Origin: Pseudomonas sp. IAC-BECa141
GTDB taxonomy: Bacteria > Pseudomonadota > Gammaproteobacteria > Pseudomonadales > Pseudomonadaceae
DNA: 64,000 nt
Assembly: GCF_020544405.1 (NCBI RefSeq)
Contig: NZ_CP065410.1
Location: forward strand, 930,001 to 994,000
Direction: 5' to 3'
The notes below the pieces were generated by a model. The model saw only the letters and a list, made by a program, of their open reading frames with translations, was not told the DNA's origin and did not search any database. A program made the translations under genes and the position numbers. Below are positions 1 to 64,000 of this stretch, piece by piece. Numbering within the stretch: the stretch's first letter is position 1; each line of letters opens with the position of its first letter.

Positions 1-1
1 A

Positions 2-37
2 CAGGGCGTGCGCGTGCGCCCCCTGACAGAACAATAA
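2..37 (+). CDS. C-terminal end of the gene upstream of fruA, probably 1-phosphofructokinase (partial)
   Basis: An open frame enters from the window edge and reads QGVRVRPLTEQ then TAA, ending 11 bases before the fruA start. In pseudomonads the fructose operon usually runs fruB-fruK-fruA, so this is most likely the tail of FruK. The fragment is too short to identify on its own; another frame also ends nearby at 23-25. Confidence 0.4.
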   Translation, partial: QGVRVRPLTEQ

Positions 38-48
38 GAGGGTTTGTC

Positions 49-1782
49 ATGAAATTAGCCATTGTCACGGCCTGCCCGAACGGCATGGTCACCAGTGTGC
101 TGTGCGCCCGGTTGCTGGATGCCGCGGCCCAGCGTCAGGGCTGGAGCACCAGCGTCGAAGTGGTGGATGCGGCGCACCCGGAACGTGAGTTGTCGGCGGC
201 CACCATCGAGGCCGCCGAGTGGGTGTTGCTGGTGGCCACCGGACCTGTAGACATGACCCGGTTCATCGGCAAGAAAGTCTTTCGGATCGCGCCGGCGCAA
301 GCCCTGCAGGATGTCGAAGGCGTGCTGCGGCGCGGCGCCGTCGAGGCCGAGGTTTACGTCGCTGCCGAAACGCCGCCCGTGGTTGCCAGCGCCCAAGCGC
401 CGCGCCTGGTCGCTGTCACTGCATGCCCGACCGGCGTCGCCCACACCTTCATGGCCGCCGAAGCCTTGCAGCAAGCCGCCAAGCGTCTGGGCTACGACCT
501 GCAAGTCGAAACCCAGGGCTCGGTCGGCGCGCGAAACCCGCTGAGCGCAGCGGCGATTGCCGAGGCTGACGTGGTGCTGCTGGCGGCAGACATTGAGGTC
601 GCCACCGAGCGTTTCGCCGGCAAGAAAATTTACCGCTGCGGCACCGGGATTGCGTTGAAGCAGTCCGAAGCCACGCTGAAAAAAGCGTTGGCCGAAGGCA
701 AGCAGGAAAGTGCTGCGAGCGACGGCAAAGCGCCGGCCAAACAGGAGAAAAGTGGCGTCTACAAACACCTGCTGACCGGCGTGTCGTTCATGCTGCCGAT
801 GGTGGTGGCGGGCGGTCTGATGATCGCTTTGTCGTTCGTGTTCGGCATCACCGCCTTCAAGGAAGAAGGCACGCTGGCGGCGGCGCTGATGCAGATCGGT
901 GGCGAGACCGCGTTCAAATTGATGGTGCCGCTGCTGGCCGGTTACATCGCCTGGTCGATTGCCGACCGTCCCGGACTCGCGCCGGGGATGATCGGCGGTT
1001 TGCTGGCGAGCACCCTGGGCGCCGGTTTCATCGGCGGGATCGCTGCCGGGTTTATCGCGGGCTACGCGGCCAAGGCGATCAGTCGCTATGTGGCGTTGCC
1101 GCAAAGTCTGGAAGCGCTGAAACCGATTCTGATCATCCCGTTGTTCGCCAGCCTGTTCACCGGGCTGGTGATGATTTACGTGGTCGGCAAACCGGTGGCC
1201 GGGATGCTCGCGGCGCTGACGCATTTCCTCGACAGCATGGGCACCACCAACGCGATCCTGCTCGGTGTGTTGCTGGGTGGGATGATGTGCGTCGACCTCG
1301 GCGGGCCGATCAACAAGGCTGCCTACGCGTTCTCGGTGGGGCTGCTGGCCTCGCAGAGTTATGCACCGATGGCCGCGACCATGGCCGCCGGCATGGTGCC
1401 GCCGATCGGTCTGGGCATCGCCACGTTCATCGCCCGACGCAAGTTCGCCCAGACTGAACGCGAGGCCGGTAAAGCGGCGCTGGTGCTCGGGTTGTGCTTC
1501 ATTTCCGAAGGGGCGATTCCGTTTGCCGCGAAAGACCCGTTGCGGGTGATTCCGGCAAGCATTGCCGGCGGTGCGCTGACCGGTGCGCTGTCGATGTACT
1601 TCGGCTGCAAGCTGATGGCGCCCCACGGTGGACTGTTCGTGCTGGCGATTCCGAATGCGATCAACCATGCGCTGCTGTACCTGCTGGCGATTGTCGCGGG
1701 CAGTCTGCTGACGGCGGTGGTGTACGCGCTGGTCAAACGACCGGAAGCGGTGGAGCTGGCGCTGGAGCCCGCGAAGGCCTGA
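49..1782 (+). CDS. fruA: PTS fructose-specific EIIBC component
   Basis: Inner-membrane permease that takes up fructose and phosphorylates it to fructose-1-phosphate, receiving phosphate from the FruB multiphosphoryl protein. The 577-aa protein has two tandem EIIB-type domains. The first has TACPNG with Cys9; the second (about 118-220) has TACPTGVAHT with Cys126, the likely phosphorylated cysteine. A multi-spanning EIIC domain follows from about residue 240. The length and duplicated IIB' arrangement are normal for pseudomonad FruA. A GAGGG-type ribosome site precedes the ATG, and the gap to the upstream frame is 11 bases, so it is probably the last gene of fruBKA. Confidence 0.96.
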   Translation: MKLAIVTACPNGMVTSVLCARLLDAAAQRQGWSTSVEVVDAAHPERELSAATIEAAEWVLLVATGPVDMTRFIGKKVFRIAPAQALQDVEGVLRRGAVEAEVYVAAETPPVVASAQAPRLVAVTACPTGVAHTFMAAEALQQAAKRLGYDLQVETQGSVGARNPLSAAAIAEADVVLLAADIEVATERFAGKKIYRCGTGIALKQSEATLKKALAEGKQESAASDGKAPAKQEKSGVYKHLLTGVSFMLPMVVAGGLMIALSFVFGITAFKEEGTLAAALMQIGGETAFKLMVPLLAGYIAWSIADRPGLAPGMIGGLLASTLGAGFIGGIAAGFIAGYAAKAISRYVALPQSLEALKPILIIPLFASLFTGLVMIYVVGKPVAGMLAALTHFLDSMGTTNAILLGVLLGGMMCVDLGGPINKAAYAFSVGLLASQSYAPMAATMAAGMVPPIGLGIATFIARRKFAQTEREAGKAALVLGLCFISEGAIPFAAKDPLRVIPASIAGGALTGALSMYFGCKLMAPHGGLFVLAIPNAINHALLYLLAIVAGSLLTAVVYALVKRPEAVELALEPAKA

Positions 1783-1841
1783 GGTGTCACACCCCTTTCA
1801 TCTAGTGGTGCTTAAGTTTTCCTTTTTTCAGGGAGAACACC

Positions 1842-3383
1842 ATGAGCGATTTCAATCCCGGTCGCCGGCGCGTGATGCAAGCCGTCGGCGCCGGACTGCT
1901 GATGCCGGGGCTGGCGCCGGCAGTCATCGCGTCGGTCAAGGATCGACCGCAACTCACTGATGGCGTGCAATCCGGTGACTTGCAGGGCGACCGCGCGATG
2001 ATCTGGAGCCGTGCCGACCGCCCGGCGCAGATGGTGGTGGAGTGGGACACCCGCAGCCAGTTCCGCCACCCGCGCCGTGTCGTCTCGGCGCTGGCCGATG
2101 CCCGCAGCGATTTCACCGCCCGCGTCGAACTCTCGGGCTTGCCCGCCGATCAGGCGATTTTCTACCGCGTGTATTTCAAGGATGCCCGCACCGGCGTCAC
2201 CAGCGAACCGTGGCTCGGCCATTTGCGCAGTGCGCCGACCGCACCGCGCAATATCCGCTTTGTGTGGAGTGGCGACACCGTCGGCCAGGGCTTCGGCATC
2301 AACCCCGATATCGGCGGCATGCGCATTTATGAAGCGATGCGCCTGCGCCTGCCGGACTTCTTTATCCACAGCGGCGACACCATCTACGCCGACGGCCCGG
2401 TGCCGGCGCAACTGACCACCGAGGGTGGCCGGATCTGGCGCAACCTCACCACCGAAGCCAAGAGCAAAGTCGCCCAGACCCTCGACGACTATCGCGGCAA
2501 TTACCGCTACAACCTGCTGGATGAAAACGTCCGTCGCTTCAACGCCGAAGTGCCGCAGATCTGGCAGTGGGACGACCATGAAGTGGTCAACAACTGGTCG
2601 CCGGGCAAGCAGCTCGACGAGCGTTATCAGGAAAAAAATATCCACACCCTGGTCGGCCGTGCGCGTCAGGCCTGGCTCGAATATTCGCCGATGCGTTTGC
2701 AGGCGGCCGATGGCGGCGGGCGGATCTATCGCAAGCTGAGTTACGGGCCGATGCTCGATGTGTTCGTGCTCGACATGCGCAGTTATCGCGGCGCCAACGA
2801 CGACAATCTCGGGGCGGAAAAACCGTTCTTGGGGCGCGAGCAACTGAACTGGCTCAAACGCGGATTGAAAGCCTCGAAGGCTCAGTGGAAAGTCATCGCC
2901 GCTGACATGCCGATCGGTCTTGGCGTGCCGGATGGCGAGGTCAGCCCCGGTGTTGCGCGCTGGGAAGCGGTGGCCAACGGCGACCCCGGTCCGGCGCAGG
3001 GGCGTGAGCTGGAAATCGCCGAGCTGCTGGGCTTTTTGCGCGCGCAACAAGTACGCAATTTCGTGTTCCTGACAGCGGACGTGCATTACTGCGCGGCGCA
3101 TCACTACCATCCGGATCGCGCGGCGTTCCAGGATTTTGAACCGTTCTGGGAGTTTGTCGCGGGGCCCTTGAACGCCGGCAGTTTCGGGCCCAATCCGCTG
3201 GACAAGACCTTTGGCCCGCAAGTGGTGTTCGAGAAGGCGCCGGCGGTACAGAACGCCTCGCCGTTTGCCGGGTTTCAGTTTTTCGGTGAGGTGAACATCG
3301 AGGGGCAGAGCGGGGAGATGAGCGTGGTGTTGCGGGATCTGGAGGGGGTTGCGGTGTTTGAGCAAAAACTGCAACCGACTTGA
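1842..3383 (+). CDS. Alkaline phosphatase D (PhoD) family metallophosphatase, Tat-exported
   Basis: The 513-aa protein begins with a twin-arginine signal (GRRRVMQAVGAG, then a hydrophobic stretch ending near residue 30), so it should be exported folded to the periplasm or beyond. A PhoD-type N-terminal beta domain comes first. The metallophosphatase core follows, with HSGDTIYADGP, WDDHEVVNNW, DMRSYR and LTADVHYCAAHH, the residues that hold Fe/Ca in PhoD. It would release phosphate from mono- or diesters. AGGGAGA sits 7 bases before the ATG. The gap from fruA is 59 bases with no obvious terminator, but the functions are unrelated. Whether it is Pho-regulated cannot be seen here. Confidence 0.9.
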   Translation: MSDFNPGRRRVMQAVGAGLLMPGLAPAVIASVKDRPQLTDGVQSGDLQGDRAMIWSRADRPAQMVVEWDTRSQFRHPRRVVSALADARSDFTARVELSGLPADQAIFYRVYFKDARTGVTSEPWLGHLRSAPTAPRNIRFVWSGDTVGQGFGINPDIGGMRIYEAMRLRLPDFFIHSGDTIYADGPVPAQLTTEGGRIWRNLTTEAKSKVAQTLDDYRGNYRYNLLDENVRRFNAEVPQIWQWDDHEVVNNWSPGKQLDERYQEKNIHTLVGRARQAWLEYSPMRLQAADGGGRIYRKLSYGPMLDVFVLDMRSYRGANDDNLGAEKPFLGREQLNWLKRGLKASKAQWKVIAADMPIGLGVPDGEVSPGVARWEAVANGDPGPAQGRELEIAELLGFLRAQQVRNFVFLTADVHYCAAHHYHPDRAAFQDFEPFWEFVAGPLNAGSFGPNPLDKTFGPQVVFEKAPAVQNASPFAGFQFFGEVNIEGQSGEMSVVLRDLEGVAVFEQKLQPT

Positions 3384-3400
3384 GTTCACCGCAAACAATT

Positions 3401-3428
3401 TGTGGGAGCGAGCAAGCTCGCTCCCACA
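3401..3428. repeat. Single palindromic REP element
   Basis: A perfect 12-bp inverted repeat (TGTGGGAGCGAG/CTCGCTCCCACA) around CAAG lies between the convergent phoD-like and flavoprotein genes. It belongs to the Pseudomonas REP family seen elsewhere in this window. It could help terminate transcription from either side, but has no U-tract. Confidence 0.85.
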
Positions 3429-3442
3429 GTGGTTATGTGTGG

Positions 3443-5971
3443 TCAGTAAACGTCGCGGCGATAGCGACCCTGTTCGATCAGGTGTTCGACCTCTTCGGCG
3501 CCCAGCACTTCATTGAGCACCTGATCCACGCCTGACGCCATGCCTTGCAGGCTGCCGCAGATGTAGATCACGGCACCGTCCGCCAGCCATTTCTTCAACT
3601 CGTCGGCCGATTCGCGCAGGCGATCCTGCACGTAAATCTTCTCGGCCTGATCCCGCGAGAACGCCAGATCGAGACGTTCCAGATCGCCGTTGATCAACCA
3701 CTCTTCCAGCTCCGCACGGCAGAGGAAATCGTGCTCGCGATTGCGCTCGCCAAACAGCAGCCAGTGACGCTGTTGGTTGTCGGCAATCCGCGCCTTGAGC
3801 AGGCTGCGCAAACCGGCGAGGCCGGTGCCGTTGCCCAGCAGAATCATCGGCACCGCAGCGTTCGGCAGATGGAAACCGCTGTTGCGGCGCACGCGCAGAC
3901 TGATGCTGCCGCCGACCGGAGCATGCTCGGTCAGCCAGCCGGAACCGATGCCGAGACGACCGTCGGCATGCTGTTCCTGACGCACGATCAGCTCCAGCAC
4001 GCCGTCGGCGGCAATCGAGGCGATCGAGTATTCGCGCATGGCCAGCGGCACCATTGCATCGACCAGTGCCTGAGCATGCAGGCCCACCAGATGGGCGCGG
4101 TGCTCGGGCAGTTGGCGGGTGGCGAGGGCGACCTCCAGCGACTCTTCCAGGCCGTTGACTTTGACGCTGGTTTCACCACGGATGCCGAGACCGTCGAGAA
4201 AGTGCTCGATGGCCCACGGGCAGTTGCGCGGCAGCACTTCCACCAGATCGCCGGCCAGCCAGCTGCGGGAGGTCGGTGCGGTCAAGCCGAGCAGGAAGAC
4301 GGGGGCGCCGCTGCTGTCCGGGTTCATCAGTTCTCGACGTACCAGCGTCCAGTTTTCGTAGCTAGGCGCCTGCCAGGTGTCGACCGGCGCTTGTCCGGTG
4401 ATTTGGCCCAGCTGTGTCTGCCAGTGACGCAGCGCGTAAGGATCACCGCTGTCGACTTCCACCGGGGCGAACAGGGTCTTGCCGCCGTGCTCGCCCAGCC
4501 ATTGATGCAGGCGCCGGGCGAAACCGCAGAAGTGCTCATACTGACGGTCGCCGAGACCGAGCACGGCGTAGTTGAGGCTGTCGAGGGTCGAGGCGTTCTT
4601 CAACACCTTGCGCTCGAAACCGCGAGCGCTGTCCGGCGCTTCGCCATCGCCGAAGGTGCTGACCACAAACAGCGCGTTGTTCGATTCGCGCAGATCCTGC
4701 TCGCTGACATTGGCCAGCGGCTGCACCTTCACCGGCAATCCGGCCGCCTGCAACTGGCCGGCGGTCTGCCAGGCGAGTTGCTCGGCAAAACCGCTCTGGC
4801 TGGCAAAGCCGATCAGCCACGCCGGTGTATCGCCGGCCGGTTGGTCGAGACCTTTGCGGGCATCCTTGATCTGCTTTTTCTTGCGTCGGCGATCCAGGTA
4901 CAGCAGCCAGCCGGTGATGAAGAACAGCGGCATCAACACCGCTGCGACGGTGACGATGATTCGCCCGGCCAGGCCGAAATAGCTGCCGACATGCAGCGCG
5001 TAAATGCTGGTCAGCAATTGCGCCTTGAAGCTCTTGTCGGCGTAGCGATCCACACGTTTGACGACGCCGGTGGCCGGGTCGAGGGTGATCTGGTTCAGCG
5101 CGCGGTCATGGGGCGAGCTGTCGAGCAGATAGAACACGGTCGCCGGTTGGCCGGCCACGGGCGGCATACGGATGTTGTAGGAGGCGAGGCCTGGACCTGC
5201 GGCGCTGTAGATGCTGATCCACATGGCGGCGTAATCGGCAGTCGGCGCCGGCCCTTCGGGGGCCGGGCCGCGACCGCCGCGCACGCGCTCGTTTTGCGGC
5301 GCGTCGGAAAGCAATCTGTTCAGGCCTTTGTTGTACCACTCGTAGGACCAGGACAGTCCGGTCAGTGCCAGCAGCAGGTAAACCAGCATGCACCAGGTGC
5401 CGAACACCGAATGCAGATCCCAATTGAAGCTGCGGCCCTTTTTCTTCCAGTCGAGGGTCAGCCAGACGCGCCAGCTGTTCCACTGGCGCGGCCAGCGCAG
5501 GTACAGGCCGGACAGGCAGAAAAACAGCAGCATCAGGGTGCAGGCGCCGGTGATGTTGCGGCCCGTATCGCCCATGGCGAGGAACCGGTGCAGTTGCAGC
5601 ATCAGGCCGAAGAAATCCTGACCGGTGGCGTTGCCCTTGAAATCGGCGGTGTAAGGATCGAAGTAGCGCATCTCGCCACGGCGCTCACCTTTGGGCGGGG
5701 TGAACCAGACGCGGCCGGCGCTGCCGCTTTCGGTCTCGACGGAGAGCATCGAGACTTTCTTGCCCGAGGCCGCTTCGATCCGCGCCACCAGATCGCCGGG
5801 CGGCAGGACGCCGGCGACCTGTTTCTCCACCTGCAACACGGAGGGGTTGAGGGCTTTGAGTATTTCGTCCTGAAACGAATAGGCAGCGCCGGTAATGCCC
5901 ATCAGGGCCAGCACCAGCCCGGCAGTGATGCCAAAAAACCAGTGCAACTGGAACAGGGTTTTCTTCAACAC
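3443..5971 (-). CDS. piuB: PepSY-TM / flavodoxin / FAD-NADPH reductase fusion (PiuB-like)
   Basis: An 842-aa inner-membrane oxidoreductase. Residues 1 to about 375 are a PepSY-TM module with four membrane spans. A flavodoxin (FMN) domain follows with [16 protein letters not shown]. The C-terminal half is a sulfite-reductase-type FAD/NADPH reductase with REYSIAS (FAD), [12 protein letters not shown] (NADPH ribose/phosphate) and YICGSLQGM near the end. This architecture is known beside siderophore receptors, where it is thought to reduce ferric siderophores at the membrane, in line with the adjacent TonB receptor. In PAO1 the equivalent (PA4513) also lies beside piuA. The siderophore is unknown. 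Confidence 0.9.
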
Positions 5972-6054
5972 GTCGCTTGCCTTGTCCGTTCGGAATGGTG
6001 TTCACGGCGTGCATTATGCCGTGGCTTATCGAGAAACGTTCTTTATTACGCACA

Positions 6055-6084
6055 AAAGCCCCGCTCAAATGAATGAACGGGGCC
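6055..6084 (-). terminator. Intrinsic terminator after the TonB receptor gene
   Basis: On the minus strand GCCCCG pairs with CGGGGC, with partial extension into the loop, followed by CTTTTG. It lies between the receptor stop and the flavoprotein start. It is moderate in strength, so some read-through into the flavoprotein gene is possible. Confidence 0.5.
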
Positions 6085-6105
6085 GAGCCTTGTGGGCGCA
6101 TACCT

Positions 6106-6210
6106 TGTGGGAGCGAGCTTGCTCGCGAAGGCGTCGTATCAGTCAGCATCTACGTCACTGACCCACCGCTTTCGTCGGATCGCCGCCCGGAGCAAGCTCG
6201 CTCCCACAGG
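6106..6210. repeat. Inverted pair of REP elements (REPIN)
   Basis: Two REP sequences in opposite orientation (TGTGGGAGCGAGCTTGCTCG at the left, AGCAAGCTCGCTCCCACA at the right) flank about 60 bases that include the small inverted repeat CAGTCAG/CTGAC. This is the doublet arrangement typical of REPINs. Confidence 0.85.
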
Positions 6211-6222
6211 TTTCCATATCGA

Positions 6223-8544
6223 TCAGAAGTGGAAGTTGGTGCTCAGCAATGCCGTACGGCCCGCCGCCTGGTTGGCGAAGTGAGTCGAGAAGGCCTTGTC
6301 GTAGTAGGTCTCGTTGGTCAAGTTCTGCACGTTCAGTTGCAGGTCGACATTCTTGCTCAGCTTGTACGCAGCCATCGCGTCGTAGCGAACGTAGGAGTCG
6401 ACCATGGTGGTGTTGGCCACGTTGCCGAACACATCATCCACATAAAACGCACCGCCACCGATGGTCAGCTTCGGCGTGACCTGGTAAGTGGTCCACAGGC
6501 TGGCGCTGTTTTTCGGCGTGTTAGGCAGCTCGTTACCGTTGTTGGCCTTGTTGGCCGGCAGGTCACCACCGTCAACCTGTTCGCTGTCCATGTAGGCGTA
6601 ACCGGCGAACACTTGCCACTTGTCGGTGATCTTGCCGCTGGCGGACAACTCGATACCTTGTACACGCGTCTTGCCGGCGTTTTCGTACGAGGTGGTATCC
6701 ACCTGGACACGCGCGTTTTCTTTCTCGGTGCGGAAGATGTCGGCGGTCAGCGACAGGCGATCGTTCAGCAAATCCCACTTGGTACCGATTTCGTAGTTCT
6801 TGGTGGTTTCCGGCTCCATGTCGCTCTTGAGCAGGTTGCCGTTACGATCCGGCGTGCCGCCCAGCGGGTTGCCTTCCTGACCTTCACCCAGGGTGTTGCC
6901 CGGCGGTGTGGCGGAGGTGGCGTAGGACGCATAGATGCTGCCGTTCTCGGCCGGTTTGTAGACGATGCCGAACTGACCGGTGACGAACTCGCTGGTGTCC
7001 GAACCCTTGGAGGTGGTGCGGCCAGCGTTGTTGTAGGTGTTGTAGCCCGTTTCGAAGTGGTCGTAACGCAGGCCCATGTTCACCAGCCATTGCCGGGACA
7101 GTTCCAGAGTGTCGAATACGTACAGCGCGTAGGTATCGGACTGGGTGTCGGTGCCGGCGTAGTTGCGCGAGATCGCGCCGTTCCACGGATCGTTCGGGTT
7201 CGGGTTCGACAGCGAGGTGCAGTTGTAGCCGCTGGCAGCGCCGATCAGGCCCGGGTTGCAGTTGGTGGTCACGGCCGAAGTGCGCGGCGTGGTGTCGGTG
7301 TTGACGTTGTACGAGGATTTGCTGCTTTCCTCACGGGTGTATTCGACACCAGTGGAGAAGCTGTTCTTGAAGCCGGCGAGGTAGAAGTCGCCGAACAGAT
7401 CGGTCTGGTTGGTGGTGGTCTCGGTGTTGCTCACGCGAGTGTTCGCACGACGCCAGACGCTGCCGTTGTTGACGTTGCCCTTGCTGTCGTCCGGCTGGGT
7501 CAGGATGTAATCCTGCATGCTGGTGCCGTGACGCAGGGTGTTCTTGATCGTCAGCGAGTCGCTCAGGTCATGCTCGATGGCGAAGGTCGCGGTATCGGTG
7601 CGGCCTTTGCGGAAGTCGCGGTCCAGACCGTAGAAGTTGCTGTGATCGCCACCGGCGTACGGCTTGTCCGGATTGGACTTGGTACGCGCCGCCGAGCCGC
7701 CGGCAGGAATCGTGTAAGGGATGCCCGAGTCCGGCGTGTCATTGCTTTCGAGATGGTAGTAGTCGAGGTTGACGCGGGTGTCGGTGCCCAGGCCGAAGGC
7801 CAGGGACGGCGCGATGCCCCAGCGGTCGTAGTCGACCTTGTCGCGACCGGCGACGTTGCTCTCGTGGCTCATCAGGTTCAGACGGCCGGCAGCGGTGTCG
7901 CTGAACTGGTAGTTGCCATCCAGGGTGTAACGCTGGGTCTGGTCGGAGCCCCAGGTGAAACCACCGTCGAACGAGTTGCCCAGGTGCGCTTTCTTGCTCA
8001 CCAGGTTGATGCTGCCGCCAGCTGCGCCACGACCGCCGATGGCGGAGTTCGGGCCCTTGCTGACCTCGATGTTTTCCACGGCGAAGATCTCGCGGCTCTG
8101 GGAACCGGTGTCGCGCACGCCGTCGAGGTAGGTGTCGCCCTGGGCGTCGAAACCACGGATGAACGGTCGGTCGCCCTGCGGGTTGCCGCCTTCACCGGCA
8201 CCGAAGGTAATGCCCGGTACGGTGCGCAGCGCATCCTGCATGTTCAGGGCGCCGGTGTCTTTGAGGACTTGTTGCGGGATAACGGTGACCGAGCGCGGTG
8301 TATCAACCAGCGGTGCGGTGTACTTGGGTGAGGAGGCTTTCTCGACCTGGTAGGAAGTCGAGTCCTGGGCTTCGCCGGTGATGGCAGTGGCGTCCAGGGC
8401 GATGGCATTGCCGGTGGCTTTGCTGTCGGTTTTTTCGGCGGCAAACACCATGTGGCCTGCGGAGCCGGCGGTGATGGCCACGCCGATGGCGGAAGCGAGC
8501 AGACGTGGTGAACCGACCGGTAATTGTGCTTGTTGACGTGCCAT
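6223..8544 (-). CDS. piuA: TonB-dependent siderophore receptor (PiuA/Fiu-like)
   Basis: A 773-aa outer-membrane receptor that imports ferric siderophores, probably catecholates, driven by TonB. I chose the ATG at 8544, which gives MARQQAQLPVG with GGGGAGGGG just upstream; the longer in-frame start lacks this. An N-terminal signal region ends near MVFAAEK. The plug has DTPRSVTVIPQQVL and RPFIRGFDAQGDTYLDGVRD, with SKGPNSAIGGRGAAGG after it. The barrel ends with the expected aromatic (LLSTNFHF). The gene is divergent from piuC and neighbours the reductase, matching PA4513-PA4515. Iron repression is likely given the dyad at 8609-8629. Confidence 0.93.
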   Translation of the reverse strand: MARQQAQLPVGSPRLLASAIGVAITAGSAGHMVFAAEKTDSKATGNAIALDATAITGEAQDSTSYQVEKASSPKYTAPLVDTPRSVTVIPQQVLKDTGALNMQDALRTVPGITFGAGEGGNPQGDRPFIRGFDAQGDTYLDGVRDTGSQSREIFAVENIEVSKGPNSAIGGRGAAGGSINLVSKKAHLGNSFDGGFTWGSDQTQRYTLDGNYQFSDTAAGRLNLMSHESNVAGRDKVDYDRWGIAPSLAFGLGTDTRVNLDYYHLESNDTPDSGIPYTIPAGGSAARTKSNPDKPYAGGDHSNFYGLDRDFRKGRTDTATFAIEHDLSDSLTIKNTLRHGTSMQDYILTQPDDSKGNVNNGSVWRRANTRVSNTETTTNQTDLFGDFYLAGFKNSFSTGVEYTREESSKSSYNVNTDTTPRTSAVTTNCNPGLIGAASGYNCTSLSNPNPNDPWNGAISRNYAGTDTQSDTYALYVFDTLELSRQWLVNMGLRYDHFETGYNTYNNAGRTTSKGSDTSEFVTGQFGIVYKPAENGSIYASYATSATPPGNTLGEGQEGNPLGGTPDRNGNLLKSDMEPETTKNYEIGTKWDLLNDRLSLTADIFRTEKENARVQVDTTSYENAGKTRVQGIELSASGKITDKWQVFAGYAYMDSEQVDGGDLPANKANNGNELPNTPKNSASLWTTYQVTPKLTIGGGAFYVDDVFGNVANTTMVDSYVRYDAMAAYKLSKNVDLQLNVQNLTNETYYDKAFSTHFANQAAGRTALLSTNFHF

Positions 8545-8608
8545 TTTTATTCCCCTCCCCAAGGATTTGAGGCGGCGGAATATAGGGTAAACAGGTATTC
8601 GTATCAAT

Positions 8609-8629
8609 TGCGAAACATTGTTATTCGCA
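8609..8629. promoter_or_regulatory. Fur-like dyad between the divergent piuA and piuC genes
   Basis: TGCGAA and TTCGCA form a 6-bp inverted repeat across 21 bases. Read on the minus strand, the central 19 bases match the classical Fur consensus at about 11 positions by my hand count. The position, 65-85 bases upstream of piuA, suits an iron-responsive operator. Confidence 0.45.
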
Positions 8630-8751
8630 CTGAATTTACATTCTTTACAATTTAACCTTACGGTTTTTGCCAGTTCATTCGTCTAGCGGGTTTTACACAG
8701 CCAATAAGAATCAATACCATTGCCGCCTCTTTGCCATCAGGTGACATTGCC

Positions 8752-9432
8752 ATGCTGCTGCACATCCCCGCTCTGTTCGAAAAAGACGAAGTGCGGCGCA
8801 TCCGCGAGGCTCTGGAACAGGCCGACTGGGCCGATGGCAAGATCACCGCCGGCTATCAATCGGCCAAGGCCAAGCACAATCTGCAACTGCCGGAAGGTCA
8901 TCCACTGGCCAAGGAAATCGGCGCCGCGATGCTTGAACGCCTGTGGAAAAATCCGCTGTTCATGTCCGCCGCGCTGCCGCACAAAGTATTCCCGCCGTTA
9001 CTCAACTGCTACACGGCGGGCGGCAGCTTCGATTTCCACATCGACAACGCCGTGCGTCAGCCCAAGGGCAGCATCGAGCGAGTGCGCACTGATCTGTCCG
9101 CCACGCTGTTCTTCAGCGAACCCGAGGACTACGACGGCGGCGAGCTGGAAATCCAGGACACCTTCGGCACCCAACGGGTGAAACTGCCCGCCGGCGATAT
9201 GGTGCTGTACCCCGGCACCAGTCTGCACAAGGTCAATGCGGTCACTCGCGGCGCGCGTTATGCCTCGTTCTTCTGGACCCAAAGTCTGGTGCGCGAAGAC
9301 AGCCAGCGCGCGTTGCTGTTCGAGATGGACGGTGCGATCCAGCAACTCACCCAGGACATGCCCGATCATCCTTCGTTGATCCGCCTCACTGGCACCTATC
9401 ACAACCTGCTGCGTCGCTGGGTCGAGGTGTAA
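8752..9432 (+). CDS. piuC: Fe(II)/2-oxoglutarate-dependent PKHD-type hydroxylase PiuC
   Basis: The 226-aa protein starts at the ATG at 8752 (MLLHIPALF), the usual start of the family; a TTG 21 bases upstream is less likely. The double-stranded beta-helix carries the iron ligands His96 (in FHIDNA), Asp98 and His159 (SLHKVN), and the 2-oxoglutarate-binding Arg169. PiuC/YbiX proteins are iron-regulated and always sit beside TonB receptors; their substrate is not established. The stop is followed at once by the GTG of the Sel1 gene, so the two are co-transcribed. Confidence 0.95.
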
Positions 9433-10191
9433 GTGGCGGACTTTCGGTTACGTCGCGAAGAAGTCCTCGACGGCGAACGCCTCACCGCCATGCTCGAAGA
9501 AAGCCCGGCCCGTGCGGCTCAGGCGATTCTGATCGCAGCGGGTGAGGGCGTGCTCGAAGCGCAGGCGCTGCTTGGGCAGATTTTGCTCGATGGCCACGGG
9601 ATTGCGCAGGATCAGCCGCTGGCAGTGCGCTGGTTTGAAATCGCCGCAGGGCAAGGTCATCTGATGGCGCGCAACATGCTCGGTCGTTGTCATGAACACG
9701 GATGGGGTTGTGTGGCCAGCGCCGAACTCGCCGCGCGCCATTACCAGGCGGCCGCCGACGCGGGGCTGGATTGGGCGATGTACAACCTGGCAAATCTGCA
9801 CGCCACCGGACGTGGAATACCCGAAGACCAGGCGCAGGCCCTCGCCCTGTACCGCAGCGCTGCCGAGTCGGGACATGCCAAGTCGATGAACCTGTTGGGT
9901 CGGTATCTGGAAGAAGGACGTCACTGTCCGCAAGATCTGCCAACGGCGCGTGACTGGTATCGTCGAGCGGCTGAGGGCGGCGATTTTCGAGGACAGTTCA
10001 GTCACGCCGCGATACTTGCCGATGAGGGACGCATTGATGACGCTCTTGGCTGGCTGCGCAAGGCGCTGGACGCGGGCAATGTGAATTTCCTGCGAGTCGC
10101 CAGCGTGTCTTTGTTGAATGCACAACATCCTCGAATCCGTGCAATGGCAGACGCTTATAAGTTGCGGCTGGCAGAGTTAGTTGCTTTGTAA
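9433..10191 (+). CDS. Sel1-repeat (TPR-like) protein
   Basis: The 252-aa cytoplasmic protein starts with GTG directly after the piuC TAA, which implies translational coupling. From about residue 35 it is built of six or so Sel1-like repeats of 36 residues, with AQALLGQILLDGHGI, AMYNLANLHATGRGI and SMNLLGRYLEEGRHC as clear copies. Such repeats form helical solenoids for protein contacts. No catalytic domain or signal peptide is visible. The same gene follows piuC in PAO1 (PA4516), so it probably serves the iron-uptake cluster, but its role is unknown. Confidence 0.88.
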   Translation: MADFRLRREEVLDGERLTAMLEESPARAAQAILIAAGEGVLEAQALLGQILLDGHGIAQDQPLAVRWFEIAAGQGHLMARNMLGRCHEHGWGCVASAELAARHYQAAADAGLDWAMYNLANLHATGRGIPEDQAQALALYRSAAESGHAKSMNLLGRYLEEGRHCPQDLPTARDWYRRAAEGGDFRGQFSHAAILADEGRIDDALGWLRKALDAGNVNFLRVASVSLLNAQHPRIRAMADAYKLRLAELVAL

Positions 10192-10424
10192 GCATTTACT
10201 TCGCGGTTATTTGTTTTCATCAAGTTGATGTGGCTGTTCTCGGGTAAGTATTCGGGTGAATGGCTTGTTTGTCGTGATTGCTAATATTTGAATGCTTGTT
10301 GATTGGTGTTTTGCTGTCCTAAGGTTGTTTTGCGATGTCGGCGCTCAAGTTGAAGTGAGTTGAGTGACGATGTCGTTTCTAAAATAACTTTTATTAAATA
10401 TCCGAAGAAGACAAGGAGTCTCTT

Positions 10425-12644
10425 ATGGAATTCAAGATGGACAGCAAAATTGTCGAGATCGCCGCAAAAGCGCCTCTGATGTTTGTAAATGCTTCGCTTG
10501 GTGAAGATGAAGAATACAATCGGGACCCCGGTATTCAATTAACCAAGGAACAAATTATCGGCCTGCGTAAGTATGAAGTTTTGGGGCTGTCACTTCCTGT
10601 TCGGCTGGAAGATGTCGTTGCCTATCTGAACTATGGTGCCGGGGATGCGGGGGGCGTTGGTCTCAAGGCAGCAGACTTTCAGAGGACCTTCGTCTGCACC
10701 TACGACCATGCGAAACGCTGGTCGCCGTTGCGTGAAAAAATCATGCTTACCGGGACTGACCTGAAGGTATTTGCCGGTAGCATTCTTGGCGCAGGTGCAG
10801 CAATTCAAGAGATCTACAATGACCAGCCTTCATCCTCTTACCTGGAAAACTACGATATCTACACGCCGGAGGAGTATCAGGAACTGGAGCGCAGGTTCCC
10901 GAACCTTCCAAGCCTGAACTTCCCTGCCGATGACGCCCTTGAGGTCAAGTCTCACCTCAAAACCATTCTGGACAAGGTGACAGCGGCCCACAGTAAGGCC
11001 GAACGAGTCCGAGAGGAGCTCGACAGTTTCGGCACCGATATGCGCGAGACGGTCTTGCCGGCGATCAGGTTGCGACTGGAGTTTGTGTCCCGTAATACCT
11101 ACCAGGCCGACATCCAGATTCTGCAAGGCGAAATTGACCAGCGCTCCAAAGCTATTGATGAACTCAACAAGCAATATGATCAGCTGGTTCAGGAAGCAAT
11201 CAGATCTGCGGCGACGTTTAACATTGGTGGTTTGATACTCGGTATCTATCAGGGCGTCAAAGCCGAAAAGATCCGCAAGGAGCGAAACCAGCTAAAAACA
11301 GAACAACAGTCTGCCAATCAGAAGATGGCCAGCAAGAGTCAGACACTGAGTTCCTTGAACAAGGTGCGTGATGACCTGCAGAACCTCAGCTACGTTGCGA
11401 TTGAAGCAGAAGTTGCAACTCAAAATCTGATGCTGGTCTGGAACGCTCTGAGTACTTACCTCAAAGGTTCTTTTGAAGATATTGATGGTATTGTGACGGC
11501 AACTAATTTCAGGATGTTCAAAAATCAGATTCTCTCCATCATTGACCCGTGGCGAAAAATAAGAACAGCTTCTGATCAACTGCTGGGTGTGTTCGCAGCG
11601 GCAGAAAAAGAGTATGGAAACGGCTTTGCAGTATTCAGGAGCAACACAATGATGTTATCGCTACAGGATGATTTGACTTCTTCTGATTTTGACGTCGCGG
11701 CACTGCGTGTACACGGTGCTTCGGTTCAGGCAAGTAATGTCACTGCGCAAATGCTGGGTGAGCAATTCAATTATTTGCCAGGTACCGTCCGCACCATGAA
11801 TGGGCTGACGGTGGCTATCCAGAAGGCCACATTCGAACTTCGTAATCAGGCCCAGACGACAGGGATCAATCTGGAGCGTGCGCAGAACAGGCTGAAAATG
11901 TCTCAGAGCGATCTCCTCAAATATCCTGAAGAAGGGGATGAAATCCGCGAAGAAATGGAAACCGAGCTCAAGAATGTATCGATGAAAGTCTCCGAGCACG
12001 CGAACGATTTGAAGATGACGCACAACGGCTTGAGTACGGCTTATGACCGATCGGCTTCGGCGCAATGGATTGTGACGCTGCAGCAGGACCGGGCGTTCAC
12101 TGAGGCATTGAAGGTCAAGTCGGAAGAAAAAATCGCCGATTTCGAAAAGCAGATGGAATCGGTGTCTGAAGCGCTCGAACTGATCGCGAAAGCCGGGGTG
12201 GAGAAAATCGGTCAGGAAGCCCGATTGACGCTGGATAACCTGAAAGCACTGGGGCTGGCGCCACCGCAGGTTCAGATTGCACTGTTTGCCATTGATACCT
12301 TGAAAAAAATGATCGCGGGTATCGGCGAGGCCATTTCCTATCTGAACATGCTGGCGGGTTACAACCAGCTCAAGGATAAGGCAGCTGATCTGAGGGCGCA
12401 GTTGAAGAAGCACGTCAACGATATCTACCAGATCGATGGAAAGATTCAGCTGGTGCAAGTGCTCGACCAGTTGGACGAAGAGCGCTGGAGTTACGTGAAT
12501 GAGTATTCGAATCTGGTGGCTGTATTCGAGTCCTTCGCCCGAGACTTCCAACAGGACAAGTCGCAGCCTGCCGAGGAGCGGACGGCTGCCGCACTCACCC
12601 GGATTGCCGATGTCAGGCAGTACCTGAAAACTGTTCAGCAGTAA
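10425..12644 (+). CDS. XaxA/YaxA-type alpha-helical pore-forming toxin with an extra C-terminal half
   Basis: A 739-aa protein without a signal peptide. Residues about 38-398 follow the XaxA/YaxA pattern: TKEQIIGLRKYEVLGLSLPV near the start, long coiled coils at about 225-262 and 280-322, a hydrophobic tongue between them (NIGGLILGIYQG, 266-277), and an end resembling the YaxA C-terminus (IIDPWRKIRTASDQLLGVF). XaxA alone is about 400 aa. Here another 340 helical residues follow, with a hydrophobic region at about 611-645 (PPQVQIALFAIDTLKKMIAG). This second half could be a fused partner subunit or a separate domain; I cannot tell. AGGAG lies 6 bases before the ATG. GC is visibly lower than in the flanking genes, which suggests transfer. 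It sits between genes that are close neighbours in PAO1. Confidence 0.75.
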   Translation: MEFKMDSKIVEIAAKAPLMFVNASLGEDEEYNRDPGIQLTKEQIIGLRKYEVLGLSLPVRLEDVVAYLNYGAGDAGGVGLKAADFQRTFVCTYDHAKRWSPLREKIMLTGTDLKVFAGSILGAGAAIQEIYNDQPSSSYLENYDIYTPEEYQELERRFPNLPSLNFPADDALEVKSHLKTILDKVTAAHSKAERVREELDSFGTDMRETVLPAIRLRLEFVSRNTYQADIQILQGEIDQRSKAIDELNKQYDQLVQEAIRSAATFNIGGLILGIYQGVKAEKIRKERNQLKTEQQSANQKMASKSQTLSSLNKVRDDLQNLSYVAIEAEVATQNLMLVWNALSTYLKGSFEDIDGIVTATNFRMFKNQILSIIDPWRKIRTASDQLLGVFAAAEKEYGNGFAVFRSNTMMLSLQDDLTSSDFDVAALRVHGASVQASNVTAQMLGEQFNYLPGTVRTMNGLTVAIQKATFELRNQAQTTGINLERAQNRLKMSQSDLLKYPEEGDEIREEMETELKNVSMKVSEHANDLKMTHNGLSTAYDRSASAQWIVTLQQDRAFTEALKVKSEEKIADFEKQMESVSEALELIAKAGVEKIGQEARLTLDNLKALGLAPPQVQIALFAIDTLKKMIAGIGEAISYLNMLAGYNQLKDKAADLRAQLKKHVNDIYQIDGKIQLVQVLDQLDEERWSYVNEYSNLVAVFESFARDFQQDKSQPAEERTAAALTRIADVRQYLKTVQQ

Positions 12645-12656
12645 GGAGTCGAGGCG

Positions 12657-13568
12657 GTGGGCGACATGCTCACCGCTTCCCTGTCAATCATGAAAACACT
12701 TGCCTATGAATTCTCCACAACGCAACGACGCGTGCTGGATCGATACACAATTTTTCTCGGTTCTCTTCACCCAACCTTCAACAACATTCCTTTGGTGTTT
12801 GAGCGCCGCAGAGCCAGCGGTCATCAACTGGCAGTACGGGCCAGCGATTCGCGTTTGAACAACGCCAGCTTCAATGCACGCTACTTGCAGGAGTTCTGGC
12901 AGCGCACCGAAGAGGTTCGGCGCCTGTGCAGTACTTACGTCGCGGATCTGGCTGCGTTCACTGCCGAATCGCTGGAAATTAGCCGCAATACTTCAAGGAA
13001 CGAGCCCCTCAGTCAGGTGGATTTCAAGTTGTACAGCTTATCCAGGTCGCCGACCTGGAGGTTGTTTCCCCCTACCAATGTCCCGGAGCTCGTTCACGAA
13101 CTCGCGCTTCGTTTTTACTCGTTGAGGGCAGCGATAGGCCAACTGAAATACACAATCGTCGAGGTGCATGACGAGTCGTTCGGGCTCAAGTCGGTGTTTG
13201 GCAGGGCGATGGATCATCGCTCGTGCCAGTGCCATAACCAACCCGCAGTGGTTGAGGAGTTGTTTCGTGAAGCGCGCACGTCGCCGGTTTGGGACGTAGC
13301 TTATTCGTCAGCGGATTCGGTAGTCAGGGCCGCTGAATACAAAGCTGATGTAGCGGTGTTGTTTAACGGATTGGCTTCCGTGAGTTCGCACATCAGCGTG
13401 TTTCTCGAAGAAACCGGCTTGCGCATCGAAATGTTGTACTACGACTTGTTGAGGGCAGAGCGCGCATCGAAACTCGGCGAGTTGAATTTCCAGCTGGCCG
13501 CCATGCAAGAGGGCGCCGATGAGTTCATGACCATGCTCAATCATCTTGAGAGCTGGCTGCGCAAATAA
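12657..13568 (+). CDS. Putative partner of the XaxA-like toxin, helical protein of unknown function
   Basis: The 303-aa protein starts at GTG 12657; AAGGAG (12643-12648) overlaps the stop of the toxin gene, so the two are translationally coupled. An ATG at 12666 is a weaker alternative. Its predicted character is mostly helical. It has no signal peptide and no long hydrophobic segment, which argues against it inserting in membranes by itself. A cysteine pair (SCQCH) lies near residue 190. By position it is either the B component of a binary toxin, which is normally encoded directly after A, or a chaperone, immunity or third component. I do not recognise the sequence with certainty. Confidence 0.6.
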   Translation: MGDMLTASLSIMKTLAYEFSTTQRRVLDRYTIFLGSLHPTFNNIPLVFERRRASGHQLAVRASDSRLNNASFNARYLQEFWQRTEEVRRLCSTYVADLAAFTAESLEISRNTSRNEPLSQVDFKLYSLSRSPTWRLFPPTNVPELVHELALRFYSLRAAIGQLKYTIVEVHDESFGLKSVFGRAMDHRSCQCHNQPAVVEELFREARTSPVWDVAYSSADSVVRAAEYKADVAVLFNGLASVSSHISVFLEETGLRIEMLYYDLLRAERASKLGELNFQLAAMQEGADEFMTMLNHLESWLRK

Positions 13569-13598
13569 AAAAGGCCCATGCACATGCATGGGCCTTTT
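13569..13598. terminator. Bidirectional intrinsic terminator
   Basis: AAAAGGCCCATGCA and TGCATGGGCCTTTT form a perfect 14-bp inverted repeat around CA. It gives a GC stem with A/U tails in both directions between the convergent toxin operon and ornithine decarboxylase gene. Confidence 0.9.
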
Positions 13599-13613
13599 CA
13601 TTTACAGCTTCGC

Positions 13614-14777
13614 TTACACGTAGAACGACTTCAGCGGCGGGAAGCCATTGAACTCTACCGCGCTGTAGCTGGTGGTGTACGCACCGGTCGACAGCCAGTA
13701 GAGGCGATCACCAATCGCCAGATTCAGCGGCAGGCCGTACTTGTAGTTTTCGTACATGATGTCGGCGCTGTCGCAGGTCGGGCCGGCGATCACGACTTCT
13801 TCCATCTCGCCTTTCTTCTCGGTCCAGATCGGGAACTTGATCGCTTCGTCCATGGTTTCGATCAGGCCGGAGAACTTGCCCACATCGGTATAAACCCAAC
13901 GCTCGACGGCGGTACGGGATTTACGCGCGACCAGTACCACTTCGCTGACCAGGATGCCGGCGTTGGCAATCAGTGAACGGCCCGGCTCCAGAATGATTTC
14001 CGGCAGATCATCACCGAAGTCTTCCTTGAGGAAGCGGATGATTTCTTCGGCGTAGGTTTCCAGGCTGTTGGTGCGGGTGATGTAGTTGGCCGGGAAGCCA
14101 CCGCCCATGTTGATCAGTTTCAGGTGGATACCGTCTTCTTCTTTCAGGCGCTCGAAAATCACTTTGACCTTGGCGATCGCGGCGTCCCAGACGCTGATGT
14201 CACGCTGTTGCGAACCGACGTGGAACGAGATGCCGTAAGGCACCAGACCCAGATCGCGGGCGAGGATCAGCAGGTCCATGGCCATGTCGGTCTGGCAGCC
14301 GAATTTGCGCGACAGTGGCCAATCGGCTGTGGTCGAGCCTTCGGTCAGGATGCGCACATAAACTTTGGCGCCCGGTGCGGCCTTGGCGATGTTGCGCAGG
14401 TCGGCTTCCGAGTCGGTGGCGAACAGACGCACGCCCTTCTCATAGAAGTAGCGGATGTCCTTGGATTTCTTGATGGTGTTGCCGTAGCTGATCTGGTCCG
14501 GGCTGACGCCACGGCTCAGCACTTTGTCCAGCTCATAGATCGAGGCGATGTCGAAGCTCGAACCTTTCTCTTTGAGCAGGTCGATGATCTCGACGGCCGG
14601 GTTGGCCTTGACCGCGTAGTAGACCTTGGCGAATTCGAAACCGGCGCGCAGGTCATCATAAGCCTGGGCGATCATCGCGGTGTCGATCACCACGAACGGG
14701 GTTTCCTGTTTGTCGGCGAATGCCTTCATTTTCTGAAAGGTTTCGCGCGCGAAATAGTCTTCGACCTGGATCGACAT
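13614..14777 (-). CDS. speC: Ornithine (possibly lysine/ornithine) decarboxylase, fold type III PLP enzyme
   Basis: The 387-aa cytoplasmic enzyme makes putrescine from ornithine, entering polyamine synthesis. The PLP-binding lysine is Lys57 in YYAVKANP. The barrel has FHVGSQQ and GGGFPANY, and the active-site cysteine is Cys335 in GPTCDSAD, contributed across the dimer as in eukaryotic-type ODCs. GGAGCTCCC lies upstream of the ATG. The gene corresponds to the short ODC of pseudomonads (PA4519) rather than the 700-residue enterobacterial enzyme. Its leader of over 200 bases contains a terminator hairpin (14887-14925), so attenuation is possible. Confidence 0.95.
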   Translation of the reverse strand: MSIQVEDYFARETFQKMKAFADKQETPFVVIDTAMIAQAYDDLRAGFEFAKVYYAVKANPAVEIIDLLKEKGSSFDIASIYELDKVLSRGVSPDQISYGNTIKKSKDIRYFYEKGVRLFATDSEADLRNIAKAAPGAKVYVRILTEGSTTADWPLSRKFGCQTDMAMDLLILARDLGLVPYGISFHVGSQQRDISVWDAAIAKVKVIFERLKEEDGIHLKLINMGGGFPANYITRTNSLETYAEEIIRFLKEDFGDDLPEIILEPGRSLIANAGILVSEVVLVARKSRTAVERWVYTDVGKFSGLIETMDEAIKFPIWTEKKGEMEEVVIAGPTCDSADIMYENYKYGLPLNLAIGDRLYWLSTGAYTTSYSAVEFNGFPPLKSFYV

Positions 14778-14886
14778 ACCTGGGAGCTCCTATGGGCAAA
14801 CTCGTGAAATCAATGGGTGCAAATGAACGCCCTCCGTATCCCCACTTTGGTTCGCCTACTTCCCAAGGCATGTCGCCGAAAGCAAA

Positions 14887-14925
14887 AAGGCCATGGGAAA
14901 TGTAGTCTTTCTTTCCCTTGGCCTT
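14887..14925 (-). promoter_or_regulatory. Terminator-like hairpin in the ornithine decarboxylase leader
   Basis: On the minus strand AAGGCCAAGGGAAA and TTTCCCATGGCCTT form a 14-bp stem with one mismatch, with a loop of about 11 bases, followed directly by CTTTTTGC. It has the shape of an intrinsic terminator and lies about 110-150 bases upstream of the start codon, inside the predicted transcript. It could be an attenuator, or the end of a short RNA that starts at the promoter near 14990-15015. Confidence 0.6.
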
Positions 14926-14986
14926 GCTGTCTCGTCGTCAGTACTTGAGCCGGATGGATCGTTTCCAGCATGGACGTTCGGCGCGA

Positions 14987-15015
14987 ACTTTAGGGCGTGA
15001 GGGGCCTGAGATCAA
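14987..15015 (-). promoter_or_regulatory. Putative sigma-70 promoter for the ornithine decarboxylase leader
   Basis: TTGATC and TAAAGT are separated by 17 bases on the minus strand, upstream of the leader hairpin. Each hexamer matches four or so consensus positions. The remaining sequence from 15016 to 15338 shows no convincing gene or other site. Confidence 0.45.
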
Positions 15016-15338
15016 CTAAAAATGTCGCGTTTTTGCACGCTTCTGACGTGCGTCGCGGATATCACTCTTTGTAGCCGACCGAGATGACGGTCAGATGTTC
15101 CGCAGTAATTTTCTGGTGTTAAAAATACCTGCACGTTCGATGCTGATGTGCACCAAGTCTCAGGAAAGTACGATCACTTCAACATCGGCGACGTTAGCTG
15201 CGAGAAGGGGCAGTGCGGGGGGATTTATGAATTTACGCTGACACCGTCGGACGGATTCGGCCATTTGATGTGTTGATATTTATTGCCGGCTTGGCGTTGG
15301 CAATGAGGCCCCGGCTTTCAGGTTCCTGTGGTCGAAAA

Positions 15339-15363
15339 AAAAGGGCTGTCGAACAGCCCTTTT
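15339..15363 (-). terminator. Intrinsic terminator of the osmoprotectant ABC operon
   Basis: AAAAGGGCTGT and ACAGCCCTTTT pair around CGA, followed on the minus strand by more U residues. It lies 9 bases beyond the ATPase stop codon. Confidence 0.9.
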
Positions 15364-15371
15364 GCATTTTG

Positions 15372-16526
15372 TCAGGCCACCGTTTCGGCCGGTGACACGA
15401 TATTGGTCTTCATTCCGCGCGATCGACCCGAACTCAGGTACGCCGCAATCGACTCCTGGGTGACCTCGCCGAGGAATACCCGCTCGGCATCCATCACCGG
15501 CAACCAGGCACGATTGAACTCGTACATCCGCGACAAGAGGATGCGCAAATGCTCGTCGTACGCCGCCGTGGCGTTGAACTCGCGCAGGAACTGGGCACAG
15601 GTGCCGGTCTGGCGATGCAGGTCGCGACGGCGCACATAACCCAGTGCCTTGTTCTCGGCGTCGGTGACGACGACATAGCGGCGGTCATGCTCGTCCATCA
15701 ACTCCAGCGCATCGGCCACCGGGGTTTCCGGGCTCACCGATGGCGCGTTGTCTGCCGCGTCTTCGGCTTTCACCAGTAGCAGGCGTTTGAGGGTGCTGTC
15801 CTGGCCGACGAAGTTGCTGACAAAGTCGTCTGCCGGATGCGCCAGCAGCGTGTCCGGATGATCGATCTGCAACAGCTTGCCGGCGCGGAAGATCGCGATC
15901 TTGTCGCCCAGTTTGATCGCTTCGTCGATGTCGTGGCTGACCATGATCACGGTCTTGTTCAACGCGCGCTGCATCTCGAAGAACTCGTTCTGGATCATTT
16001 CGCGGTTGATCGGGTCCACCGCACCGAACGGTTCGTCCATCAGCAACAGCGGTGCATCCGCGGCCAGCGCGCGGATCACGCCGATCCGTTGCTGCTGGCC
16101 GCCGGACAGTTCGCGCGGGTAACGATGCAGATACTGCTTGGGCTCAAGCTTGATCATGCTCATCAGTTCGCGGGCGCGGTCGTGGCATTTCTGTTTATCC
16201 CAACCGAGCAGTTTCGGCACGACGACGATGTTCTCTTCGATGGTCATGTTCGGGAACAGACCGATCTGCTGGATCACGTAGCCGATGTTGCGGCGCAGGG
16301 TCACTTCGTCGAGGTCGGTGGTGTCTTCGCCGTTGATCAGGATCTTGCCGGAGGTCGGCCTGATCAGGCGGTTGATCATTTTCAGCGTGGTGCTTTTGCC
16401 GCAACCCGATGGCCCGAGGAACACACAGATTTCGCCTTCATTGACGGTCAGGCTTACCGAGTCCACGGCTTTCACATCTTTGCCGTTGCTTTGGAAGGTC
16501 TTGCTGAGGTTTTGAAGTTCGATCAT
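15372..16526 (-). CDS. Osmoprotectant (glycine betaine/choline type) ABC transporter ATP-binding protein with CBS domains
   Basis: The 384-aa ATPase powers uptake of quaternary amines such as betaine or choline. It has Walker A (GPSGCGKST), the signature LSGGQQQRIGV and Walker B (LLLMDEPFGA), then two CBS domains from about residue 265 (VSPETPVADALELMDEHDRR; RAWLPVMDAERVFLGEV), typical of OpuCA/ProV and used to sense ionic strength. I chose the ATG at 16526 because it overlaps the preceding permease stop as ATGA; a longer in-frame start at 16565 lies inside that gene. It is the last gene of a four-gene operon resembling PA3888-PA3891 and P. syringae OpuC. Confidence 0.93.
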   Translation of the reverse strand: MIELQNLSKTFQSNGKDVKAVDSVSLTVNEGEICVFLGPSGCGKSTTLKMINRLIRPTSGKILINGEDTTDLDEVTLRRNIGYVIQQIGLFPNMTIEENIVVVPKLLGWDKQKCHDRARELMSMIKLEPKQYLHRYPRELSGGQQQRIGVIRALAADAPLLLMDEPFGAVDPINREMIQNEFFEMQRALNKTVIMVSHDIDEAIKLGDKIAIFRAGKLLQIDHPDTLLAHPADDFVSNFVGQDSTLKRLLLVKAEDAADNAPSVSPETPVADALELMDEHDRRYVVVTDAENKALGYVRRRDLHRQTGTCAQFLREFNATAAYDEHLRILLSRMYEFNRAWLPVMDAERVFLGEVTQESIAAYLSSGRSRGMKTNIVSPAETVA

Positions 16527-17176
16527 TTGAGGAGTCCTTTTGGAGTCAGCGAACGTTGCAGCCACTGCAAAATGAGGTCGGCGAAAATCGCCAGAAGACT
16601 GACCAGCAGCGCGCCGACGATGAGCATCGACATGTCGCTGCGGCTGATGGAGGCGAGGATCAGCACGCCAAGGCCGCCGGCGCCGATGGTCGCGGCGATG
16701 GTCATCACGCCGATGTTCATCACCACGGCGGTGCGTACGCCCGCGAGGATCACCGGTACCGCAATCGGCAACTCGACCATGCGCAGGCGCTGGCCGAAGG
16801 TCATGCCGATGCCGCGAGCAGCTTCGCGGATGCCCGGCTCGACGCCGGTCAGGGCGAGGTAGGTGTTGCGCATGATCGGCAGCAGTGAATAAAGGAACAC
16901 CGCCGTGATTGCCGGCATCGGGCCGAGGCCCTGGCCGAATTTCGAATAGAACGGCAGCAGCAGACCGAACAGGGCAATCGACGGCACGGTGAGCAATACC
17001 GTGGCGCTGGCCTGCAAGGGACCTGCGAGAGTCGGAAATCGAGTCATCAAAATCCCCAGCGGCACGCCGATGAGGATTGCCAGACTGACGGCGATGCCGA
17101 CCAGGGTGATGTGCTGCCAGGTCAGGTGCATCACCTGCTGCCAGTCGAGGTGGGAAAAGGCGTTCAAAAATTCCAT
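16523..17176 (-). CDS. Osmoprotectant ABC transporter permease (second permease gene)
   Basis: A 217-aa inner-membrane protein with about six spans. The cytoplasmic loop has EAARGIGMTFGQRLRMVELPIAVP, the EAA motif (shown in part) that contacts the ATPase. It pairs with the permease at 18105-18821 around the same ATPase. Its stop overlaps the ATPase start by four bases (ATGA). An AGGAGGAAAA ribosome site precedes the ATG. It has no extracytoplasmic binding domain; that role is filled by the gene just upstream. Confidence 0.9.
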   Translation of the reverse strand: MEFLNAFSHLDWQQVMHLTWQHITLVGIAVSLAILIGVPLGILMTRFPTLAGPLQASATVLLTVPSIALFGLLLPFYSKFGQGLGPMPAITAVFLYSLLPIMRNTYLALTGVEPGIREAARGIGMTFGQRLRMVELPIAVPVILAGVRTAVVMNIGVMTIAATIGAGGLGVLILASISRSDMSMLIVGALLVSLLAIFADLILQWLQRSLTPKGLLK

Positions 17177-17189
17177 GACTTTTCCTCCT

Positions 17190-18083
17190 TTAATTCAGTG
17201 GATGCTGGCGCAGGAAATCGGCAGCGACTTTCGACGGGCTTTCGTGATCGACATCGACCCGCGCGTTGAGCTGGCGCATGGTTTCGTCGTCGAACAGTTC
17301 AGCCAGCGGCTTGAGTTGCTCCGCCAGTTGCGGATGGGCGTCGAGGTAGGCCTGACGCACCACAGGAGCGGCGGTGTAGTCCGGGAAGTAATGCTTGTCG
17401 TCTTCCAGCAGCTTCAGGCCGAAAGCATTGAGGCGACCGTCGGTGGTGTAGACCAGACCGGCAAACACCTGCCCGTTGCGCAGCGCGGTGTAGACCAGGC
17501 CTGCGTCCATCTGTCGGATGTTCTTGCGGGTCAGGTTCATGTCGTAAAGCTTGACCATGCCGTCCAGACCGTCGGAGCGGTTGGCGAACTCGGTGTCCAG
17601 CGCGACCAGGTGGTTGGTCTTGGCTTCAGCCTTCAGCACGTCGTTCAACTGGCTGATATTGCTGATCTGCGGATATTCCTCGGCCACCTTTTTCGGCAGG
17701 GCGAGGGCGTAGGTGTTACTGAATTTCGACGGCGTGAGCCAGACCAGGCCTTTTTTCGCGTCGAGTTCTTTTACCCGGGCGTAGGACTGTTCGCTGTCGA
17801 GTTTCTCGGTGACATGGTTGTAGGCCACCAGCGACACACCGGTGTATTCCCAGAGCATGTCCAGCTGTCCGCTTTCGTGGGCGCTGCGGGCCAGGTTGCT
17901 GCCCAGGCCGCCGGTGATCCGCGCGTCGTAACCTTTGCTGCGCAGGTATTGCGCGGTGATTTCCGCGAGCAGCGTCTGCTCGGTGAATACCCGGGCGCCA
18001 AGACGGATAACGGGCTTTTCAGCGGCTTGCGCCAATCCCGCGAACAGCAGGGCGCAGCCTAAGATCAAGCTAAGTCGTTTCAT
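17190..18083 (-). CDS. Osmoprotectant ABC transporter substrate-binding protein (OsmF/OpuCC type)
   Basis: A periplasmic protein of 297 aa. The signal peptide ends after GLAQA, before AEKPVIRLG, with no lipobox at the cleavage site, so it is soluble. GARVFTEQTLLAEITAQYL and MLWEYTGVSLVAY match the QAT-type binding family (OsmX/OpuCC). I chose the ATG at 18083, which lies 7 bases after AAGGA; another ATG at 18089 is only one base from it. The gene is third from the 3' end of the operon, between the two permease genes. Confidence 0.9.
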   Translation of the reverse strand: MKRLSLILGCALLFAGLAQAAEKPVIRLGARVFTEQTLLAEITAQYLRSKGYDARITGGLGSNLARSAHESGQLDMLWEYTGVSLVAYNHVTEKLDSEQSYARVKELDAKKGLVWLTPSKFSNTYALALPKKVAEEYPQISNISQLNDVLKAEAKTNHLVALDTEFANRSDGLDGMVKLYDMNLTRKNIRQMDAGLVYTALRNGQVFAGLVYTTDGRLNAFGLKLLEDDKHYFPDYTAAPVVRQAYLDAHPQLAEQLKPLAELFDDETMRQLNARVDVDHESPSKVAADFLRQHPLN

Positions 18084-18104
18084 GTTCATTCCTTCGCAAG
18101 AGCC

Positions 18105-18821
18105 TTAAGACGGGCGCAAACCGCGTTCCAGCCAGAGACGGCTGGCGAGGGTGACCACGCCATCGAGCAGCAGGGCCAGCAGCGCGGTGCACGCGGCGCC
18201 GAGCAGCAGTTGCGGCTGATTGTTCAGGGCGATGCCGGGGAAGATCAGGCTGCCAAGGCTGTTGGCGCCGATCAGGAAGGCCAGCGGTGCGGTACCGACG
18301 TTGATCGCCAGCGCGACCCGCACACCGCCGACGATGATCGGCACGGCGTTGGGCAATTCGACTTTCCACAACACCTGACGCGGCGTCATGCCGATGCCGA
18401 CGGCGGCTTCTTTCAGCGAACCCTGAACGTTTTTCAGGCCTTCATAGGTGTTGCGCACAATCGGCAACAGCGAGGCGAGGAACAGAGCGAAGATCGCCGG
18501 ACCGCTGCCGATGCCGAGAATCCCCAGGGCAATCGCCAGCACGGCCAGCGGAGGCACGGTATTGCCGATATTGAAGATCTGCATGAAGCGTTCAGCGCGG
18601 CCGACCATGCTCGGGCGGCTCAGGAAGATACCGGCGGGGATGCCCACGACCAGGGCGGCCAGCATTGAAGCGAGGACGAGAATCAGATGAGCTTGCAGGT
18701 AAAACAACAAATCGTCGCGGTAGTGTTCGATCGTGTTGATGCCGATCCAGTGGACCAGCAGGGCCAGGAGCGCGATCACCACCGCACCTCCCATCAGCCC
18801 TTTGCCATAGCGGATAGCCAC
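18105..18821 (-). CDS. Osmoprotectant ABC transporter permease (first gene of the operon)
   Basis: The 238-aa permease has six predicted spans and the loop EAAVGIGMTPRQVLWKVELP. The GTG at 18821 is preceded by AAGGAG at a spacing of 8, while the longer in-frame ATG at 18872 has no ribosome site, so I use the GTG. This is the promoter-proximal gene of the permease, binding protein, permease, ATPase operon. The leader upstream can form a strong hairpin (18845-18898). Confidence 0.9.
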   Translation of the reverse strand: MAIRYGKGLMGGAVVIALLALLVHWIGINTIEHYRDDLLFYLQAHLILVLASMLAALVVGIPAGIFLSRPSMVGRAERFMQIFNIGNTVPPLAVLAIALGILGIGSGPAIFALFLASLLPIVRNTYEGLKNVQGSLKEAAVGIGMTPRQVLWKVELPNAVPIIVGGVRVALAINVGTAPLAFLIGANSLGSLIFPGIALNNQPQLLLGAACTALLALLLDGVVTLASRLWLERGLRPS

Positions 18822-18844
18822 AGGCGGACTCCTTTTTTTAGTCG

Positions 18845-18898
18845 GCGAACGCAGCTCCGCGTGGCATGCCATTCCTGGCTGCCGGAGTCAGCGTTCGC
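18845..18898 (-). promoter_or_regulatory. Long inverted repeat in the leader of the osmoprotectant operon
   Basis: GCGAACGC pairs with GCGTTCGC and, inside, CTCCG pairs with CGGAG. The stem ends about 24 bases before the GTG start of the first permease gene. No U-tract follows, so it is not a standard terminator. It may affect mRNA stability or osmotic control. Confidence 0.4.
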
Positions 18899-19106
18899 GA
18901 GAAGCGGCTTTTTTTCAGCCCGGCAAAAACGGTCTGAAAGCGAGCCATGAGCGCAGCCTCGTCAGGCTAACTTGCTGATTTTTCAGCCCCTGACGAATTG
19001 TCGTAACAGGGGATGGACGTCTCCGTGCTTTAAAAGGTTCCCATCCGAGGCAGCATTTGGCCACCCTTAATGTGCTCAACGGTTCGGTTATTGAATCGAG
19101 TTGGGC

Positions 19107-19112
19107 TATAAT
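19107..19112 (+). promoter_or_regulatory. -10 element of the prfC promoter
   Basis: A perfect TATAAT with GGC before it lies 38 bases upstream of the prfC ATG. The -35 region 16-18 bases further upstream (TCGGTT) is poor. Apart from this and the hairpin at 18845-18898, the gap 18822-19149 holds no gene that I can see. Confidence 0.5.
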
Positions 19113-19149
19113 CGCCGCCCTTTTTTGAATCACCGCCAGGCGATTTCCC

Positions 19150-20733
19150 ATGACCAACCAGGCCGCCGAAGTCGCGAAACGCCGCACTTTCGCCATTATT
19201 TCCCACCCCGATGCCGGTAAAACCACCATCACCGAAAAGCTCCTGTTGATGGGCAAGGCGATTGCCGTGGCCGGTACGGTGAAATCCCGTAAATCCGATC
19301 GCCATGCGACATCCGACTGGATGGAGATGGAGAAGCAGCGGGGTATTTCCATTACCACGTCGGTCATGCAGTTCCCGTATCGCGAACACATGATCAACCT
19401 GCTCGACACCCCGGGCCACGAAGACTTCTCCGAAGACACCTACCGCACCCTGACCGCGGTGGACTCGGCCCTGATGGTCCTCGACGGCGGTAAAGGTGTA
19501 GAGCCGCGGACCATCGCGCTGATGGATGTCTGCCGTCTGCGTGACACGCCAATCGTCAGCTTCATCAACAAACTCGACCGTGACATCCGCGACCCGATCG
19601 AACTGCTCGACGAGATCGAGGCCGTCCTGAAGATCAAGGCGGCGCCGATCACTTGGCCGATCGGTTGCTACCGCGATTTCAAGGGTGTGTACCACCTGGC
19701 GGGCGATTACATCATTGTCTACACCCCTGGCCACGGCCACGAACGCACCGAAACCCGGATTATCGAGAAGCTCGACTCCGACGAAGCCCGCGCTCACCTG
19801 GGCGACGAGTACGACCGCTTCCTCGAGCAGCTGGAACTGGTGCAGGGCGCCTGCCATGAGTTCAACCAGCAGGAGTTCATCGACGGTCAACTGACCCCGG
19901 TGTTCTTCGGTACCGCACTGGGCAACTTCGGGGTCGACCACGTACTCGACGCCGTGGTCGACTGGGCCCCGCGCCCGCTGCCGCGTGTGGCCAACGAGCG
20001 CACCGTGGAGCCGGTGGAAGAGAAGTTCTCGGGCTTCATCTTCAAGATCCAGGCGAACATGGACCCGAAACACCGCGACCGCATCGCCTTCATGCGTATC
20101 TGCTCCGGCAAGTATGAGAAAGGCATGAAGATGCGCCATGTGCGTACCGGCAAGGACGTGCGCATCGGCGACGCCCTGACGTTCTTCTCCTCCGAGCGTG
20201 AGCAGCTGGAAGAAGCGTACGCCGGCGACATCATCGGCCTGCACAACCACGGCACGATCCAGATCGGCGACACCTTCACCGAAGGCGAAACCCTGGGCTT
20301 TACCGGTATCCCGCACTTCGCCCCGGAACTGTTCCGTCGCGTACGTCTGCGCGACCCGCTGAAATCCAAGCAATTGCGCCAGGGCCTGCAACAGCTGGCC
20401 GAAGAAGGCGCGACCCAGGTGTTCTTCCCGGAGCGCACCAACGACATCATCCTCGGCGCCGTCGGTGTGCTGCAGTTCGATGTGGTCGCCAGCCGCCTGA
20501 AAGAGGAATACAAGGTCGAGTGCTCCTACGAGCCGATCACTGTGTACTCCGCGCGCTGGATCGAATGCAGCGACAAGAAGAAGCTTGAGGAATTCTCCAA
20601 CAAGGCGGTGGAAAACCTGGCACTGGACGGCGGCGGTCACCTGACCTACCTCGCCCCGACCCGGGTCAACCTGGCCCTGATGGAAGAGCGCTGGCCGGAC
20701 GTGAAATTCCGTGCAACCCGTGAGCACCACTAA
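19150..20733 (+). CDS. prfC: Peptide chain release factor 3 (RF3)
   Basis: A 527-aa cytoplasmic GTPase that removes RF1/RF2 from the ribosome after peptide release. The G domain shows [14 protein letters not shown] (G1), the switch region near [34 protein letters not shown] (G3) and NKLDRD (G4). The RF3-specific domain follows. Length is normal for the family. It is single-gene, with its own -10 element and a strong terminator behind it. Confidence 0.98.
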
Positions 20734-20754
20734 GCGCTGACTGGTGAGACCCGA

Positions 20755-20786
20755 AAGCCCACTGATAAAACAGTGGGCTTTTTTTT
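20755..20786 (+). terminator. Intrinsic terminator of prfC
   Basis: AAGCCCACTG and CAGTGGGCTT pair around ATAAAA, followed by a run of eight T (20779-20786). Confidence 0.93.
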
Positions 20787-20860
20787 GCGTGCTGATTAAG
20801 TATGCGAACTCATTCAATTCGGGCGCCGAGCGTCCGGTCGATCAACAAGGGAGCAATCGA

Positions 20861-22069
20861 ATGACAGGGAGGCTCGCTCATCTGCTTCGGCCCAACGGTT
20901 ATTTCAGCCTGATGGCCTGGGTGCTGGCGGCGCTGCTGTTCATCAATCGCCTGAGCAGCATGGTCAAGCTGTTCATGGCGTTGTACTTGCGCCAGGAACT
21001 GGGGCTGGCGATCGAAACCGTGGGCTGGCTGCTCTCGGCGTATGGCGGTGGCTTGCTGATCGGCTCGATGCTCGGTGGATGGCTCAGTGATCACGTGCGC
21101 ACGGCGCGGCTGACGGCGGCGCTGTTTTTCATCTCTGCGTGGGTTCTGGTGTTGCTGGGGCTGGTCACGCAAGTGCCGTTGCTGGCCGGGTTGTTGTTGC
21201 TCAGCGGCACGCTCGACGGGGCGATCCGTACGCTGCATCAACGCTTGATCATGGAGTATTGCGAGGTTGGGCAGCGTCCACGGGCGCAGGCGTTGAGTCG
21301 CATCGCCAGGAACCTCGGGATGGCCGCTGCCGGTGTGGCGGGCGGTGTTCTGGCGCAAGTGGATTTTCGTTGGGTGTTTTTCATCAGCGCCGGGCTCACG
21401 CTGCTGGCGCTGCTCTGGTTTGTTCGCACGACCTGGCGCCGGCCGGTGCTGGACGCTGAGGAGGCGCCGCAGGCGCAATCGGGTGCGGGCCTGCCGTATC
21501 GCGACAAGCCATTCCTCTGGCTGCTGGCAGCGACCCTCCTTCTGGGTATGGCGTTCGACACGGTCTACAGCACCTTGGGCAACTACCTTCGCGACTATTA
21601 CCGCTTGAGTACCGAGGCCATCGGCTGGCAGTTCGCGATCAATGCGATTCTGGTGGTGGCTTTGCAGATCCCCATGTCGCACTGGGGCGAACGCTGGGGC
21701 GCGCGTCGGCCGTTGATCGCCGGTTGTGTGCTGCTGGCGGTCGGGCTCGGCATGTTGCCGCTGGGTTTCGGGTTGTTTTATGCCTGCCTCTCGACCGTGA
21801 TCTGGACGCTGGGGGAGGCGTTGTTCATGCCACCGTTGAACGTGCTGGTGATGCAACATGCGCAAACCGGAAAAAGCGGTCGCTATTTCGGCCTGTTCTT
21901 CATGGCCTGGAGTGCGAGTTCGCTGCTGTCGCCCGTGCTCGGCGGGCAGCTTTATGGCCAGTTCGGGGGGCACAGTGTCTGGCTGGCGAGTGCCGCGCTG
22001 GCCTTGCTGTCTATGCCGCTGATTTATCAGGCGACCCGAGTTCGACCCGCAAGAGGCGCAGGCGCTTAG
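20861..22069 (+). CDS. MFS transporter, drug/metabolite efflux type
   Basis: The 402-aa inner-membrane protein starts at ATG 20861 after AAGGGAG and has about 12 hydrophobic spans. The cytoplasmic loop between helices 2 and 3 reads GGWLSDHVRTAR, a version of the MFS motif GxxxDRxGRR. I do not recognise a substrate-specific signature. It resembles the MdtH/YfcJ-like multidrug and sugar-efflux group in overall layout, but that is a loose likeness. No regulator is adjacent. Confidence 0.82.
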   Translation: MTGRLAHLLRPNGYFSLMAWVLAALLFINRLSSMVKLFMALYLRQELGLAIETVGWLLSAYGGGLLIGSMLGGWLSDHVRTARLTAALFFISAWVLVLLGLVTQVPLLAGLLLLSGTLDGAIRTLHQRLIMEYCEVGQRPRAQALSRIARNLGMAAAGVAGGVLAQVDFRWVFFISAGLTLLALLWFVRTTWRRPVLDAEEAPQAQSGAGLPYRDKPFLWLLAATLLLGMAFDTVYSTLGNYLRDYYRLSTEAIGWQFAINAILVVALQIPMSHWGERWGARRPLIAGCVLLAVGLGMLPLGFGLFYACLSTVIWTLGEALFMPPLNVLVMQHAQTGKSGRYFGLFFMAWSASSLLSPVLGGQLYGQFGGHSVWLASAALALLSMPLIYQATRVRPARGAGA

Positions 22070-22230
22070 CTGATCCGGTTATGGACGTTATTCGAAAGCG
22101 GTCTGTCCAGGCACGGCATTTCCGGGCGTTGGTTAGCGTCCTATCTGGTGAACCCGGCTGATCGGAACTAGATTTCAATCAGCGTCAGGTCAGGCATGAA
22201 TTTCTCACCTGGAACAGGATGGAATCGGCT

Positions 22231-22491
22231 ATGAAAAACAGGTTGCTACGCGTTTTGTTGCTGTTGAAAGTGATGGTGATGCTGTCCCTCGGCACCGCGA
22301 CGGCCTGGGCCGAGTGCGAGGATCACGATACTCAGGCCTTTAGCGGGCAGGTCGGGCACAGCGCGCTGATGCTGGCCAAGTCCGAGTCCGAGCCGGGCGA
22401 TCAGGGCCAGGGCGGCAGTGCCGACGATGACGACGACACCACCGATGAGCCGGACACCGACGATCCGGACGAAGGTGACAGCCAGACGTAG
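22231..22491 (+). CDS. Small exported protein with an Asp-rich C-terminal tail, unknown function
   Basis: The 86-aa product starts at ATG 22231 after AGGATGGAA; an ATG at 22219 would add four residues. It has a signal peptide (MKNRLLRVLLLLKVMVML, cleavage probably after AWA). A short linker follows, and then a tail almost entirely of Asp, Glu, Gly, Ser and Thr. Such acidic tails can bind Ca2+ or other cations, but no ordered motif is visible. A terminator follows at 22570-22600. The reading frame with a clean signal peptide argues that it is real. Confidence 0.6.
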   Translation: MKNRLLRVLLLLKVMVMLSLGTATAWAECEDHDTQAFSGQVGHSALMLAKSESEPGDQGQGGSADDDDDTTDEPDTDDPDEGDSQT

Positions 22492-22507
22492 ATTCCGGGT
22501 AAAAGAA

Positions 22508-22554
22508 AACCCCTTCTTTCCCGATCGATGCGCAATCGAGGCAGAAGGGGTTTG
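22508..22554 (-). terminator. Intrinsic terminator downstream of dppF
   Basis: On the minus strand AAACCCCTTCT pairs with AGAAGGGGTTT, with an inner AT-rich palindrome, and is followed by TTTTCTTTTA. It lies just past the end of the dipeptide operon. Confidence 0.75.
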
Positions 22555-22569
22555 GGCAACTCATCAACA

Positions 22570-22600
22570 ACCCGCCCCGGAAAACGGGGCGGGTTTTTTC
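22570..22600 (+). terminator. Intrinsic terminator of the small exported protein gene
   Basis: AACCCGCCCC pairs with GGGGCGGGTT around a short A-rich loop, followed by TTTT. It overlaps the last bases of the convergent dppF gene. Confidence 0.8.
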
Positions 22601-23579
22601 ATGCCGCGCCGTCGAGGAACTGCTCGGCGTAGTGGCACGCTACCTGACGGGTGTCGAGCTGGCGCAGGGCCGGCTCTTCGCTGCTGCAACGCGCGGTGGC
22701 GTACGGGCAGCGCTTGTGGAACGCGCAGCCAGGCGGCGGGTTCAGCGGGTTGGGCAGCTCGCCGACGATCTTGATTTTCGGCTTGTCCGGATCCGGATGG
22801 ATAGTCGGCGTCGCCGACAGCAGCGCCTGGGTGTACGGGTGCAGAGGACGGGCATAGATGTCCTCTTTCGGACCGATTTCCACCGGACGACCGAGGTACA
22901 TCACCATCACGTCATCGGCCACGTGCTGCACCACCGCCAGGTTGTGCGAGATGAACACGTAACCGGTGTTGAACTCCTGCTGCATGTCCATGAACAGGTT
23001 CAGCACCTGCGCCTGGATCGACACGTCCAGCGCCGAGGTCGGTTCGTCCGCCACCAGCACTTTCGGTTGCAGCATCATGGCGCGGGCCAGCGCGATACGC
23101 TGACGCTGACCACCGGAGAACATGTGCGGATAACGCTGGTAGTGCTCGGGACGCAAGCCGACCTGCTTCATCATCGCCTGGACTTTCTCGCGACGCTCGG
23201 AAGCACTCAGGTTGGTGTTGATCAACAGCGGCTCGGCCAGTTGATCACCGATTTTCTGCCGTGGGTTCAACGAGGCGTACGGGCTCTGGAACACCATCTG
23301 CACGTCTTTGCGCAGTTGTTTGCGCTGGGCCTTGTCGGCGCCTGCCACTTCCTGCCCGGCGATTTTCAGGGAACCGGACGACGGCTCCTCGATCAGGGTC
23401 AGGGCGCGGGCGAGGGTGGATTTGCCGCAGCCCGATTCACCAACGACGGCGAGGGTCTTGCCGGCTTCCAGCTCGAACGACACGCCGTTGAGGGCGCGCA
23501 CGGTGGCGTGGCCCTTGAACAGGCCACGGGAGACTTCGTAGTGACGGGTCAGGTCGCGGGCGGTAAGTACGACGGCCAT
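22599..23579 (-). CDS. dppF: Dipeptide ABC transporter ATP-binding protein DppF
   Basis: A 326-aa ATPase that pairs with DppD to drive dipeptide import. It has Walker A (GESGCGKSTLAR), signature FSGGQRQRIALARA, Walker B (VLVADEPTSALD) and the oligopeptide-transporter C-terminal extension with HKRCPYATARCSSEEP, which carries the cysteines of the [4Fe-4S] motif in this family. Its ATG overlaps the dppD stop by one base (TAATG). It is the last gene of the operon. Confidence 0.95.
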   Translation of the reverse strand: MAVVLTARDLTRHYEVSRGLFKGHATVRALNGVSFELEAGKTLAVVGESGCGKSTLARALTLIEEPSSGSLKIAGQEVAGADKAQRKQLRKDVQMVFQSPYASLNPRQKIGDQLAEPLLINTNLSASERREKVQAMMKQVGLRPEHYQRYPHMFSGGQRQRIALARAMMLQPKVLVADEPTSALDVSIQAQVLNLFMDMQQEFNTGYVFISHNLAVVQHVADDVMVMYLGRPVEIGPKEDIYARPLHPYTQALLSATPTIHPDPDKPKIKIVGELPNPLNPPPGCAFHKRCPYATARCSSEEPALRQLDTRQVACHYAEQFLDGAA

Positions 23580-24547
23580 TACGCCACCTCCTGGTTCAGC
23601 GGATAGAAGCAGCGGGCGAGGCTGTGGCTTTTCGGGTCAAGGGTCGGACGCTGCGCGCGGCAGCTGTCCTGCACGTACGGGCAGCGCGGCGACAGCAGGC
23701 AGCCCTGCGGGCGGTCGTAACGGCCGGGAACGATGCCTGGCAGTGTGGCCAGACGCGCGGCACCCTGGCTGTGTTCCGGAATCGCCTTGAGCAGCGCTTC
23801 GCTGTACGGGTGGGCCGGGATGTCGAACAGTTGCGGCACCTGACCGACTTCAACGGCTTGACCGGCGTACATCACGCACACGCGCTGGGCGGTTTCAGCC
23901 ACGACGGCGAGGTCGTGGGTGATCAGCACCAGGCCCATGTTCTGCTCTTTCTGCAGCGCCAGCAGCAGGTCCATGATCTGGGCCTGGATGGTTACGTCGA
24001 GTGCAGTGGTCGGCTCGTCTGCGATCAGCAGTTTCGGCTCGCCGGCAATTGCCATGGCGATTGCCACGCGCTGGCTCATGCCGCCGGACAATTGGTGCGG
24101 ATAGGCATCCATACGGCTGGCGGCGCCGGGGATCTCAACCTTTTCCAGCAGCTCGATGGCGCGCTTGCGGGCGGCCTTGCCGGACATTTTCAGGTGCAGG
24201 CGCAGCACTTCTTCGATCTGGAAACCGACGGTGTAGCTCGGGTTGAGCGCGGTCATCGGGTCCTGGAACACCATCGCCAGGTCTTTGCCGACGATCTGCC
24301 GACGCTGGCGGTTGTTCAGCTTGAGCATGTTCTTGCCGTCGAAGCTCAGCGAGTCGGCAGTCACGATGCCCGGGTGCTCGATCAGGCCCATCAGCGCCAT
24401 CATGGTCACCGACTTGCCGGAGCCCGACTCGCCCACGATCGCCAGGACTTCGCCCTTGTCGACTTTCAGGTCGAGGCCGTCGACCACCGGTGTGGCGTTC
24501 TTGTCGCCGAAGCGAACGTTGAGATTCTTGATTTCTAACAGTGACAT
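23579..24547 (-). CDS. dppD: Dipeptide ABC transporter ATP-binding protein DppD
   Basis: The 322-aa ATPase starts at ATG 24547 ([13 protein letters not shown]) after GAGGAG; a longer in-frame start has no ribosome site. It shows Walker A ([14 protein letters not shown]), signature [14 protein letters not shown], Walker B ([12 protein letters not shown]) and the C-terminal cysteine motif [14 protein letters not shown]. It forms a heterodimer with DppF. Confidence 0.95.
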
Positions 24548-24557
24548 GGGAATCTCC

Positions 24558-25484
24558 TCAGGCGGCGTTCTTGAGTTTCGGGTCCAGCGCATCGCGCAGG
24601 CCGTCGCCCATCAGGTTGATTGCCAGCACGCTGAGCAAAATGGTCAAACCAGGCAGACTCACCACCCACCAGGCGCGTTCGATGTAGTCGCGGGCCGAAG
24701 CCAGCATGGTGCCCCACTCAGGGGTTGGCGGCTGGACGCCGAGGCCGAGGAAGCCCAGGGCGGCGGCATCGAGGATCGCCGAGGAGAAGCTCAGGGTCGC
24801 CTGTACGATCAGCGGTGCCATGCAGTTCGGCAGCACGGTGATGAACATCAGGCGTGGCAGCCCGGCACCGGCCAGGCGCGCGGCGGTCACGTAGTCGCGG
24901 TTCAGCTCACCCATCACGGCAGCACGGGTCAGACGCACATAGGAAGGCAGCGACACCACGGCAATCGCGATCACGGTGTTGATCAGGCCTGGGCCGAGGA
25001 TGGCGACGATCGCCACGGCCAGCAGCAGCGATGGCAGAGCCAGCATGATGTCCATCAGACGCATGATGGTCGGGCCGACCACTTTCGGGAAGAAGCCGGC
25101 GAACAGACCCAGCAGGATCCCGGGAATCAGCGACATCACCACCGACGACAGACCGATCAGCAGCGACAGGCGCGAGCCCTGGATCAGACGCGACAGCAAG
25201 TCGCGACCCAGTTCATCGGTGCCGAGCAGGAACTGCATCTGCCCGCCTTCGAGCCACGCCGGCGGCGTCAGCAGGAAGTCGCGGTATTGCTCGCTCGGGT
25301 TATGCGGGGCGACCCACGGCGCGAAAATCGCGCAGAAAATCACCAGCAGCATGAACATCAGGCCGGCGACGGCGCCCTTGTTCCTGGCGAATGCCTGCCA
25401 GAACTCTTTGTACGGTGACGGGTACAGCAGACTTTGATCCACGGCGGTGGCGGCGGTGACTACTGAGGAAGTTGGAGTGCTCAT
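24558..25484 (-). CDS. dppC: Dipeptide ABC transporter permease DppC
   Basis: The 308-aa inner-membrane permease starts at ATG 25484 (MSTPTSSVV) after GAGGT. The OppC-type N-terminal region ([18 protein letters not shown]) is followed by about six spans and the loop ending [20 protein letters not shown]. It pairs with DppB. The gap to dppD is 10 bases. Confidence 0.95.
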
Positions 25485-25495
25485 GGGTATTGACC

Positions 25496-26506
25496 TCAGC
25501 GCTGATGACGGATGCGTGGGTTGGCAAAGCCGTAGAGGATGTCCACCACGAAGTTGACCAGAATCACCAGGCAGGCGATTAACAGGATGCCGTTTTGCAC
25601 AACCGGGTAGTCCCGGGCGCCGATGGCTTCGATCAGCCATTTACCGATGCCGGGCCAGGAGAAGATGGTTTCGGTCAGGACCGCGCCAGCGAGCAGGGTA
25701 CCGACTTGCAGGCCGACCACGGTCAGTACCGGAATCAGCGCGTTGCGCAGGCCGTGCACGAACACCACGCGCGACGGCGACAGGCCTTTGGCCTTGGCGG
25801 TGCGGATGTAGTCTTCACGCAGGACTTCGAGCATCGACGAACGGGTCATCCGCGCGATCACCGCCAGCGGAATGGTGCCCAGCACGATGGCCGGCAGGAT
25901 CAGGTGGTGCAGGGCATCGACGAACGCGCCCATGTCATCGGCCAGCAGAGTGTCGATCAGCATGAAGCCGGTGCGCGGCTCGATGTCGTAAAGCAGGTCG
26001 ATCCGCCCGGACACCGGGGTCCAGCCCAGGCTCACCGAGAAGAACATGATGAGGATCAGGCCCCACCAGAAGATCGGCATCGAATACCCCGCCAGGGAGA
26101 TGCCCATTACCCCGTGGTCGAACAGGGATCCTCGCTTGAGGGCCGCGATCACCCCGGCCAGCAGGCCCAGGATACCGGCGAACAGCAGGGCGGCCATGGA
26201 CAGTTCCAGGGTCGCCGGGAAGAGGGAGGTGAACTCGGTCCATACGCTCTCACGGGTGCGCAGGGATTCGCCGAGGTCGCCGTGAGCCAACTTGCCGATG
26301 TAGTCCAGGTACTGGGCGTACAACGGTTTGTTAAGACCGAGGCGTTCCATTGCCTGAGCGTGCATTTCGGGGTCGACCCGACGTTCGCCCATCATCACTT
26401 CCACGGGGTCGCCGGGAATCATGCGAATCAACGCGAAAGTCAGCAAGGTGATGCCGAAAAACGTGGGGATCAATAACCCCAGTCGGCGGGCAATAAAACT
26501 AAACAT
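25496..26506 (-). CDS. dppB: Dipeptide ABC transporter permease DppB
   Basis: The 336-aa permease has the family start (FIARRLGLLIPTFFGITLL), the IRMIPGDPV motif in the periplasmic part, and RSSMLEVLREDYIRTAKAKG as the ATPase-contact loop. It forms the channel with DppC. It is the first of the four tightly packed transporter genes and lies 74 bases after the adjacent binding-protein gene. Confidence 0.95.
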   Translation of the reverse strand: MFSFIARRLGLLIPTFFGITLLTFALIRMIPGDPVEVMMGERRVDPEMHAQAMERLGLNKPLYAQYLDYIGKLAHGDLGESLRTRESVWTEFTSLFPATLELSMAALLFAGILGLLAGVIAALKRGSLFDHGVMGISLAGYSMPIFWWGLILIMFFSVSLGWTPVSGRIDLLYDIEPRTGFMLIDTLLADDMGAFVDALHHLILPAIVLGTIPLAVIARMTRSSMLEVLREDYIRTAKAKGLSPSRVVFVHGLRNALIPVLTVVGLQVGTLLAGAVLTETIFSWPGIGKWLIEAIGARDYPVVQNGILLIACLVILVNFVVDILYGFANPRIRHQR

Positions 26507-26580
26507 CGTGTGTGGTACCTCATCAGCCGGTTAGGCGTGCCCGGCGACCCTGGGGTCAGGGAGGCCGGGAGTTTTCTTAT

Positions 26581-28176
26581 CTACTTCACCTGGGTGGTGG
26601 CGAAGTTATTGGTTGTCAGAGGGCTGATGTGATAACCCTCTACGTTGTTGCGCATTGCGGTGAACATGCGGGTATGGGCCATGCTGATCCATGGCTGATC
26701 CTGATTGAACAGCACTTGAGCCTGTTCATACAGCTTGGCGCGTTCGGCCGGATCTACTTTAGCCCGTGCTTCGTCGAGCAGGGCCTGGAATTTCTCGTTG
26801 CACCAGCGAGCGTAGTTTTCGCCGTTCTTGGCGGCTTCGCAACTGAGCATAGGCGTCAGGAAGTTATCCGGGTCGCCGTTGTCGCCCGCCCATCCGGCCG
26901 AAACCATGTCGTGCTCGCCGGCCTTGGCGCGCTTGAGCATCTCGCCCCATTCCATCACCCGGATGTCGATCTTGATTCCGACTTTCGCCAGGTCAGCCTG
27001 CATCATCTGCGCGCCGAGCATTGGGTTCGGGTTGGTCGGGCCGCCGCCGTTGCGGGTGAACAGGGTGAAGGTGGTGCCTTCCGGTACACCGGCTTCCTTG
27101 AGCAGGGCGCGGGCCTTGTCCAGGTCACGTGGCGGGTTTTTCAGCTCGTGGTTGTAGCCCAGCAGGGTCGGCGGGTACGGGTTGACCGCAACGGTCGCGT
27201 TGCCTTTGCCGAACAGGGCGTTGACGTAGGCTTCCTTGTCGAAGGCGATGTCGATCGCTTTGCGCACCCGCACGTCGCTGATGTACTTGTGCTGGGTGTT
27301 CATGGCGACGTAGGAGACAGTCATCGCATCCAGTTCATCGACTTTCAGGTTGCTGTCTTTCTTGATGCTCGGGATGTCATCCGGTTTCGGGTACAGCGCG
27401 ATCTGGCACTCGTTGGCCTTGAGTTTCTGCAAGCGCACGTTGTTGTCGGTGGCGATCGCCAGGATCAGTGCGTCAGCCGGGGCCTTGCCACGGAAGTAAT
27501 CCGGGTTGGCCTTGAAGCGTACCTGGGCGTCCTTGTTGTAGCGCTGGAAGATGAACGGCCCGGTGCCGACCGGTTTGCTGTTCAGGTCGCCGGTCTTGTT
27601 GGCCTTGAGCAACTGGTCGGCGTATTCGGCCGAATAGATCGAGGAAAACGCCATGGCGATGTCGGCCAGGAACGGCGCTTCACGACGGGTCAGGGTGAAC
27701 TTGACGGTGTTGTCGTCGACTTTCTCGACGCTTTTGAGCAGTTCCTTGAAACCCATGCTTTCAAAGTACGGGAAGCCCACGCTCGACAGCTTGTGCCACG
27801 GGTGATTCGGGTCCAGCTGACGCTGGAAACTCCAGACCACGTCGTCGGCGTTCATGTCGCGGGTCGGCTTGAAATATTCGGTGGTGTGAAACTTGACGCC
27901 TTTGCGCAGGTGGAACGTGTAGGTCAGGCCGTCTTCGCTGATGTCCCAGGATTCGGCCAGCGCCGGAATCACTTCGGTGGTGCCCGGCTTGAAGTCCGCC
28001 AGACGGTTGAACACCGTTTCAGCTGCCGCATCGGCTGTGACTGCAGTCGTGTATTGGACTATATCGAAGCCTTCCGGACTGGCTTCGGTGCAGACCACCA
28101 AGGGTTTGGCCGAGACGCCGACAGCGACACTCAGCAACGCAGCCGCGATGGCCGCACGTAGGGGAAGCATTTTCAT
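26581..28176 (-). CDS. dppA: Dipeptide-binding protein DppA (paralogue nearest the permease genes)
   Basis: A 531-aa periplasmic binding protein of the OppA/DppA family (SBP family 5). It starts at ATG 28176 after AGAGGG, with a signal peptide ending at GVSA before KPLVVCTEASPEG. The family motif region reads GLTYTFHLRKGVKFHTTEYF. It is one of four paralogues here and the most divergent of them (VSFLTPMLSCEAAKNGENY region, for example). It sits directly upstream of dppBCDF and is the likely core partner of the permease. Confidence 0.92.
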   Translation of the reverse strand: MKMLPLRAAIAAALLSVAVGVSAKPLVVCTEASPEGFDIVQYTTAVTADAAAETVFNRLADFKPGTTEVIPALAESWDISEDGLTYTFHLRKGVKFHTTEYFKPTRDMNADDVVWSFQRQLDPNHPWHKLSSVGFPYFESMGFKELLKSVEKVDDNTVKFTLTRREAPFLADIAMAFSSIYSAEYADQLLKANKTGDLNSKPVGTGPFIFQRYNKDAQVRFKANPDYFRGKAPADALILAIATDNNVRLQKLKANECQIALYPKPDDIPSIKKDSNLKVDELDAMTVSYVAMNTQHKYISDVRVRKAIDIAFDKEAYVNALFGKGNATVAVNPYPPTLLGYNHELKNPPRDLDKARALLKEAGVPEGTTFTLFTRNGGGPTNPNPMLGAQMMQADLAKVGIKIDIRVMEWGEMLKRAKAGEHDMVSAGWAGDNGDPDNFLTPMLSCEAAKNGENYARWCNEKFQALLDEARAKVDPAERAKLYEQAQVLFNQDQPWISMAHTRMFTAMRNNVEGYHISPLTTNNFATTQVK

Positions 28177-28202
28177 CAAGAACCCTCTGCAATCGGTTGA
28201 AG

Positions 28203-28247
28203 ACAAAAAGCCGAACGGCCGACTCGTCACTGAGTCAGCCGTCGGCT
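28203..28247 (-). terminator. Intrinsic terminator after opdP
   Basis: On the minus strand AGCCGACGGCTGACTC and GAGTCGGCCGTTCGGCT form an imperfect GC stem, followed by TTTTTG. It lies between opdP and the proximal dppA, so dppA-dppBCDF probably has reduced read-through or its own promoter. Confidence 0.75.
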
Positions 28248-28254
28248 GGCGTTT

Positions 28255-29670
28255 TTACAGGATGTTGAATGGAACGGTGGTCACCAGACGGAACTCGTTG
28301 ATGCTGCCGTCAGCCTGGTTTTCGCTTGCACGGTGCGCGGTGTAGGTCGCGCGAACGGTGGTGGCTTTCAGCGGACCGCTCTGTACGGCATAAGTGGCAC
28401 CGATGCCGTATTCATAGTGGTGTTCGCCGTCCATCGACTGCACGCCATCGTAGCCGCCACCCTTGTAGTGAGTGCCGTCGATGCCCCAGCCGCGGGCCTG
28501 GTAGATGTTGAACTTCAGGCCTGGCACACCGTATTCGGCCATGTTCAGACCGTAGGCCACCTGGAAGGATTTCTCGTTCGGGCCGTTGAAGTCCGACAGC
28601 AGGGAGTTGGCCAGGTAGATACCGTTGGTTTCGTGCAGGTAGTCGAAGTACTCGTTACCGTTCACTTCCTGGTAGGAGAAGGTCAGGGTATGCGCCTGGT
28701 GAGTCAGGCCGAACGACAGGGAATAGGTGTCGTTGTCGATTTCACCCAGTTTCTTCTTACCTTCATCCACGGTCTTGTAGTAGTTCAGACCGGTGGTCAG
28801 AGCCAGCACCGAGCTGTCACCCAGCACGTGGGTGGCGCCGAAGTAGTACTGGTTCCACAGGTCTTCGGCCTGGGTGCCCCACAGGCTGGTGGTCAGGCTG
28901 GCGAACGGCTGGTACGAGATGCCGCCGGTGTGAACGTGGTCTGCTTCGGCATCGATCGCGCCGTATTCGGAGCGGAACTTGCTCAGGCTTTCTTCGGTAC
29001 GCGGCGAAACGCGGTCGAACGAGGCCAGGTCGAAGGACAGATTGTTCAGCTCTTCGCTATGGATCGCGATACCTTCGAAGCTCGATGGCAGCGGACGGTT
29101 GCCGATCACATCAACCTGCGGGCTGCTGAAGTTCATGCGGCCGGCGGTCAGGGTGGTGTTGGAGATGCGTGCCTTGACGTTGGCCAGGCCGACTTTGCTC
29201 CACTGGCCCTGGGCTTCGCCGCCTTCACGGGTCAGGGTACGGTTGTTGCCCGCGCCCGGACGGGTGCCTGGTGCGCCGCCATTGTTGGCCGCCAGGTTCT
29301 CGCGGTCACGTTCCAGCGCGATGGCGTTGTACGCTGCCACTTCGGTGCTGAAACCGACGGTGCCTTCGGTGAAGCCCGAGTTGTACTTGACGATGGTGCC
29401 TTGCACCCAGTTGATACGGCGGTCGGTCGGGGTGGCTACGCCATCCTTGCGATAGGTGAACTTGCCGCCGCGCTTGAGTTGTTCGTTGGCGTACCAGTTA
29501 CGGGTCGTGCCGCTGATTGTGGAGCCTTCGAGGAAGCCGGTGGCTTCGGCCTGGGCGCTCTTTTCATTGACGGTCACCGGGGTGAACGCCTGGCTTTGGG
29601 TTTCCGCGTAAGCCGTGGCGGTGATGCTGCTGATGGCCAAGGCCAGTATCGCGGTATTGCTCAGTTTCAT
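28255..29670 (-). CDS. opdP: OprD-family outer-membrane porin OpdP (dipeptide channel)
   Basis: The 471-aa porin has a signal peptide ending at AYA before ETQSQAF. It shows the OprD-type beta-barrel: long alternating strands, the early motif GFLEGSTISGTTRNWYANEQ, and a terminal strand VTTVPFNIL. OpdP of P. aeruginosa imports glycine-glutamate dipeptides and carbapenems and is encoded inside the dpp locus, as here. AAGGAG precedes the ATG. A 12-bp palindrome lies 80 bases upstream. Confidence 0.9.
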   Translation of the reverse strand: MKLSNTAILALAISSITATAYAETQSQAFTPVTVNEKSAQAEATGFLEGSTISGTTRNWYANEQLKRGGKFTYRKDGVATPTDRRINWVQGTIVKYNSGFTEGTVGFSTEVAAYNAIALERDRENLAANNGGAPGTRPGAGNNRTLTREGGEAQGQWSKVGLANVKARISNTTLTAGRMNFSSPQVDVIGNRPLPSSFEGIAIHSEELNNLSFDLASFDRVSPRTEESLSKFRSEYGAIDAEADHVHTGGISYQPFASLTTSLWGTQAEDLWNQYYFGATHVLGDSSVLALTTGLNYYKTVDEGKKKLGEIDNDTYSLSFGLTHQAHTLTFSYQEVNGNEYFDYLHETNGIYLANSLLSDFNGPNEKSFQVAYGLNMAEYGVPGLKFNIYQARGWGIDGTHYKGGGYDGVQSMDGEHHYEYGIGATYAVQSGPLKATTVRATYTAHRASENQADGSINEFRLVTTVPFNIL

Positions 29671-29749
29671 GGGTGAAGCTCCTTTACTTTCTTTTTATGC
29701 CGGCTTGTTTTGGTTGGCCGGTTATTGGTTTAGAACTCATTCACACATC

Positions 29750-29761
29750 GCAAACGTTTGC
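29750..29761. promoter_or_regulatory. Perfect 12-bp palindrome GCAAACGTTTGC upstream of opdP
   Basis: GCAAACGTTTGC has the central CG of LacI/PurR-family operators (the E. coli PurR consensus contains exactly these 12 bases). It lies 80 bases upstream of opdP and 87 bases beyond the end of the preceding binding-protein gene. No LacI-family gene is in the window. Confidence 0.4.
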
Positions 29762-29847
29762 AAAAGGCCTGAATGGCGAATTTCGGCAAAGCGCTTGCGT
29801 GAGGGGGTAGACGGCCCCCTCAGCGTTGCGGCTAATCGGTTGTTTGT

Positions 29848-31446
29848 TTAATCGATGCTGACACCCGAAAACACGTTGCGACCGAACGGGCTCACCTTGA
29901 ACCCTTCGACTTTGGCGCTCAGCGGCTGGTTGACCGTCGAGTGGGCGACAGGCGTGATCGGCACTTGCTGCTTGAGCAGTTGTTGGGCCTGTTTGTAGAG
30001 GACGGTGCGCTGGTCGCGGTCGGTGACGACCTTGGCCTGCTTGATCAGCTTGTCGTAAGCCGGATCGCACCACATGGAGTAGTTGTTGCCGCCGATGGCA
30101 TCGCAGCTGTACAGCGTGCCGAGCCAGTTGTCCGGATCCCCGTTGTCACCGGTCCAGCCGATCAGGCTGATGTCGTGCTCGCCATTCTTGGTGCGCTTGA
30201 TGTACTCGCCCCATTCGTAGCTGACGATCTTCACTTTCAGACCGATTTTGGCCCAGTCAGCCTGGAGCATTTCGGCCATCAGTTTGGCGTTCGGGTTGTA
30301 CGGACGTTGTACCGGCATCGCCCACAGGGTGATCTCGGTGCCTTCCTTGACGCCGGCAGCCTTGAGCAGCTCTTTGGCTTTTTCCGGGTTGTAGGCGGCG
30401 TCCTTGATGGTGTCGTCGTAGGACCATTGGGTCGGCGGCATGGCGTTGACTGCCAGTTGGCCGGCGCCTTGATAAACCGCGTTGAGAATCCCCTGTTTAT
30501 TCACCGCCATGTCCAGTGCCTGACGCACTTCGAGCTGGTCGAACGGCTTGTGGCGCACGTTGTAGGCGATGTAGCCGAGGTTGAAGCCCGGCTTCTCGAT
30601 CAATTGCAGTTTCGGATCGTTCTTCAGTGCCGGTACATCGGCCGGACGCGGGTGCAGCGTGATCTGGCATTCGCCGGCCTTGAGCTTTTGCACGCGTACC
30701 GAAGCATCGGTATTGATCGCGAAAATCAGGTTTTTCAGCTTCACCCGGCTCTGATCCCAGTAATGCGGGTTGCCGGTGTAGCGGATGTTCGAGTCTTTCT
30801 GATAGCTCTTGAACACGAACGGGCCAGTGCCGATCGGCTTCTGGTTGATGTCGCTCGGTTTGCCTTCGGCCAGCAGCTTGTCGGCGTACTCGGCGGACAG
30901 GATGGCGGCGAAGCTCATGGCGATGTTCTGGATGAACGCGGCGTCGACGCTGTTGAGCGTCATGACCACGGTCAGCGGCCCGGTCTTCTCGACCTTGGCG
31001 ATGTTCTTGTTGAGGCTCATCCCGTTGAAATACGGGAACTCGGTCGGATAAGCCTTACGGAATGGCTGTTGCGGATCGAGCATGCGGTTAAACGTGAACA
31101 GCACGTCGTCGGCATTGAAGTCGCGCGTGGGTTTGAAGTACGGCGTTGTATGAAACTTCACACCTTCGCGCAGGTGAAAGGTGTACTTGAGACCATCCTC
31201 GGAAATATCCCAGCTGGTTGCCAGGCCCGGTACGACATTGGTCGCGCCTTTTTCGAACTCGGCCAGCCGGTTGTACAGCGGTTCGGCGGCGTCGTTATCG
31301 GTCGCCGTTGTGTACTGAGCGGTATCGAAACCGGCCGGGCTGCCTTCGGAGCAGAACACCAGACTGTTGCTGGCGGCGAAACTGGCGGACGCGGCGGTCA
31401 ACAGACCGGCGCCCAGCAATGCGGAAAAAACCAAGGTATGGCGCAT
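29848..31446 (-). CDS. Dipeptide-binding protein, DppA paralogue
   Basis: The 532-aa periplasmic family-5 binding protein starts at ATG 31446 after GAGGGAG, with a signal peptide ending ASFA before ASNSLVFCSEGSPAG. Core motifs are GLKYTFHLREGVKFHTTPYF and KPIGTGPFVFKSYQKDSNIR. It is very similar along its length to the next paralogue (31747-33372), so the two are a recent tandem duplication. In P. aeruginosa the several DppA proteins share one DppBCDF permease and differ in peptide preference; the same is likely here. Confidence 0.9.
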   Translation of the reverse strand: MRHTLVFSALLGAGLLTAASASFAASNSLVFCSEGSPAGFDTAQYTTATDNDAAEPLYNRLAEFEKGATNVVPGLATSWDISEDGLKYTFHLREGVKFHTTPYFKPTRDFNADDVLFTFNRMLDPQQPFRKAYPTEFPYFNGMSLNKNIAKVEKTGPLTVVMTLNSVDAAFIQNIAMSFAAILSAEYADKLLAEGKPSDINQKPIGTGPFVFKSYQKDSNIRYTGNPHYWDQSRVKLKNLIFAINTDASVRVQKLKAGECQITLHPRPADVPALKNDPKLQLIEKPGFNLGYIAYNVRHKPFDQLEVRQALDMAVNKQGILNAVYQGAGQLAVNAMPPTQWSYDDTIKDAAYNPEKAKELLKAAGVKEGTEITLWAMPVQRPYNPNAKLMAEMLQADWAKIGLKVKIVSYEWGEYIKRTKNGEHDISLIGWTGDNGDPDNWLGTLYSCDAIGGNNYSMWCDPAYDKLIKQAKVVTDRDQRTVLYKQAQQLLKQQVPITPVAHSTVNQPLSAKVEGFKVSPFGRNVFSGVSID

Positions 31447-31702
31447 GACGCTCCCTCTTTTTTTAGTGTTGTTCAATGCGCCGCGATCCCGTCCAGGGAA
31501 GTTGTGGCGGCATCGAGTTCAAACCAATACGGCAGCAAAACCGATGGTCCACGCAGTCACTGGTCAGAACCCGACGGTAGGGGCCGTGGGTCTGGCAGTA
31601 AATGCGCTGAGTCCTAAAGACTCGTAGGAAAAGGCAACACGTCCTGAACCAACTCGGTAAGACCGGTTGGAAAAGTTTGTAGGCAGATTCCTAACTTCTC
31701 GG

Positions 31703-31741
31703 CAAAAAAAACAGCGGCGACGCTGAAAACGTCGCCGCTGC
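31703..31741 (-). terminator. Strong intrinsic terminator after a dppA paralogue
   Basis: CAGCGGCGACG and CGTCGCCGCTG pair around CTGAAAA, and on the minus strand eight T residues follow. It lies 5 bases after the binding-protein gene at 31747-33372. The rest of the 31447-31702 gap shows no gene; a promoter for the next paralogue is expected there but I cannot place it firmly. Confidence 0.92.
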
Positions 31742-31746
31742 TTCTT

Positions 31747-33372
31747 TTATTTGCTGACGCTGACGCCGTAGAAGGAGTTCAAGCCGAATGGGCTGATCTT
31801 GAAGTCCTGCACGTTGGCGCGCATGGGTTGATACACCGTCGAGTGAGCGATAGGTGTCATAGGGACTGCATCTTTGAGGACGTGCTGCGCCTCTTTGTAG
31901 AGTTCGGTGCGCTTGGCCTGGTCAGTGGTGCGCTTGGCTTCTTTCACGAGGCCGTCGAATTTCTTGTCGCACCATTTGGAGAAGTTGTTGCCGCTCAGGG
32001 AGTCGCAACCAAACAACACGTTGAGCCAGTTGTCCGGATCACCATTGTCACCGCTCCAGCCAATGATCATCGCCTGGTTCTCGCCACCCTTGGAGCGCTT
32101 GATGTACTCGCCCCATTCGTAGCTCTGGATCTTCACTTTCAGGCCGATCTTGGACCAGTCGGACTGGAGCATTTCAGCCATCAGCTTGGCGTTCGGGTTG
32201 TACGGACGCTGCACCGGCATCGCCCACAGGACGATCTCGGTACCTTCCTTGACGCCGGCTTCCTTGAGCAGTTGCTTGGCTTTCTCGGGATCGTACTTGG
32301 CGTCCTTGATGGTGGTGTCGTAGGACCACTGGGTCGGCGGCATGGCGTTGACGGCCAGTTGGCCGGCGCCCTGGTAAACCGAGTCGATGATCTGAGGCTT
32401 GTTGACCGACATGTCCAGTGCCTGGCGAACGCGCAGGTCGGCCAGCGGGTTAGGCTCGTTGCTGCCCTTGACCTTGTCCATCACGTTGTAGGCGATGTAG
32501 CCCAGGTTGAAACCGGCCTGGTCCGGCATTTTCAGCGCAGGGTCGGCTTTCAGTGCGGCGAGGTCGGCCGGACGCGGGAACAGGGTGACCTGGCACTCGT
32601 TCTTTTTCAGCTTCTGGATACGTACCGACGGGTCGGTGGTGATGGCGAAGATCAGGTTGTCGATCTTCACGTCTTCAGGCTTCCAGTAGTCCTTGTTGCC
32701 GGTGTAACGGATGTTGGAGTCTTTCTGGTAGCTCTTGAACACGAACGGACCAGTGCCGATCGGCTTCTGGTTGATGTCGGCAGCCTTGCCTTCCTTCAGC
32801 AGCTGGGCTGCGTACTCGGCGGACTGAACAGACGCGAAGCTCATGGCCATGTTCTGGATGAACGCGGCGTCGACTTCTTTCAGGGTGAACTTGACGGTGT
32901 GGTCGTCGACTTTATCGATCTTGGTGATGTTGGTGTCCATCCCCATGTCGGTGAAGTACGGGAATTCGGTCGGGTACGCCTTACGGAACGGGTCATCCTT
33001 GTTAATCATGCGATTGAAGGTGAACAGCACGTCGTCGGCGTTGAAGTCACGAGTCGGCTTGAAATACGGGGTGGTGTGGAACTTGACGCCTTCACGCAGG
33101 TGGAAGGTGTAAGTCAGGCCGTCATCAGAAATGTCCCACTTGGTCGCCAGACCAGGAACAACGGCGGTGCCGCCGCGCTCGAACTGGGTCAGACGGTTGA
33201 ACATGGTTTCGGCTGAGGCGTCGAAGTCGGTTCCGGTGGTGTATTGGCCTGGGTCGAAACCGGCCGGGCTGCCTTCGGAGCAGAACACCAGGTTAGTCGC
33301 AGCGGAAGCGAAAGGTGCGGAGGCTAACAAGCCTGCGCCGACTAAAAACGGAATGACCGCGTGTTTAAGCAT
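31747..33372 (-). CDS. Dipeptide-binding protein, DppA paralogue
   Basis: The 541-aa periplasmic family-5 protein starts at ATG 33372 with GAGG 7-8 bases upstream. The signal peptide ends ASA before ATNLVFCSEGSPAG. Core motifs match the neighbour at 29848-31446 (GLTYTFHLREGVKFHTTPYF; KPIGTGPFVFKSYQKDSNIR). It has its own strong terminator and a 260-base upstream gap (33373-33632) with no gene, so it may be made as a separate transcript, as suits an abundant binding protein. Confidence 0.9.
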   Translation of the reverse strand: MLKHAVIPFLVGAGLLASAPFASAATNLVFCSEGSPAGFDPGQYTTGTDFDASAETMFNRLTQFERGGTAVVPGLATKWDISDDGLTYTFHLREGVKFHTTPYFKPTRDFNADDVLFTFNRMINKDDPFRKAYPTEFPYFTDMGMDTNITKIDKVDDHTVKFTLKEVDAAFIQNMAMSFASVQSAEYAAQLLKEGKAADINQKPIGTGPFVFKSYQKDSNIRYTGNKDYWKPEDVKIDNLIFAITTDPSVRIQKLKKNECQVTLFPRPADLAALKADPALKMPDQAGFNLGYIAYNVMDKVKGSNEPNPLADLRVRQALDMSVNKPQIIDSVYQGAGQLAVNAMPPTQWSYDTTIKDAKYDPEKAKQLLKEAGVKEGTEIVLWAMPVQRPYNPNAKLMAEMLQSDWSKIGLKVKIQSYEWGEYIKRSKGGENQAMIIGWSGDNGDPDNWLNVLFGCDSLSGNNFSKWCDKKFDGLVKEAKRTTDQAKRTELYKEAQHVLKDAVPMTPIAHSTVYQPMRANVQDFKISPFGLNSFYGVSVSK

Positions 33373-33632
33373 GTTGGCCTCATGATTTGTTGTCATTTTT
33401 TAGTAGTGAGGTACGACCTCGTGAGTCGTGCCTGCGGATACTTATGCAGGGCCCATACCCAATGCAAGATCCAGAGCGCTCGGCGGCGTCAAAGCGTGGC
33501 ACGAACGTACCTTAATGTCGCATCCGTATAACTTCTGACGCATTTGACCGTTTGCGGCCGGTTTTTACGGTGCAAACGAAGCCCCAAAACGGTGCGCCGG
33601 TCACGTTGTGCGCGCCGGATTGGGGCCGGGTG

Positions 33633-35234
33633 TTACTTATTTATACCCACCCCGTAAAAGGGGGTTAGACCGAACGGGCTGATCTTGAAGTCGGTGACTT
33701 CCTTGCGCAGTGGCTGGAACACCGTGGAATTGGCGATCGGCGTGATCGGCACCTGCTGTTTGAGGATCAGTTGCGCCTGTTGATACAGTTTTACCCGTTG
33801 CGATTTATCGGTGGACACCTTGGCCTGCTGCACCAGTTTGTCGTAAGCCGGATCGCACCACTTGGCGTAGTTGCTGCCTTTTACCGCGGCGCAGCTGTAA
33901 AGCACGCCCAGCCAGTTGTCCGGGTCGCCGTTGTCACCGGTCCAGCCGTAGATCATCGCGTCGTGTTCGCCATTCTTGGCGCGCTTGATGTACTCGCCCC
34001 ATTCATAGCTGACGATGTTGGCCTTGATCCCGATCTTCTCCCAGTCCTGCTGGATCATCTGCGCCGACATCCGCGCATTCGGATTGGAGGCGCGCTGCAC
34101 GGTCATGGCCCAGAGGTTGATGGTTGTACCCGGTGCAACCCCGGCTTCCTTGAGTAGCGCCCTGGCTTTTACCGGGTCGTGCGGCGCGTCTTTTATGTTC
34201 GGATCGAACGACCATTGCGCTGGCGGCAAGGCGTTTTGCGCGAGCTGCCCGGCACTCTGATAAACCGCTTTGATGATCGCCGGTTTGTCGATGGCCATGT
34301 CCAGCGCCTGGCGCACTTTGAGCTGATCCAGCGGTGGATGAGTGGTGTTGTAGGCGAGAAAGCCGAGGTTGAATCCGGCCTGCTTCAATACGCGCAAGTT
34401 CGGGTCTTTTTCCATCACTTCAATGTCGGCCGGGCGCGGGTAGCCGCTGACCTGGCATTCGCCGGTCTTGAGCTTTTGCAGGCGTACGGCGGCGTCCGGG
34501 GTGATCGAGAACACCAGGTTATCGAGCTTCACGTCCTCGGGTTTCCAGTAGTCCTTGTTCGCCGCGTAGCGGATCTGCGCGTCCTTCTGGTAGCGCTTGA
34601 ACACGAACGGGCCGGTGCCGACCGGTTTCTGGTTGAGGTCGGCGGCGTGGCCTTTCTTCAGCAGCTGCGCGGCGTATTCGGCCGATTGCACCGAGGCAAA
34701 GCTCATGGCGAGGTTTTGCACGAACGCGGCGTCAACGTTGTTCAGGTTGAAGCGCACGGTGTTTTCGTCGAGCTTTTCCACGGATTTGATTGTGCTGTTC
34801 AGGCCCATGTCGGTGAAGTACGGGGATTCTGCAGGGTAGGCCTTGCGGAAGGCGTTTTCCGGGTCGAGCAGGCGCTGGAAGGTGAACAGCACGTCATCGG
34901 CGTTGAAGGTGCGGGTCGGGGTGAAGTAGTCGGTGGTGTGGAATTTTACGTTTTGGCGCAGGTGGAAGGTGTATTGGAGGCCGTCCGGGCTTACGTCCCA
35001 GCTTGTGGCCAGGCCCGGTTCGATGTCGGTGCTGCCGCGTTTGAATTGGGTGAGGCGGTTGAAGACGGTTTCGGCGGAGGCGTCGAAGTCGGTGCCGCTG
35101 GTGTATTGGCTGGGGTCGAAGCCTGCGGGGCTGGCTTCGGAGCAGTAGACGAGGGTTGTTGCTGCGTTGGCGATGGGGGTTATGGCGGTCAGGGCCAGGG
35201 TGATCAGGAGTGGTTTTAGGGTGGTTCTTTGCAT
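33633..35234 (-). CDS. Dipeptide-binding protein, DppA paralogue (distal)
   Basis: The 533-aa periplasmic family-5 protein starts at ATG 35234 (MQRTTLKPLLITLAL); an in-frame start at 35405 would add 57 residues before the signal peptide and is not credible. The signal peptide ends IANA before ATTLVYCSEASPAG. The same motifs as the other paralogues are present (KPVGTGPFVFKRYQKDAQIR). Codon third positions in the first 150 codons are even richer in G/T than in its neighbours. It is the most upstream gene of the dpp locus. Confidence 0.9.
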   Translation of the reverse strand: MQRTTLKPLLITLALTAITPIANAATTLVYCSEASPAGFDPSQYTSGTDFDASAETVFNRLTQFKRGSTDIEPGLATSWDVSPDGLQYTFHLRQNVKFHTTDYFTPTRTFNADDVLFTFQRLLDPENAFRKAYPAESPYFTDMGLNSTIKSVEKLDENTVRFNLNNVDAAFVQNLAMSFASVQSAEYAAQLLKKGHAADLNQKPVGTGPFVFKRYQKDAQIRYAANKDYWKPEDVKLDNLVFSITPDAAVRLQKLKTGECQVSGYPRPADIEVMEKDPNLRVLKQAGFNLGFLAYNTTHPPLDQLKVRQALDMAIDKPAIIKAVYQSAGQLAQNALPPAQWSFDPNIKDAPHDPVKARALLKEAGVAPGTTINLWAMTVQRASNPNARMSAQMIQQDWEKIGIKANIVSYEWGEYIKRAKNGEHDAMIYGWTGDNGDPDNWLGVLYSCAAVKGSNYAKWCDPAYDKLVQQAKVSTDKSQRVKLYQQAQLILKQQVPITPIANSTVFQPLRKEVTDFKISPFGLTPFYGVGINK

Positions 35235-35487
35235 GTCTGGCCCGTGGGTCTGGAGGTGGTTGTTCCTTGAGGTTAGCGGGGATTTGAGGGGGATCGGAAA
35301 TATCGTTTTTTGAGGGGATGCGTCTATCTCGGTATATCTGGGCTTGTGTACATATCCATTGCTGCGGTAACGGCTTCTTAGGGTTCCGCCCTTACGGCGG
35401 GTCACTTTTTACAAACGCCTAAAAAGTAACCAAAAACGCTTGCTCCTGCGTTCGGCCCCTCGCTGAGGCTCGGGGTTCCTTCGCTCC

Positions 35488-35593
35488 GGGATTTATCCGG
35501 GGGGCATCGCCTACGGTTTGCTTCGCTGCACCTCCTCTCGATGTGTTTGGCTTCGCCAAACGGTCGCTGCGCTCCCACCCCCGGATAAATCCC
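35488..35593. repeat. Inverted-repeat element in the 35.2-36.2 kb gap
   Basis: A perfect 16-bp inverted repeat, GGGATTTATCCGGGGG and CCCCCGGATAAATCCC, encloses about 75 bases with an inner TTTGGC/GCCAAA hairpin (35546-35560). The flanks (35381-35640) look like the dispersed intergenic repeat common in fluorescent pseudomonads. Short open frames here are not convincing genes. Confidence 0.65.
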
Positions 35594-35769
35594 TCCACTC
35601 AGCCTTCCGACGTCGCCCGTGGATCAAGATCAAAAGCTGCAGCCGAGCTAACGCTCATCCTGTTGAGTGGTGGTGGGGCAACAGCTAGAGCGGTTTGTGT
35701 GCTTTTCGGATTTTGAATTCACCTTCGATATCTCACGTCGGCGTATTTCATTTAAACGATGCGGTCAGT

Positions 35770-35791
35770 CCCCTCTCCCTCCGGGAGAGGG
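35770..35791. repeat. Short palindromic repeat CCCTCTCCC/GGGAGAGGG
   Basis: CCCTCTCCC pairs with GGGAGAGGG around TCC, followed by CTAGGGTGAGGG. I recall this pattern as a dispersed repeat in many proteobacterial genomes. It has no T-tract. Confidence 0.6.
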
Positions 35792-35815
35792 CTAGGGTGA
35801 GGGCAGCTTTTGGTC

Positions 35816-35870
35816 GTTCCCACGCTCCGCGTGGGAATGCAGCCCGGGACGCTCCGCGTTCCATTTTCGG
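35816..35870. repeat. Partial copy of the 'CGTTCCCACGCTCCGCGTGGGAA' repeat
   Basis: CGTTCCCACGCTCCGCGTGG and the following ATGCAGCCCGGGACGCTCCG match the left half of the 108-bp palindromic element at 50553-50660. The right half is missing here. Confidence 0.75.
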
Positions 35871-35976
35871 ATGTTTAAAGATGTGTGGGATTCACCGAAC
35901 CTTCCCACAAGTTTTTCAGGTTGTCCGTCGGAACCACGCTCTCTAGTCTTTGGTTGTCGCAGAAAACTCTGTGATT

Positions 35977-36127
35977 GGGTGTGAGAACCCAGGCAAGCGA
36001 GTGTTATTCAAACGTCAGTCCGACCATAATTGCCGCCAGCATTCCTGCTGCCTGTAATTGATTTATGGCGGCTGTGTGCGGGCAGACTTCGGTCTGGCCG
36101 GAATCTCCTTGCCCGGTTTCTCACCCC
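35977..36127 (+). ncRNA. Candidate structured leader RNA upstream of the DUF6124 gene
   Basis: Three nested helices can be drawn. The outer stem pairs GTGAGAA (35981-35987) with TTCTCAC (36118-36124) and extends on both sides (GGG/CCC outside, CC/GG inside, single-base bulges). One inner stem is GCCGCCA (36032-36038) with TGGCGGC (36066-36072). The second is CGG-CAGAC-TTCG-GTCTG-CCG (36079-36100, with a mismatch), closed by a UUCG-type tetraloop. The domain ends about 70 bases before the ATG at 36199. It looks like a cis-regulatory RNA; the function and any ligand are unknown. Confidence 0.55.
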
Positions 36128-36198
36128 GCACATAGCTGCCACCTCTTCGCCGCGTGAGAACGGCATTTGGTGGCTTCAAGTCAGCAAGGAGTTAATCA

Positions 36199-36558
36199 AT
36201 GAACAAGGTTGTCCCCGATCCACCCTTCGAAACACCCACCCCCCTCGAAGAAGCCATGCGCGCCGAAGACCTCGCCCGCAACCGCGAAGCCATCAAACGC
36301 GCCCTCGACTATTACCTGTGCCCCAATCCTTCCAAACCGCGCCCGAGCACGATGTACATGGTCACTCCTAACGTCGACACCGAAAGCCTGCTGGCCAATG
36401 CCTGCGAATCCCTGGCCTCGGCCAGTACGATCGCGAGCAATTTCGCCAATGAACTCAGCGGTTCGCAGCGCAGTACGGCGCTCGGCATCCAGCAGATCAT
36501 CATGCTGGCCGAGCTTGCGGTGAACCGGGCGCTGGATCGGGTTGATCCGCGAGCCTGA
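36199..36558 (+). CDS. DUF6124 family protein
   Basis: A 119-aa protein of a small Pseudomonas-restricted family of unknown function. It has a variable charged N-terminus (PPFETPTPLEEAMRAEDLAR), a Pro-rich centre, and a conserved part TESLLANACESLASASTIAS followed by a helix (QQIIMLAELAVNRALD). There is no signal peptide or membrane span. AAGGAG lies 7 bases before the ATG. Members I remember often have long, repeat-like leaders, and one with clear RNA structure precedes this gene. Confidence 0.8.
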   Translation: MNKVVPDPPFETPTPLEEAMRAEDLARNREAIKRALDYYLCPNPSKPRPSTMYMVTPNVDTESLLANACESLASASTIASNFANELSGSQRSTALGIQQIIMLAELAVNRALDRVDPRA

Positions 36559-36578
36559 CGACCGAGTCATCGTTCATT

Positions 36579-36660
36579 GCGGGCAAGCCCGCTCCCACAG
36601 GGTCGTGCGCGATTTCAATAAATCCACAGAACGGGTGGGAGCTGGCTTGCCAGCGATGAC
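36579..36660. repeat. Inverted pair of REP elements (REPIN)
   Basis: GCGGGCAAGCCCGCTCCCAC at the left and GTGGGAGCTGGCTTGCCAGC at the right are REP sequences in opposite orientation with about 35 bases between. Confidence 0.8.
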
Positions 36661-36692
36661 GGCAGAGCTGACAACACAAATCCCGGGCATAA

Positions 36693-36726
36693 AAAAACCG
36701 GCGATCATTCCTGATCGCCGGTTTTT
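36693..36726. terminator. Bidirectional intrinsic terminator
   Basis: AAAAACCGGCGATCA pairs with TGATCGCCGGTTTTT around TTCC. It serves the convergent DUF6124 and SIMPL genes. Confidence 0.92.
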
Positions 36727-36744
36727 CATTCAGCCGTCACTCAA

Positions 36745-37461
36745 TCACTGCATCAACACTTCAATCGAACCATCGGCGGTCAGGCTGACCTGGCTGGTGC
36801 CGGCTTCGACCTCAGGCGTCACGGGTGCTGAATCCATGCCCGCCGCTTTCATCATCATCGGGGCGCGCATGTACGGTTGCGGGTAGCCGTTGCTGTTGAG
36901 GTTCAGGTTGACGATTTTGTAACCCTTGCCGCCCAGGGCGTCGGTGGCCAGTTGGGCGCGGGCCTTGAAGGCGGTGACGGCTTCTTTCAGCAGTTTGTCT
37001 TCGCTGGCCTTGCGGGTCGGGTCGGCGATGGCGAAGTCCATGCCGCCCATTTTCAGGTCGGTCAGCAGTTCGCCGGTGAGTTTGGACAGGGCGGCGAAGT
37101 CGGCGCTTTCCAGGCGCAGTTCGGCGCGTTCGCGCCAGCCGGTGATTTTCTGGCCTTTGGTGTCGTAGATCGGGTAGCTGTTGCGGCTGCCCTGGCGCAG
37201 GGTGATGTCTTTGACCTGCTTGGCCTGGGCCAGGGCCTTGTTCATGGTGGTGCTGACGTCGGCGGCGAGTTTGGCCGGGTCGGTGTTCTGTTCTTCGGTG
37301 TAGAGGGTCACGATCATCAGGTCGCGGGCCACTTCCTGGCTGACTTCGGCACGCAGGGAAATCTGGTTGTAGTGCAGCTCATCGGCGGCCAGGGCCGGAA
37401 GGCTGGCGACACTGCCGACGGTCAGGGCGAGAAGGGCGGCGCTGCGGCGAAATGTGTGCAT
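36745..37461 (-). CDS. SIMPL (DUF541) domain periplasmic protein
   Basis: The 238-aa protein has a signal peptide (MHTFRRSAALLALTVGSVAS, ending PALA before ADELHYNQ), then one SIMPL domain to the end. Typical features are SLRAEVSQEVARDLMIVTLY and a central YPIYDTKGQKITGWRERAEL. Relatives include E. coli YggE, linked to oxidative stress, and BP26. The biochemical role is not known. AAGGAG lies before the ATG. In PAO1 the equivalent gene (PA4495) also sits between roxSR and dpp. Confidence 0.88.
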   Translation of the reverse strand: MHTFRRSAALLALTVGSVASLPALAADELHYNQISLRAEVSQEVARDLMIVTLYTEEQNTDPAKLAADVSTTMNKALAQAKQVKDITLRQGSRNSYPIYDTKGQKITGWRERAELRLESADFAALSKLTGELLTDLKMGGMDFAIADPTRKASEDKLLKEAVTAFKARAQLATDALGGKGYKIVNLNLNSNGYPQPYMRAPMMMKAAGMDSAPVTPEVEAGTSQVSLTADGSIEVLMQ

Positions 37462-37588
37462 GAAAGCTCCTTGATGAGGGCGCAGGTGATGGTTCGGGGC
37501 CTGCGTGAAACCATCAGACTCTAGCTTTTATGTTCCGGTTCGCCCAGTTACAACTTCTATACAGATGGCCGGCAGCCGCTGCGCAGCC

Positions 37589-37657
37589 AATCGCGAGCAA
37601 GCTCGCTCCCACATTTGGGACGCGTTCCCCTGTGGGAGCGAGCTTGCTCGCGAAGGG
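37589..37657. repeat. Inverted pair of REP elements (REPIN)
   Basis: CGCGAGCAAGCTCGCTCCCA and TGGGAGCGAGCTTGCTCGCG stand in opposite orientation with about 25 bases between, upstream of roxS. Confidence 0.85.
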
Positions 37658-37776
37658 GCCCTTATAGCCGCAGAAAATCTTTGCGCCATGTGGTCGTTTG
37701 CCGCACTTTCGCCTCTCAAGCGCGCGCCTTGGTTATACTCCGTGCGATCCGCCTGGAGCGCTCATCAGGAGAGCTC

Positions 37777-39039
37777 ATGCTCGCCCCCGTACAACTGACT
37801 TCCGCCACTCGCCAGAACCTCTGGCGGCTGACTTTCATCCGCACCCTGGTGCTCGCCGCGCAGGCCGGTTCCGTGGGCCTGGCCTACTGGCTGGAATTGT
37901 TGCCGTTGCCGTGGGTGCAACTGGTGATGACCCTCGGCTGTTCGATTCTGCTGTGTGTGTTCACCGCTGTACGCCTGCGCACTTCGTGGCCGGTCACCGA
38001 GCTCGAATACGCGCTGCAACTGGCCTGCGATCTGGTTATCCACAGTGCCTTGCTGTATTTCTCCGGTGGTTCGACCAACCCGTTCGTTTCGTACTATCTG
38101 GTGCCGCTGACCATCGCTGCGGTGACGTTGCCGTGGCGTTATTCGGTGGTGCTGTCGGGCATTGCGCTGGCCTTGTACACGCTGATGCTGACGCATTTCT
38201 ATCCGCTGGAAACCCTGCCGGTGGCGCGGGAGAACCTGCAGATCTACGGCATGTGGCTGAGCTTCGCGCTGGCGGCAGCGGTCATTACCTTCTTCGCCGC
38301 GCGCATGGCCGAAGAGCTTCGCCGGCAGGAAGAATTGCGTGCGATCCGTCGCGAAGAAGGCCTGCGCGATCAGCAATTGCTGGCCGTTGCGACGCAGGCT
38401 GCCGGTGCCGCTCATGAACTGGGCACACCGCTGGCGACCATGAGCGTCTTGCTCAACGAAATGCAGCAGGATCATCACGACCCGATGCTTCAGGAAGACC
38501 TGAAAGTGCTGAAGGATCAGGTGAAACTCTGCAAGGAGACCCTGCAACAACTGGTGCGCGCCGCCGAAGCCAATCGCCGGATGGCGGTGGAGATGCAGGA
38601 CGTTACCGATTGGCTCGACGAGGCGCTCAACCGCTGGCACCTGATGCGTCCGGAAGCCAGTTATCGCTTCCAGCGCCTGGGCCAGGGCCCGTTGCCGCGT
38701 GTGGCACCGCCGCCGGATCTGACCCAGGCCTTGTTGAATCTGTTGAACAACGCCGCCGATGCCTGCCCGGAAAACCTTCAGGTGACCCTGGACTGGACCG
38801 CCGAAGACCTGACCATCAGCATTCGCGATCATGGCGCTGGTGTGCCGCTGGCCATCGCCGAGCAGATCGGCAAACCGTTTTTTACCACCAAGGGCAAAGG
38901 TTTCGGCCTGGGCCTGTTTTTGAGCAAGGCCAGCGTGACACGCGCCGGCGGCTCAGTGAAACTCTATAGTCATGAGGAAGGCGGCACGCTCACCGAGCTG
39001 CGCCTGCCCCACGGCGCCCGAGGAGAGCAACATGAGTGA
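37777..39039 (+). CDS. roxS: Redox sensor histidine kinase RoxS (RegB/PrrB family)
   Basis: A 420-aa membrane kinase starting at ATG 37777. Six membrane spans cover about residues 18-175. The quinone-site motif GGSTNPF lies at 97-103. The phosphorylated histidine is His213 (AAHELGTPLAT). Cys252 is placed 39 residues later, matching the redox-active Cys265 of RegB relative to its His225. The catalytic domain has NNAADA (N box) and GLGLFLSKA (G2). It senses respiratory redox state and phosphorylates RoxR, controlling terminal oxidases such as the cyanide-insensitive one. It overlaps roxR by 8 bases. Confidence 0.95.
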   Translation: MLAPVQLTSATRQNLWRLTFIRTLVLAAQAGSVGLAYWLELLPLPWVQLVMTLGCSILLCVFTAVRLRTSWPVTELEYALQLACDLVIHSALLYFSGGSTNPFVSYYLVPLTIAAVTLPWRYSVVLSGIALALYTLMLTHFYPLETLPVARENLQIYGMWLSFALAAAVITFFAARMAEELRRQEELRAIRREEGLRDQQLLAVATQAAGAAHELGTPLATMSVLLNEMQQDHHDPMLQEDLKVLKDQVKLCKETLQQLVRAAEANRRMAVEMQDVTDWLDEALNRWHLMRPEASYRFQRLGQGPLPRVAPPPDLTQALLNLLNNAADACPENLQVTLDWTAEDLTISIRDHGAGVPLAIAEQIGKPFFTTKGKGFGLGLFLSKASVTRAGGSVKLYSHEEGGTLTELRLPHGARGEQHE

Positions 39040-39592
39040 CGAAATCCAAGTCGAAGGCGAAGAACTGCCGCATTTGCTGCTGGTCGATGACGATGCGACC
39101 TTCACCCGGGTGATGGCCCGTGCCATGGCCCGCCGTGGTTTCCGCGTCAGCACCGCCGGTTCCGCCGAGGAAGGCCTGACCATCGCCCAGGCCGATCTGC
39201 CGGACTACGCCGCGCTGGACCTGAAAATGGACGGCGACTCCGGTCTGGTCCTGCTGCCGAAGCTGCTGGAACTGGACCCGGAAATGCGCGTGGTGATCCT
39301 CACCGGTTATTCGAGCATTGCCACCGCCGTCGAAGCGATCAAGCGCGGCGCCTGCAATTACCTGTGCAAACCGGCCGACGCCGACGACGTGCTGGCAGCG
39401 CTGCTGTCCGAACACGCCGATCTCGACAGCCTGGTGCCGGAAAACCCGATGTCGGTGGATCGCCTGCAGTGGGAACACATCCAGCGCGTGCTGACCGAGC
39501 ACGAAGGCAACATCTCTGCCACTGCCCGCGCCCTGGGCATGCACCGCCGCACCCTGCAGCGCAAACTGCAGAAGCGCCCGGTTCGTCGCTGA
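39032..39592 (+). CDS. roxR: Redox response regulator RoxR (RegA/PrrA family)
   Basis: A 186-aa regulator starting at ATG 39032, overlapping roxS. The receiver domain has LLLVDDD, phospho-acceptor Asp63 (ALDLKMDGDSG) and Lys in CKPAD. A Fis-type helix-turn-helix follows at the C-terminus (GNISATARALGMHRRTLQRK), as in RegA/PrrA. GAGGAGAG precedes the start. It acts as activator or repressor of respiration genes. Confidence 0.96.
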   Translation: MSDEIQVEGEELPHLLLVDDDATFTRVMARAMARRGFRVSTAGSAEEGLTIAQADLPDYAALDLKMDGDSGLVLLPKLLELDPEMRVVILTGYSSIATAVEAIKRGACNYLCKPADADDVLAALLSEHADLDSLVPENPMSVDRLQWEHIQRVLTEHEGNISATARALGMHRRTLQRKLQKRPVRR

Positions 39593-39630
39593 ACCTGCGC
39601 TGAACGACCATCGCCAGCCCTCGCGATAAA

Positions 39631-39658
39631 ACGCACCGATCATCTATGATCGGTGCGT
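39631..39658. terminator. Perfect hairpin downstream of roxR
   Basis: ACGCACCGATCAT and ATGATCGGTGCGT form a 13-bp perfect stem. The following GTCTGTTCTTTTC is only moderately U-rich. It is probably the roxSR terminator. Confidence 0.65.
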
Positions 39659-39688
39659 GTCTGTTCTTTTCTTTATCGAGCCTTTTCC

Positions 39689-41415
39689 ATGAATCAGAAC
39701 GCTGAATATTCCGCGGTCAACGATGCTGTGCGCGGGCAGTTTTTTCGCAAGGTGTGGGCCATGACCACGCCTTATTGGCGCAGCGAAGAGAAGGGCAAGG
39801 CCTGGACGTTGCTGATCGCCGTTATCGCCCTGTCGCTGTTCAGCGTGGGCATCTCGGTGTGGCTCAACAGTTGGTACAAGGATTTCTACAACGCCCTGCA
39901 AAAGAAGGATGAGGCGGCGTTCTGGCAGTTGATCCTGTACTTCTGCGGGATTGCGACCGTGGCCATTCTCGGTGCGGTGTACCGCCAGTATCTGACGCAA
40001 ATGCTCACTATCCGCTGGCGGGCGTGGCTCACCGAAAACCATTTCAAGCGCTGGCTGGGGCACAAGAACTACTACCAATTGGAGCAGGGCGGTTATACCG
40101 ATAACCCTGACCAACGGATTTCCGAAGACCTCAACACGTTCACCAGCACGACCTTGAGTCTCGCCCTGGGCTTGATCCGCACAATCGTCAGCCTGGTGTC
40201 GTTCTCGATCATTCTGTGGGGCGTGTCCGGCAGCATCGAAGTTTTCGGCATCGAAATTCCGGGCTACATGTTCTGGTGTGCGCTGCTGTACGCGGCGGTC
40301 GGCAGCTGGCTGACACACTTGATCGGTCGACGTCTGATCGGCCTGAACAACCAGCAACAACGGTTCGAAGCCGACCTGCGTTTCTCCATGGTGCGGGTGC
40401 GCGAAAACGCCGAGAGCATCGCGCTGTACAACGGCGAGCCCAACGAAAACCGTCGCCTGAGCAGCCGCTTCGGTCTGGTCTGGCACAACTTCTGGGACAT
40501 CATGCGAGTGTCCAAGCGCCTGACGTTCTTCACCTCGGGTTATGGCCAGATCGCAATCATCTTTCCCTTCATCGTTGCGGCCCCCGTTACCTGTCCGGCA
40601 AGATCGAACTGGGTGAGTTGATGCAGATCAACTCGGCGTTTGGCAACGTGCAGGAGAACTTCAGCTGGTTCATCGATGCCTATGCGTCGCTGGCGGCCTG
40701 GAAAGCCACCTCTGATCGTCTGTTGAGTTTCCGGCAGGCAATGACCGATAACGAAGAGCGTTCGCCGGCCATCGATGTGCAGAATCAGGGCGATGAGCTG
40801 AAGGTTCATAACCTGGGCCTGGATCTGGCCGACGGTCGTCACCTGCTGACCAGCGCTGACATGACGGTGGAAGCGGGCGACCGCGTGATGCTCAGCGGCC
40901 GTTCCGGCAGCGGCAAGTCGACACTGCTGCGGGCAATGGGGCATCTGTGGCCGGCGGGGCACGGCAGTATTCGCTTGCCGGCGTCGCGTCATCTGTTTCT
41001 GCCGCAAAAACCGTATCTGCCGATCGGCACCCTGCGCGACGCCTTGAGTTATCCACAACCGGGCGAAACCTACGCGCCAGAGCGTTACGCACAAGTGCTG
41101 GAGACTTGCCGCTTGTCGCATCTGGTGGCGCGACTGGACGAGGCCAACCACTGGCAGCGCATGCTCTCGCCGGGCGAACAGCAACGTCTGGCCTTCGCTC
41201 GCGCGCTGCTCTATGCACCGCAATGGCTGTACATGGACGAAGCGACGTCGGCGATGGACGAAGAAGACGAAGCCACGTTGTATCAGGCGCTGATCGATCA
41301 GTTGCCGGGTCTGAGCATCGTCAGCGTCGGCCATCGCAGCAGCCTCAAGCGCTTCCATCCACGGCATGTGCGCATCGATGGCGGGCATCTGGTCGAGCAG
41401 ACCGTGACCGCCTGA
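39689..41415 (+). pseudogene. SbmA/YddA-like ABC transporter (permease-ATPase fusion), split by a one-base frameshift
   Basis: The frame starts at ATG 39689 (MNQNAEYSAV) and encodes the membrane domain with WLNSWYKDFYNALQKKD, NPDQRISEDL and YNGEPNE, all typical of the SbmA/BacA/YddA group. It stops at 40621. Homology continues in another frame from RYLSGKIELGELMQINSAF through Walker A (SGRSGSGKSTLL), LSPGEQQRLAFARALL and YMDEATSAMDEE to 41415. The break is at GCGGCCCCCGTTAC (C-run 40581-40585), where one extra base would restore ...VAAPRYLSG. Repaired, it would be about 575 aa, the usual length. Either the gene is inactivated or the base was lost in sequencing. YddA-like proteins export or import unknown peptides or lipids. 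Confidence 0.88.
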
Positions 41416-41433
41416 TTTATCCGCACCTCTCTC

Positions 41434-41459
41434 GTGGGAGCTGGCCTGTCAGCTCCCAC
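41434..41459. repeat. Single REP-like palindrome
   Basis: GTGGGAGCTG pairs with CAGCTCCCAC around GCCTGT between the ABC gene and the GntR regulator. Confidence 0.75.
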
Positions 41460-41484
41460 AGGATTTGCGTGGAAACGGAAAGTG

Positions 41485-41495
41485 ATCGTACAACT
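41485..41495. promoter_or_regulatory. Candidate operator (ATCGTACAACT) in the GntR regulator promoter
   Basis: The 11 bases ATCGTACAACT also occur, on the other strand, inside the operator dyad of kdgD (44955-44965). Here they lie just upstream of a -10 like TATGAT (41505-41510), and so suit autoregulation by the FadR-family protein encoded at 41538. Confidence 0.5.
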
Positions 41496-41537
41496 CGCTT
41501 GAGCTATGATGCCCACAAGCCGAATTTTCGAGACAAG

Positions 41538-42293
41538 ATGCAGACCATGGAAAACCTGATCGACACCCCGCGCCTCCCTCGCAAGCGCCGCAGCCTGGCT
41601 CAAGAACTGGTGACGGTGCTGACCGAGCAAATCCGCGACGGTCTGCTCAAGCGTGGCGACAAGTTGCCCACCGAGTCGGCGATCATGGAAGCCCATGGTG
41701 TCAGCCGCACTGTCGTGCGCGAGGCGATCTCCCGGCTACAGGCCGCAGGTCAGGTGGAAACCCGTCATGGCATCGGTACTTTCGTGCTCGACACCCCGAG
41801 CCCCAGCGGTTTCCGGATCGACCCGGCTACCGTGGTCACTCTGCGTGATGTGCTGGCGATTCTCGAATTGCGCATCAGCCTGGAAGTCGAATCCGCCGGC
41901 CTCGCCGCGCAGCGTCGCAGCGCCGAACAACTGGCCGCAATGCGCGCCGCCCTCGATGCGCTGAACGAAAGCGTGGCCCATGCCAGCGATGCGGTGGCCT
42001 CGGACTTTCAATTCCACCTGCAAATCGCGCTGTCCACCGGCAATCGCTACTTCACCGACATCATGACCCACCTGGGCACCAGCATCATTCCGCGCACTCG
42101 GTTGAACTCGGCGCGCCTGGCCCATGACGATCAGCAGCACTACATGAATCGCCTGAGCCGCGAGCACGAGGAAATCTACGACGCCATCGCCCGTCAGGAT
42201 TCCGATGCGGCACGCGCGGCCATGCGCCTGCACCTGACCAACAGCCGCGAACGGCTGCGTCAGGCGCACGAAGAAGCGCAGGCGCAGGGCTGA
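41538..42293 (+). CDS. FadR-family (GntR superfamily) transcriptional regulator, probably of glucarate/galactarate use
   Basis: A 251-aa regulator. ATG 41538 is followed by another at 41547; I cannot separate them well. The N-terminal winged helix (SLAQELVTVLTEQIRDGLLK to GVSRTVVREAISRLQAAGQV) is typical GntR. The C-terminal FCD domain (about 95-240) has the metal/ligand ligands around DFQFHLQIALSTGN and ending H. The neighbouring D-glucarate/galactarate genes and the shared promoter motif point to control by a sugar diacid or its product. It is separated from that operon by the minus-strand cassette at 42316-44798, which is unusual. Confidence 0.88.
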   Translation: MQTMENLIDTPRLPRKRRSLAQELVTVLTEQIRDGLLKRGDKLPTESAIMEAHGVSRTVVREAISRLQAAGQVETRHGIGTFVLDTPSPSGFRIDPATVVTLRDVLAILELRISLEVESAGLAAQRRSAEQLAAMRAALDALNESVAHASDAVASDFQFHLQIALSTGNRYFTDIMTHLGTSIIPRTRLNSARLAHDDQQHYMNRLSREHEEIYDAIARQDSDAARAAMRLHLTNSRERLRQAHEEAQAQG

Positions 42294-42315
42294 ACTCTGG
42301 AAGTGCGGGAAAACG

Positions 42316-42687
42316 TCATACGGTGTCGACTATAGATAGCGGTAATACCTTTGATGGTTGCGTGGTTCCGTCTATCGTTGCGATGTAGCTGATTTCTGCG
42401 GACCCATTTTTGAATTGATAGTTGAAAAGGCTTCTTGAATCCAGAGAGACCTGTTCCTTTCCGGCTGCCGAGGTCGTAAATCTAGTGCCCCATGGTATAG
42501 GGGGGCTAAAGCGGTCGGGCTTGACTGCAATTGTTATGTCGATCTGTTGGTTTGCTGCTTTCCCCTCATAAAAGAAATCGAGTAGAAAAACGCCATCCAG
42601 TTTTTTGGTGTCCAGCACTCCATTTGGCGCCTGAGGTGCTTCCGCTGGGGCAAGTAGATTTAATGGGGATAATTGTAGTGTCTGCAT
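42316..42687 (-). CDS. Small hypothetical protein of the LexA-box cassette (fourth gene)
   Basis: A 123-aa protein starting at ATG 42687 after AAGGAG. The first 25 residues are Pro/Ala/Leu-rich (LSPLNLLAPAEAPQAPNG). The rest alternates hydrophobic and polar residues in the manner of an immunoglobulin-like beta sandwich (GVFLLDFFYEG, QIDITIAVKP, SAEISYIATIDG, KVLPLSIVDTV). There is no signal peptide. The gene is markedly richer in A/T than its neighbours, a sign of foreign origin. I do not recognise a family. Confidence 0.65.
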   Translation of the reverse strand: MQTLQLSPLNLLAPAEAPQAPNGVLDTKKLDGVFLLDFFYEGKAANQQIDITIAVKPDRFSPPIPWGTRFTTSAAGKEQVSLDSRSLFNYQFKNGSAEISYIATIDGTTQPSKVLPLSIVDTV

Positions 42688-42819
42688 GAGAAACTCTCCT
42701 TGGGTCGGGGTGAGTGCAATCTTTTTGTACCCCGCCAGTTGAGCTTCTTTGTGTGCCGGTGTGCCACTGTCAGAAATAACAGTGGCGACAAGCGGTCGCA
42801 ATTGATCCCCCGCGCGTGA

Positions 42820-43194
42820 TCAGGCCTCGATATATAGTCTCAACGGCTCCGAACACGGCTCCAGACTGGCCTCATCAGCAAACTTGTAGCGCAGCTCAAC
42901 GGTACTGTTCAGGTACTTTTCCAGCTCGAACTTCGGGATGCTCAGTTCGATCCCGGTCAGGCCGACCATGTCATCGAGTGCTTCATCCCAGACGCCGGTC
43001 GGTTCCGACAGGCCCAGCCATTCAGGCTCTTCAGGATCATCGCCGAGAATCGGGTACACATCCCAGTTCGGCGGTGTGTTCTGCCCGTCGGGTACCCGGA
43101 CGATCAAATCGTCATCCAGAGTCGACAGCCGCAGGATGATCGAATCGCTGGCGTGGTCGGGGAATTGCGGAAGGTGTGCAGCGGCAAACGTCAT
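42820..43194 (-). CDS. Small hypothetical protein of the LexA-box cassette (third gene)
   Basis: A 124-aa acidic protein starting at ATG 43194 after AAGGAGAA. Its pattern again suggests a beta sandwich: SIILRLSTLDDDLIVRVPDG, a Pro/Trp-rich centre (PPNWDVYPILGDD), and TVELRYKFADEASLEPCSEP before PLRLYIEA. The last part resembles the ends of Ig-like repeats in large Pseudomonas surface proteins, but that is only a likeness. No signal peptide. Confidence 0.65.
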   Translation of the reverse strand: MTFAAAHLPQFPDHASDSIILRLSTLDDDLIVRVPDGQNTPPNWDVYPILGDDPEEPEWLGLSEPTGVWDEALDDMVGLTGIELSIPKFELEKYLNSTVELRYKFADEASLEPCSEPLRLYIEA

Positions 43195-43296
43195 GCTTCG
43201 TTCTCCTTGAAAGATCTGCCGCGATCCTTCGCGGCAGTCGTCGCACTTTACCCGGCGAATCGGTGAGGCGCGCCGGGGCAATCTTGTCCGGGCATT

Positions 43297-43488
43297 TCAG
43301 CTCTGGGGCAGAATCGAGCGATCGACCCTGACCGCCAGCTTGCCCGGGCCGGGCCTGACGTCGAACGTCGCCAGGCCCTGAGCATCCACCGACGTGCGGG
43401 CGATGGCCATGCCGTCACGCAGCAATTGCAGCGGCGCACCTTTCAACGATTGGCCCGAGGCCAGTTCCACTTTCAATTTGATCGTCAT
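43297..43488 (-). CDS. Very small hypothetical protein of the LexA-box cassette (second gene), transthyretin/Cna-B-like pattern
   Basis: A 63-aa protein starting at ATG 43488 after AAGGAGTG; the gap from the phospholipase-like gene is 11 bases. GAPLQLLRDGMAIARTSVDA and GLATFDVRPG look like a single carboxypeptidase-regulatory or Cna-B-type beta domain. No signal peptide. The strong ribosome site and tight spacing argue that it is translated. Confidence 0.6.
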   Translation of the reverse strand: MTIKLKVELASGQSLKGAPLQLLRDGMAIARTSVDAQGLATFDVRPGPGKLAVRVDRSILPQS

Positions 43489-43499
43489 CGAATCACTCC

Positions 43500-44798
43500 T
43501 TAATTCGTGTTGCCGGTTGGTTGGTAGTCCTTGAGCAGCAGGTAAGTGCTCCAGCCCCACCAGTCGTCGACGGTGGTGGTGTCGTTGAGGTTGTTGACGT
43601 CCTTGCGCCGCAGGACTTTGTTGCCCTGAAGGCGGAACAGTGGCGAGAAGTTGTTGGCCGGATCCAGCACGGCTGTCAGATCCGGCACCCGTTGCAGCGC
43701 GTTGAAGGTGGTCGGCACGCTGCCGCTTGAATACGCGGCATACACCTCGTCCGCCGAATCCTGCACTGCCTGACTCACCTGCTTTCGGTTGTCGGCATCA
43801 GTGGCGTCGAAGTAGCGCTTGTCACCAAACGCACGCCATTGTTCGCCATGTCCGTTGCGTACCTTGAGGCCGAACTTGCTGTCTTCATCGTGCATGAAGC
43901 GAGTGATGAGCGAACCCAGGTCGCTCGGCGTCACTGCTGCGGCCATGGCCTTGCGCGGCACCCGCAGATGCCCGGAGGAGAACAGGTCGGTGAGGTAGTG
44001 ATCGGCGAACGCGTTCATCGCGTAGGCCCGTTCCAGTTGCAGTTCGTCCTGACTGGCGTGGGCGGCAGCGGCGACTTGCAGGGCGGCGGTATGCCCGGCG
44101 ATGTAGGCCTGACGTGCCCATTCGCCGAAGTGGTCGGCGTTTTTCGCCGCCAGTTTCAGATAGCGCCCGAGCGGGAACAGGGCCGAGGCAAAACTGCCGC
44201 CGCCGGTGATCTTGTTCCACTCTTCCGACAACGTATCTCCCAAGGCGTCATAGGCCTCATGGGGTTGCTTGCCGTCCTTGATCGCCTGTTTAACCGCGTC
44301 GATCTCTTTTTGCATGATCGCGAGAATCTGTACCGCTTCGGCCTTTGAAGCCGGCAGCGCGGCGAGGGTGTCGAAGGCTGCCGTGAAGCGTTGCAAGCGA
44401 TCCGCCGGTGTCGCGCCTTCATTGATCGGACGGTCGACGACGCCATAGAAATCTCCTCCCAGCGCCAGCACCTGGCCGTAGGTCAGTGCCGATCCATTTG
44501 GCAGATGCAAGGGCACGTTTTGCGCAAGAAGCGGCTCGGCATTTTCACCGAAACGCAGCCGTGTGTTATCGCCGATAGCTTTGTGTTCCGCGCCCTCGAA
44601 GCGTAACTGCGGTTTGCCTTTCAAGGCTTGAGCGGGCAGGGCGGTCGCAGGTTCGACATCGCTGTGCGAGTCGGCGATATGCAGCAACAGATGCGGATTT
44701 TCGGTACTGAAAGCGATGCCGTCGCAGGTGAAAAGATCATCGAACCGGGCGATGACCGGCGTGGGTTTTTTCAGGCATTTTGTTTGTAGACCGGACAT
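43500..44798 (-). CDS. Zinc-dependent phospholipase C / P1-nuclease-like protein, first gene of a LexA-box cassette
   Basis: A 432-aa protein starting at ATG 44798 after AAGGAGAAAG. Residues about 225-290 hold a helical metal-site pattern: HFGEWARQAYIAGHTAALQV, then ERAYAMNAFADHYLTDLFSSGH and LRVPRK, with spaced His and Asp residues as in the zinc-dependent phospholipase C/S1-P1 nuclease fold. An N-terminal part with beta character precedes it. There is no signal peptide, which is odd for this class and suggests release by lysis or a specialised secretion system. Four minus-strand genes follow one another from here. The LexA box at 44839-44854 implies induction by DNA damage. The substrate (lipid or nucleic acid) is not settled. 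Confidence 0.72.
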   Translation of the reverse strand: MSGLQTKCLKKPTPVIARFDDLFTCDGIAFSTENPHLLLHIADSHSDVEPATALPAQALKGKPQLRFEGAEHKAIGDNTRLRFGENAEPLLAQNVPLHLPNGSALTYGQVLALGGDFYGVVDRPINEGATPADRLQRFTAAFDTLAALPASKAEAVQILAIMQKEIDAVKQAIKDGKQPHEAYDALGDTLSEEWNKITGGGSFASALFPLGRYLKLAAKNADHFGEWARQAYIAGHTAALQVAAAAHASQDELQLERAYAMNAFADHYLTDLFSSGHLRVPRKAMAAAVTPSDLGSLITRFMHDEDSKFGLKVRNGHGEQWRAFGDKRYFDATDADNRKQVSQAVQDSADEVYAAYSSGSVPTTFNALQRVPDLTAVLDPANNFSPLFRLQGNKVLRRKDVNNLNDTTTVDDWWGWSTYLLLKDYQPTGNTN

Positions 44799-44838
44799 TT
44801 CTTTCTCCTTGATATGTCATCGGTGAGTTTTTATTTAA

Positions 44839-44854
44839 CTGTATGCATATACAG
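44839..44854 (-). promoter_or_regulatory. LexA (SOS) box in the promoter of the phospholipase-like cassette
   Basis: CTGTATGCATATACAG fits CTGT-N8-ACAG with an alternating A/T-rich core, close to the E. coli and Pseudomonas LexA consensus. On the minus strand TTGACT (44853-44858) overlaps one end as a -35, and TAAATA lies at the other as a weak -10, so LexA binding would block the promoter. It is 41-56 bases upstream of the cassette start codon. Confidence 0.8.
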
Positions 44855-44937
44855 TCAAATCCACTCTAGACGAGAAATTTCCTACGTCAAAAAGAAATCC
44901 TGTCCGACAAAAAATGCCCCCCAGCGATGAAATGCAG

Positions 44938-44977
44938 TTGACGGTTATCTTTTAAGTTGTACGATGACCTACAACTT
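44938..44977 (+). promoter_or_regulatory. kdgD operon promoter with overlapping operator dyad
   Basis: TTGACG (44938-44943) and TACGAT (44960-44965) stand 16 bases apart. A perfect 8-bp inverted repeat AAGTTGTA (44954-44961) and TACAACTT (44970-44977), 8 bases apart, covers the -10. It is probably the binding site of the FadR-family regulator at 41538, whose own promoter shares 11 bases of it. Confidence 0.65.
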
Positions 44978-45033
44978 CGGCGAAGGCTGAACGGTCCACT
45001 CACAAAAAACGTTGCTACCAGGGTGTTCGAATA

Positions 45034-45945
45034 ATGAATCCACAAGAACTGAAGTCCATCCTCTCTGCCGGCCTGCTGTCGTTCCCGGTCACCGATTTCA
45101 ATGCTCAGGGCGATTTCAACCGCGCGGGCTACATCAAACGCCTGGAGTGGCTGGCCCCGTACGGTGCTTCGGCCCTGTTCGCCGCCGGTGGCACCGGTGA
45201 ATTCTTCTCCCTGGCTGCCAGCGAATATTCGGAAATCATCAAGACTGCCGTCGATACCTGCGCCAGCAGCGTGCCGATCCTCGCCGGTGTCGGTGGTTCG
45301 ACCCGCCAGGCCATCGAATACGCTCAGGAAGCTGAGCGTTTGGGCGCCAAAGGCCTGTTGTTGCTGCCGCACTACCTGACCGAAGCCAGCCAGGACGGCG
45401 TCGCCGCCCACGTTGAAGCGGTGTGCAAATCGGTGAACATCGGTGTGGTGGTCTACAACCGCAACGTCTGCCGCCTGACCGCGCCGCTGCTGGAGCGTCT
45501 GGCCGAACGCTGCCCGAACCTGATCGGCTACAAGGACGGTCTGGGTGATATCGAGCTGATGGTGTCGATCCGTCGTCGCCTCGGCGATCGCTTCAGCTAC
45601 CTCGGTGGTCTGCCGACCGCAGAAGTCTATGCCGCTGCCTACAAGGCCCTGGGCGTGCCGGTCTACTCGTCGGCGGTGTTCAACTTCATCCCGAAAACCG
45701 CGATGGATTTCTACCACGCGATTGCCCGCGAAGATCACGCCACCGTCGGCAAGATCATCGACGACTTCTTCCTGCCATACCTGGACATCCGCAACCGCAA
45801 GGCCGGCTACGCCGTGAGCATCGTCAAGGCAGGCGCCAAGATCGCCGGCTATGACGCAGGCCCGGTGCGGGCGCCGCTGACCGACCTGACCCGCGAAGAG
45901 TACGAAATGCTCGCCGCGCTGATCGACAAGCAAGGTGCGCAGTAA
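45034..45945 (+). CDS. kdgD: 5-dehydro-4-deoxyglucarate dehydratase
   Basis: A 303-aa enzyme of the DHDPS/NAL aldolase superfamily. It converts 5-keto-4-deoxy-D-glucarate to 2,5-dioxopentanoate (alpha-ketoglutarate semialdehyde) with loss of water and CO2. The substrate-binding GTGEFFSL is at 54-61, the catalytic Tyr141 in VVVYNR and the Schiff-base Lys167 in GYKDGLGD. It is the first gene of the sugar-diacid operon, and its product is the substrate of the dehydrogenase that follows. Confidence 0.95.
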
Positions 45946-45960
45946 CCCAACCCTATAAAC

Positions 45961-45988
45961 AAGGCCGCTGAGCGATCAGCGGCCTTTT
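45961..45988 (+). terminator. Hairpin terminator between kdgD and the dehydrogenase gene
   Basis: AAGGCCGCTGA pairs with TCAGCGGCCTT around GCGA, followed by TTGC. The tail is short, so it may only partly stop transcription and raise kdgD expression above that of the downstream genes. Confidence 0.65.
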
Positions 45989-46006
45989 GCGTCAGGAGAA
46001 TGATTC

Positions 46007-47446
46007 GTGACCAAGCGCTATGACAACTACATCAACGGTGAATGGGTCGCCGGCAACGATTACTCGGTCAACATCAACCCGTCCGAGCTGAGCGACACCA
46101 TCGGCGATTACGCCAAGGCTGACCTTGCTCAGGTCAACGCCGCTATCGACGCCGCGCGCGCCGCGTTCCCGGCGTGGTCGACTTCGGGGATTCAGGCCCG
46201 TCATGACTCGCTGGACAAAGTCGGCACCGAAATTCTCGCCCGTCGTGAAGAACTCGGCACCCTGCTGGCCCGGGAAGAGGGCAAGACCCTGCCGGAAGCT
46301 ATCGGTGAAGTGACCCGCGCCGGCAACATCTTCAAGTTCTTCGCGGGTGAATGCCTGCGTCTTTCCGGCGACTACGTGCCGTCGGTGCGTCCGGGCGTCA
46401 ACGTTGAAGTGACCCGCGAAGCCCTCGGCGTGGTCGGCCTGATCACCCCGTGGAACTTCCCGATTGCCATCCCGTCTTGGAAAATCGCCCCGGCCCTGGC
46501 CTACGGCAACTGCGTAGTGTTGAAACCGGCGGATCTGGTGCCGGGTTGCGCCTGGGCACTGGCCGAAATCATCTCCCGCGCAGGCTTCCCGGCCGGTGTG
46601 TTCAACCTGGTGATGGGCAGCGGTCGCGTGGTGGGGGAAGCGCTGGTCAACAGCCCGAAGGTCGACGGCATCAGCTTCACCGGCTCTGTCGGTGTGGGCC
46701 GTCAGATCGCCGTCAACTGCGTGTCGCGCCAGGCCAAGGTTCAGCTGGAGATGGGCGGCAAGAACCCGCAGATCATTCTCGACGACGCCGACCTCAAGCA
46801 AGCGGTCGAGCTGTCGGTGCAGAGCGCTTTCTACTCCACCGGCCAGCGTTGCACGGCATCGAGCCGACTGATCGTCACCGCCGGGATTCACGACAAGTTC
46901 GTCGATGCCATGGCCGAGCGCATGAAGTCGATCAAGGTCGGTCACGCGCTGAAGGCCGGCACCGACATCGGCCCGGTGGTCTCGCAGGCACAACTTGAGC
47001 AGGACCTGAAATACATCGACATCGGCCAGTCCGAAGGTGCGCGCGTGGTCAGCGGCGGTGGTCTTGTGACTTGCGACACCGAGGGCTACTTCCTCGCGCC
47101 GACCCTGTTTGCCGACAGCGAAGCGTCGATGCGCATCAGCCGCGAAGAGATCTTTGGCCCGGTGGCCAACATCGTCCGCGTGGCCGATTACGAGGCGGCA
47201 CTGGCCATGGCCAACGACACTGAATTCGGTCTGTCGGCGGGTATCGCCACCACGTCGCTGAAGTACGCCAACCACTTCAAGCGTCATTCGCAGGCCGGGA
47301 TGGTGATGGTCAACCTGCCGACCGCCGGTGTCGATTACCACGTTCCGTTCGGTGGCCGTAAGGGTTCATCCTATGGCTCACGTGAGCAAGGCCGCTATGC
47401 GCAGGAGTTCTACACGGTCGTGAAGACCAGCTACATCGGTTCCTGA
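46007..47446 (+). CDS. Alpha-ketoglutarate semialdehyde dehydrogenase (aldehyde dehydrogenase family)
   Basis: A 479-aa NAD(P)-dependent enzyme starting with GTG 46007 after AGGAG. Catalytic residues are Asn150 (TPWNFPIA), Glu248 (LEMGGKNPQ) and Cys282 (GQRCTASSR). By position after kdgD it oxidises 2,5-dioxopentanoate to 2-oxoglutarate, which finishes entry of glucarate or galactarate carbon into the TCA cycle. The family assignment is sure; the substrate is inferred from the operon. Confidence 0.92.
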   Translation: MTKRYDNYINGEWVAGNDYSVNINPSELSDTIGDYAKADLAQVNAAIDAARAAFPAWSTSGIQARHDSLDKVGTEILARREELGTLLAREEGKTLPEAIGEVTRAGNIFKFFAGECLRLSGDYVPSVRPGVNVEVTREALGVVGLITPWNFPIAIPSWKIAPALAYGNCVVLKPADLVPGCAWALAEIISRAGFPAGVFNLVMGSGRVVGEALVNSPKVDGISFTGSVGVGRQIAVNCVSRQAKVQLEMGGKNPQIILDDADLKQAVELSVQSAFYSTGQRCTASSRLIVTAGIHDKFVDAMAERMKSIKVGHALKAGTDIGPVVSQAQLEQDLKYIDIGQSEGARVVSGGGLVTCDTEGYFLAPTLFADSEASMRISREEIFGPVANIVRVADYEAALAMANDTEFGLSAGIATTSLKYANHFKRHSQAGMVMVNLPTAGVDYHVPFGGRKGSSYGSREQGRYAQEFYTVVKTSYIGS

Positions 47447-47460
47447 CAGACGCACTATCT

Positions 47461-47549
47461 GTGGGAGCTGGCTTGCCAGCGAAAGCATCACCTCGGTGTG
47501 ACAGACATTCCGGGGCGCCTGCATCGCGGGCAAGCCCGGCTCCCACAAC
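47461..47549. repeat. Inverted pair of REP elements (REPIN)
   Basis: GTGGGAGCTGGCTTGCCAGC and GCGGGCAAGCCCGGCTCCCA in opposite orientation lie in the gap before the transporter gene. Confidence 0.8.
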
Positions 47550-47605
47550 GCAAGACCAAAGAAGATTCACCCGCGCATAAAAATAATCAGTGGGAGTACA
47601 TCTAC

Positions 47606-48970
47606 ATGCAATCGTCCAAGCCGACTCACGTCCGCTATTTGATCCTGCTCATGCTGTTTCTGGTGACCACGATCAACTACGCCGACCGCGCCACCATCGC
47701 GATCGCCGGCTCCAGTCTGCAAAAAGACCTCGGCATCGACGCGGTCACCCTCGGCTACATCTTCTCTGCATTCGGTTGGGCCTACGTGGCCGGGCAAATT
47801 CCCGGTGGCTGGCTGCTCGATCGCTTCGGCTCGAAAAAAGTCTATGCCCTGAGCATCTTCACCTGGTCGCTGTTCACCGTGCTGCAAGGCTTCGTCGGTG
47901 AGTTCGGCATGTCCACGGCCGTTGTGGCGCTGTTCATGTTGCGCTTCCTCGTGGGGTTGGCCGAGGCGCCTTCGTTCCCCGGCAACGCGCGCATTGTGGC
48001 GGCCTGGTTCCCGACCGCGGAACGCGGCACCGCTTCGGCAATCTTCAACTCGGCGCAGTACTTTGCGACGGTGTTGTTCGCGCCGCTGATGGGCTGGATC
48101 GTGTTCACCTTCGGCTGGGAGCATGTGTTCATCGTCATGGGCCTGCTCGGCATCGTGTTCTCGCTGGTCTGGCTCAAGATTATCCACAGCCCGCGCCAGC
48201 ACCCGATGGCCAACGAAGCGGAAGTGAAGTTCATCGCCGACAACGGCGGCATGGTCGACATGGATCAGAAGCAAGGCAAAAAGGCTGACGGCCCGAAATG
48301 GGATTACATCCGCCAGTTGCTGACCAATCGCATGATGCTTGGCGTTTACCTGGGCCAGTACTGCATCAACGGCATTACCTATTTCTTCCTGACCTGGTTC
48401 CCGGTGTACCTGGTGCAAGAGCGCGGCATGACCATCCTCAAGGCCGGTTTCATTGCCTCGTTGCCGGCGATCTGCGGTTTTATCGGCGGTGTTCTCGGCG
48501 GGGTGATTTCCGATTACCTGCTGCGCAAGGGCCACTCGCTGACCTTCGCCCGCAAGGCGCCGATCATTGCCGGTCTGCTGGTGTCGAGCAGCATCGTGGC
48601 CTGCAACTATGTCGACGTTGAATGGATGGTAGTCGGCTTCATGGCCCTCGCGTTCTTCGGCAAAGGCGTCGGCGCGCTGGGCTGGGCGGTGGTGTCCGAC
48701 ACCTCGCCGAAACAGATCGCCGGTCTGAGCGGTGGCCTGTTCAACACCTTTGGCAACATCGCGTCGATCACCACCCCGATCGTCATCGGCTACATCATCA
48801 GCTCCACCGGTTCGTTCAAGTGGGCGCTGGTGTTTGTCGGCGCCAACGCGCTGGTGGCGGTGTTCAGCTATCTGGTGATCGTCGGCCCGATCAAGCGTGT
48901 GGTACTCAAAGAGCCGCCAACCAGTGGCGGTTCCGAAATCACCGGTAAATTGTCTCAAGCGCATTCCTGA
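47606..48970 (+). CDS. MFS transporter, D-glucarate/D-galactarate:proton symporter type (GudP/GarP-like)
   Basis: A 454-aa protein starting at ATG 47606 ([20 protein letters not shown]) after GGGAG; a longer in-frame start has no ribosome site. It has 12 spans and the anion:cation symporter family features ([15 protein letters not shown] at the first span; [31 protein letters not shown]). This is the subfamily of GudP, GarP and ExuT. The operon makes glucarate or galactarate the likely substrate. The garD start is 11 bases after its stop. Confidence 0.93.
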
Positions 48971-48981
48971 GGAGCGGCGTC

Positions 48982-50535
48982 ATGCAGCTGATTGAACATT
49001 CCGACTCGCCGCGCTACATCCGCCTGCACGAGCGGGACAACGTAGTGGTCGTGGTCAATGACCAGGGCGTTCCGGCCGGCACCGCTTTCGCCGATGGCCT
49101 GGTGACGGTGGATTTCGTGCCGCAGAGTCACAAGGTCAGCCTGGTGGACATCCCCGAGGGCGGCACGGTGATTCGTTACGGCCAGATCATTGGCTACGCG
49201 TTGCAGCCGATTCCCCGTGGCAGTTGGGTCAAGGAAGATCAATTGCGCATGCCGACCGCGCCGCCGCTGGACAGCCTTCCGCTGTCCACCGATGTGCCGG
49301 CCGCCCAGGCGCCGCTGGAAGGCTTCACATTCGAGGGGTATCGCAATGCCGACGGCACCGTCGGCACGCGCAACATCCTCGGGATCACCACCACCGTGCA
49401 GTGCGTCACCGGGGTACTGGATCACGCGGTCAGACGCATCAAGGATGAACTGTTGCCGAAGTATCCACATGTCGATGACGTGGTGGCGCTGACCCACAGT
49501 TACGGTTGCGGCGTGGCGATCACGGCCACCGACGCCTACATCCCGATCCGTACCGTGCGCAATCTGGCGCGCAACCCGAACCTCGGTGGCGAGGCGCTGG
49601 TGATCAGCCTGGGCTGCGAGAAACTGCAGGCCGGTCAGGTCATGCACGAAGACGATGCGTCGGTGGATCTGAGCGAGCCTTGGCTGTATCGCTTGCAGGA
49701 TTCCAGTCACGGTTTCACCGAGATGATCGAACAGATCATGCAACTGGCCGAAACCCGCTTGAAGAAACTCGACCAGCGCCGCCGGGAAACCGTGCCGGCG
49801 TCCGAGCTGATCCTCGGCATGCAATGCGGCGGCAGCGATGCGTTTTCCGGGATCACCGCCAACCCGGCGCTGGGTTACGCCTCCGACTTGCTGCTGCGGG
49901 CGGGGGCGACGGTGATGTTTTCCGAAGTCACCGAAGTGCGCGACGCGATTTACCTGCTGACCTCACGGGCGCAGAGCAAAACCGTTGCCGAGGAACTGGT
50001 GCGCGAGATGGACTGGTACGACCGATACCTGGCCAAGGGCGAGGCGGATCGCAGCGCCAACACCACGCCGGGCAACAAGAAGGGCGGGTTGTCGAACATT
50101 GTCGAGAAGTCGTTGGGCTCGATCGTGAAGTCCGGCAGCAGTGCGATCAGCGGCGTGCTCGGCCCGGGGGAACGCTTCAAGCAGAAGGGGTTGGTTTTCT
50201 GTGCGACGCCGGCGAGTGATTTTGTCTGCGGCACGTTGCAACTGGCGGCGGGGATGAACCTGCATGTGTTCACCACCGGACGTGGTACGCCTTATGGTCT
50301 GGCCATGGCGCCGGTGGTGAAGGTTTCGACCCGTACCGAACTGGCGCAGCGCTGGCCGGATCTGATCGACATCGATGCCGGGCGGATTGCTACCGGACGC
50401 GCGTCCATCGAAGAGTTGGGCTGGGAGCTGTTCCACTACTACCTGGATGTGGCGAGCGGCAAGCAGCAGACGTGGGCGGAGAAGCACAAGCTGCATAACG
50501 ACATTACGTTGTTCAATCCGGCGCCGATCACTTGA
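48982..50535 (+). CDS. garD: Galactarate dehydratase
   Basis: A 517-aa UxaA-family enzyme that dehydrates meso-galactarate to 5-keto-4-deoxy-D-glucarate, the substrate of KdgD. The N-terminal SAF domain covers about 1-100. The main domain has [38 protein letters not shown] and the cysteine-containing [13 protein letters not shown]. Length is as in E. coli GarD. GAGGAG precedes the ATG. No glucarate dehydratase (gudD) is in this window, so glucarate use would need a gene elsewhere. Confidence 0.95.
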
Positions 50536-50552
50536 TCTGCTTGAGGGGTGTT

Positions 50553-50660
50553 GATCGTTCCCACGCTCCGCGTGGGAATGCAGCCCGGGACGCTCCGCGT
50601 CCCAACAGCGTGACGCGGAGCGTCACAGGAGACGTTACCACGCAGAGCGTGGGAACGATC
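50553..50660. repeat. 108-bp palindromic repeat element
   Basis: The ends GATCGTTCCCACGCTCCGCG and its inverted counterpart CCACGCAGAGCGTGGGAACG match with one mismatch, and the centre (CGCTCCGCG and TGACGCGGAGCGTCA) also folds on itself. A left-half copy lies at 35816-35870. It contains no gene; the layout is that of a non-autonomous palindromic element. Confidence 0.8.
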
Positions 50661-50719
50661 AGGGTGAAAGTGGCTTATCATTGGCCCCCTGACGACGCTC
50701 ACCTCCAAGGCTCCCCGGC

Positions 50720-51661
50720 ATGCTGGCTATCTTCCTCGAAACCTTGAACATCACCGCGCCGGTGTTTGCCATGCTGTTTCTCGGTGTGCTGCTCAAGCGC
50801 ATCGACTGGATCAACGACAACTTCATCCACACGGCTTCGTCATTGGTGTTCAACGTCACCATGCCGGCGCTGCTGTTTCTCGGCATCCTGCATGCCGACC
50901 TGCACGCCGCGCTGCAACCGGCGCTGCTGATCTATTTCGCACTGGCCACGCTGGTCAGTTTTGCCGTGGCCTGGGGCTGGGCGATTTTTCGCTGTCCGCG
51001 CGAAGATCGTGGCATCTACACCCAAGGCGCGTTTCGCGGCAACAACGGGGTGATCGGCCTGGCGCTGGCGGCGAGCATGTACGGCGACTACGGAATTTCC
51101 CTCGGGGCGATTCTCGCGGCGCTGGTGATCCTGTTCTACAACACCCTGTCGACCATCGTGCTGGCGGTGTACAGCCCGGTGATCAAGTCCGATCCGTGGA
51201 GCATCTGCAAAAGCGTGGTCAGCAATCCGCTGATCATCAGCGTGATCGCAGCGGCACCGTTCGCTTATTTCAAGATCGGTCTGCCGGGCTGGCTGGAAAC
51301 CTCCGGTCAGTACCTGGCGCAGACCACGCTGCCGCTGGCCCTGATCTGCATCGGCGGTACGCTGTCGCTGGCGGCGCTGCGCAAGAGCGGCAACATGGCG
51401 CTCAGTTCGAGTCTGGTGAAGATGATCGGCCTGCCGGTGATCGCCACGCTGGGTGCATGGCTGTGGGGCTTTCGCGGGGCGGAGCTGGGGATTCTGTTTC
51501 TGTACTTCGGCAGCCCGACCGCCGCCGCCAGTTTCGTCATGGCCCGTGCCGCGCAGGGCAACCATGAACTGGCGGCGGCGATCATCGTGCTGACCACGTT
51601 GATGGCGGCGATCACCACCAACATCGGGATCTTCTTCTTGCAGTGGGGCGGGTGGATCTAG
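50720..51661 (+). CDS. AEC-family transporter (auxin efflux carrier type)
   Basis: A 313-aa inner-membrane protein with about ten spans, starting at ATG 50720. Motifs include the paired regions LETLNITAPVFAMLFLGVLL and GAFRGNNGVIGLALAASMYG, and the C-terminal GSPTAAASFVMARA. AEC proteins move organic acids such as malonate or malate. It is not clearly part of the garD operon because the palindromic element lies between. Confidence 0.88.
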   Translation: MLAIFLETLNITAPVFAMLFLGVLLKRIDWINDNFIHTASSLVFNVTMPALLFLGILHADLHAALQPALLIYFALATLVSFAVAWGWAIFRCPREDRGIYTQGAFRGNNGVIGLALAASMYGDYGISLGAILAALVILFYNTLSTIVLAVYSPVIKSDPWSICKSVVSNPLIISVIAAAPFAYFKIGLPGWLETSGQYLAQTTLPLALICIGGTLSLAALRKSGNMALSSSLVKMIGLPVIATLGAWLWGFRGAELGILFLYFGSPTAAASFVMARAAQGNHELAAAIIVLTTLMAAITTNIGIFFLQWGGWI

Positions 51662-51711
51662 CCCGAGACCGGGCTTGATCTTTCGGGCCTCTTCGCGAAC
51701 AGGCCCGTCAA

Positions 51712-52089
51712 TCAGGGTTTCTGGTAGGTATCGATCACTTCCTGCGCCGCGCGGAACGCATCGATTGCCGCCGGCACGCCGGCGTACACCGCGCAATGCA
51801 GCAGCGCTTCGCGGATCTCATCGACCGTGCAGCCGTTGTTCAGCGCACCACGCACATGCCCCTTCAACTCCTGCGGACACTTCAGCGCGGTCAGTGCGGC
51901 AAGAGTGATCAGGCTGCGGGTTTTCAGCGGCAGGCCTTCGCGATTCCACACGCCGCCCCAAGCGTGTTCGTTGACGAAATCCTGCAACGGTTGAGTGAAT
52001 TCGGTGGCGTTGCCCAGCGCGCGGTCGACAAACGCGTCGCCCATTACCTGACGGCGGACTTCAACCCCGGATTTCTTCGATTCGGTCAT
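51712..52089 (-). CDS. Carboxymuconolactone decarboxylase (CMD) family protein
   Basis: A 125-aa protein whose ATG overlaps the stop of the exchanger gene (ATGA). It has the CMD domain with LITLAALTALKCPQELKGHV and GCTVDEIREALLHCAVYAGV, including the C...H pattern of the AhpD-like/PcaC fold. It resembles PcaC (4-carboxymuconolactone decarboxylase) in length, but no other protocatechuate gene is nearby, so the actual reaction is unsure. Confidence 0.85.
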   Translation of the reverse strand: MTESKKSGVEVRRQVMGDAFVDRALGNATEFTQPLQDFVNEHAWGGVWNREGLPLKTRSLITLAALTALKCPQELKGHVRGALNNGCTVDEIREALLHCAVYAGVPAAIDAFRAAQEVIDTYQKP

Positions 52090-53171
52090 GGCACATCCCT
52101 CTTGTGGTGTTGGCGGCGCCAGGCGCGTACGGACGTAAAAAACAGAAACGTCAGCAGCGTCGGCAGCACATAAAACAGCATCAACCGTTCAAGCTTGCCG
52201 GCCAGTGGCATGCCGGTGGTGAACGACACCACGTGCAGCCCGTAAGCCAGATACAAACCAAGCAGCAAAAGGCCTTCAGCCCGAGTCACGCGATAACCGG
52301 AATAGAACACCGGCAGGCACAGCGCCGCGACGCCGAGCATCACCGGCAGGTCGAAATCCAGTGCGTTCGGCGAGACCGACAGCGGCGTCGGCGCGATCAG
52401 TGCGGTGAGGCCCAGCACCCCAAGCAGATTGAACAGGTTGGCACCGATCACGTTGCCCACGGCAATGTCCCGCTGGCCGCGCAGCGCGGCGATCAGTGAG
52501 GTGGCGAGCTCCGGCAGCGAGGTGCCGACCGCGACCACGGTCAGACCGATCACCCGTTCGGAGAATCCCAGGTCGGTGGCCACGACCACGGCCGCACCCA
52601 GCAGCAGGTGCCCGGCGAACACCAGCATGCCCAGACCGCCGACAATCATCAGCAGGCTGGTAAACCACGGCGCCTGCGGATCGTGCGGTTGATCGGAATG
52701 CGGTCGGGTCGAGTGCCGCGACTGGCGCAGCAACAACCCGAGGTAAAGCCCCAGGGCGCCAAGCAGCAGTAGGCCGTCGAGGCGCCCGAGCTCTTCATTC
52801 CATGCCAGCACGAACACCAGCAGGCTGGCGCCGATCATCAACGGGATGTCGAGGCGCACCAGTTGCCGCGACACCCGCAGCGGAATGATCAGCGCCGACA
52901 GGCCGAGGGTGACAAGAATGTTGAAAATACTGCTGCCGATCACGCTGCTGACGGCGATGTCCGGTGTGTGCGCCTGCACGGCCTGCAGGCTGACGGCCAT
53001 TTGTGGAGCGCTGCTGCCGAGGGCAACGATGGTCAGGCCGATGATCAACGGTCGTACATGCAGGCGCGCGGCCAGGCGCACGGCTGCGCGCACCATCAGT
53101 TCGGCGCCGGCGATCAGCAGGAACAGCCCGCTGAGCAATTCGATCACGCTGATCAGGGGTAAGTCGGTCAA
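52086..53171 (-). CDS. Calcium/sodium antiporter family protein (YrbG-like)
   Basis: An inner-membrane cation exchanger of about 361 aa with ten spans in two inverted halves. Each half has its ion-binding repeat: ALGSSAPQMAVSLQA and AVGTSLPELATSLIA. A His/Asp-rich loop lies between (HSTRPHSDQPHDPQ). The start is uncertain. I chose TTG 53171 just after the rlpA-like stop; GTG 53147 is also possible. A longer frame to 53276 would overlap the lipoprotein gene. It is coupled by ATGA to the CMD gene. Confidence 0.82.
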   Translation of the reverse strand: MTDLPLISVIELLSGLFLLIAGAELMVRAAVRLAARLHVRPLIIGLTIVALGSSAPQMAVSLQAVQAHTPDIAVSSVIGSSIFNILVTLGLSALIIPLRVSRQLVRLDIPLMIGASLLVFVLAWNEELGRLDGLLLLGALGLYLGLLLRQSRHSTRPHSDQPHDPQAPWFTSLLMIVGGLGMLVFAGHLLLGAAVVVATDLGFSERVIGLTVVAVGTSLPELATSLIAALRGQRDIAVGNVIGANLFNLLGVLGLTALIAPTPLSVSPNALDFDLPVMLGVAALCLPVFYSGYRVTRAEGLLLLGLYLAYGLHVVSFTTGMPLAGKLERLMLFYVLPTLLTFLFFTSVRAWRRQHHKRDVP

Positions 53172-53193
53172 TCCGAAAATGGTGGGCGCTCCA

Positions 53194-53568
53194 TCAGTCG
53201 TCGAGAGCCTGGACCCGAACACGGGCGGTTCCACTGCGCAGCATACCGAGCTGTTCGGCCGCCGCACGTGAAACATCGATCAGGCGGCCACGGGTGTGCG
53301 GGCCGCGGTCGTTGATGCGGACCACGACGGATTCATCGTTTTTCAGGTTGGTGACCTTCACTCGCGTGCCAAACGGCAACTGGCGGTGGGCGGCGGTCAG
53401 GGAATTCTGGTTGAACGCTTCGCCGCTGGCGGTGCGTTTACCGTGGTGCTTGGCACCGTAATAGGAGGCGACGCCGGTCTGGTCGTAACCGTGCGGGTCG
53501 ATGGTGTCGGTGCTGGCGCAACCGGCTAGCAAAGAGAGCAGGGCGCAGGCGCCGAGCAGACGTTTCAT
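53194..53568 (-). CDS. RlpA-like small lipoprotein (double-psi beta-barrel)
   Basis: A 124-aa protein with a lipoprotein signal (LLSLLAGC, lipidated Cys17), followed by a double-psi beta-barrel domain: GVASYYGAKHHGKRTASGEA, LPFGTRVKVTNLKN and VVVRINDRGPHTRGRLIDVS. RlpA proteins are lytic transglycosylases on naked glycan strands; this short form has no SPOR domain. In PAO1 a similar small gene (PA4485) precedes gatB. Confidence 0.9.
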   Translation of the reverse strand: MKRLLGACALLSLLAGCASTDTIDPHGYDQTGVASYYGAKHHGKRTASGEAFNQNSLTAAHRQLPFGTRVKVTNLKNDESVVVRINDRGPHTRGRLIDVSRAAAEQLGMLRSGTARVRVQALDD

Positions 53569-53590
53569 TCAAAAGCTCCCAAATAACAAT

Positions 53591-53694
53591 GTGGGAGCGA
53601 GCTTGCTCGCGAAGAAGCCGTCACATTCAGCATCAATGTTGAATGTCACGACGCCTTCGCGGGCAAGTCGGAGCGCCGAACCGCCACTCCCACA
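53591..53694. repeat. Inverted pair of REP elements (REPIN) with a central hairpin
   Basis: GTGGGAGCGAGCTTGCTCGC at the left and a degenerate inverted copy at the right (CGCGGGCAAG to CACTCCCAC) flank a GTCACATTCA/TTGAATGTCACG inverted repeat. The right copy carries an insertion relative to the others in this window. Confidence 0.75.
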
Positions 53695-53700
53695 GGGAAT

Positions 53701-53725
53701 GGAGCCAGGCTTTGGATCTGGCTCC
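53701..53725 (-). terminator. Hairpin after gatB
   Basis: GGAGCCAG pairs with CTGGCTCC around a 9-base loop, 8 bases past the gatB stop. The U-tract is weak, so this may be a terminator or only a stabilising 3' end. Confidence 0.5.
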
Positions 53726-53732
53726 ATTGTGG

Positions 53733-55178
53733 TCAGCCTTCGAGCTTGCTTTTCAGCAGTTCGTTCACTTGCTGCGGGTTGGCCTTGCCTTTGGAGGCTT
53801 TCATGGCCTGACCGACGAAGAAGCCGAACATCTTGCCGCGCTTGGCTTCGTCTGCCGCACGGTATTGCTCGACCTGCTCGGCGTTGGCCGCGAGCATTTC
53901 GTCCAGTACCGCGGAGATTGCACCGGTGTCGGTGACTTGCTTCAGACCGCGCTTCTCGATGATCTCGTCCGCGCTGCCTTCACCGTTGGCCATCGCTTCG
54001 AACACCACCTTGGCGATCTTGCCGGAGATGGTGTTGTCCTTGATGCGCTGCAGCATGCCGCCCAGTTGCTCGGCCGAAACCGGCGAATCCTCGATGTCCA
54101 GGTTCTGCTTGTTGAGCAGGCTGCCCAACTCGACCATCACCCAGTTCGCCGCCAGTTTGGCGTCGCCGCCGATGCTGGCGACCTTCTCGAAGTAGTCCGC
54201 CTGCTCACGGCTGGTGGCCAGCACGTTGGCGTCGTAGGCCGACAGACCGAACGCAGTCTGGAAGCGCTCGCGTTTCTGCGGTGGCAGTTCCGGCAGGGTG
54301 GCGCGCACGTCGTTGAGGAACGAGTCCTCGATGACCACCGGCAGCAGGTCCGGATCGGGGAAGTAACGGTAGTCGTTGGCTTCCTCTTTGCTGCGCATCG
54401 GACGGGTCTCGTCCTTGTTCGGATCGTACAGACGGGTCTGCTGGATCACTTTGCCGCCGTCTTCGATCAGGTCGATCTGACGCTGGATTTCGGAGTTGAT
54501 TGCCTTCTCGATGAAGCGGAACGAGTTGACGTTCTTGATCTCGCAGCGGGTGCCGAATTCAACCTGGCCTTTGGGACGCACCGACACGTTGCAGTCGCAA
54601 CGCAGCGAGCCTTCGGCCATGTTGCCGTCGCAGATGCCCAGGTAACGCACCAGCGCGTGGATCGCCTTGACGTAGGCCACGGCTTCCTTGGCGCTGCGCA
54701 TGTCAGGTTCGGACACGATTTCCAGCAGCGGCGTGCCGGCACGGTTCAGGTCGATGCCGGTGGCACCGCTGAATTCTTCGTGCAGGCTCTTGCCGGCGTC
54801 TTCTTCCAGGTGCGCGCGGGTGATGCCGACGCGTTTGACCGTGCCGTCTTCCAGGGCGATGTCCAGGTGGCCCTTGCCGACAATCGGCAATTCCATCTGG
54901 CTGATCTGGTAGCCCTTCGGCAGATCCGGGTAGAAGTAGTTTTTACGGGCGAACACGTTGCGCTGGCCGATCTCGGCGTCAATCGCCAGACCGAACATCA
55001 CCGCCATGCGCACGGCTTCCTGGTTCAGTACCGGCAGGGTGCCGGGCATGCCCAGGTCGATCAGGCTGGCCTGGGTGTTCGGCTCGGAACCGAAAGTGGT
55101 GGAACTACCGGAAAAGATTTTCGACCGGGTGGTGAGCTGGGTGTGAATCTCCAGCCCGATCACGACTTCCCATTGCAT
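53733..55178 (-). CDS. gatB: Asp-tRNA(Asn)/Glu-tRNA(Gln) amidotransferase subunit B
   Basis: The 481-aa subunit binds misacylated tRNA, phosphorylates the Asp/Glu side chain and receives ammonia from GatA. It starts with [10 protein letters not shown] and contains the cradle-domain and YqeY-type tail regions (LFGDLIDLE-type stretch replaced here by [13 protein letters not shown]; the tail ends [15 protein letters not shown]). Family length is normal. It is the third gene of gatC-gatA-gatB. Confidence 0.97.
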
Positions 55179-55188
55179 GTGTGTCTCC

Positions 55189-56640
55189 TCAGAAGCCGGT
55201 TGGGGTGCGGGTGTGCCAGTCAGTGTTCAGCTGATACTGGTGCGCAACGTTGAGCAAGCGGCCTTCCTGGAAATACGGAGCGAGCAGTTGCACGCCGACC
55301 GGCAGACCATCGACAAAACCGGCCGGCATCGACAGGCCCGGCAGGCCCGCGAGGTTAGCGGTGATGGTGTAGACGTCTTCCAGGTAGGCAGCGACCGGGT
55401 CGCTGTTCTTGGCGCCGAGTTTCCAGGCCGGGTTTGGCGTGGTCGGGCCGAGGATGATGTCGACTTCGTTAAATGCGCTCATGAAGTCGTTCTTCACCAG
55501 GCGACGGATCTTCTGCGCTTTCAGGTAGTAGGCGTCGTAGTAACCGGCGGACAGCGCGTAGGCACCGACCATGATCCGGCGCTGGACTTCAGCCCCGAAG
55601 CCTTCGCCACGCGAGCGCTTGTACAGGTCTTCCAGGTTCTTCGGGTCTTCGCAGCGGTGGCCGAAGCGCACGCCGTCGAAACGCGACAGGTTGGAGGACG
55701 CTTCTGCCGGGGCGATCACGTAGTACGCAGGAATCGCGTGCTGCATGTTCGGCAGGCTGATTTCCTTGATCACGGCACCGAGCTTCTGCAGCTCTTTGAT
55801 GCTGTTCTGGATCAGGTCGGCGATGCGCGGGTCGAGACCGGCGCCGAAGTATTCCTTCGGCACACCGATGCGCAGCCCTTGCAGCGAACCGTTCAGGCCG
55901 GCGGTGTAGTCCGGCACTGGCTCATCGATGCTGGTGGAGTCGTTCGGATCGAAGCCGGCCATACCTTGCAACAAAATCGCGCAGTCTTCGGCGGTGCGAG
56001 CCAATGGGCCGCCCTGATCGAGGCTGGAGGCGTAAGCAATCATGCCCCAGCGCGACACCCGACCGTAGGTCGGTTTCAGGCCGGTGAGGTTGGTGAAGGC
56101 AGCCGGTTGGCGGATCGAACCGCCGGTGTCGGTGGCCGTGGCAGCCGGTAGCAGACGAGCGGCAACTGCTGCCGCCGAACCACCGGACGAACCGCCCGGC
56201 ACGTGTTCCAGGTTCCACGGGTTTTTCACCGCGCCGTACCAGCTCGACTCGTTGGCCGAACCCATGGCGAATTCGTCCATGTTGGTCTTGCCCAGAGTCA
56301 CGGTGCCGGCGGCGGCCAGCTTCGACACCACGGTGGCGTCGTACGGGGCCTTGAAGTTGTCGAGCATCCTCGAACCGCAACTGGTGCGGATGCCCTGGGT
56401 GCAGAACAGGTCTTTGTGGGCGATCGGCGCACCGAGCAGCGCGCCGCTCTCACCATTGGCCCGGCGCACGTCGGCGGCTTTGGCCTGCTCGAGGGCCAGC
56501 TCTTCGGTGAGGCTGATGAAACTGTTGAGCTGCGGATCGAGCTGGGTAATGCGCGCCAGCAGGACTTTGGTCAGTTCTTCGGAAGAAAACTTTTTATCGG
56601 CGAGACCGCGGGCGATCTCGGCCAGAGTCAATTGATGCAT
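55189..56640 (-). CDS. gatA: Asp-tRNA(Asn)/Glu-tRNA(Gln) amidotransferase subunit A
   Basis: A 483-aa amidase that frees ammonia from glutamine for transfer to the charged tRNA. The Ser-cisSer-Lys triad is Lys76 (IAHKDLF), Ser151 ([13 protein letters not shown]) and Ser175 ([10 protein letters not shown]). The order and 16-base gap after gatC indicate one operon. Confidence 0.98.
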
Positions 56641-56656
56641 TGCAGGCTCTTTCCCT

Positions 56657-56944
56657 TTAGTCGATGACTTTCGGAACCAGGTACAGGCCGTTTTCGACCG
56701 CTGGTGCGATGGACTGATAAGCCTCGCGGTTATTGCTTTCGGTCACGACGTCGGCGCGCAGGCGCTGACTGGCTTCCAGCGGGTGGGCCAGCGGCTCGAT
56801 ACCGTCGGTATCGACCGCCTGCATTTCGTCGACCAGCCCGAGAATGCTGTTGAGGGCCGAAGTGATATGTGGAAGATCGGCGTCATTAAGGCCAAGGCTG
56901 GCCAGATGAGCGATTTTTTCCACGTCGGAGCGTTCTAGCGCCAT
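56657..56944 (-). CDS. gatC: Asp-tRNA(Asn)/Glu-tRNA(Gln) amidotransferase subunit C
   Basis: The 95-aa subunit stabilises the GatA-GatB complex. It has the usual start ([17 protein letters not shown]) and the [15 protein letters not shown] motif. It is the first gene of gatCAB, divergent from mreB across 211 bases that hold the mreB promoter and presumably one for gat that I cannot place. Confidence 0.96.
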
Positions 56945-57082
56945 CGGGTTTCTCCAGTGGAAAACAGGACGGACGGCGTCCGTGTGTTAGATTGTCGGAA
57001 CACTACCGCACTTCTACGGTCATAAGGCCGCGATTGTGGGGCTTGGTGCACAGAAAAGCGGCCAATTTAACATATTGGCGCC

Positions 57083-57111
57083 TTGCCCAAAATCCCTGTC
57101 GTTGTTAGAGT
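57083..57111 (+). promoter_or_regulatory. Putative sigma-70 promoter of mreB
   Basis: TTGCCC and TAGAGT are 17 bases apart and lie 45 bases upstream of the mreB ATG. Both hexamers are common variants in Pseudomonas promoters. Confidence 0.55.
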
Positions 57112-57143
57112 TTGCCGCACTTTTTTACCCACGCGTTGCCTAG

Positions 57144-58193
<1,050 letters not shown>

Positions 58194-58222
58194 TCGCCGG
58201 GTGCAATACGTGGGTGAGCGCG

Positions 58223-58248
58223 CAGGCAGCACTTTGCAGTGCTGCCTG
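58223..58248. promoter_or_regulatory. Strong hairpin between mreB and mreC
   Basis: CAGGCAGCACT and AGTGCTGCCTG form a perfect 11-bp stem around TTGC. Only TTGGCGTTT follows, so it is a weak terminator at best. It could lower mreCD expression relative to mreB or protect the mreB mRNA end. Confidence 0.55.
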
Positions 58249-58333
58249 TTGGCGTTTATCTTCTGTCAGTCTTCATCCAGGCCGGTTTGATGCCGTATGA
58301 ATAAACAGAACATTTGCCTGGGAGGAGCGGCTT

Positions 58334-59461
58334 ATTAAACCGCTTTTCGCCAAGGGCCCCTCACTGGGCGTGCGCTTGTTGGTGCTGGCCGTGCTATCGG
58401 TCGCGCTGATGGTCGTTGACGCGCGTTTCAGCCTGCTTAAACCCGTACGCAGCCAGGCCTCGCTGGTGCTGATGGACGCCTACTGGATTACTGACCTGCC
58501 CGGACGGTTGTGGGAAGGTATCGCCAGCCAGTTTGGCAGTCGCACCGAGCTCGTCGCCGAAAACGAAAAACTCAAGTCGGAGAACCTGCTGTTGCAGGGG
58601 CGCATGCAGAAGCTTGCCGCCCTCACCGAGCAGAACGTCCGTCTGCGCGAGTTGCTCAATTCCTCCGCGCTGGTCAACGAGAAGGTCGAAGTGGCCGAGC
58701 TGATCGGCATGGACCCCAACCCTTTCACCCATCGCATCATCATCAATAAAGGTGAGCGTGATGGCGTGGTGCTCGGTCAGCCGGTGCTCGATGCTCGCGG
58801 TCTGATGGGGCAGGTGGTCGAGCTGATGCCGTACACCTCCCGCGTATTGTTGCTGACCGACTCGACTCATAGCATTCCTGTGCAGGTGAACCGTAATGGT
58901 CTGCGGGCGATCGCCAGTGGGACGGGCAACCCGGAGCGCCTTGAGTTGCGCCATGTTGCCGATACTGCCGATATCAAGGAAGGGGATCTGTTGGTCAGCT
59001 CCGGCCTGGGTCAGCGTTTTCCGGCCGGTTATCCGGTGGCAACGGTCAAGGAAGTCATCCACGACTCCGGCCAGCCTTTCGCCATTGTTCGCGCTGTGCC
59101 GACCGCCGCACTGAACCGCAGCCGTTACCTGCTGCTGGTATTCAGTGACAACCGCACCGCCGAAGAACGTGCCAATGATGCCGCGCAGGCGCAGGAAAAC
59201 CTTGATGCCTTCGGTGGCGGTCCGGTGATTCCAGCCACAGTGCCGAAAATCGTCACACCGCCTGCCGCAGCCGCAGCAGCAACCCCTGCCACGGCGACAC
59301 CGGCTGCGCCTGCCGCCAGCACCACGCCGGTCAAACCCGCTGCAAGCAAACCGCCTGCAGCTACACCAGCGGCCAGCAAACCACCGGCAAGTCAACCGGC
59401 GGCTCGACCCGCGGCCAAACCGCCAGTCACTGCGCCGGCTACCACCGGGAGGCAAGAATAA
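58334..59461 (+). CDS. mreC: Rod shape-determining protein MreC, probable AUU start
   Basis: A membrane-anchored periplasmic protein that links MreB to the wall synthesis complex. The frame is open from 58301, but the first common start is GTG 58370, with no good ribosome site. An ATT at 58334 lies 7 bases after GGAGGA (58321-58326) and gives a 375-aa protein beginning (I)KPLFAKGPSLGVRLL. After the transmembrane segment comes a coiled coil (LVAENEKLKSENLLLQGRMQ), then the beta domains (IINKGERDGVVLGQPVLD). The last 75 or so residues are a Pro/Ala-rich tail. The stop overlaps mreD by one base. Confidence 0.93.
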   Translation: MKPLFAKGPSLGVRLLVLAVLSVALMVVDARFSLLKPVRSQASLVLMDAYWITDLPGRLWEGIASQFGSRTELVAENEKLKSENLLLQGRMQKLAALTEQNVRLRELLNSSALVNEKVEVAELIGMDPNPFTHRIIINKGERDGVVLGQPVLDARGLMGQVVELMPYTSRVLLLTDSTHSIPVQVNRNGLRAIASGTGNPERLELRHVADTADIKEGDLLVSSGLGQRFPAGYPVATVKEVIHDSGQPFAIVRAVPTAALNRSRYLLLVFSDNRTAEERANDAAQAQENLDAFGGGPVIPATVPKIVTPPAAAAAATPATATPAAPAASTTPVKPAASKPPAATPAASKPPASQPAARPAAKPPVTAPATTGRQE

Positions 59462-59952
59462 TGGTCGGGGCTACCGCATCGCGGAACGGCTGGATTGTCT
59501 GGCTGACGTTTATTGTCGGCATACTGCTCAGTGTGTCGCCACTGCCCATTTTCATGGAAATCCTGCGCCCGCTGTGGCTGGCCTTGCTCCTGACTTTCTG
59601 GGCTTTGTATCTGCCGCACACCGTCGGCATGGTCACGGCTTTCTGCCTGGGACTGGCCGAGGACGTGCTGCAGGGCGACCTGCTCGGTCAGAATGCCTTG
59701 ATCCTGACCCTGATCACATTCCTGGTGCTTTCATTGCAGCAACGTCTGCGAATGTTCCCGATGTGGCAGCAAAGCCTGGTGATTCTGGTGATCTTCGGCC
59801 TTGCCCAGCTGGTACAGCTTTGGCTCAGTGCCTTGACCGGCAACCGTCAGCCGACTCTCGCGCTGGTCCTGCCGGCACTGGTCAGTGCCTTGCTCTGGCC
59901 ATGGGTCAGCTTCGCTCTGCGTGGATTGCGCCGTCGCTACAAAATCAACTGA
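59461..59952 (+). CDS. mreD: Rod shape-determining protein MreD
   Basis: A 163-aa inner-membrane protein with five or six spans, partner of MreC in the elongasome. It starts at an ATG overlapping the mreC TAA (TAATG). The conserved middle reads FCLGLAEDVLQGDLLGQNAL. Family length is normal. Confidence 0.95.
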   Translation: MVGATASRNGWIVWLTFIVGILLSVSPLPIFMEILRPLWLALLLTFWALYLPHTVGMVTAFCLGLAEDVLQGDLLGQNALILTLITFLVLSLQQRLRMFPMWQQSLVILVIFGLAQLVQLWLSALTGNRQPTLALVLPALVSALLWPWVSFALRGLRRRYKIN

Positions 59953-59982
59953 TCGCTCAGGCATTTGCCCGTACCAGTGCTT

Positions 59983-60125
59983 GCCTCGCAAATGAAGAGC
60001 TTTTTGAGCGAGTGGCTGTTGTTGCCAGACAAGGCGCCGTGACGAGTCATAGCGTGCTATGGCGAGGAGCGGCAACGCAGTAGGCAACACCAGACGCCGA
60101 CCAAAGGGAACAGCATTTGCGAGGC
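59983..60125. repeat. 143-bp element with 12-bp inverted ends between mreD and maf
   Basis: GCCTCGCAAATG at the left and CATTTGCGAGGC at the right are perfect inverted repeats. Inside are CATAGC-GT-GCTATG (60048-60061) and further short repeats. It holds no convincing gene. It may be a dispersed palindromic element or a structured RNA in the maf leader. Confidence 0.65.
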
Positions 60126-60151
60126 CGGGCACCAAACAGGGAGATGTCTTG

Positions 60152-60748
60152 ATGAAGCCGCTTTACCTCGCCTCAGGATCGCCGCGTCGGCGTGAATTGC
60201 TCACGCAGATCGGCATCCCGTTTACCGCCATCAGCGCGGATATCGATGAAACCCCTCTAGCCCATGAATCCCCATCGGCCTACGTCGAGCGCCTGGCGCG
60301 CGGCAAGGCCGAAGCCGGGCGGCGCACGGTCGTTTCCGATGTGGCGTTTTGCGTACTGGGCGCCGACACCGCCGTGGTGCTGGACGGCAAAATTCTTGGC
60401 AAACCGGTGGACGAAGCCGATGCATGCGCCATGCTGATGATGCTGTCCGGAAAGGAGCACGAGGTGCTGACGGCGATTGCCGTGCTCGACGGCGAGCGCT
60501 GCGAGTCGCGTGTGGTGCGCAGTCTGGTGCGGTTCCGGTCGATCAGCCGCGAAGAAGCCGCCGCCTACTGGGCCAGCGGCGAGCCTCGGGACAAGGCGGG
60601 TGGCTACGGCATTCAGGGGCTCGGCGCGGTGTTCGTTGCCGGCCTCAATGGCAGTTACTCGGCGGTCGTCGGCTTGCCGGTGTGCGAAAGCGCAGAACTG
60701 CTCGGCCATTTCGGCATACCCTGTTGGCAAACCCTGAACGCGCAATGA
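60152..60748 (+). CDS. maf: Maf-family nucleotide pyrophosphatase (dTTP/UTP type, YhdE-like)
   Basis: The 198-aa enzyme starts at ATG 60152 after AGGGAGA; a longer in-frame ATG lies in the repeat. It hydrolyses dTTP, UTP and modified nucleotides to monophosphates as housecleaning. Motifs are [13 protein letters not shown], the catalytic [14 protein letters not shown] and the GYGIQG loop. It lies in the conserved mre-maf-rng block. Confidence 0.94.
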
Positions 60749-60805
60749 GCGTCGAACGGAAAAGATGCGGCCATAATCGTGAACATGCCTGAACGAGACC
60801 CTGCC

Positions 60806-62263
60806 ATGAGTGAAGAGATTCTGATCAACATCACGCCGATGGAATCGCGCGTGGCGGTGGTCGAAAACGGTGTGCTGCAAGAAGTGCACGTCGAGCGTAC
60901 GCAAAAACGCGGGATCGTTGGCAACATCTATAAAGGCAAGGTGGTGCGCGTCCTGCCGGGCATGCAGGCGGCATTCGTCGACATCGGTCTGGATCGCGCA
61001 GCTTTCATTCACGCCTCGGAAATTTCCCTGCGCGAAGGCCCGGCGGTGGAAAGCATCAGCGCCCTTGTGCACGAAGGCCAGAGCCTGGTGGTTCAAGTCA
61101 CCAAGGATCCGATCGGTTCCAAAGGCGCGCGGCTGACCACGCAACTGTCGATTCCGTCGCGCTATCTGGTGTACATGCCGCGCACCGCCCACGTCGGCAT
61201 TTCCCTGAAAATTGAAGACGAAGCCGAGCGCGAACGTCTCAAACAGGTGGTCAGCGATTGCGTGGCCAAAGAAGGCATCAAGGAGGCCGGCGGCTTCATT
61301 CTGCGCACTGCCGCCGAAGGTGCCGGGGCCGATGAGATCCTGATGGACATCCGCTACCTGCGCCGCCTCTGGGATCAGATCAACGAACAGATCAAGACCA
61401 TCGGCGCACCGAGCGTCATCTACGAAGACCTCGGCCTGGCGCTGCGCACCCTGCGCGATCTGGTCAGCCCGAAGATCGAGAAGATCCGCATCGACTCCCG
61501 GGAAACCTTCCAGAAGACCACGCAGTTCGTTGCCGAACTGATGCCGGAAATCGCCGATCGTCTGGAGCACTACCCGGGTGAACGGCCGATCTTCGATCTT
61601 TATGGCGTCGAGGATGAAATCCAGAAAGCCCTGGAGCGCAAGGTGCCGCTGAAGTCCGGTGGCTATCTGGTGATCGACCCGGCGGAAGCCATGACCACCA
61701 TCGATGTGAACACCGGGGCGTTTGTCGGTCATCGCAACCTCGAAGAGACCATCTTCAAGACCAACCTCGAAGCCGCGACCGCGATCGCCCGGCAGATGCG
61801 CCTGCGCAACCTGGGCGGGATCATCATCATCGACTTCATCGACATGGAAGATGAAGAGCATCAGCGTCAGGTGCTGCGTACTCTGGAGAAACAGCTGGAG
61901 CGCGATCACGCCAAGACCAACATCATCGGTATCACCGAGTTGGGTTTGGTGCAGATGACGCGCAAGCGCACCCGCGAAAGTCTCGAGCAAGTGCTGTGCG
62001 AACCGTGCAGCAGCTGTCAGGGCCGGGGCAAGCTGAAAACCCCGGAAACCATTTGCTACGAGATTTTCCGCGAGATCCTGCGTGAAGCCCGGGCCTATCA
62101 GGCCGAGGGTTATCGGGTGCTGGCGAACCAGAAAGTGGTGGATCGCCTGCTCGATGAAGAGTCCGGTAACGTGGCCGAGCTTGAAGGTTTCATCGGGCGC
62201 ACCATACGCTTTCAGGTGGAAACCATGTATTCCCAGGAACAATATGACGTGGTGCTGCTCTGA
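60806..62263 (+). CDS. rng: Ribonuclease G
   Basis: A 485-aa endoribonuclease that matures the 5' end of 16S rRNA and degrades some mRNAs. It starts at ATG 60806 (MSEEILINITPMESRVAVV). The S1 domain covers about 38-120 (KGKVVRVLPGMQAAFVDIGL). The catalytic acidic pair is in TTIDVNTGAFVG and IIIIDFIDME. The zinc-link has CEPCSSCQG. Length is as in E. coli RNase G, with no RNase E-like tail. Confidence 0.97.
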   Translation: MSEEILINITPMESRVAVVENGVLQEVHVERTQKRGIVGNIYKGKVVRVLPGMQAAFVDIGLDRAAFIHASEISLREGPAVESISALVHEGQSLVVQVTKDPIGSKGARLTTQLSIPSRYLVYMPRTAHVGISLKIEDEAERERLKQVVSDCVAKEGIKEAGGFILRTAAEGAGADEILMDIRYLRRLWDQINEQIKTIGAPSVIYEDLGLALRTLRDLVSPKIEKIRIDSRETFQKTTQFVAELMPEIADRLEHYPGERPIFDLYGVEDEIQKALERKVPLKSGGYLVIDPAEAMTTIDVNTGAFVGHRNLEETIFKTNLEAATAIARQMRLRNLGGIIIIDFIDMEDEEHQRQVLRTLEKQLERDHAKTNIIGITELGLVQMTRKRTRESLEQVLCEPCSSCQGRGKLKTPETICYEIFREILREARAYQAEGYRVLANQKVVDRLLDEESGNVAELEGFIGRTIRFQVETMYSQEQYDVVLL

Positions 62264-62338
62264 ATCCCTGCGTCACCCTTTTCCTGAAACGGCTGGCCTC
62301 AGCTTTTTGCAGTATTTTTGCCATGGGAGCCAACTGAC

Positions 62339-64000
62339 ATGGAACGTCTGACACGCATTTTGGCCGCACTGACCCGCTGGGGTCTGGGCCTGTGCGCGTT
62401 GGTTCTGGTATTGATGGCGTTGTACGTCAGTCTCGGCCGGGAACTCACGCCGCTGGTGGCCGAATACCGCGCGGATATCGAAGACAAGGCCAGTGCTGCC
62501 CTGGGCATGCCGCTGCAGATCGGCGAGCTGGAAGGCAACTGGAGCGGATTTGCGCCGATCCTGCTGGCTCATGACGTGATGGTCGGCAGCGGCGCCAACG
62601 CCTTGCGCCTGGATCGGGTGCGTGCGGTGCCGGATCTGTGGGCCAGTCTGCTGGCTCGCGAAGTGCGAATCGCCCACCTTGAACTCAATGGCCTGAAGAT
62701 CAGCCTCAAGGAAGGCGAAGACGGAAAGTGGGCGCTGGAAGGCCTGCCGGTGCAGCAGGATCAGCCCATGGATCCCGAGCAACTGTTCAACCGCATGCAA
62801 ATGATTCAGCAACTGTCGGTGCTCGACAGCCAGGTGACCTTGCAGCCGCGGGAACAGGCACCGCTGACCTTCACGTATGTCGGCCTCAATCTAAAAACTG
62901 GCACCAGCCGCCAGCGCCTCGATGCGCGGTTGACCCTGCCGGACGGCCAGCCCGTGGCGCTGAGCCTGCGCACGCGGATTCGTGCGAACAACTGGCAGAA
63001 CAGCGAAGTGGAAGGTTATGTCAGCCTGCCGCAGAGCGACTGGTCGAAATGGCTGCCCGAGCGCCTGACCCAACAATGGAATTTCTCCGAGATCAAGGCC
63101 GGCGGGGAGCTGTGGGTTAACTGGCGCGAAGGGGCGTTGCAGAGTGCTGCGATCCGTCTCAATTCGCCGCAACTGACCGGCGCCTATGCCGAACGCAAGC
63201 CGATCCAGATCAACAATCTGGCGCTCAACGGCTACTTCCAGCGCGGTCCGGAGGGAGCCACTGTCACGCTTGATTCGCTGGCGATGAATTTCGGCGAAAC
63301 CCGTTGGGAATCGCATGTCCAGATCAAACAGACCGCTGCCACGGACAAGACTGAAGAGCTCTGGCATTTGCAGGCCGACCGGCTCGACCTGACGCCGATC
63401 ACGCCCTTGCTCAATGCCCTCGGCCCGTTGCCCGAAGGCTTCGCCACCGTGGTCGAGCGCCTGAAAGTGACCGGCGGTCTGCGCAACGTGCTGCTGGATT
63501 TCCGGCCGAACGCCACCGACGACAGCAAATTCAGCTTCGCCGCCAACCTTGATCAGGTCGGTTTCGACGCCTATCACGGCGCCCCGGCGGCCCGGAACGT
63601 CAGCGGCAGTCTCAGCGGCAACCTCGGCGGCGGCGAGCTGCGCATGGACAGCAAGGATTTCGTCCTGCACCTCGATCCGATTTTTGCCAAGCCGTGGCAA
63701 TACATTCAGGCCAACGCCCGATTGACCTGGAAGCTCGATAAAGAAGGTTTCACCCTGATCGCCCCCTACCTGAAGGTGCTCGGCGAGGAGGGCAAGATCG
63801 CTGGCGACTTCCTGATCCGCCTGCATTTCGATCACAGCCAGGAAGACTACATGGACCTGCGGGTCGGTCTGGTGGACGGCGACGGTCGTTATACCGCCAA
63901 GTACCTGCCGCAAGTCCTGAGCCCGGCACTCGACGAATGGCTGCGTACGGCGATTCTCAAGGGCGCAGTGGATCAAGGGTTCTTCCAGTATCAGGGCTCG
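62339..64000 (+). CDS. YhdP family protein, AsmA-like (partial, cut by window end)
   Basis: The frame opens at ATG 62339 and runs without a stop to the last base (554 codons), so it is the N-terminal part of a protein usually over 1200 aa. It starts with a signal anchor (LTRWGLGLCALVLVLMALYV) and continues as AsmA/DUF3971-like beta repeats (LGMPLQIGELEGNWSGFAPI; FATVVERLKVTGGLRNVLLD). YhdP proteins bridge the periplasm and carry phospholipid to the outer membrane. Genes of this type follow rng in many gamma-proteobacteria. Confidence 0.93.
   Translation, partial: MERLTRILAALTRWGLGLCALVLVLMALYVSLGRELTPLVAEYRADIEDKASAALGMPLQIGELEGNWSGFAPILLAHDVMVGSGANALRLDRVRAVPDLWASLLAREVRIAHLELNGLKISLKEGEDGKWALEGLPVQQDQPMDPEQLFNRMQMIQQLSVLDSQVTLQPREQAPLTFTYVGLNLKTGTSRQRLDARLTLPDGQPVALSLRTRIRANNWQNSEVEGYVSLPQSDWSKWLPERLTQQWNFSEIKAGGELWVNWREGALQSAAIRLNSPQLTGAYAERKPIQINNLALNGYFQRGPEGATVTLDSLAMNFGETRWESHVQIKQTAATDKTEELWHLQADRLDLTPITPLLNALGPLPEGFATVVERLKVTGGLRNVLLDFRPNATDDSKFSFAANLDQVGFDAYHGAPAARNVSGSLSGNLGGGELRMDSKDFVLHLDPIFAKPWQYIQANARLTWKLDKEGFTLIAPYLKVLGEEGKIAGDFLIRLHFDHSQEDYMDLRVGLVDGDGRYTAKYLPQVLSPALDEWLRTAILKGAVDQGFFQYQGS

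Follow-up and report, generated by a model that had tools for sequence, protein, structure and literature searches.

The closest described counterpart of the locus considered here is PlcC of Pseudomonas fluorescens MFN1032, an enzyme reported in 2008 to lack a signal peptide and to be found in culture supernatants, its secretion mechanism being given as unknown (PMC2613904; this and the other papers are cited here from parts of their text). For a 385-aa orthologue the same work reports a role in haemolysis and supernatants with lecithinase activity, and it lists relatives of 383 aa in SBW25, 437 aa in Pf0-1, 546 aa in Pf-5 and 544 aa in P. entomophila, together with Legionella PlcA, which is 43% identical to PlcC; it also places unknown genes in the operon, two in Pf0-1 and one in Pf-5. 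On the side of the SOS response, 12 genes of SBW25 have a LexA site no more than 151 bp away, five being raised by both plasmids (PMC8544851). PFLU4242 of that study, considered as a possible plcC, proved to be a DUF262/DUF1524 protein and was set aside. Our literature search found no paper linking plcC to LexA.

The DNA analysed here (the window) is a stretch of 64,000 nucleotides from Pseudomonas sp. IAC-BECa141, whose relevant features are collected in Table 1. An earlier note on this DNA knew of no described system of such composition, a statement that has to be withdrawn, since the 2008 work had described the enzyme together with its locus and some of the operon (PMC2613904). The PlcC enzyme and its locus were therefore already known, and what appears to be new, in view of the literature searched, is the predicted link to LexA.

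Table 1. Features of the plcC region, with positions in the window.
Feature	Positions	Strand	Basis or remark
-35 hexamer TTGACG	44885..44890	-	promoter scan; columns 0.88-1.00 in 80 aligned loci
-10 hexamer TAGAGT	44863..44868	-	16-nt spacer; 8 bases upstream of LexA box
LexA box CTGTATGCATATACAG	44839..44854	.	predicted operator, roughly over expected transcription start
Gene 1, plcC orthologue, zinc-dependent phospholipase C family, 432 aa	43500..44798	-	homologues named phospholipase; fold model; locus as in PMC2613904
Gene 2, 63 aa, possibly single CarboxypepD_reg/Ig-like domain	43297..43488	-	linkage to plcC
Present/absent unit: promoter, LexA box, plcC and gene 2	43258..44900	-	edges approximate
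Hairpin CTGCCGCGA-AGGA-TCGCGGCAG	43216..43237	-	between genes 2 and 3; no T run; in leader going with gene 3
Gene 3, 124 aa, neighbour outside SOS unit	42820..43194	-	co-occurrence; dN/dS 0.06-0.23
Hairpin GCCACTGTT-ATTTCT-GACAGTGGC	42763..42786	-	upstream of gene 4; holds CTGT-N8-ACAG match, stem-like
Gene 4, 123 aa, rare fast-evolving neighbour	42316..42687	-	3/298 genomes; low GC3, 0.46

The phospholipase gene and its product

Comparison of sequence, fold and surroundings identifies gene 1 as orthologous to the P. fluorescens phospholipase C (lecithinase) PlcC. Its flanks are those of the published PlcC locus, and primer PLC1 of the same paper encodes MSGLELA (codons read by eye), the N-terminus of the proteins at loci L152 and L154 (PMC2613904). 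The 385-aa orthologues are 69-72% identical to gene 1, the MFN1032 record itself lying outside the alignment. The catalytic domain covers approximately residues 67-360, the C-terminal domain found in long relatives is absent, and dN/dS amounts to 0.06-0.14 (here and below YN00 estimates, except NG86 for gene 4 and for two of the gene 3 values). The suggestion of the earlier note that gene 1 encodes a zinc-PLC-type enzyme is borne out by the fold model, the best 12 PDB matches of which are all zinc PLC, S1/P1 nuclease being absent among the PDB matches listed for it. Searched by sequence alone, gene 1 gave nothing credible in PDB and nothing convincing in Pfam, NCBIfam, PADLOC or PHROGs; a PADLOC Drt5 match (E 0.007) covers only 71 residues and was judged to be chance. 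Residues H72, H236, H267, D271, H277, H303 and E305 are invariant (101/101), D116 and H223 are kept in 100 of the 101, and these conserved His/Asp/Glu residues are putative metal ligands. No signal peptide is seen by eye, as the earlier note had stated and as was reported for the orthologue (PMC2613904). Lecithinase activity, reported only for the 385-aa orthologue in that paper, is a prediction for the 432-aa product.

A LexA box behind a conserved promoter

The LexA box is the most secure result here and, from its conservation, is real. It is a palindrome with an AT-rich core that lies 41-56 bases upstream of the gene 1 ATG (44796-44798), itself preceded by the ribosome site AAGGAG at 44805-44810 (by eye). 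The pattern CTGT-N8-ACAG, which had first been read from the letters, recurs without mismatch at 79/80 named Pseudomonas plcC loci, 54-57 bases upstream of the start (76 in two), and with one mismatch at the 80th. Two further sets, overlapping with this one and not additive to it, give 21/22 loci (the window included) and 35/36 (the window and the 539-549 aa forms included). By contrast, the box is missing from all 21 loci that share the flanks but lack plcC, and the count stays at zero when one mismatch is allowed in the eight fixed bases with at least six A/T in the core. With the 80 loci aligned on the box, mean information is 1.80 bits per box column versus 0.93 upstream and 0.58 downstream. 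The window counts alone are barely beyond chance (three CTGT-N8-ACAG matches versus 0.74 expected, a number reached by 6 of 100 shuffles), and the box is judged real because it is conserved across loci; the matches at 42767, an RNA-like hairpin stem, and at 41446, with a GC-rich core, were rejected as LexA boxes. In the same genome CTGTATNNNNATACAG is present at five places and its reversed control at none, one site adjoining a YebG-type gene and another a PA0069-type radical SAM gene. In P. aeruginosa both genes belong to the SOS response. SOS control of plcC by LexA, as the earlier note had supposed, is well supported at the sequence level.

The position of the box relative to the promoter has to be revised. 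The earlier note had placed it between TTGACT and TAAATA, a pair with a 15-nt spacer that a scan with spacers of 16-18 nt does not report; the box is instead located just downstream of the conserved -35 and -10 hexamers predicted here. This TTGACG-16 nt-TAGAGT combination is one of two sites found versus 0.9 expected, and is weak when taken alone. Across the 80 aligned loci, T, T, G, A, C and G are the commonest letters of the -35 columns in 88-100%, and the -10 columns are partly conserved (letters 1, 2 and last 88%, the remainder 46-80%).

A unit of two genes

The box is followed, as the earlier note had described, by four minus-strand ORFs of 432, 63, 124 and 123 aa with good ribosome sites. 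Comparison of loci makes it well supported that the conserved unit consists of two of these genes, plcC and gene 2. All genomes with gene 2 also have plcC (57/57), and gene 2 adjoins plcC at each of the 60 loci whose plcC product is at least 430 aa long. At 16 of the 21 plcC-less loci similarity to the window ends at 44888-44925 and resumes at 43298 (one locus), at 43257 or 43251 (nine) or further in (six). Gene 2 evolves with dN/dS of 0.21-0.32, its matches to CarboxypepD_reg/Ig-like domains are all sub-threshold, and it is 35% identical to a 65-aa protein of a Rhizobium plasmid; a 71-aa protein in G350 (L211), placed by position as a further relative, was set aside, blastp finding no similarity.

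Gene 2 is absent from the clade of 385-aa enzymes (0/21 loci), which retains the box (20/21) and is also without the N-terminal extension of the 432-aa form. The loss of gene 2 in this clade is a single change on the tree, and the shared loss of extension and gene 2, considered as evidence of contact, therefore carries little weight. The persistence of box and enzyme without gene 2 in this clade weakens the earlier proposal that gene 2 is an immunity partner, as does the growth of a strain, used in the published experiments, that carried the 385-aa form under a constitutive promoter on a plasmid (PMC2613904).

Proposed mechanism and alternative explanations

The near-universality of the box, the promoter geometry, the two-gene unit and the enzyme family are well supported by these comparisons. 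On balance we consider it probable that the unit encodes an SOS-induced cytoplasmic phospholipase and its 63-aa partner, repressed by LexA and probably freed by SOS-driven lysis. LexA bound to the operator just downstream of the -10 hexamer would shut the plcC promoter, and DNA damage would remove LexA, so that PlcC and the gene 2 product, presumably working on or with PlcC, would be made. Because PlcC lacks a signal peptide, we infer that its likeliest exit would be lysis of a fraction of the SOS-induced cells, for instance through phage-tail bacteriocin or prophage lysis genes; no lysis ORF was seen in the unit itself, and none of the four proteins matches a PHROG family at E < 0.01. Once outside, PlcC would cut phosphatidylcholine-containing membranes, most plausibly those of eukaryotic neighbours. 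The colicin-like release logic of the earlier note thus appears reasonable, given SOS control and the missing signal peptide. The published observations qualify this account in several respects: massive lysis is spoken against because KDO (LPS) was undetected in lecithinase-holding supernatants; drug-induced SOS seems unnecessary for extracellular PlcC, since the enzyme was present in LB cultures and the cited part of the paper mentions no DNA-damaging agent; and the haemolysis role is not clean, because a plasmid copy gave the plcC mutant its lecithinase back and not its haemolysis (PMC2613904). LexA control would answer a published puzzle, namely what regulates PlcC and how the enzyme, lacking a signal peptide, leaves the cell.

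We think it unlikely that LexA-controlled PlcC instead leaves living cells by a dedicated route, whether flagellar/type III, type VI or other: SOS promoters are characteristic of proteins released by lysis, which counts against dedicated export, and no secretion genes were recognised by eye in the neighbourhoods listed. Such a route would agree with the appearance of PlcC outside the cell without KDO release and with the lower amount of flagellin in the supernatant of the plcC mutant, for which flagellar export was discussed (PMC2613904). Less probable still is an action of PlcC in the producing cell, as SOS membrane phospholipid turnover or altruistic self-lysis restrained by gene 2; the SOS promoter, the absence of a signal peptide and the tight linkage of the small gene to plcC would fit, but the growth of the strain with constitutive plasmid plcC and the detection of activity outside the cell (PMC2613904) argue against this reading, as does the clade without gene 2.

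It is very improbable that all four genes form one SOS toxin system in which each of the three small proteins is a carrier, targeting or immunity partner. The four genes do share their direction behind one LexA promoter in this genome, and transcription could run on into genes 3 and 4, the sole minus-strand terminator-like site reported by the scan being a weak one at 42799-42785, between these two genes. Co-occurrence nevertheless largely refutes the four-gene cassette of the earlier note and upholds only the tie of gene 2 to gene 1. Gene 3, present in 45/298 genomes, is found with plcC in 12 versus 15.1 expected (p 0.31), thus at chance level, and occupies the same site on its own, with no box, at plcC-less loci (box 0/21). 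Gene 4 is present in 3/298 genomes, the window's own included and one of them weak, with a dN/dS of 0.71 from one pair. These comparisons place genes 3 and 4 outside the conserved SOS unit. A longer-stem variant of the GCCACTGTT-GACAGTGGC hairpin was seen in L052.

Control of plcC by the GntR-type regulator next to it, with an incidental LexA-like box, is hardly credible. GntR control was proposed in 2008, and a GntR consensus T.GT-N(0-3)-AC.A is reported just upstream of MFN1032 plcC (PMC2613904). This consensus overlaps the box in 0/80 loci (the MFN1032 promoter itself lying outside the set); 66 of the 80 lack it altogether in the 150 bases before the start, and the other 14 have it elsewhere within those bases. 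The LexA box is kept in 79/80, and also in L031, where plcC lies on a contig apart from the sugar genes.

Distribution and significance

The plcC gene was found in 100/298 sampled Pseudomonas species. No match was obtained in 50,697 phage records, and a scan of viral contigs with two peptide patterns confirmed no relative; there is therefore no sign of the unit being a phage gene. In keeping with the proposed release by lysis, the genome of the window contains phage-tail baseplate genes. Three matches were obtained in plasmid records, only the Rhizobium one being convincing. No CTGT-N8-ACAG box lies upstream of the relatives outside the PlcC lineage (on the Rhizobium plasmid, in G350 and the second copy in G132), so that SOS control is not a trait of the wider family. 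The alpha-proteobacterial LexA motifs GTTC-N7-GTTC and GAAC-N7-GAAC are likewise missing around the Rhizobium gene start, with one match 9 kb away.

If LexA controls plcC, P. fluorescens would owe some of its haemolytic and lecithinase behaviour to a DNA-damage response, SOS-triggering agents would raise this behaviour, and the SOS repertoire of a large environmental genus would gain a lipid enzyme. A bolder reading, advanced tentatively and rather doubtful as it stands, is that colicin logic, in which DNA damage frees the promoter from LexA and some cells are sacrificed, here delivers a membrane-lipid enzyme and its partner against eukaryotes that bear phosphatidylcholine, for instance fungi or protozoan grazers; this would amount to an SOS-run anti-eukaryote weapon in about one third of Pseudomonas species, the enzyme-small-protein pair, present on the Rhizobium plasmid too, being older than the SOS switch and having been put under LexA at the sugar-gene locus.

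Comparison with known systems

The solved structures of the zinc-dependent PLC of Bacillus cereus and of the clostridial alpha-toxins are only 12-15% identical to gene 1 in the fold-model alignments, and neither matched it in our sequence searches. These enzymes are exported with signal peptides. Legionella PlcA presumably belongs to the zinc metallophospholipase C family of bacteria and fungi (Aurass et al. 2013). The Legionella enzymes differ in their export, PlcA and PlcB being type II secretion substrates and PlcC depending on Dot/Icm (PMC6617341), whereas Pseudomonas plcC has no such known secretion signal and possesses an SOS promoter. P. fluorescens PlcC belongs to the same enzyme family as gene 1, as does the PLC from Preuss et al. 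to which the 2008 paper refers, and the PlcC locus, like the window, has a divergent dihydrodipicolinate-synthase-like gene upstream and a GntR gene downstream; the published enzyme shares the absence of a signal peptide and differs in that GntR control was proposed, the cited part of the paper leaving LexA unmentioned (PMC2613904). The 385-aa clade differs from the window form in having neither the N-terminal extension nor gene 2. With colicins and S-type pyocins the plcC unit shares an SOS-type promoter, the absence of a signal peptide and the pairing of an enzyme with a small linked gene; it differs from them in that no receptor or translocation domain is recognised, in that gene 2 is missing from one clade and in that its enzyme class acts on phospholipid. 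The plcC unit is not a member of these bacteriocins, but would work as they do.

LexA box and promoter

The earlier note proposed that four minus-strand genes, headed by a phospholipase-like gene (gene 1, here the plcC orthologue), form an SOS-controlled toxin cassette behind a LexA box, and its placement of the box, of the start codon with its ribosome site and of the four open reading frames was confirmed in the window sequence. The pattern CTGT-N8-ACAG occurs three times in the window, against 0.74 expected, and six of 100 shuffled sequences score equally high. Since such counts are weak evidence, conservation was tested across loci, using three sets that share some genomes and contigs, so that their counts are not additive. 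In the first (95 genomes, comprising the window's own and its relatives), 22 genomes matched gene 1, and after orientation of the loci 21 showed a perfect box closely upstream of the start; the sole box-less locus is a weak match (35% over 69 residues) from outside the genus. The second set, from a genome contig search, consists of the best 80 of 168 relatives, all Pseudomonas. A perfect box is present in 79 of them; in 77 its distance to the start is 54-57 bases, and in two it is 76, perhaps reflecting start-codon choice; in the 80th locus (L121) ACAT replaces ACAG at the box end. In the third set, for which one protein of the P. putida type and one from Tistrella served as queries, 35 of 36 loci carried the box, the exception (L161) belonging to another family. 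The LexA box is kept in orthologous loci, as the earlier note's reading requires. The 1.2 Mb of the 80 loci hold 105 occurrences of the pattern, just 26 of them beyond the plcC boxes, and box columns average 1.80 bits versus 0.93 in the upstream and 0.58 in the downstream flank, in an 80-locus alignment anchored on the box that combines the window with the 79. Matches to the pattern were also seen upstream of small genes in two loci, L002 and L006.

The TTGACT/TAAATA promoter pair named in the earlier note, whose hexamers are 15 nt apart, overlaps the LexA box and was replaced by the minus-strand site TTGACG-16-TAGAGT, one of two found by the promoter scan against 0.9 expected. In the alignment on the box, its -35 columns are 88-100% conserved and its -10 columns partly so (46-88%). 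As the box begins 8 bases past the -10, LexA is predicted to cover the transcription start.

The pattern CTGTATNNNNATACAG has five sites in the 6.2 Mb of the source genome, and none in the reversed control. Four further strong LexA-like sites of this genome (L162, L164, L165, L166) neighbour genes that we take, by sequence recognition, to encode PA0069-type radical SAM, YebG-type, type III topoisomerase-like and small unknown proteins. Such genes presumably belong to the SOS response of P. aeruginosa; a literature search for their SOS membership found nothing.

A different regulator, GntR, was suggested for plcC in 2008 from a short consensus (PMC2613904). In our scan of the 80 loci, which did not include the MFN1032 promoter, this consensus is missing upstream in 66 and overlaps the LexA box in none. 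Our searches of open PubMed Central papers, judged mostly by listings and the starts of abstracts, found no tie between plcC and LexA.

Features of the plcC locus and of related loci
Feature	Location	Strand	Remarks
ABC transporter gene	39653-41415		apparently split, two overlapping frames near 40.6 kb; single intact 575-aa ORF in several relatives
Gene 4	42316-42687	-	123 aa
Variable stretch before the GntR gene	42316-43257		also L043-L122, L174-L196
Hairpin upstream of gene 4	42763-42786		9 bp; 10 bp in L052
Gene 3	42820-43194	-	124 aa
Gene 2	43297-43488	-	63 aa
Gene 1 (plcC)	43500-44798	-	432 aa
LexA box	44839-44854		CTGT-N8-ACAG
Predicted promoter	44890-44863	-	TTGACG-16-TAGAGT
Three-gene arrangement (PLC relative, 65-71 aa protein, third protein)	L123:8797-12021		without LexA box; third protein with vWA domain
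Three-gene arrangement	L209:3570-6792		without LexA box; third protein similar by eye
Three-gene arrangement	L211:3269-6516		without LexA box

Genes linked to plcC

Each of the four genes was searched in 298 genomes of the genus, a draw taken as identical, with listed handles agreeing. A plcC match was obtained in 100 genomes, and every one of the 57 genomes with gene 2 is among them (p = 4e-34; three of the 100, G095, G123 and G175, are fragments or weak matches). Gene 3 was present in 45, some weak, of which 12 had plcC against 15.1 expected (p = 0.31), neither test being corrected for kinship. Gene 4 turned up in three genomes, counting that of the window; one of these matches is weak. Of the three small genes these counts link gene 2 alone to plcC, and they do not support the proposed four-gene toxin cassette. 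At most 15 bases separate gene 2 from the plcC stop in all 60 loci with a product of at least 430 aa (four missed by the pattern scan were confirmed by eye in the sequence), and follows plcC in 0 of 21 loci of the 385-aa group. Genes 1-3 have dN/dS values of 0.06-0.32 in computable pairs, indicating purifying selection; the single pair tested for gene 4 gave 0.71.

Loci without plcC served as control. From the 45 genomes matched by gene 3, 30 loci were taken; seven of them (L167-L173), all close matches in genomes that carry plcC, were left out of the box scan, and of the other 23 (L174-L196) two (L175, L189) were set aside because plcC is present in the same stretch or elsewhere in the genome. 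The remaining 21 loci contain no box anywhere from the divergent dehydratase gene to gene 3 (6,651 bases in total), even when a single mismatch is tolerated among the eight fixed positions of a match with an AT-rich core, which indicates that the box tracks plcC and not the place. In 20 of these control genomes plcC has no match; the 21st, G055, has gene 3 without plcC in its usual slot (L176) and carries plcC, gene 2 and the box on a separate contig. This 10-kb contig (L031, G055:C77) holds them among other neighbours, outside the usual slot.

In 16 of the 21 plcC-less loci, similarity to the window ends at 44888-44925 and resumes at 43298 (one locus), at 43257 or 43251 (nine) or further in (six). 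By these breakpoints, promoter, box, plcC and gene 2 make up one block of ~1.6 kb, which a locus either has or lacks, and gene 3 together with the leader and hairpin that precede it is a separate occupant of the slot. Ahead of the GntR gene lies a variable stretch with many differing small orphan genes of ~65-125 aa, some low in GC3; L027 also holds a transposase-like ORF. Judged by sequence conservation, the SOS connection of this known phospholipase is real and strongly conserved, with one true partner gene.

PlcC forms and wider family

Product sizes in 81 loci (the 80 and the window) fall at ~385 aa (21), ~432 aa (45) and ~546 aa (15). A tree built on the catalytic region places the 385-aa proteins on a single branch (100/100) and, in this sample, the 546-aa proteins on another. 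The window PlcC has the N-terminal extension but not the C-terminal domain seen in the long forms (profile positions ~429-552), which in long relatives such as P0101, P0118 and P0146 matches a spider latrotoxin domain in PDB (best E 5.6e-11 in one search, 2.4e-11 in another). In three metagenome proteins (P0181, P0205, P0218) a PlcC relative is joined to a Tectonin (PF19193) domain; another protein, P0214, instead ends in a region with a weak DUF7910/Fascin-like match.

The distribution of the enzyme and its small protein indicates that this pair is older than the SOS switch, as it is also found on a Rhizobium leguminosarum plasmid and as a second copy in genome G132. On the plasmid the enzyme has 536 aa (50% identity over 339 residues) and is accompanied by a 65-aa protein that shares 35% identity with gene 2 and by a protein with a vWA domain; the second copy in G132 comprises a 550-aa enzyme, a 66-aa protein sharing 52% identity with gene 2, and a third protein resembling, by eye, the vWA one. 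Genome G350 has the same order (568, 71 and 349 aa), its 71-aa protein showing no similarity to gene 2. None of the three has CTGT-N8-ACAG upstream. A phylum-wide sample of 398 genomes gave six matches, five of them Pseudomonas.

Release of PlcC

An SOS promoter together with a missing signal peptide is the arrangement of lysis-released proteins, and on these two features PlcC is probably released by lysis. Phage-tail islands, as possible lysis suppliers, are likely present in the source genome: Baseplate_J matched at four places, including a pair at ~1.305 and 1.325 Mb that is separated by 20 kb. Against lysis release counts that no KDO was detected in supernatants with PlcC, according to the 2008 study of the P. 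fluorescens enzyme (PMC2613904). The same study describes PlcC as extracellular without a known route, a location that would fit release by lysis.
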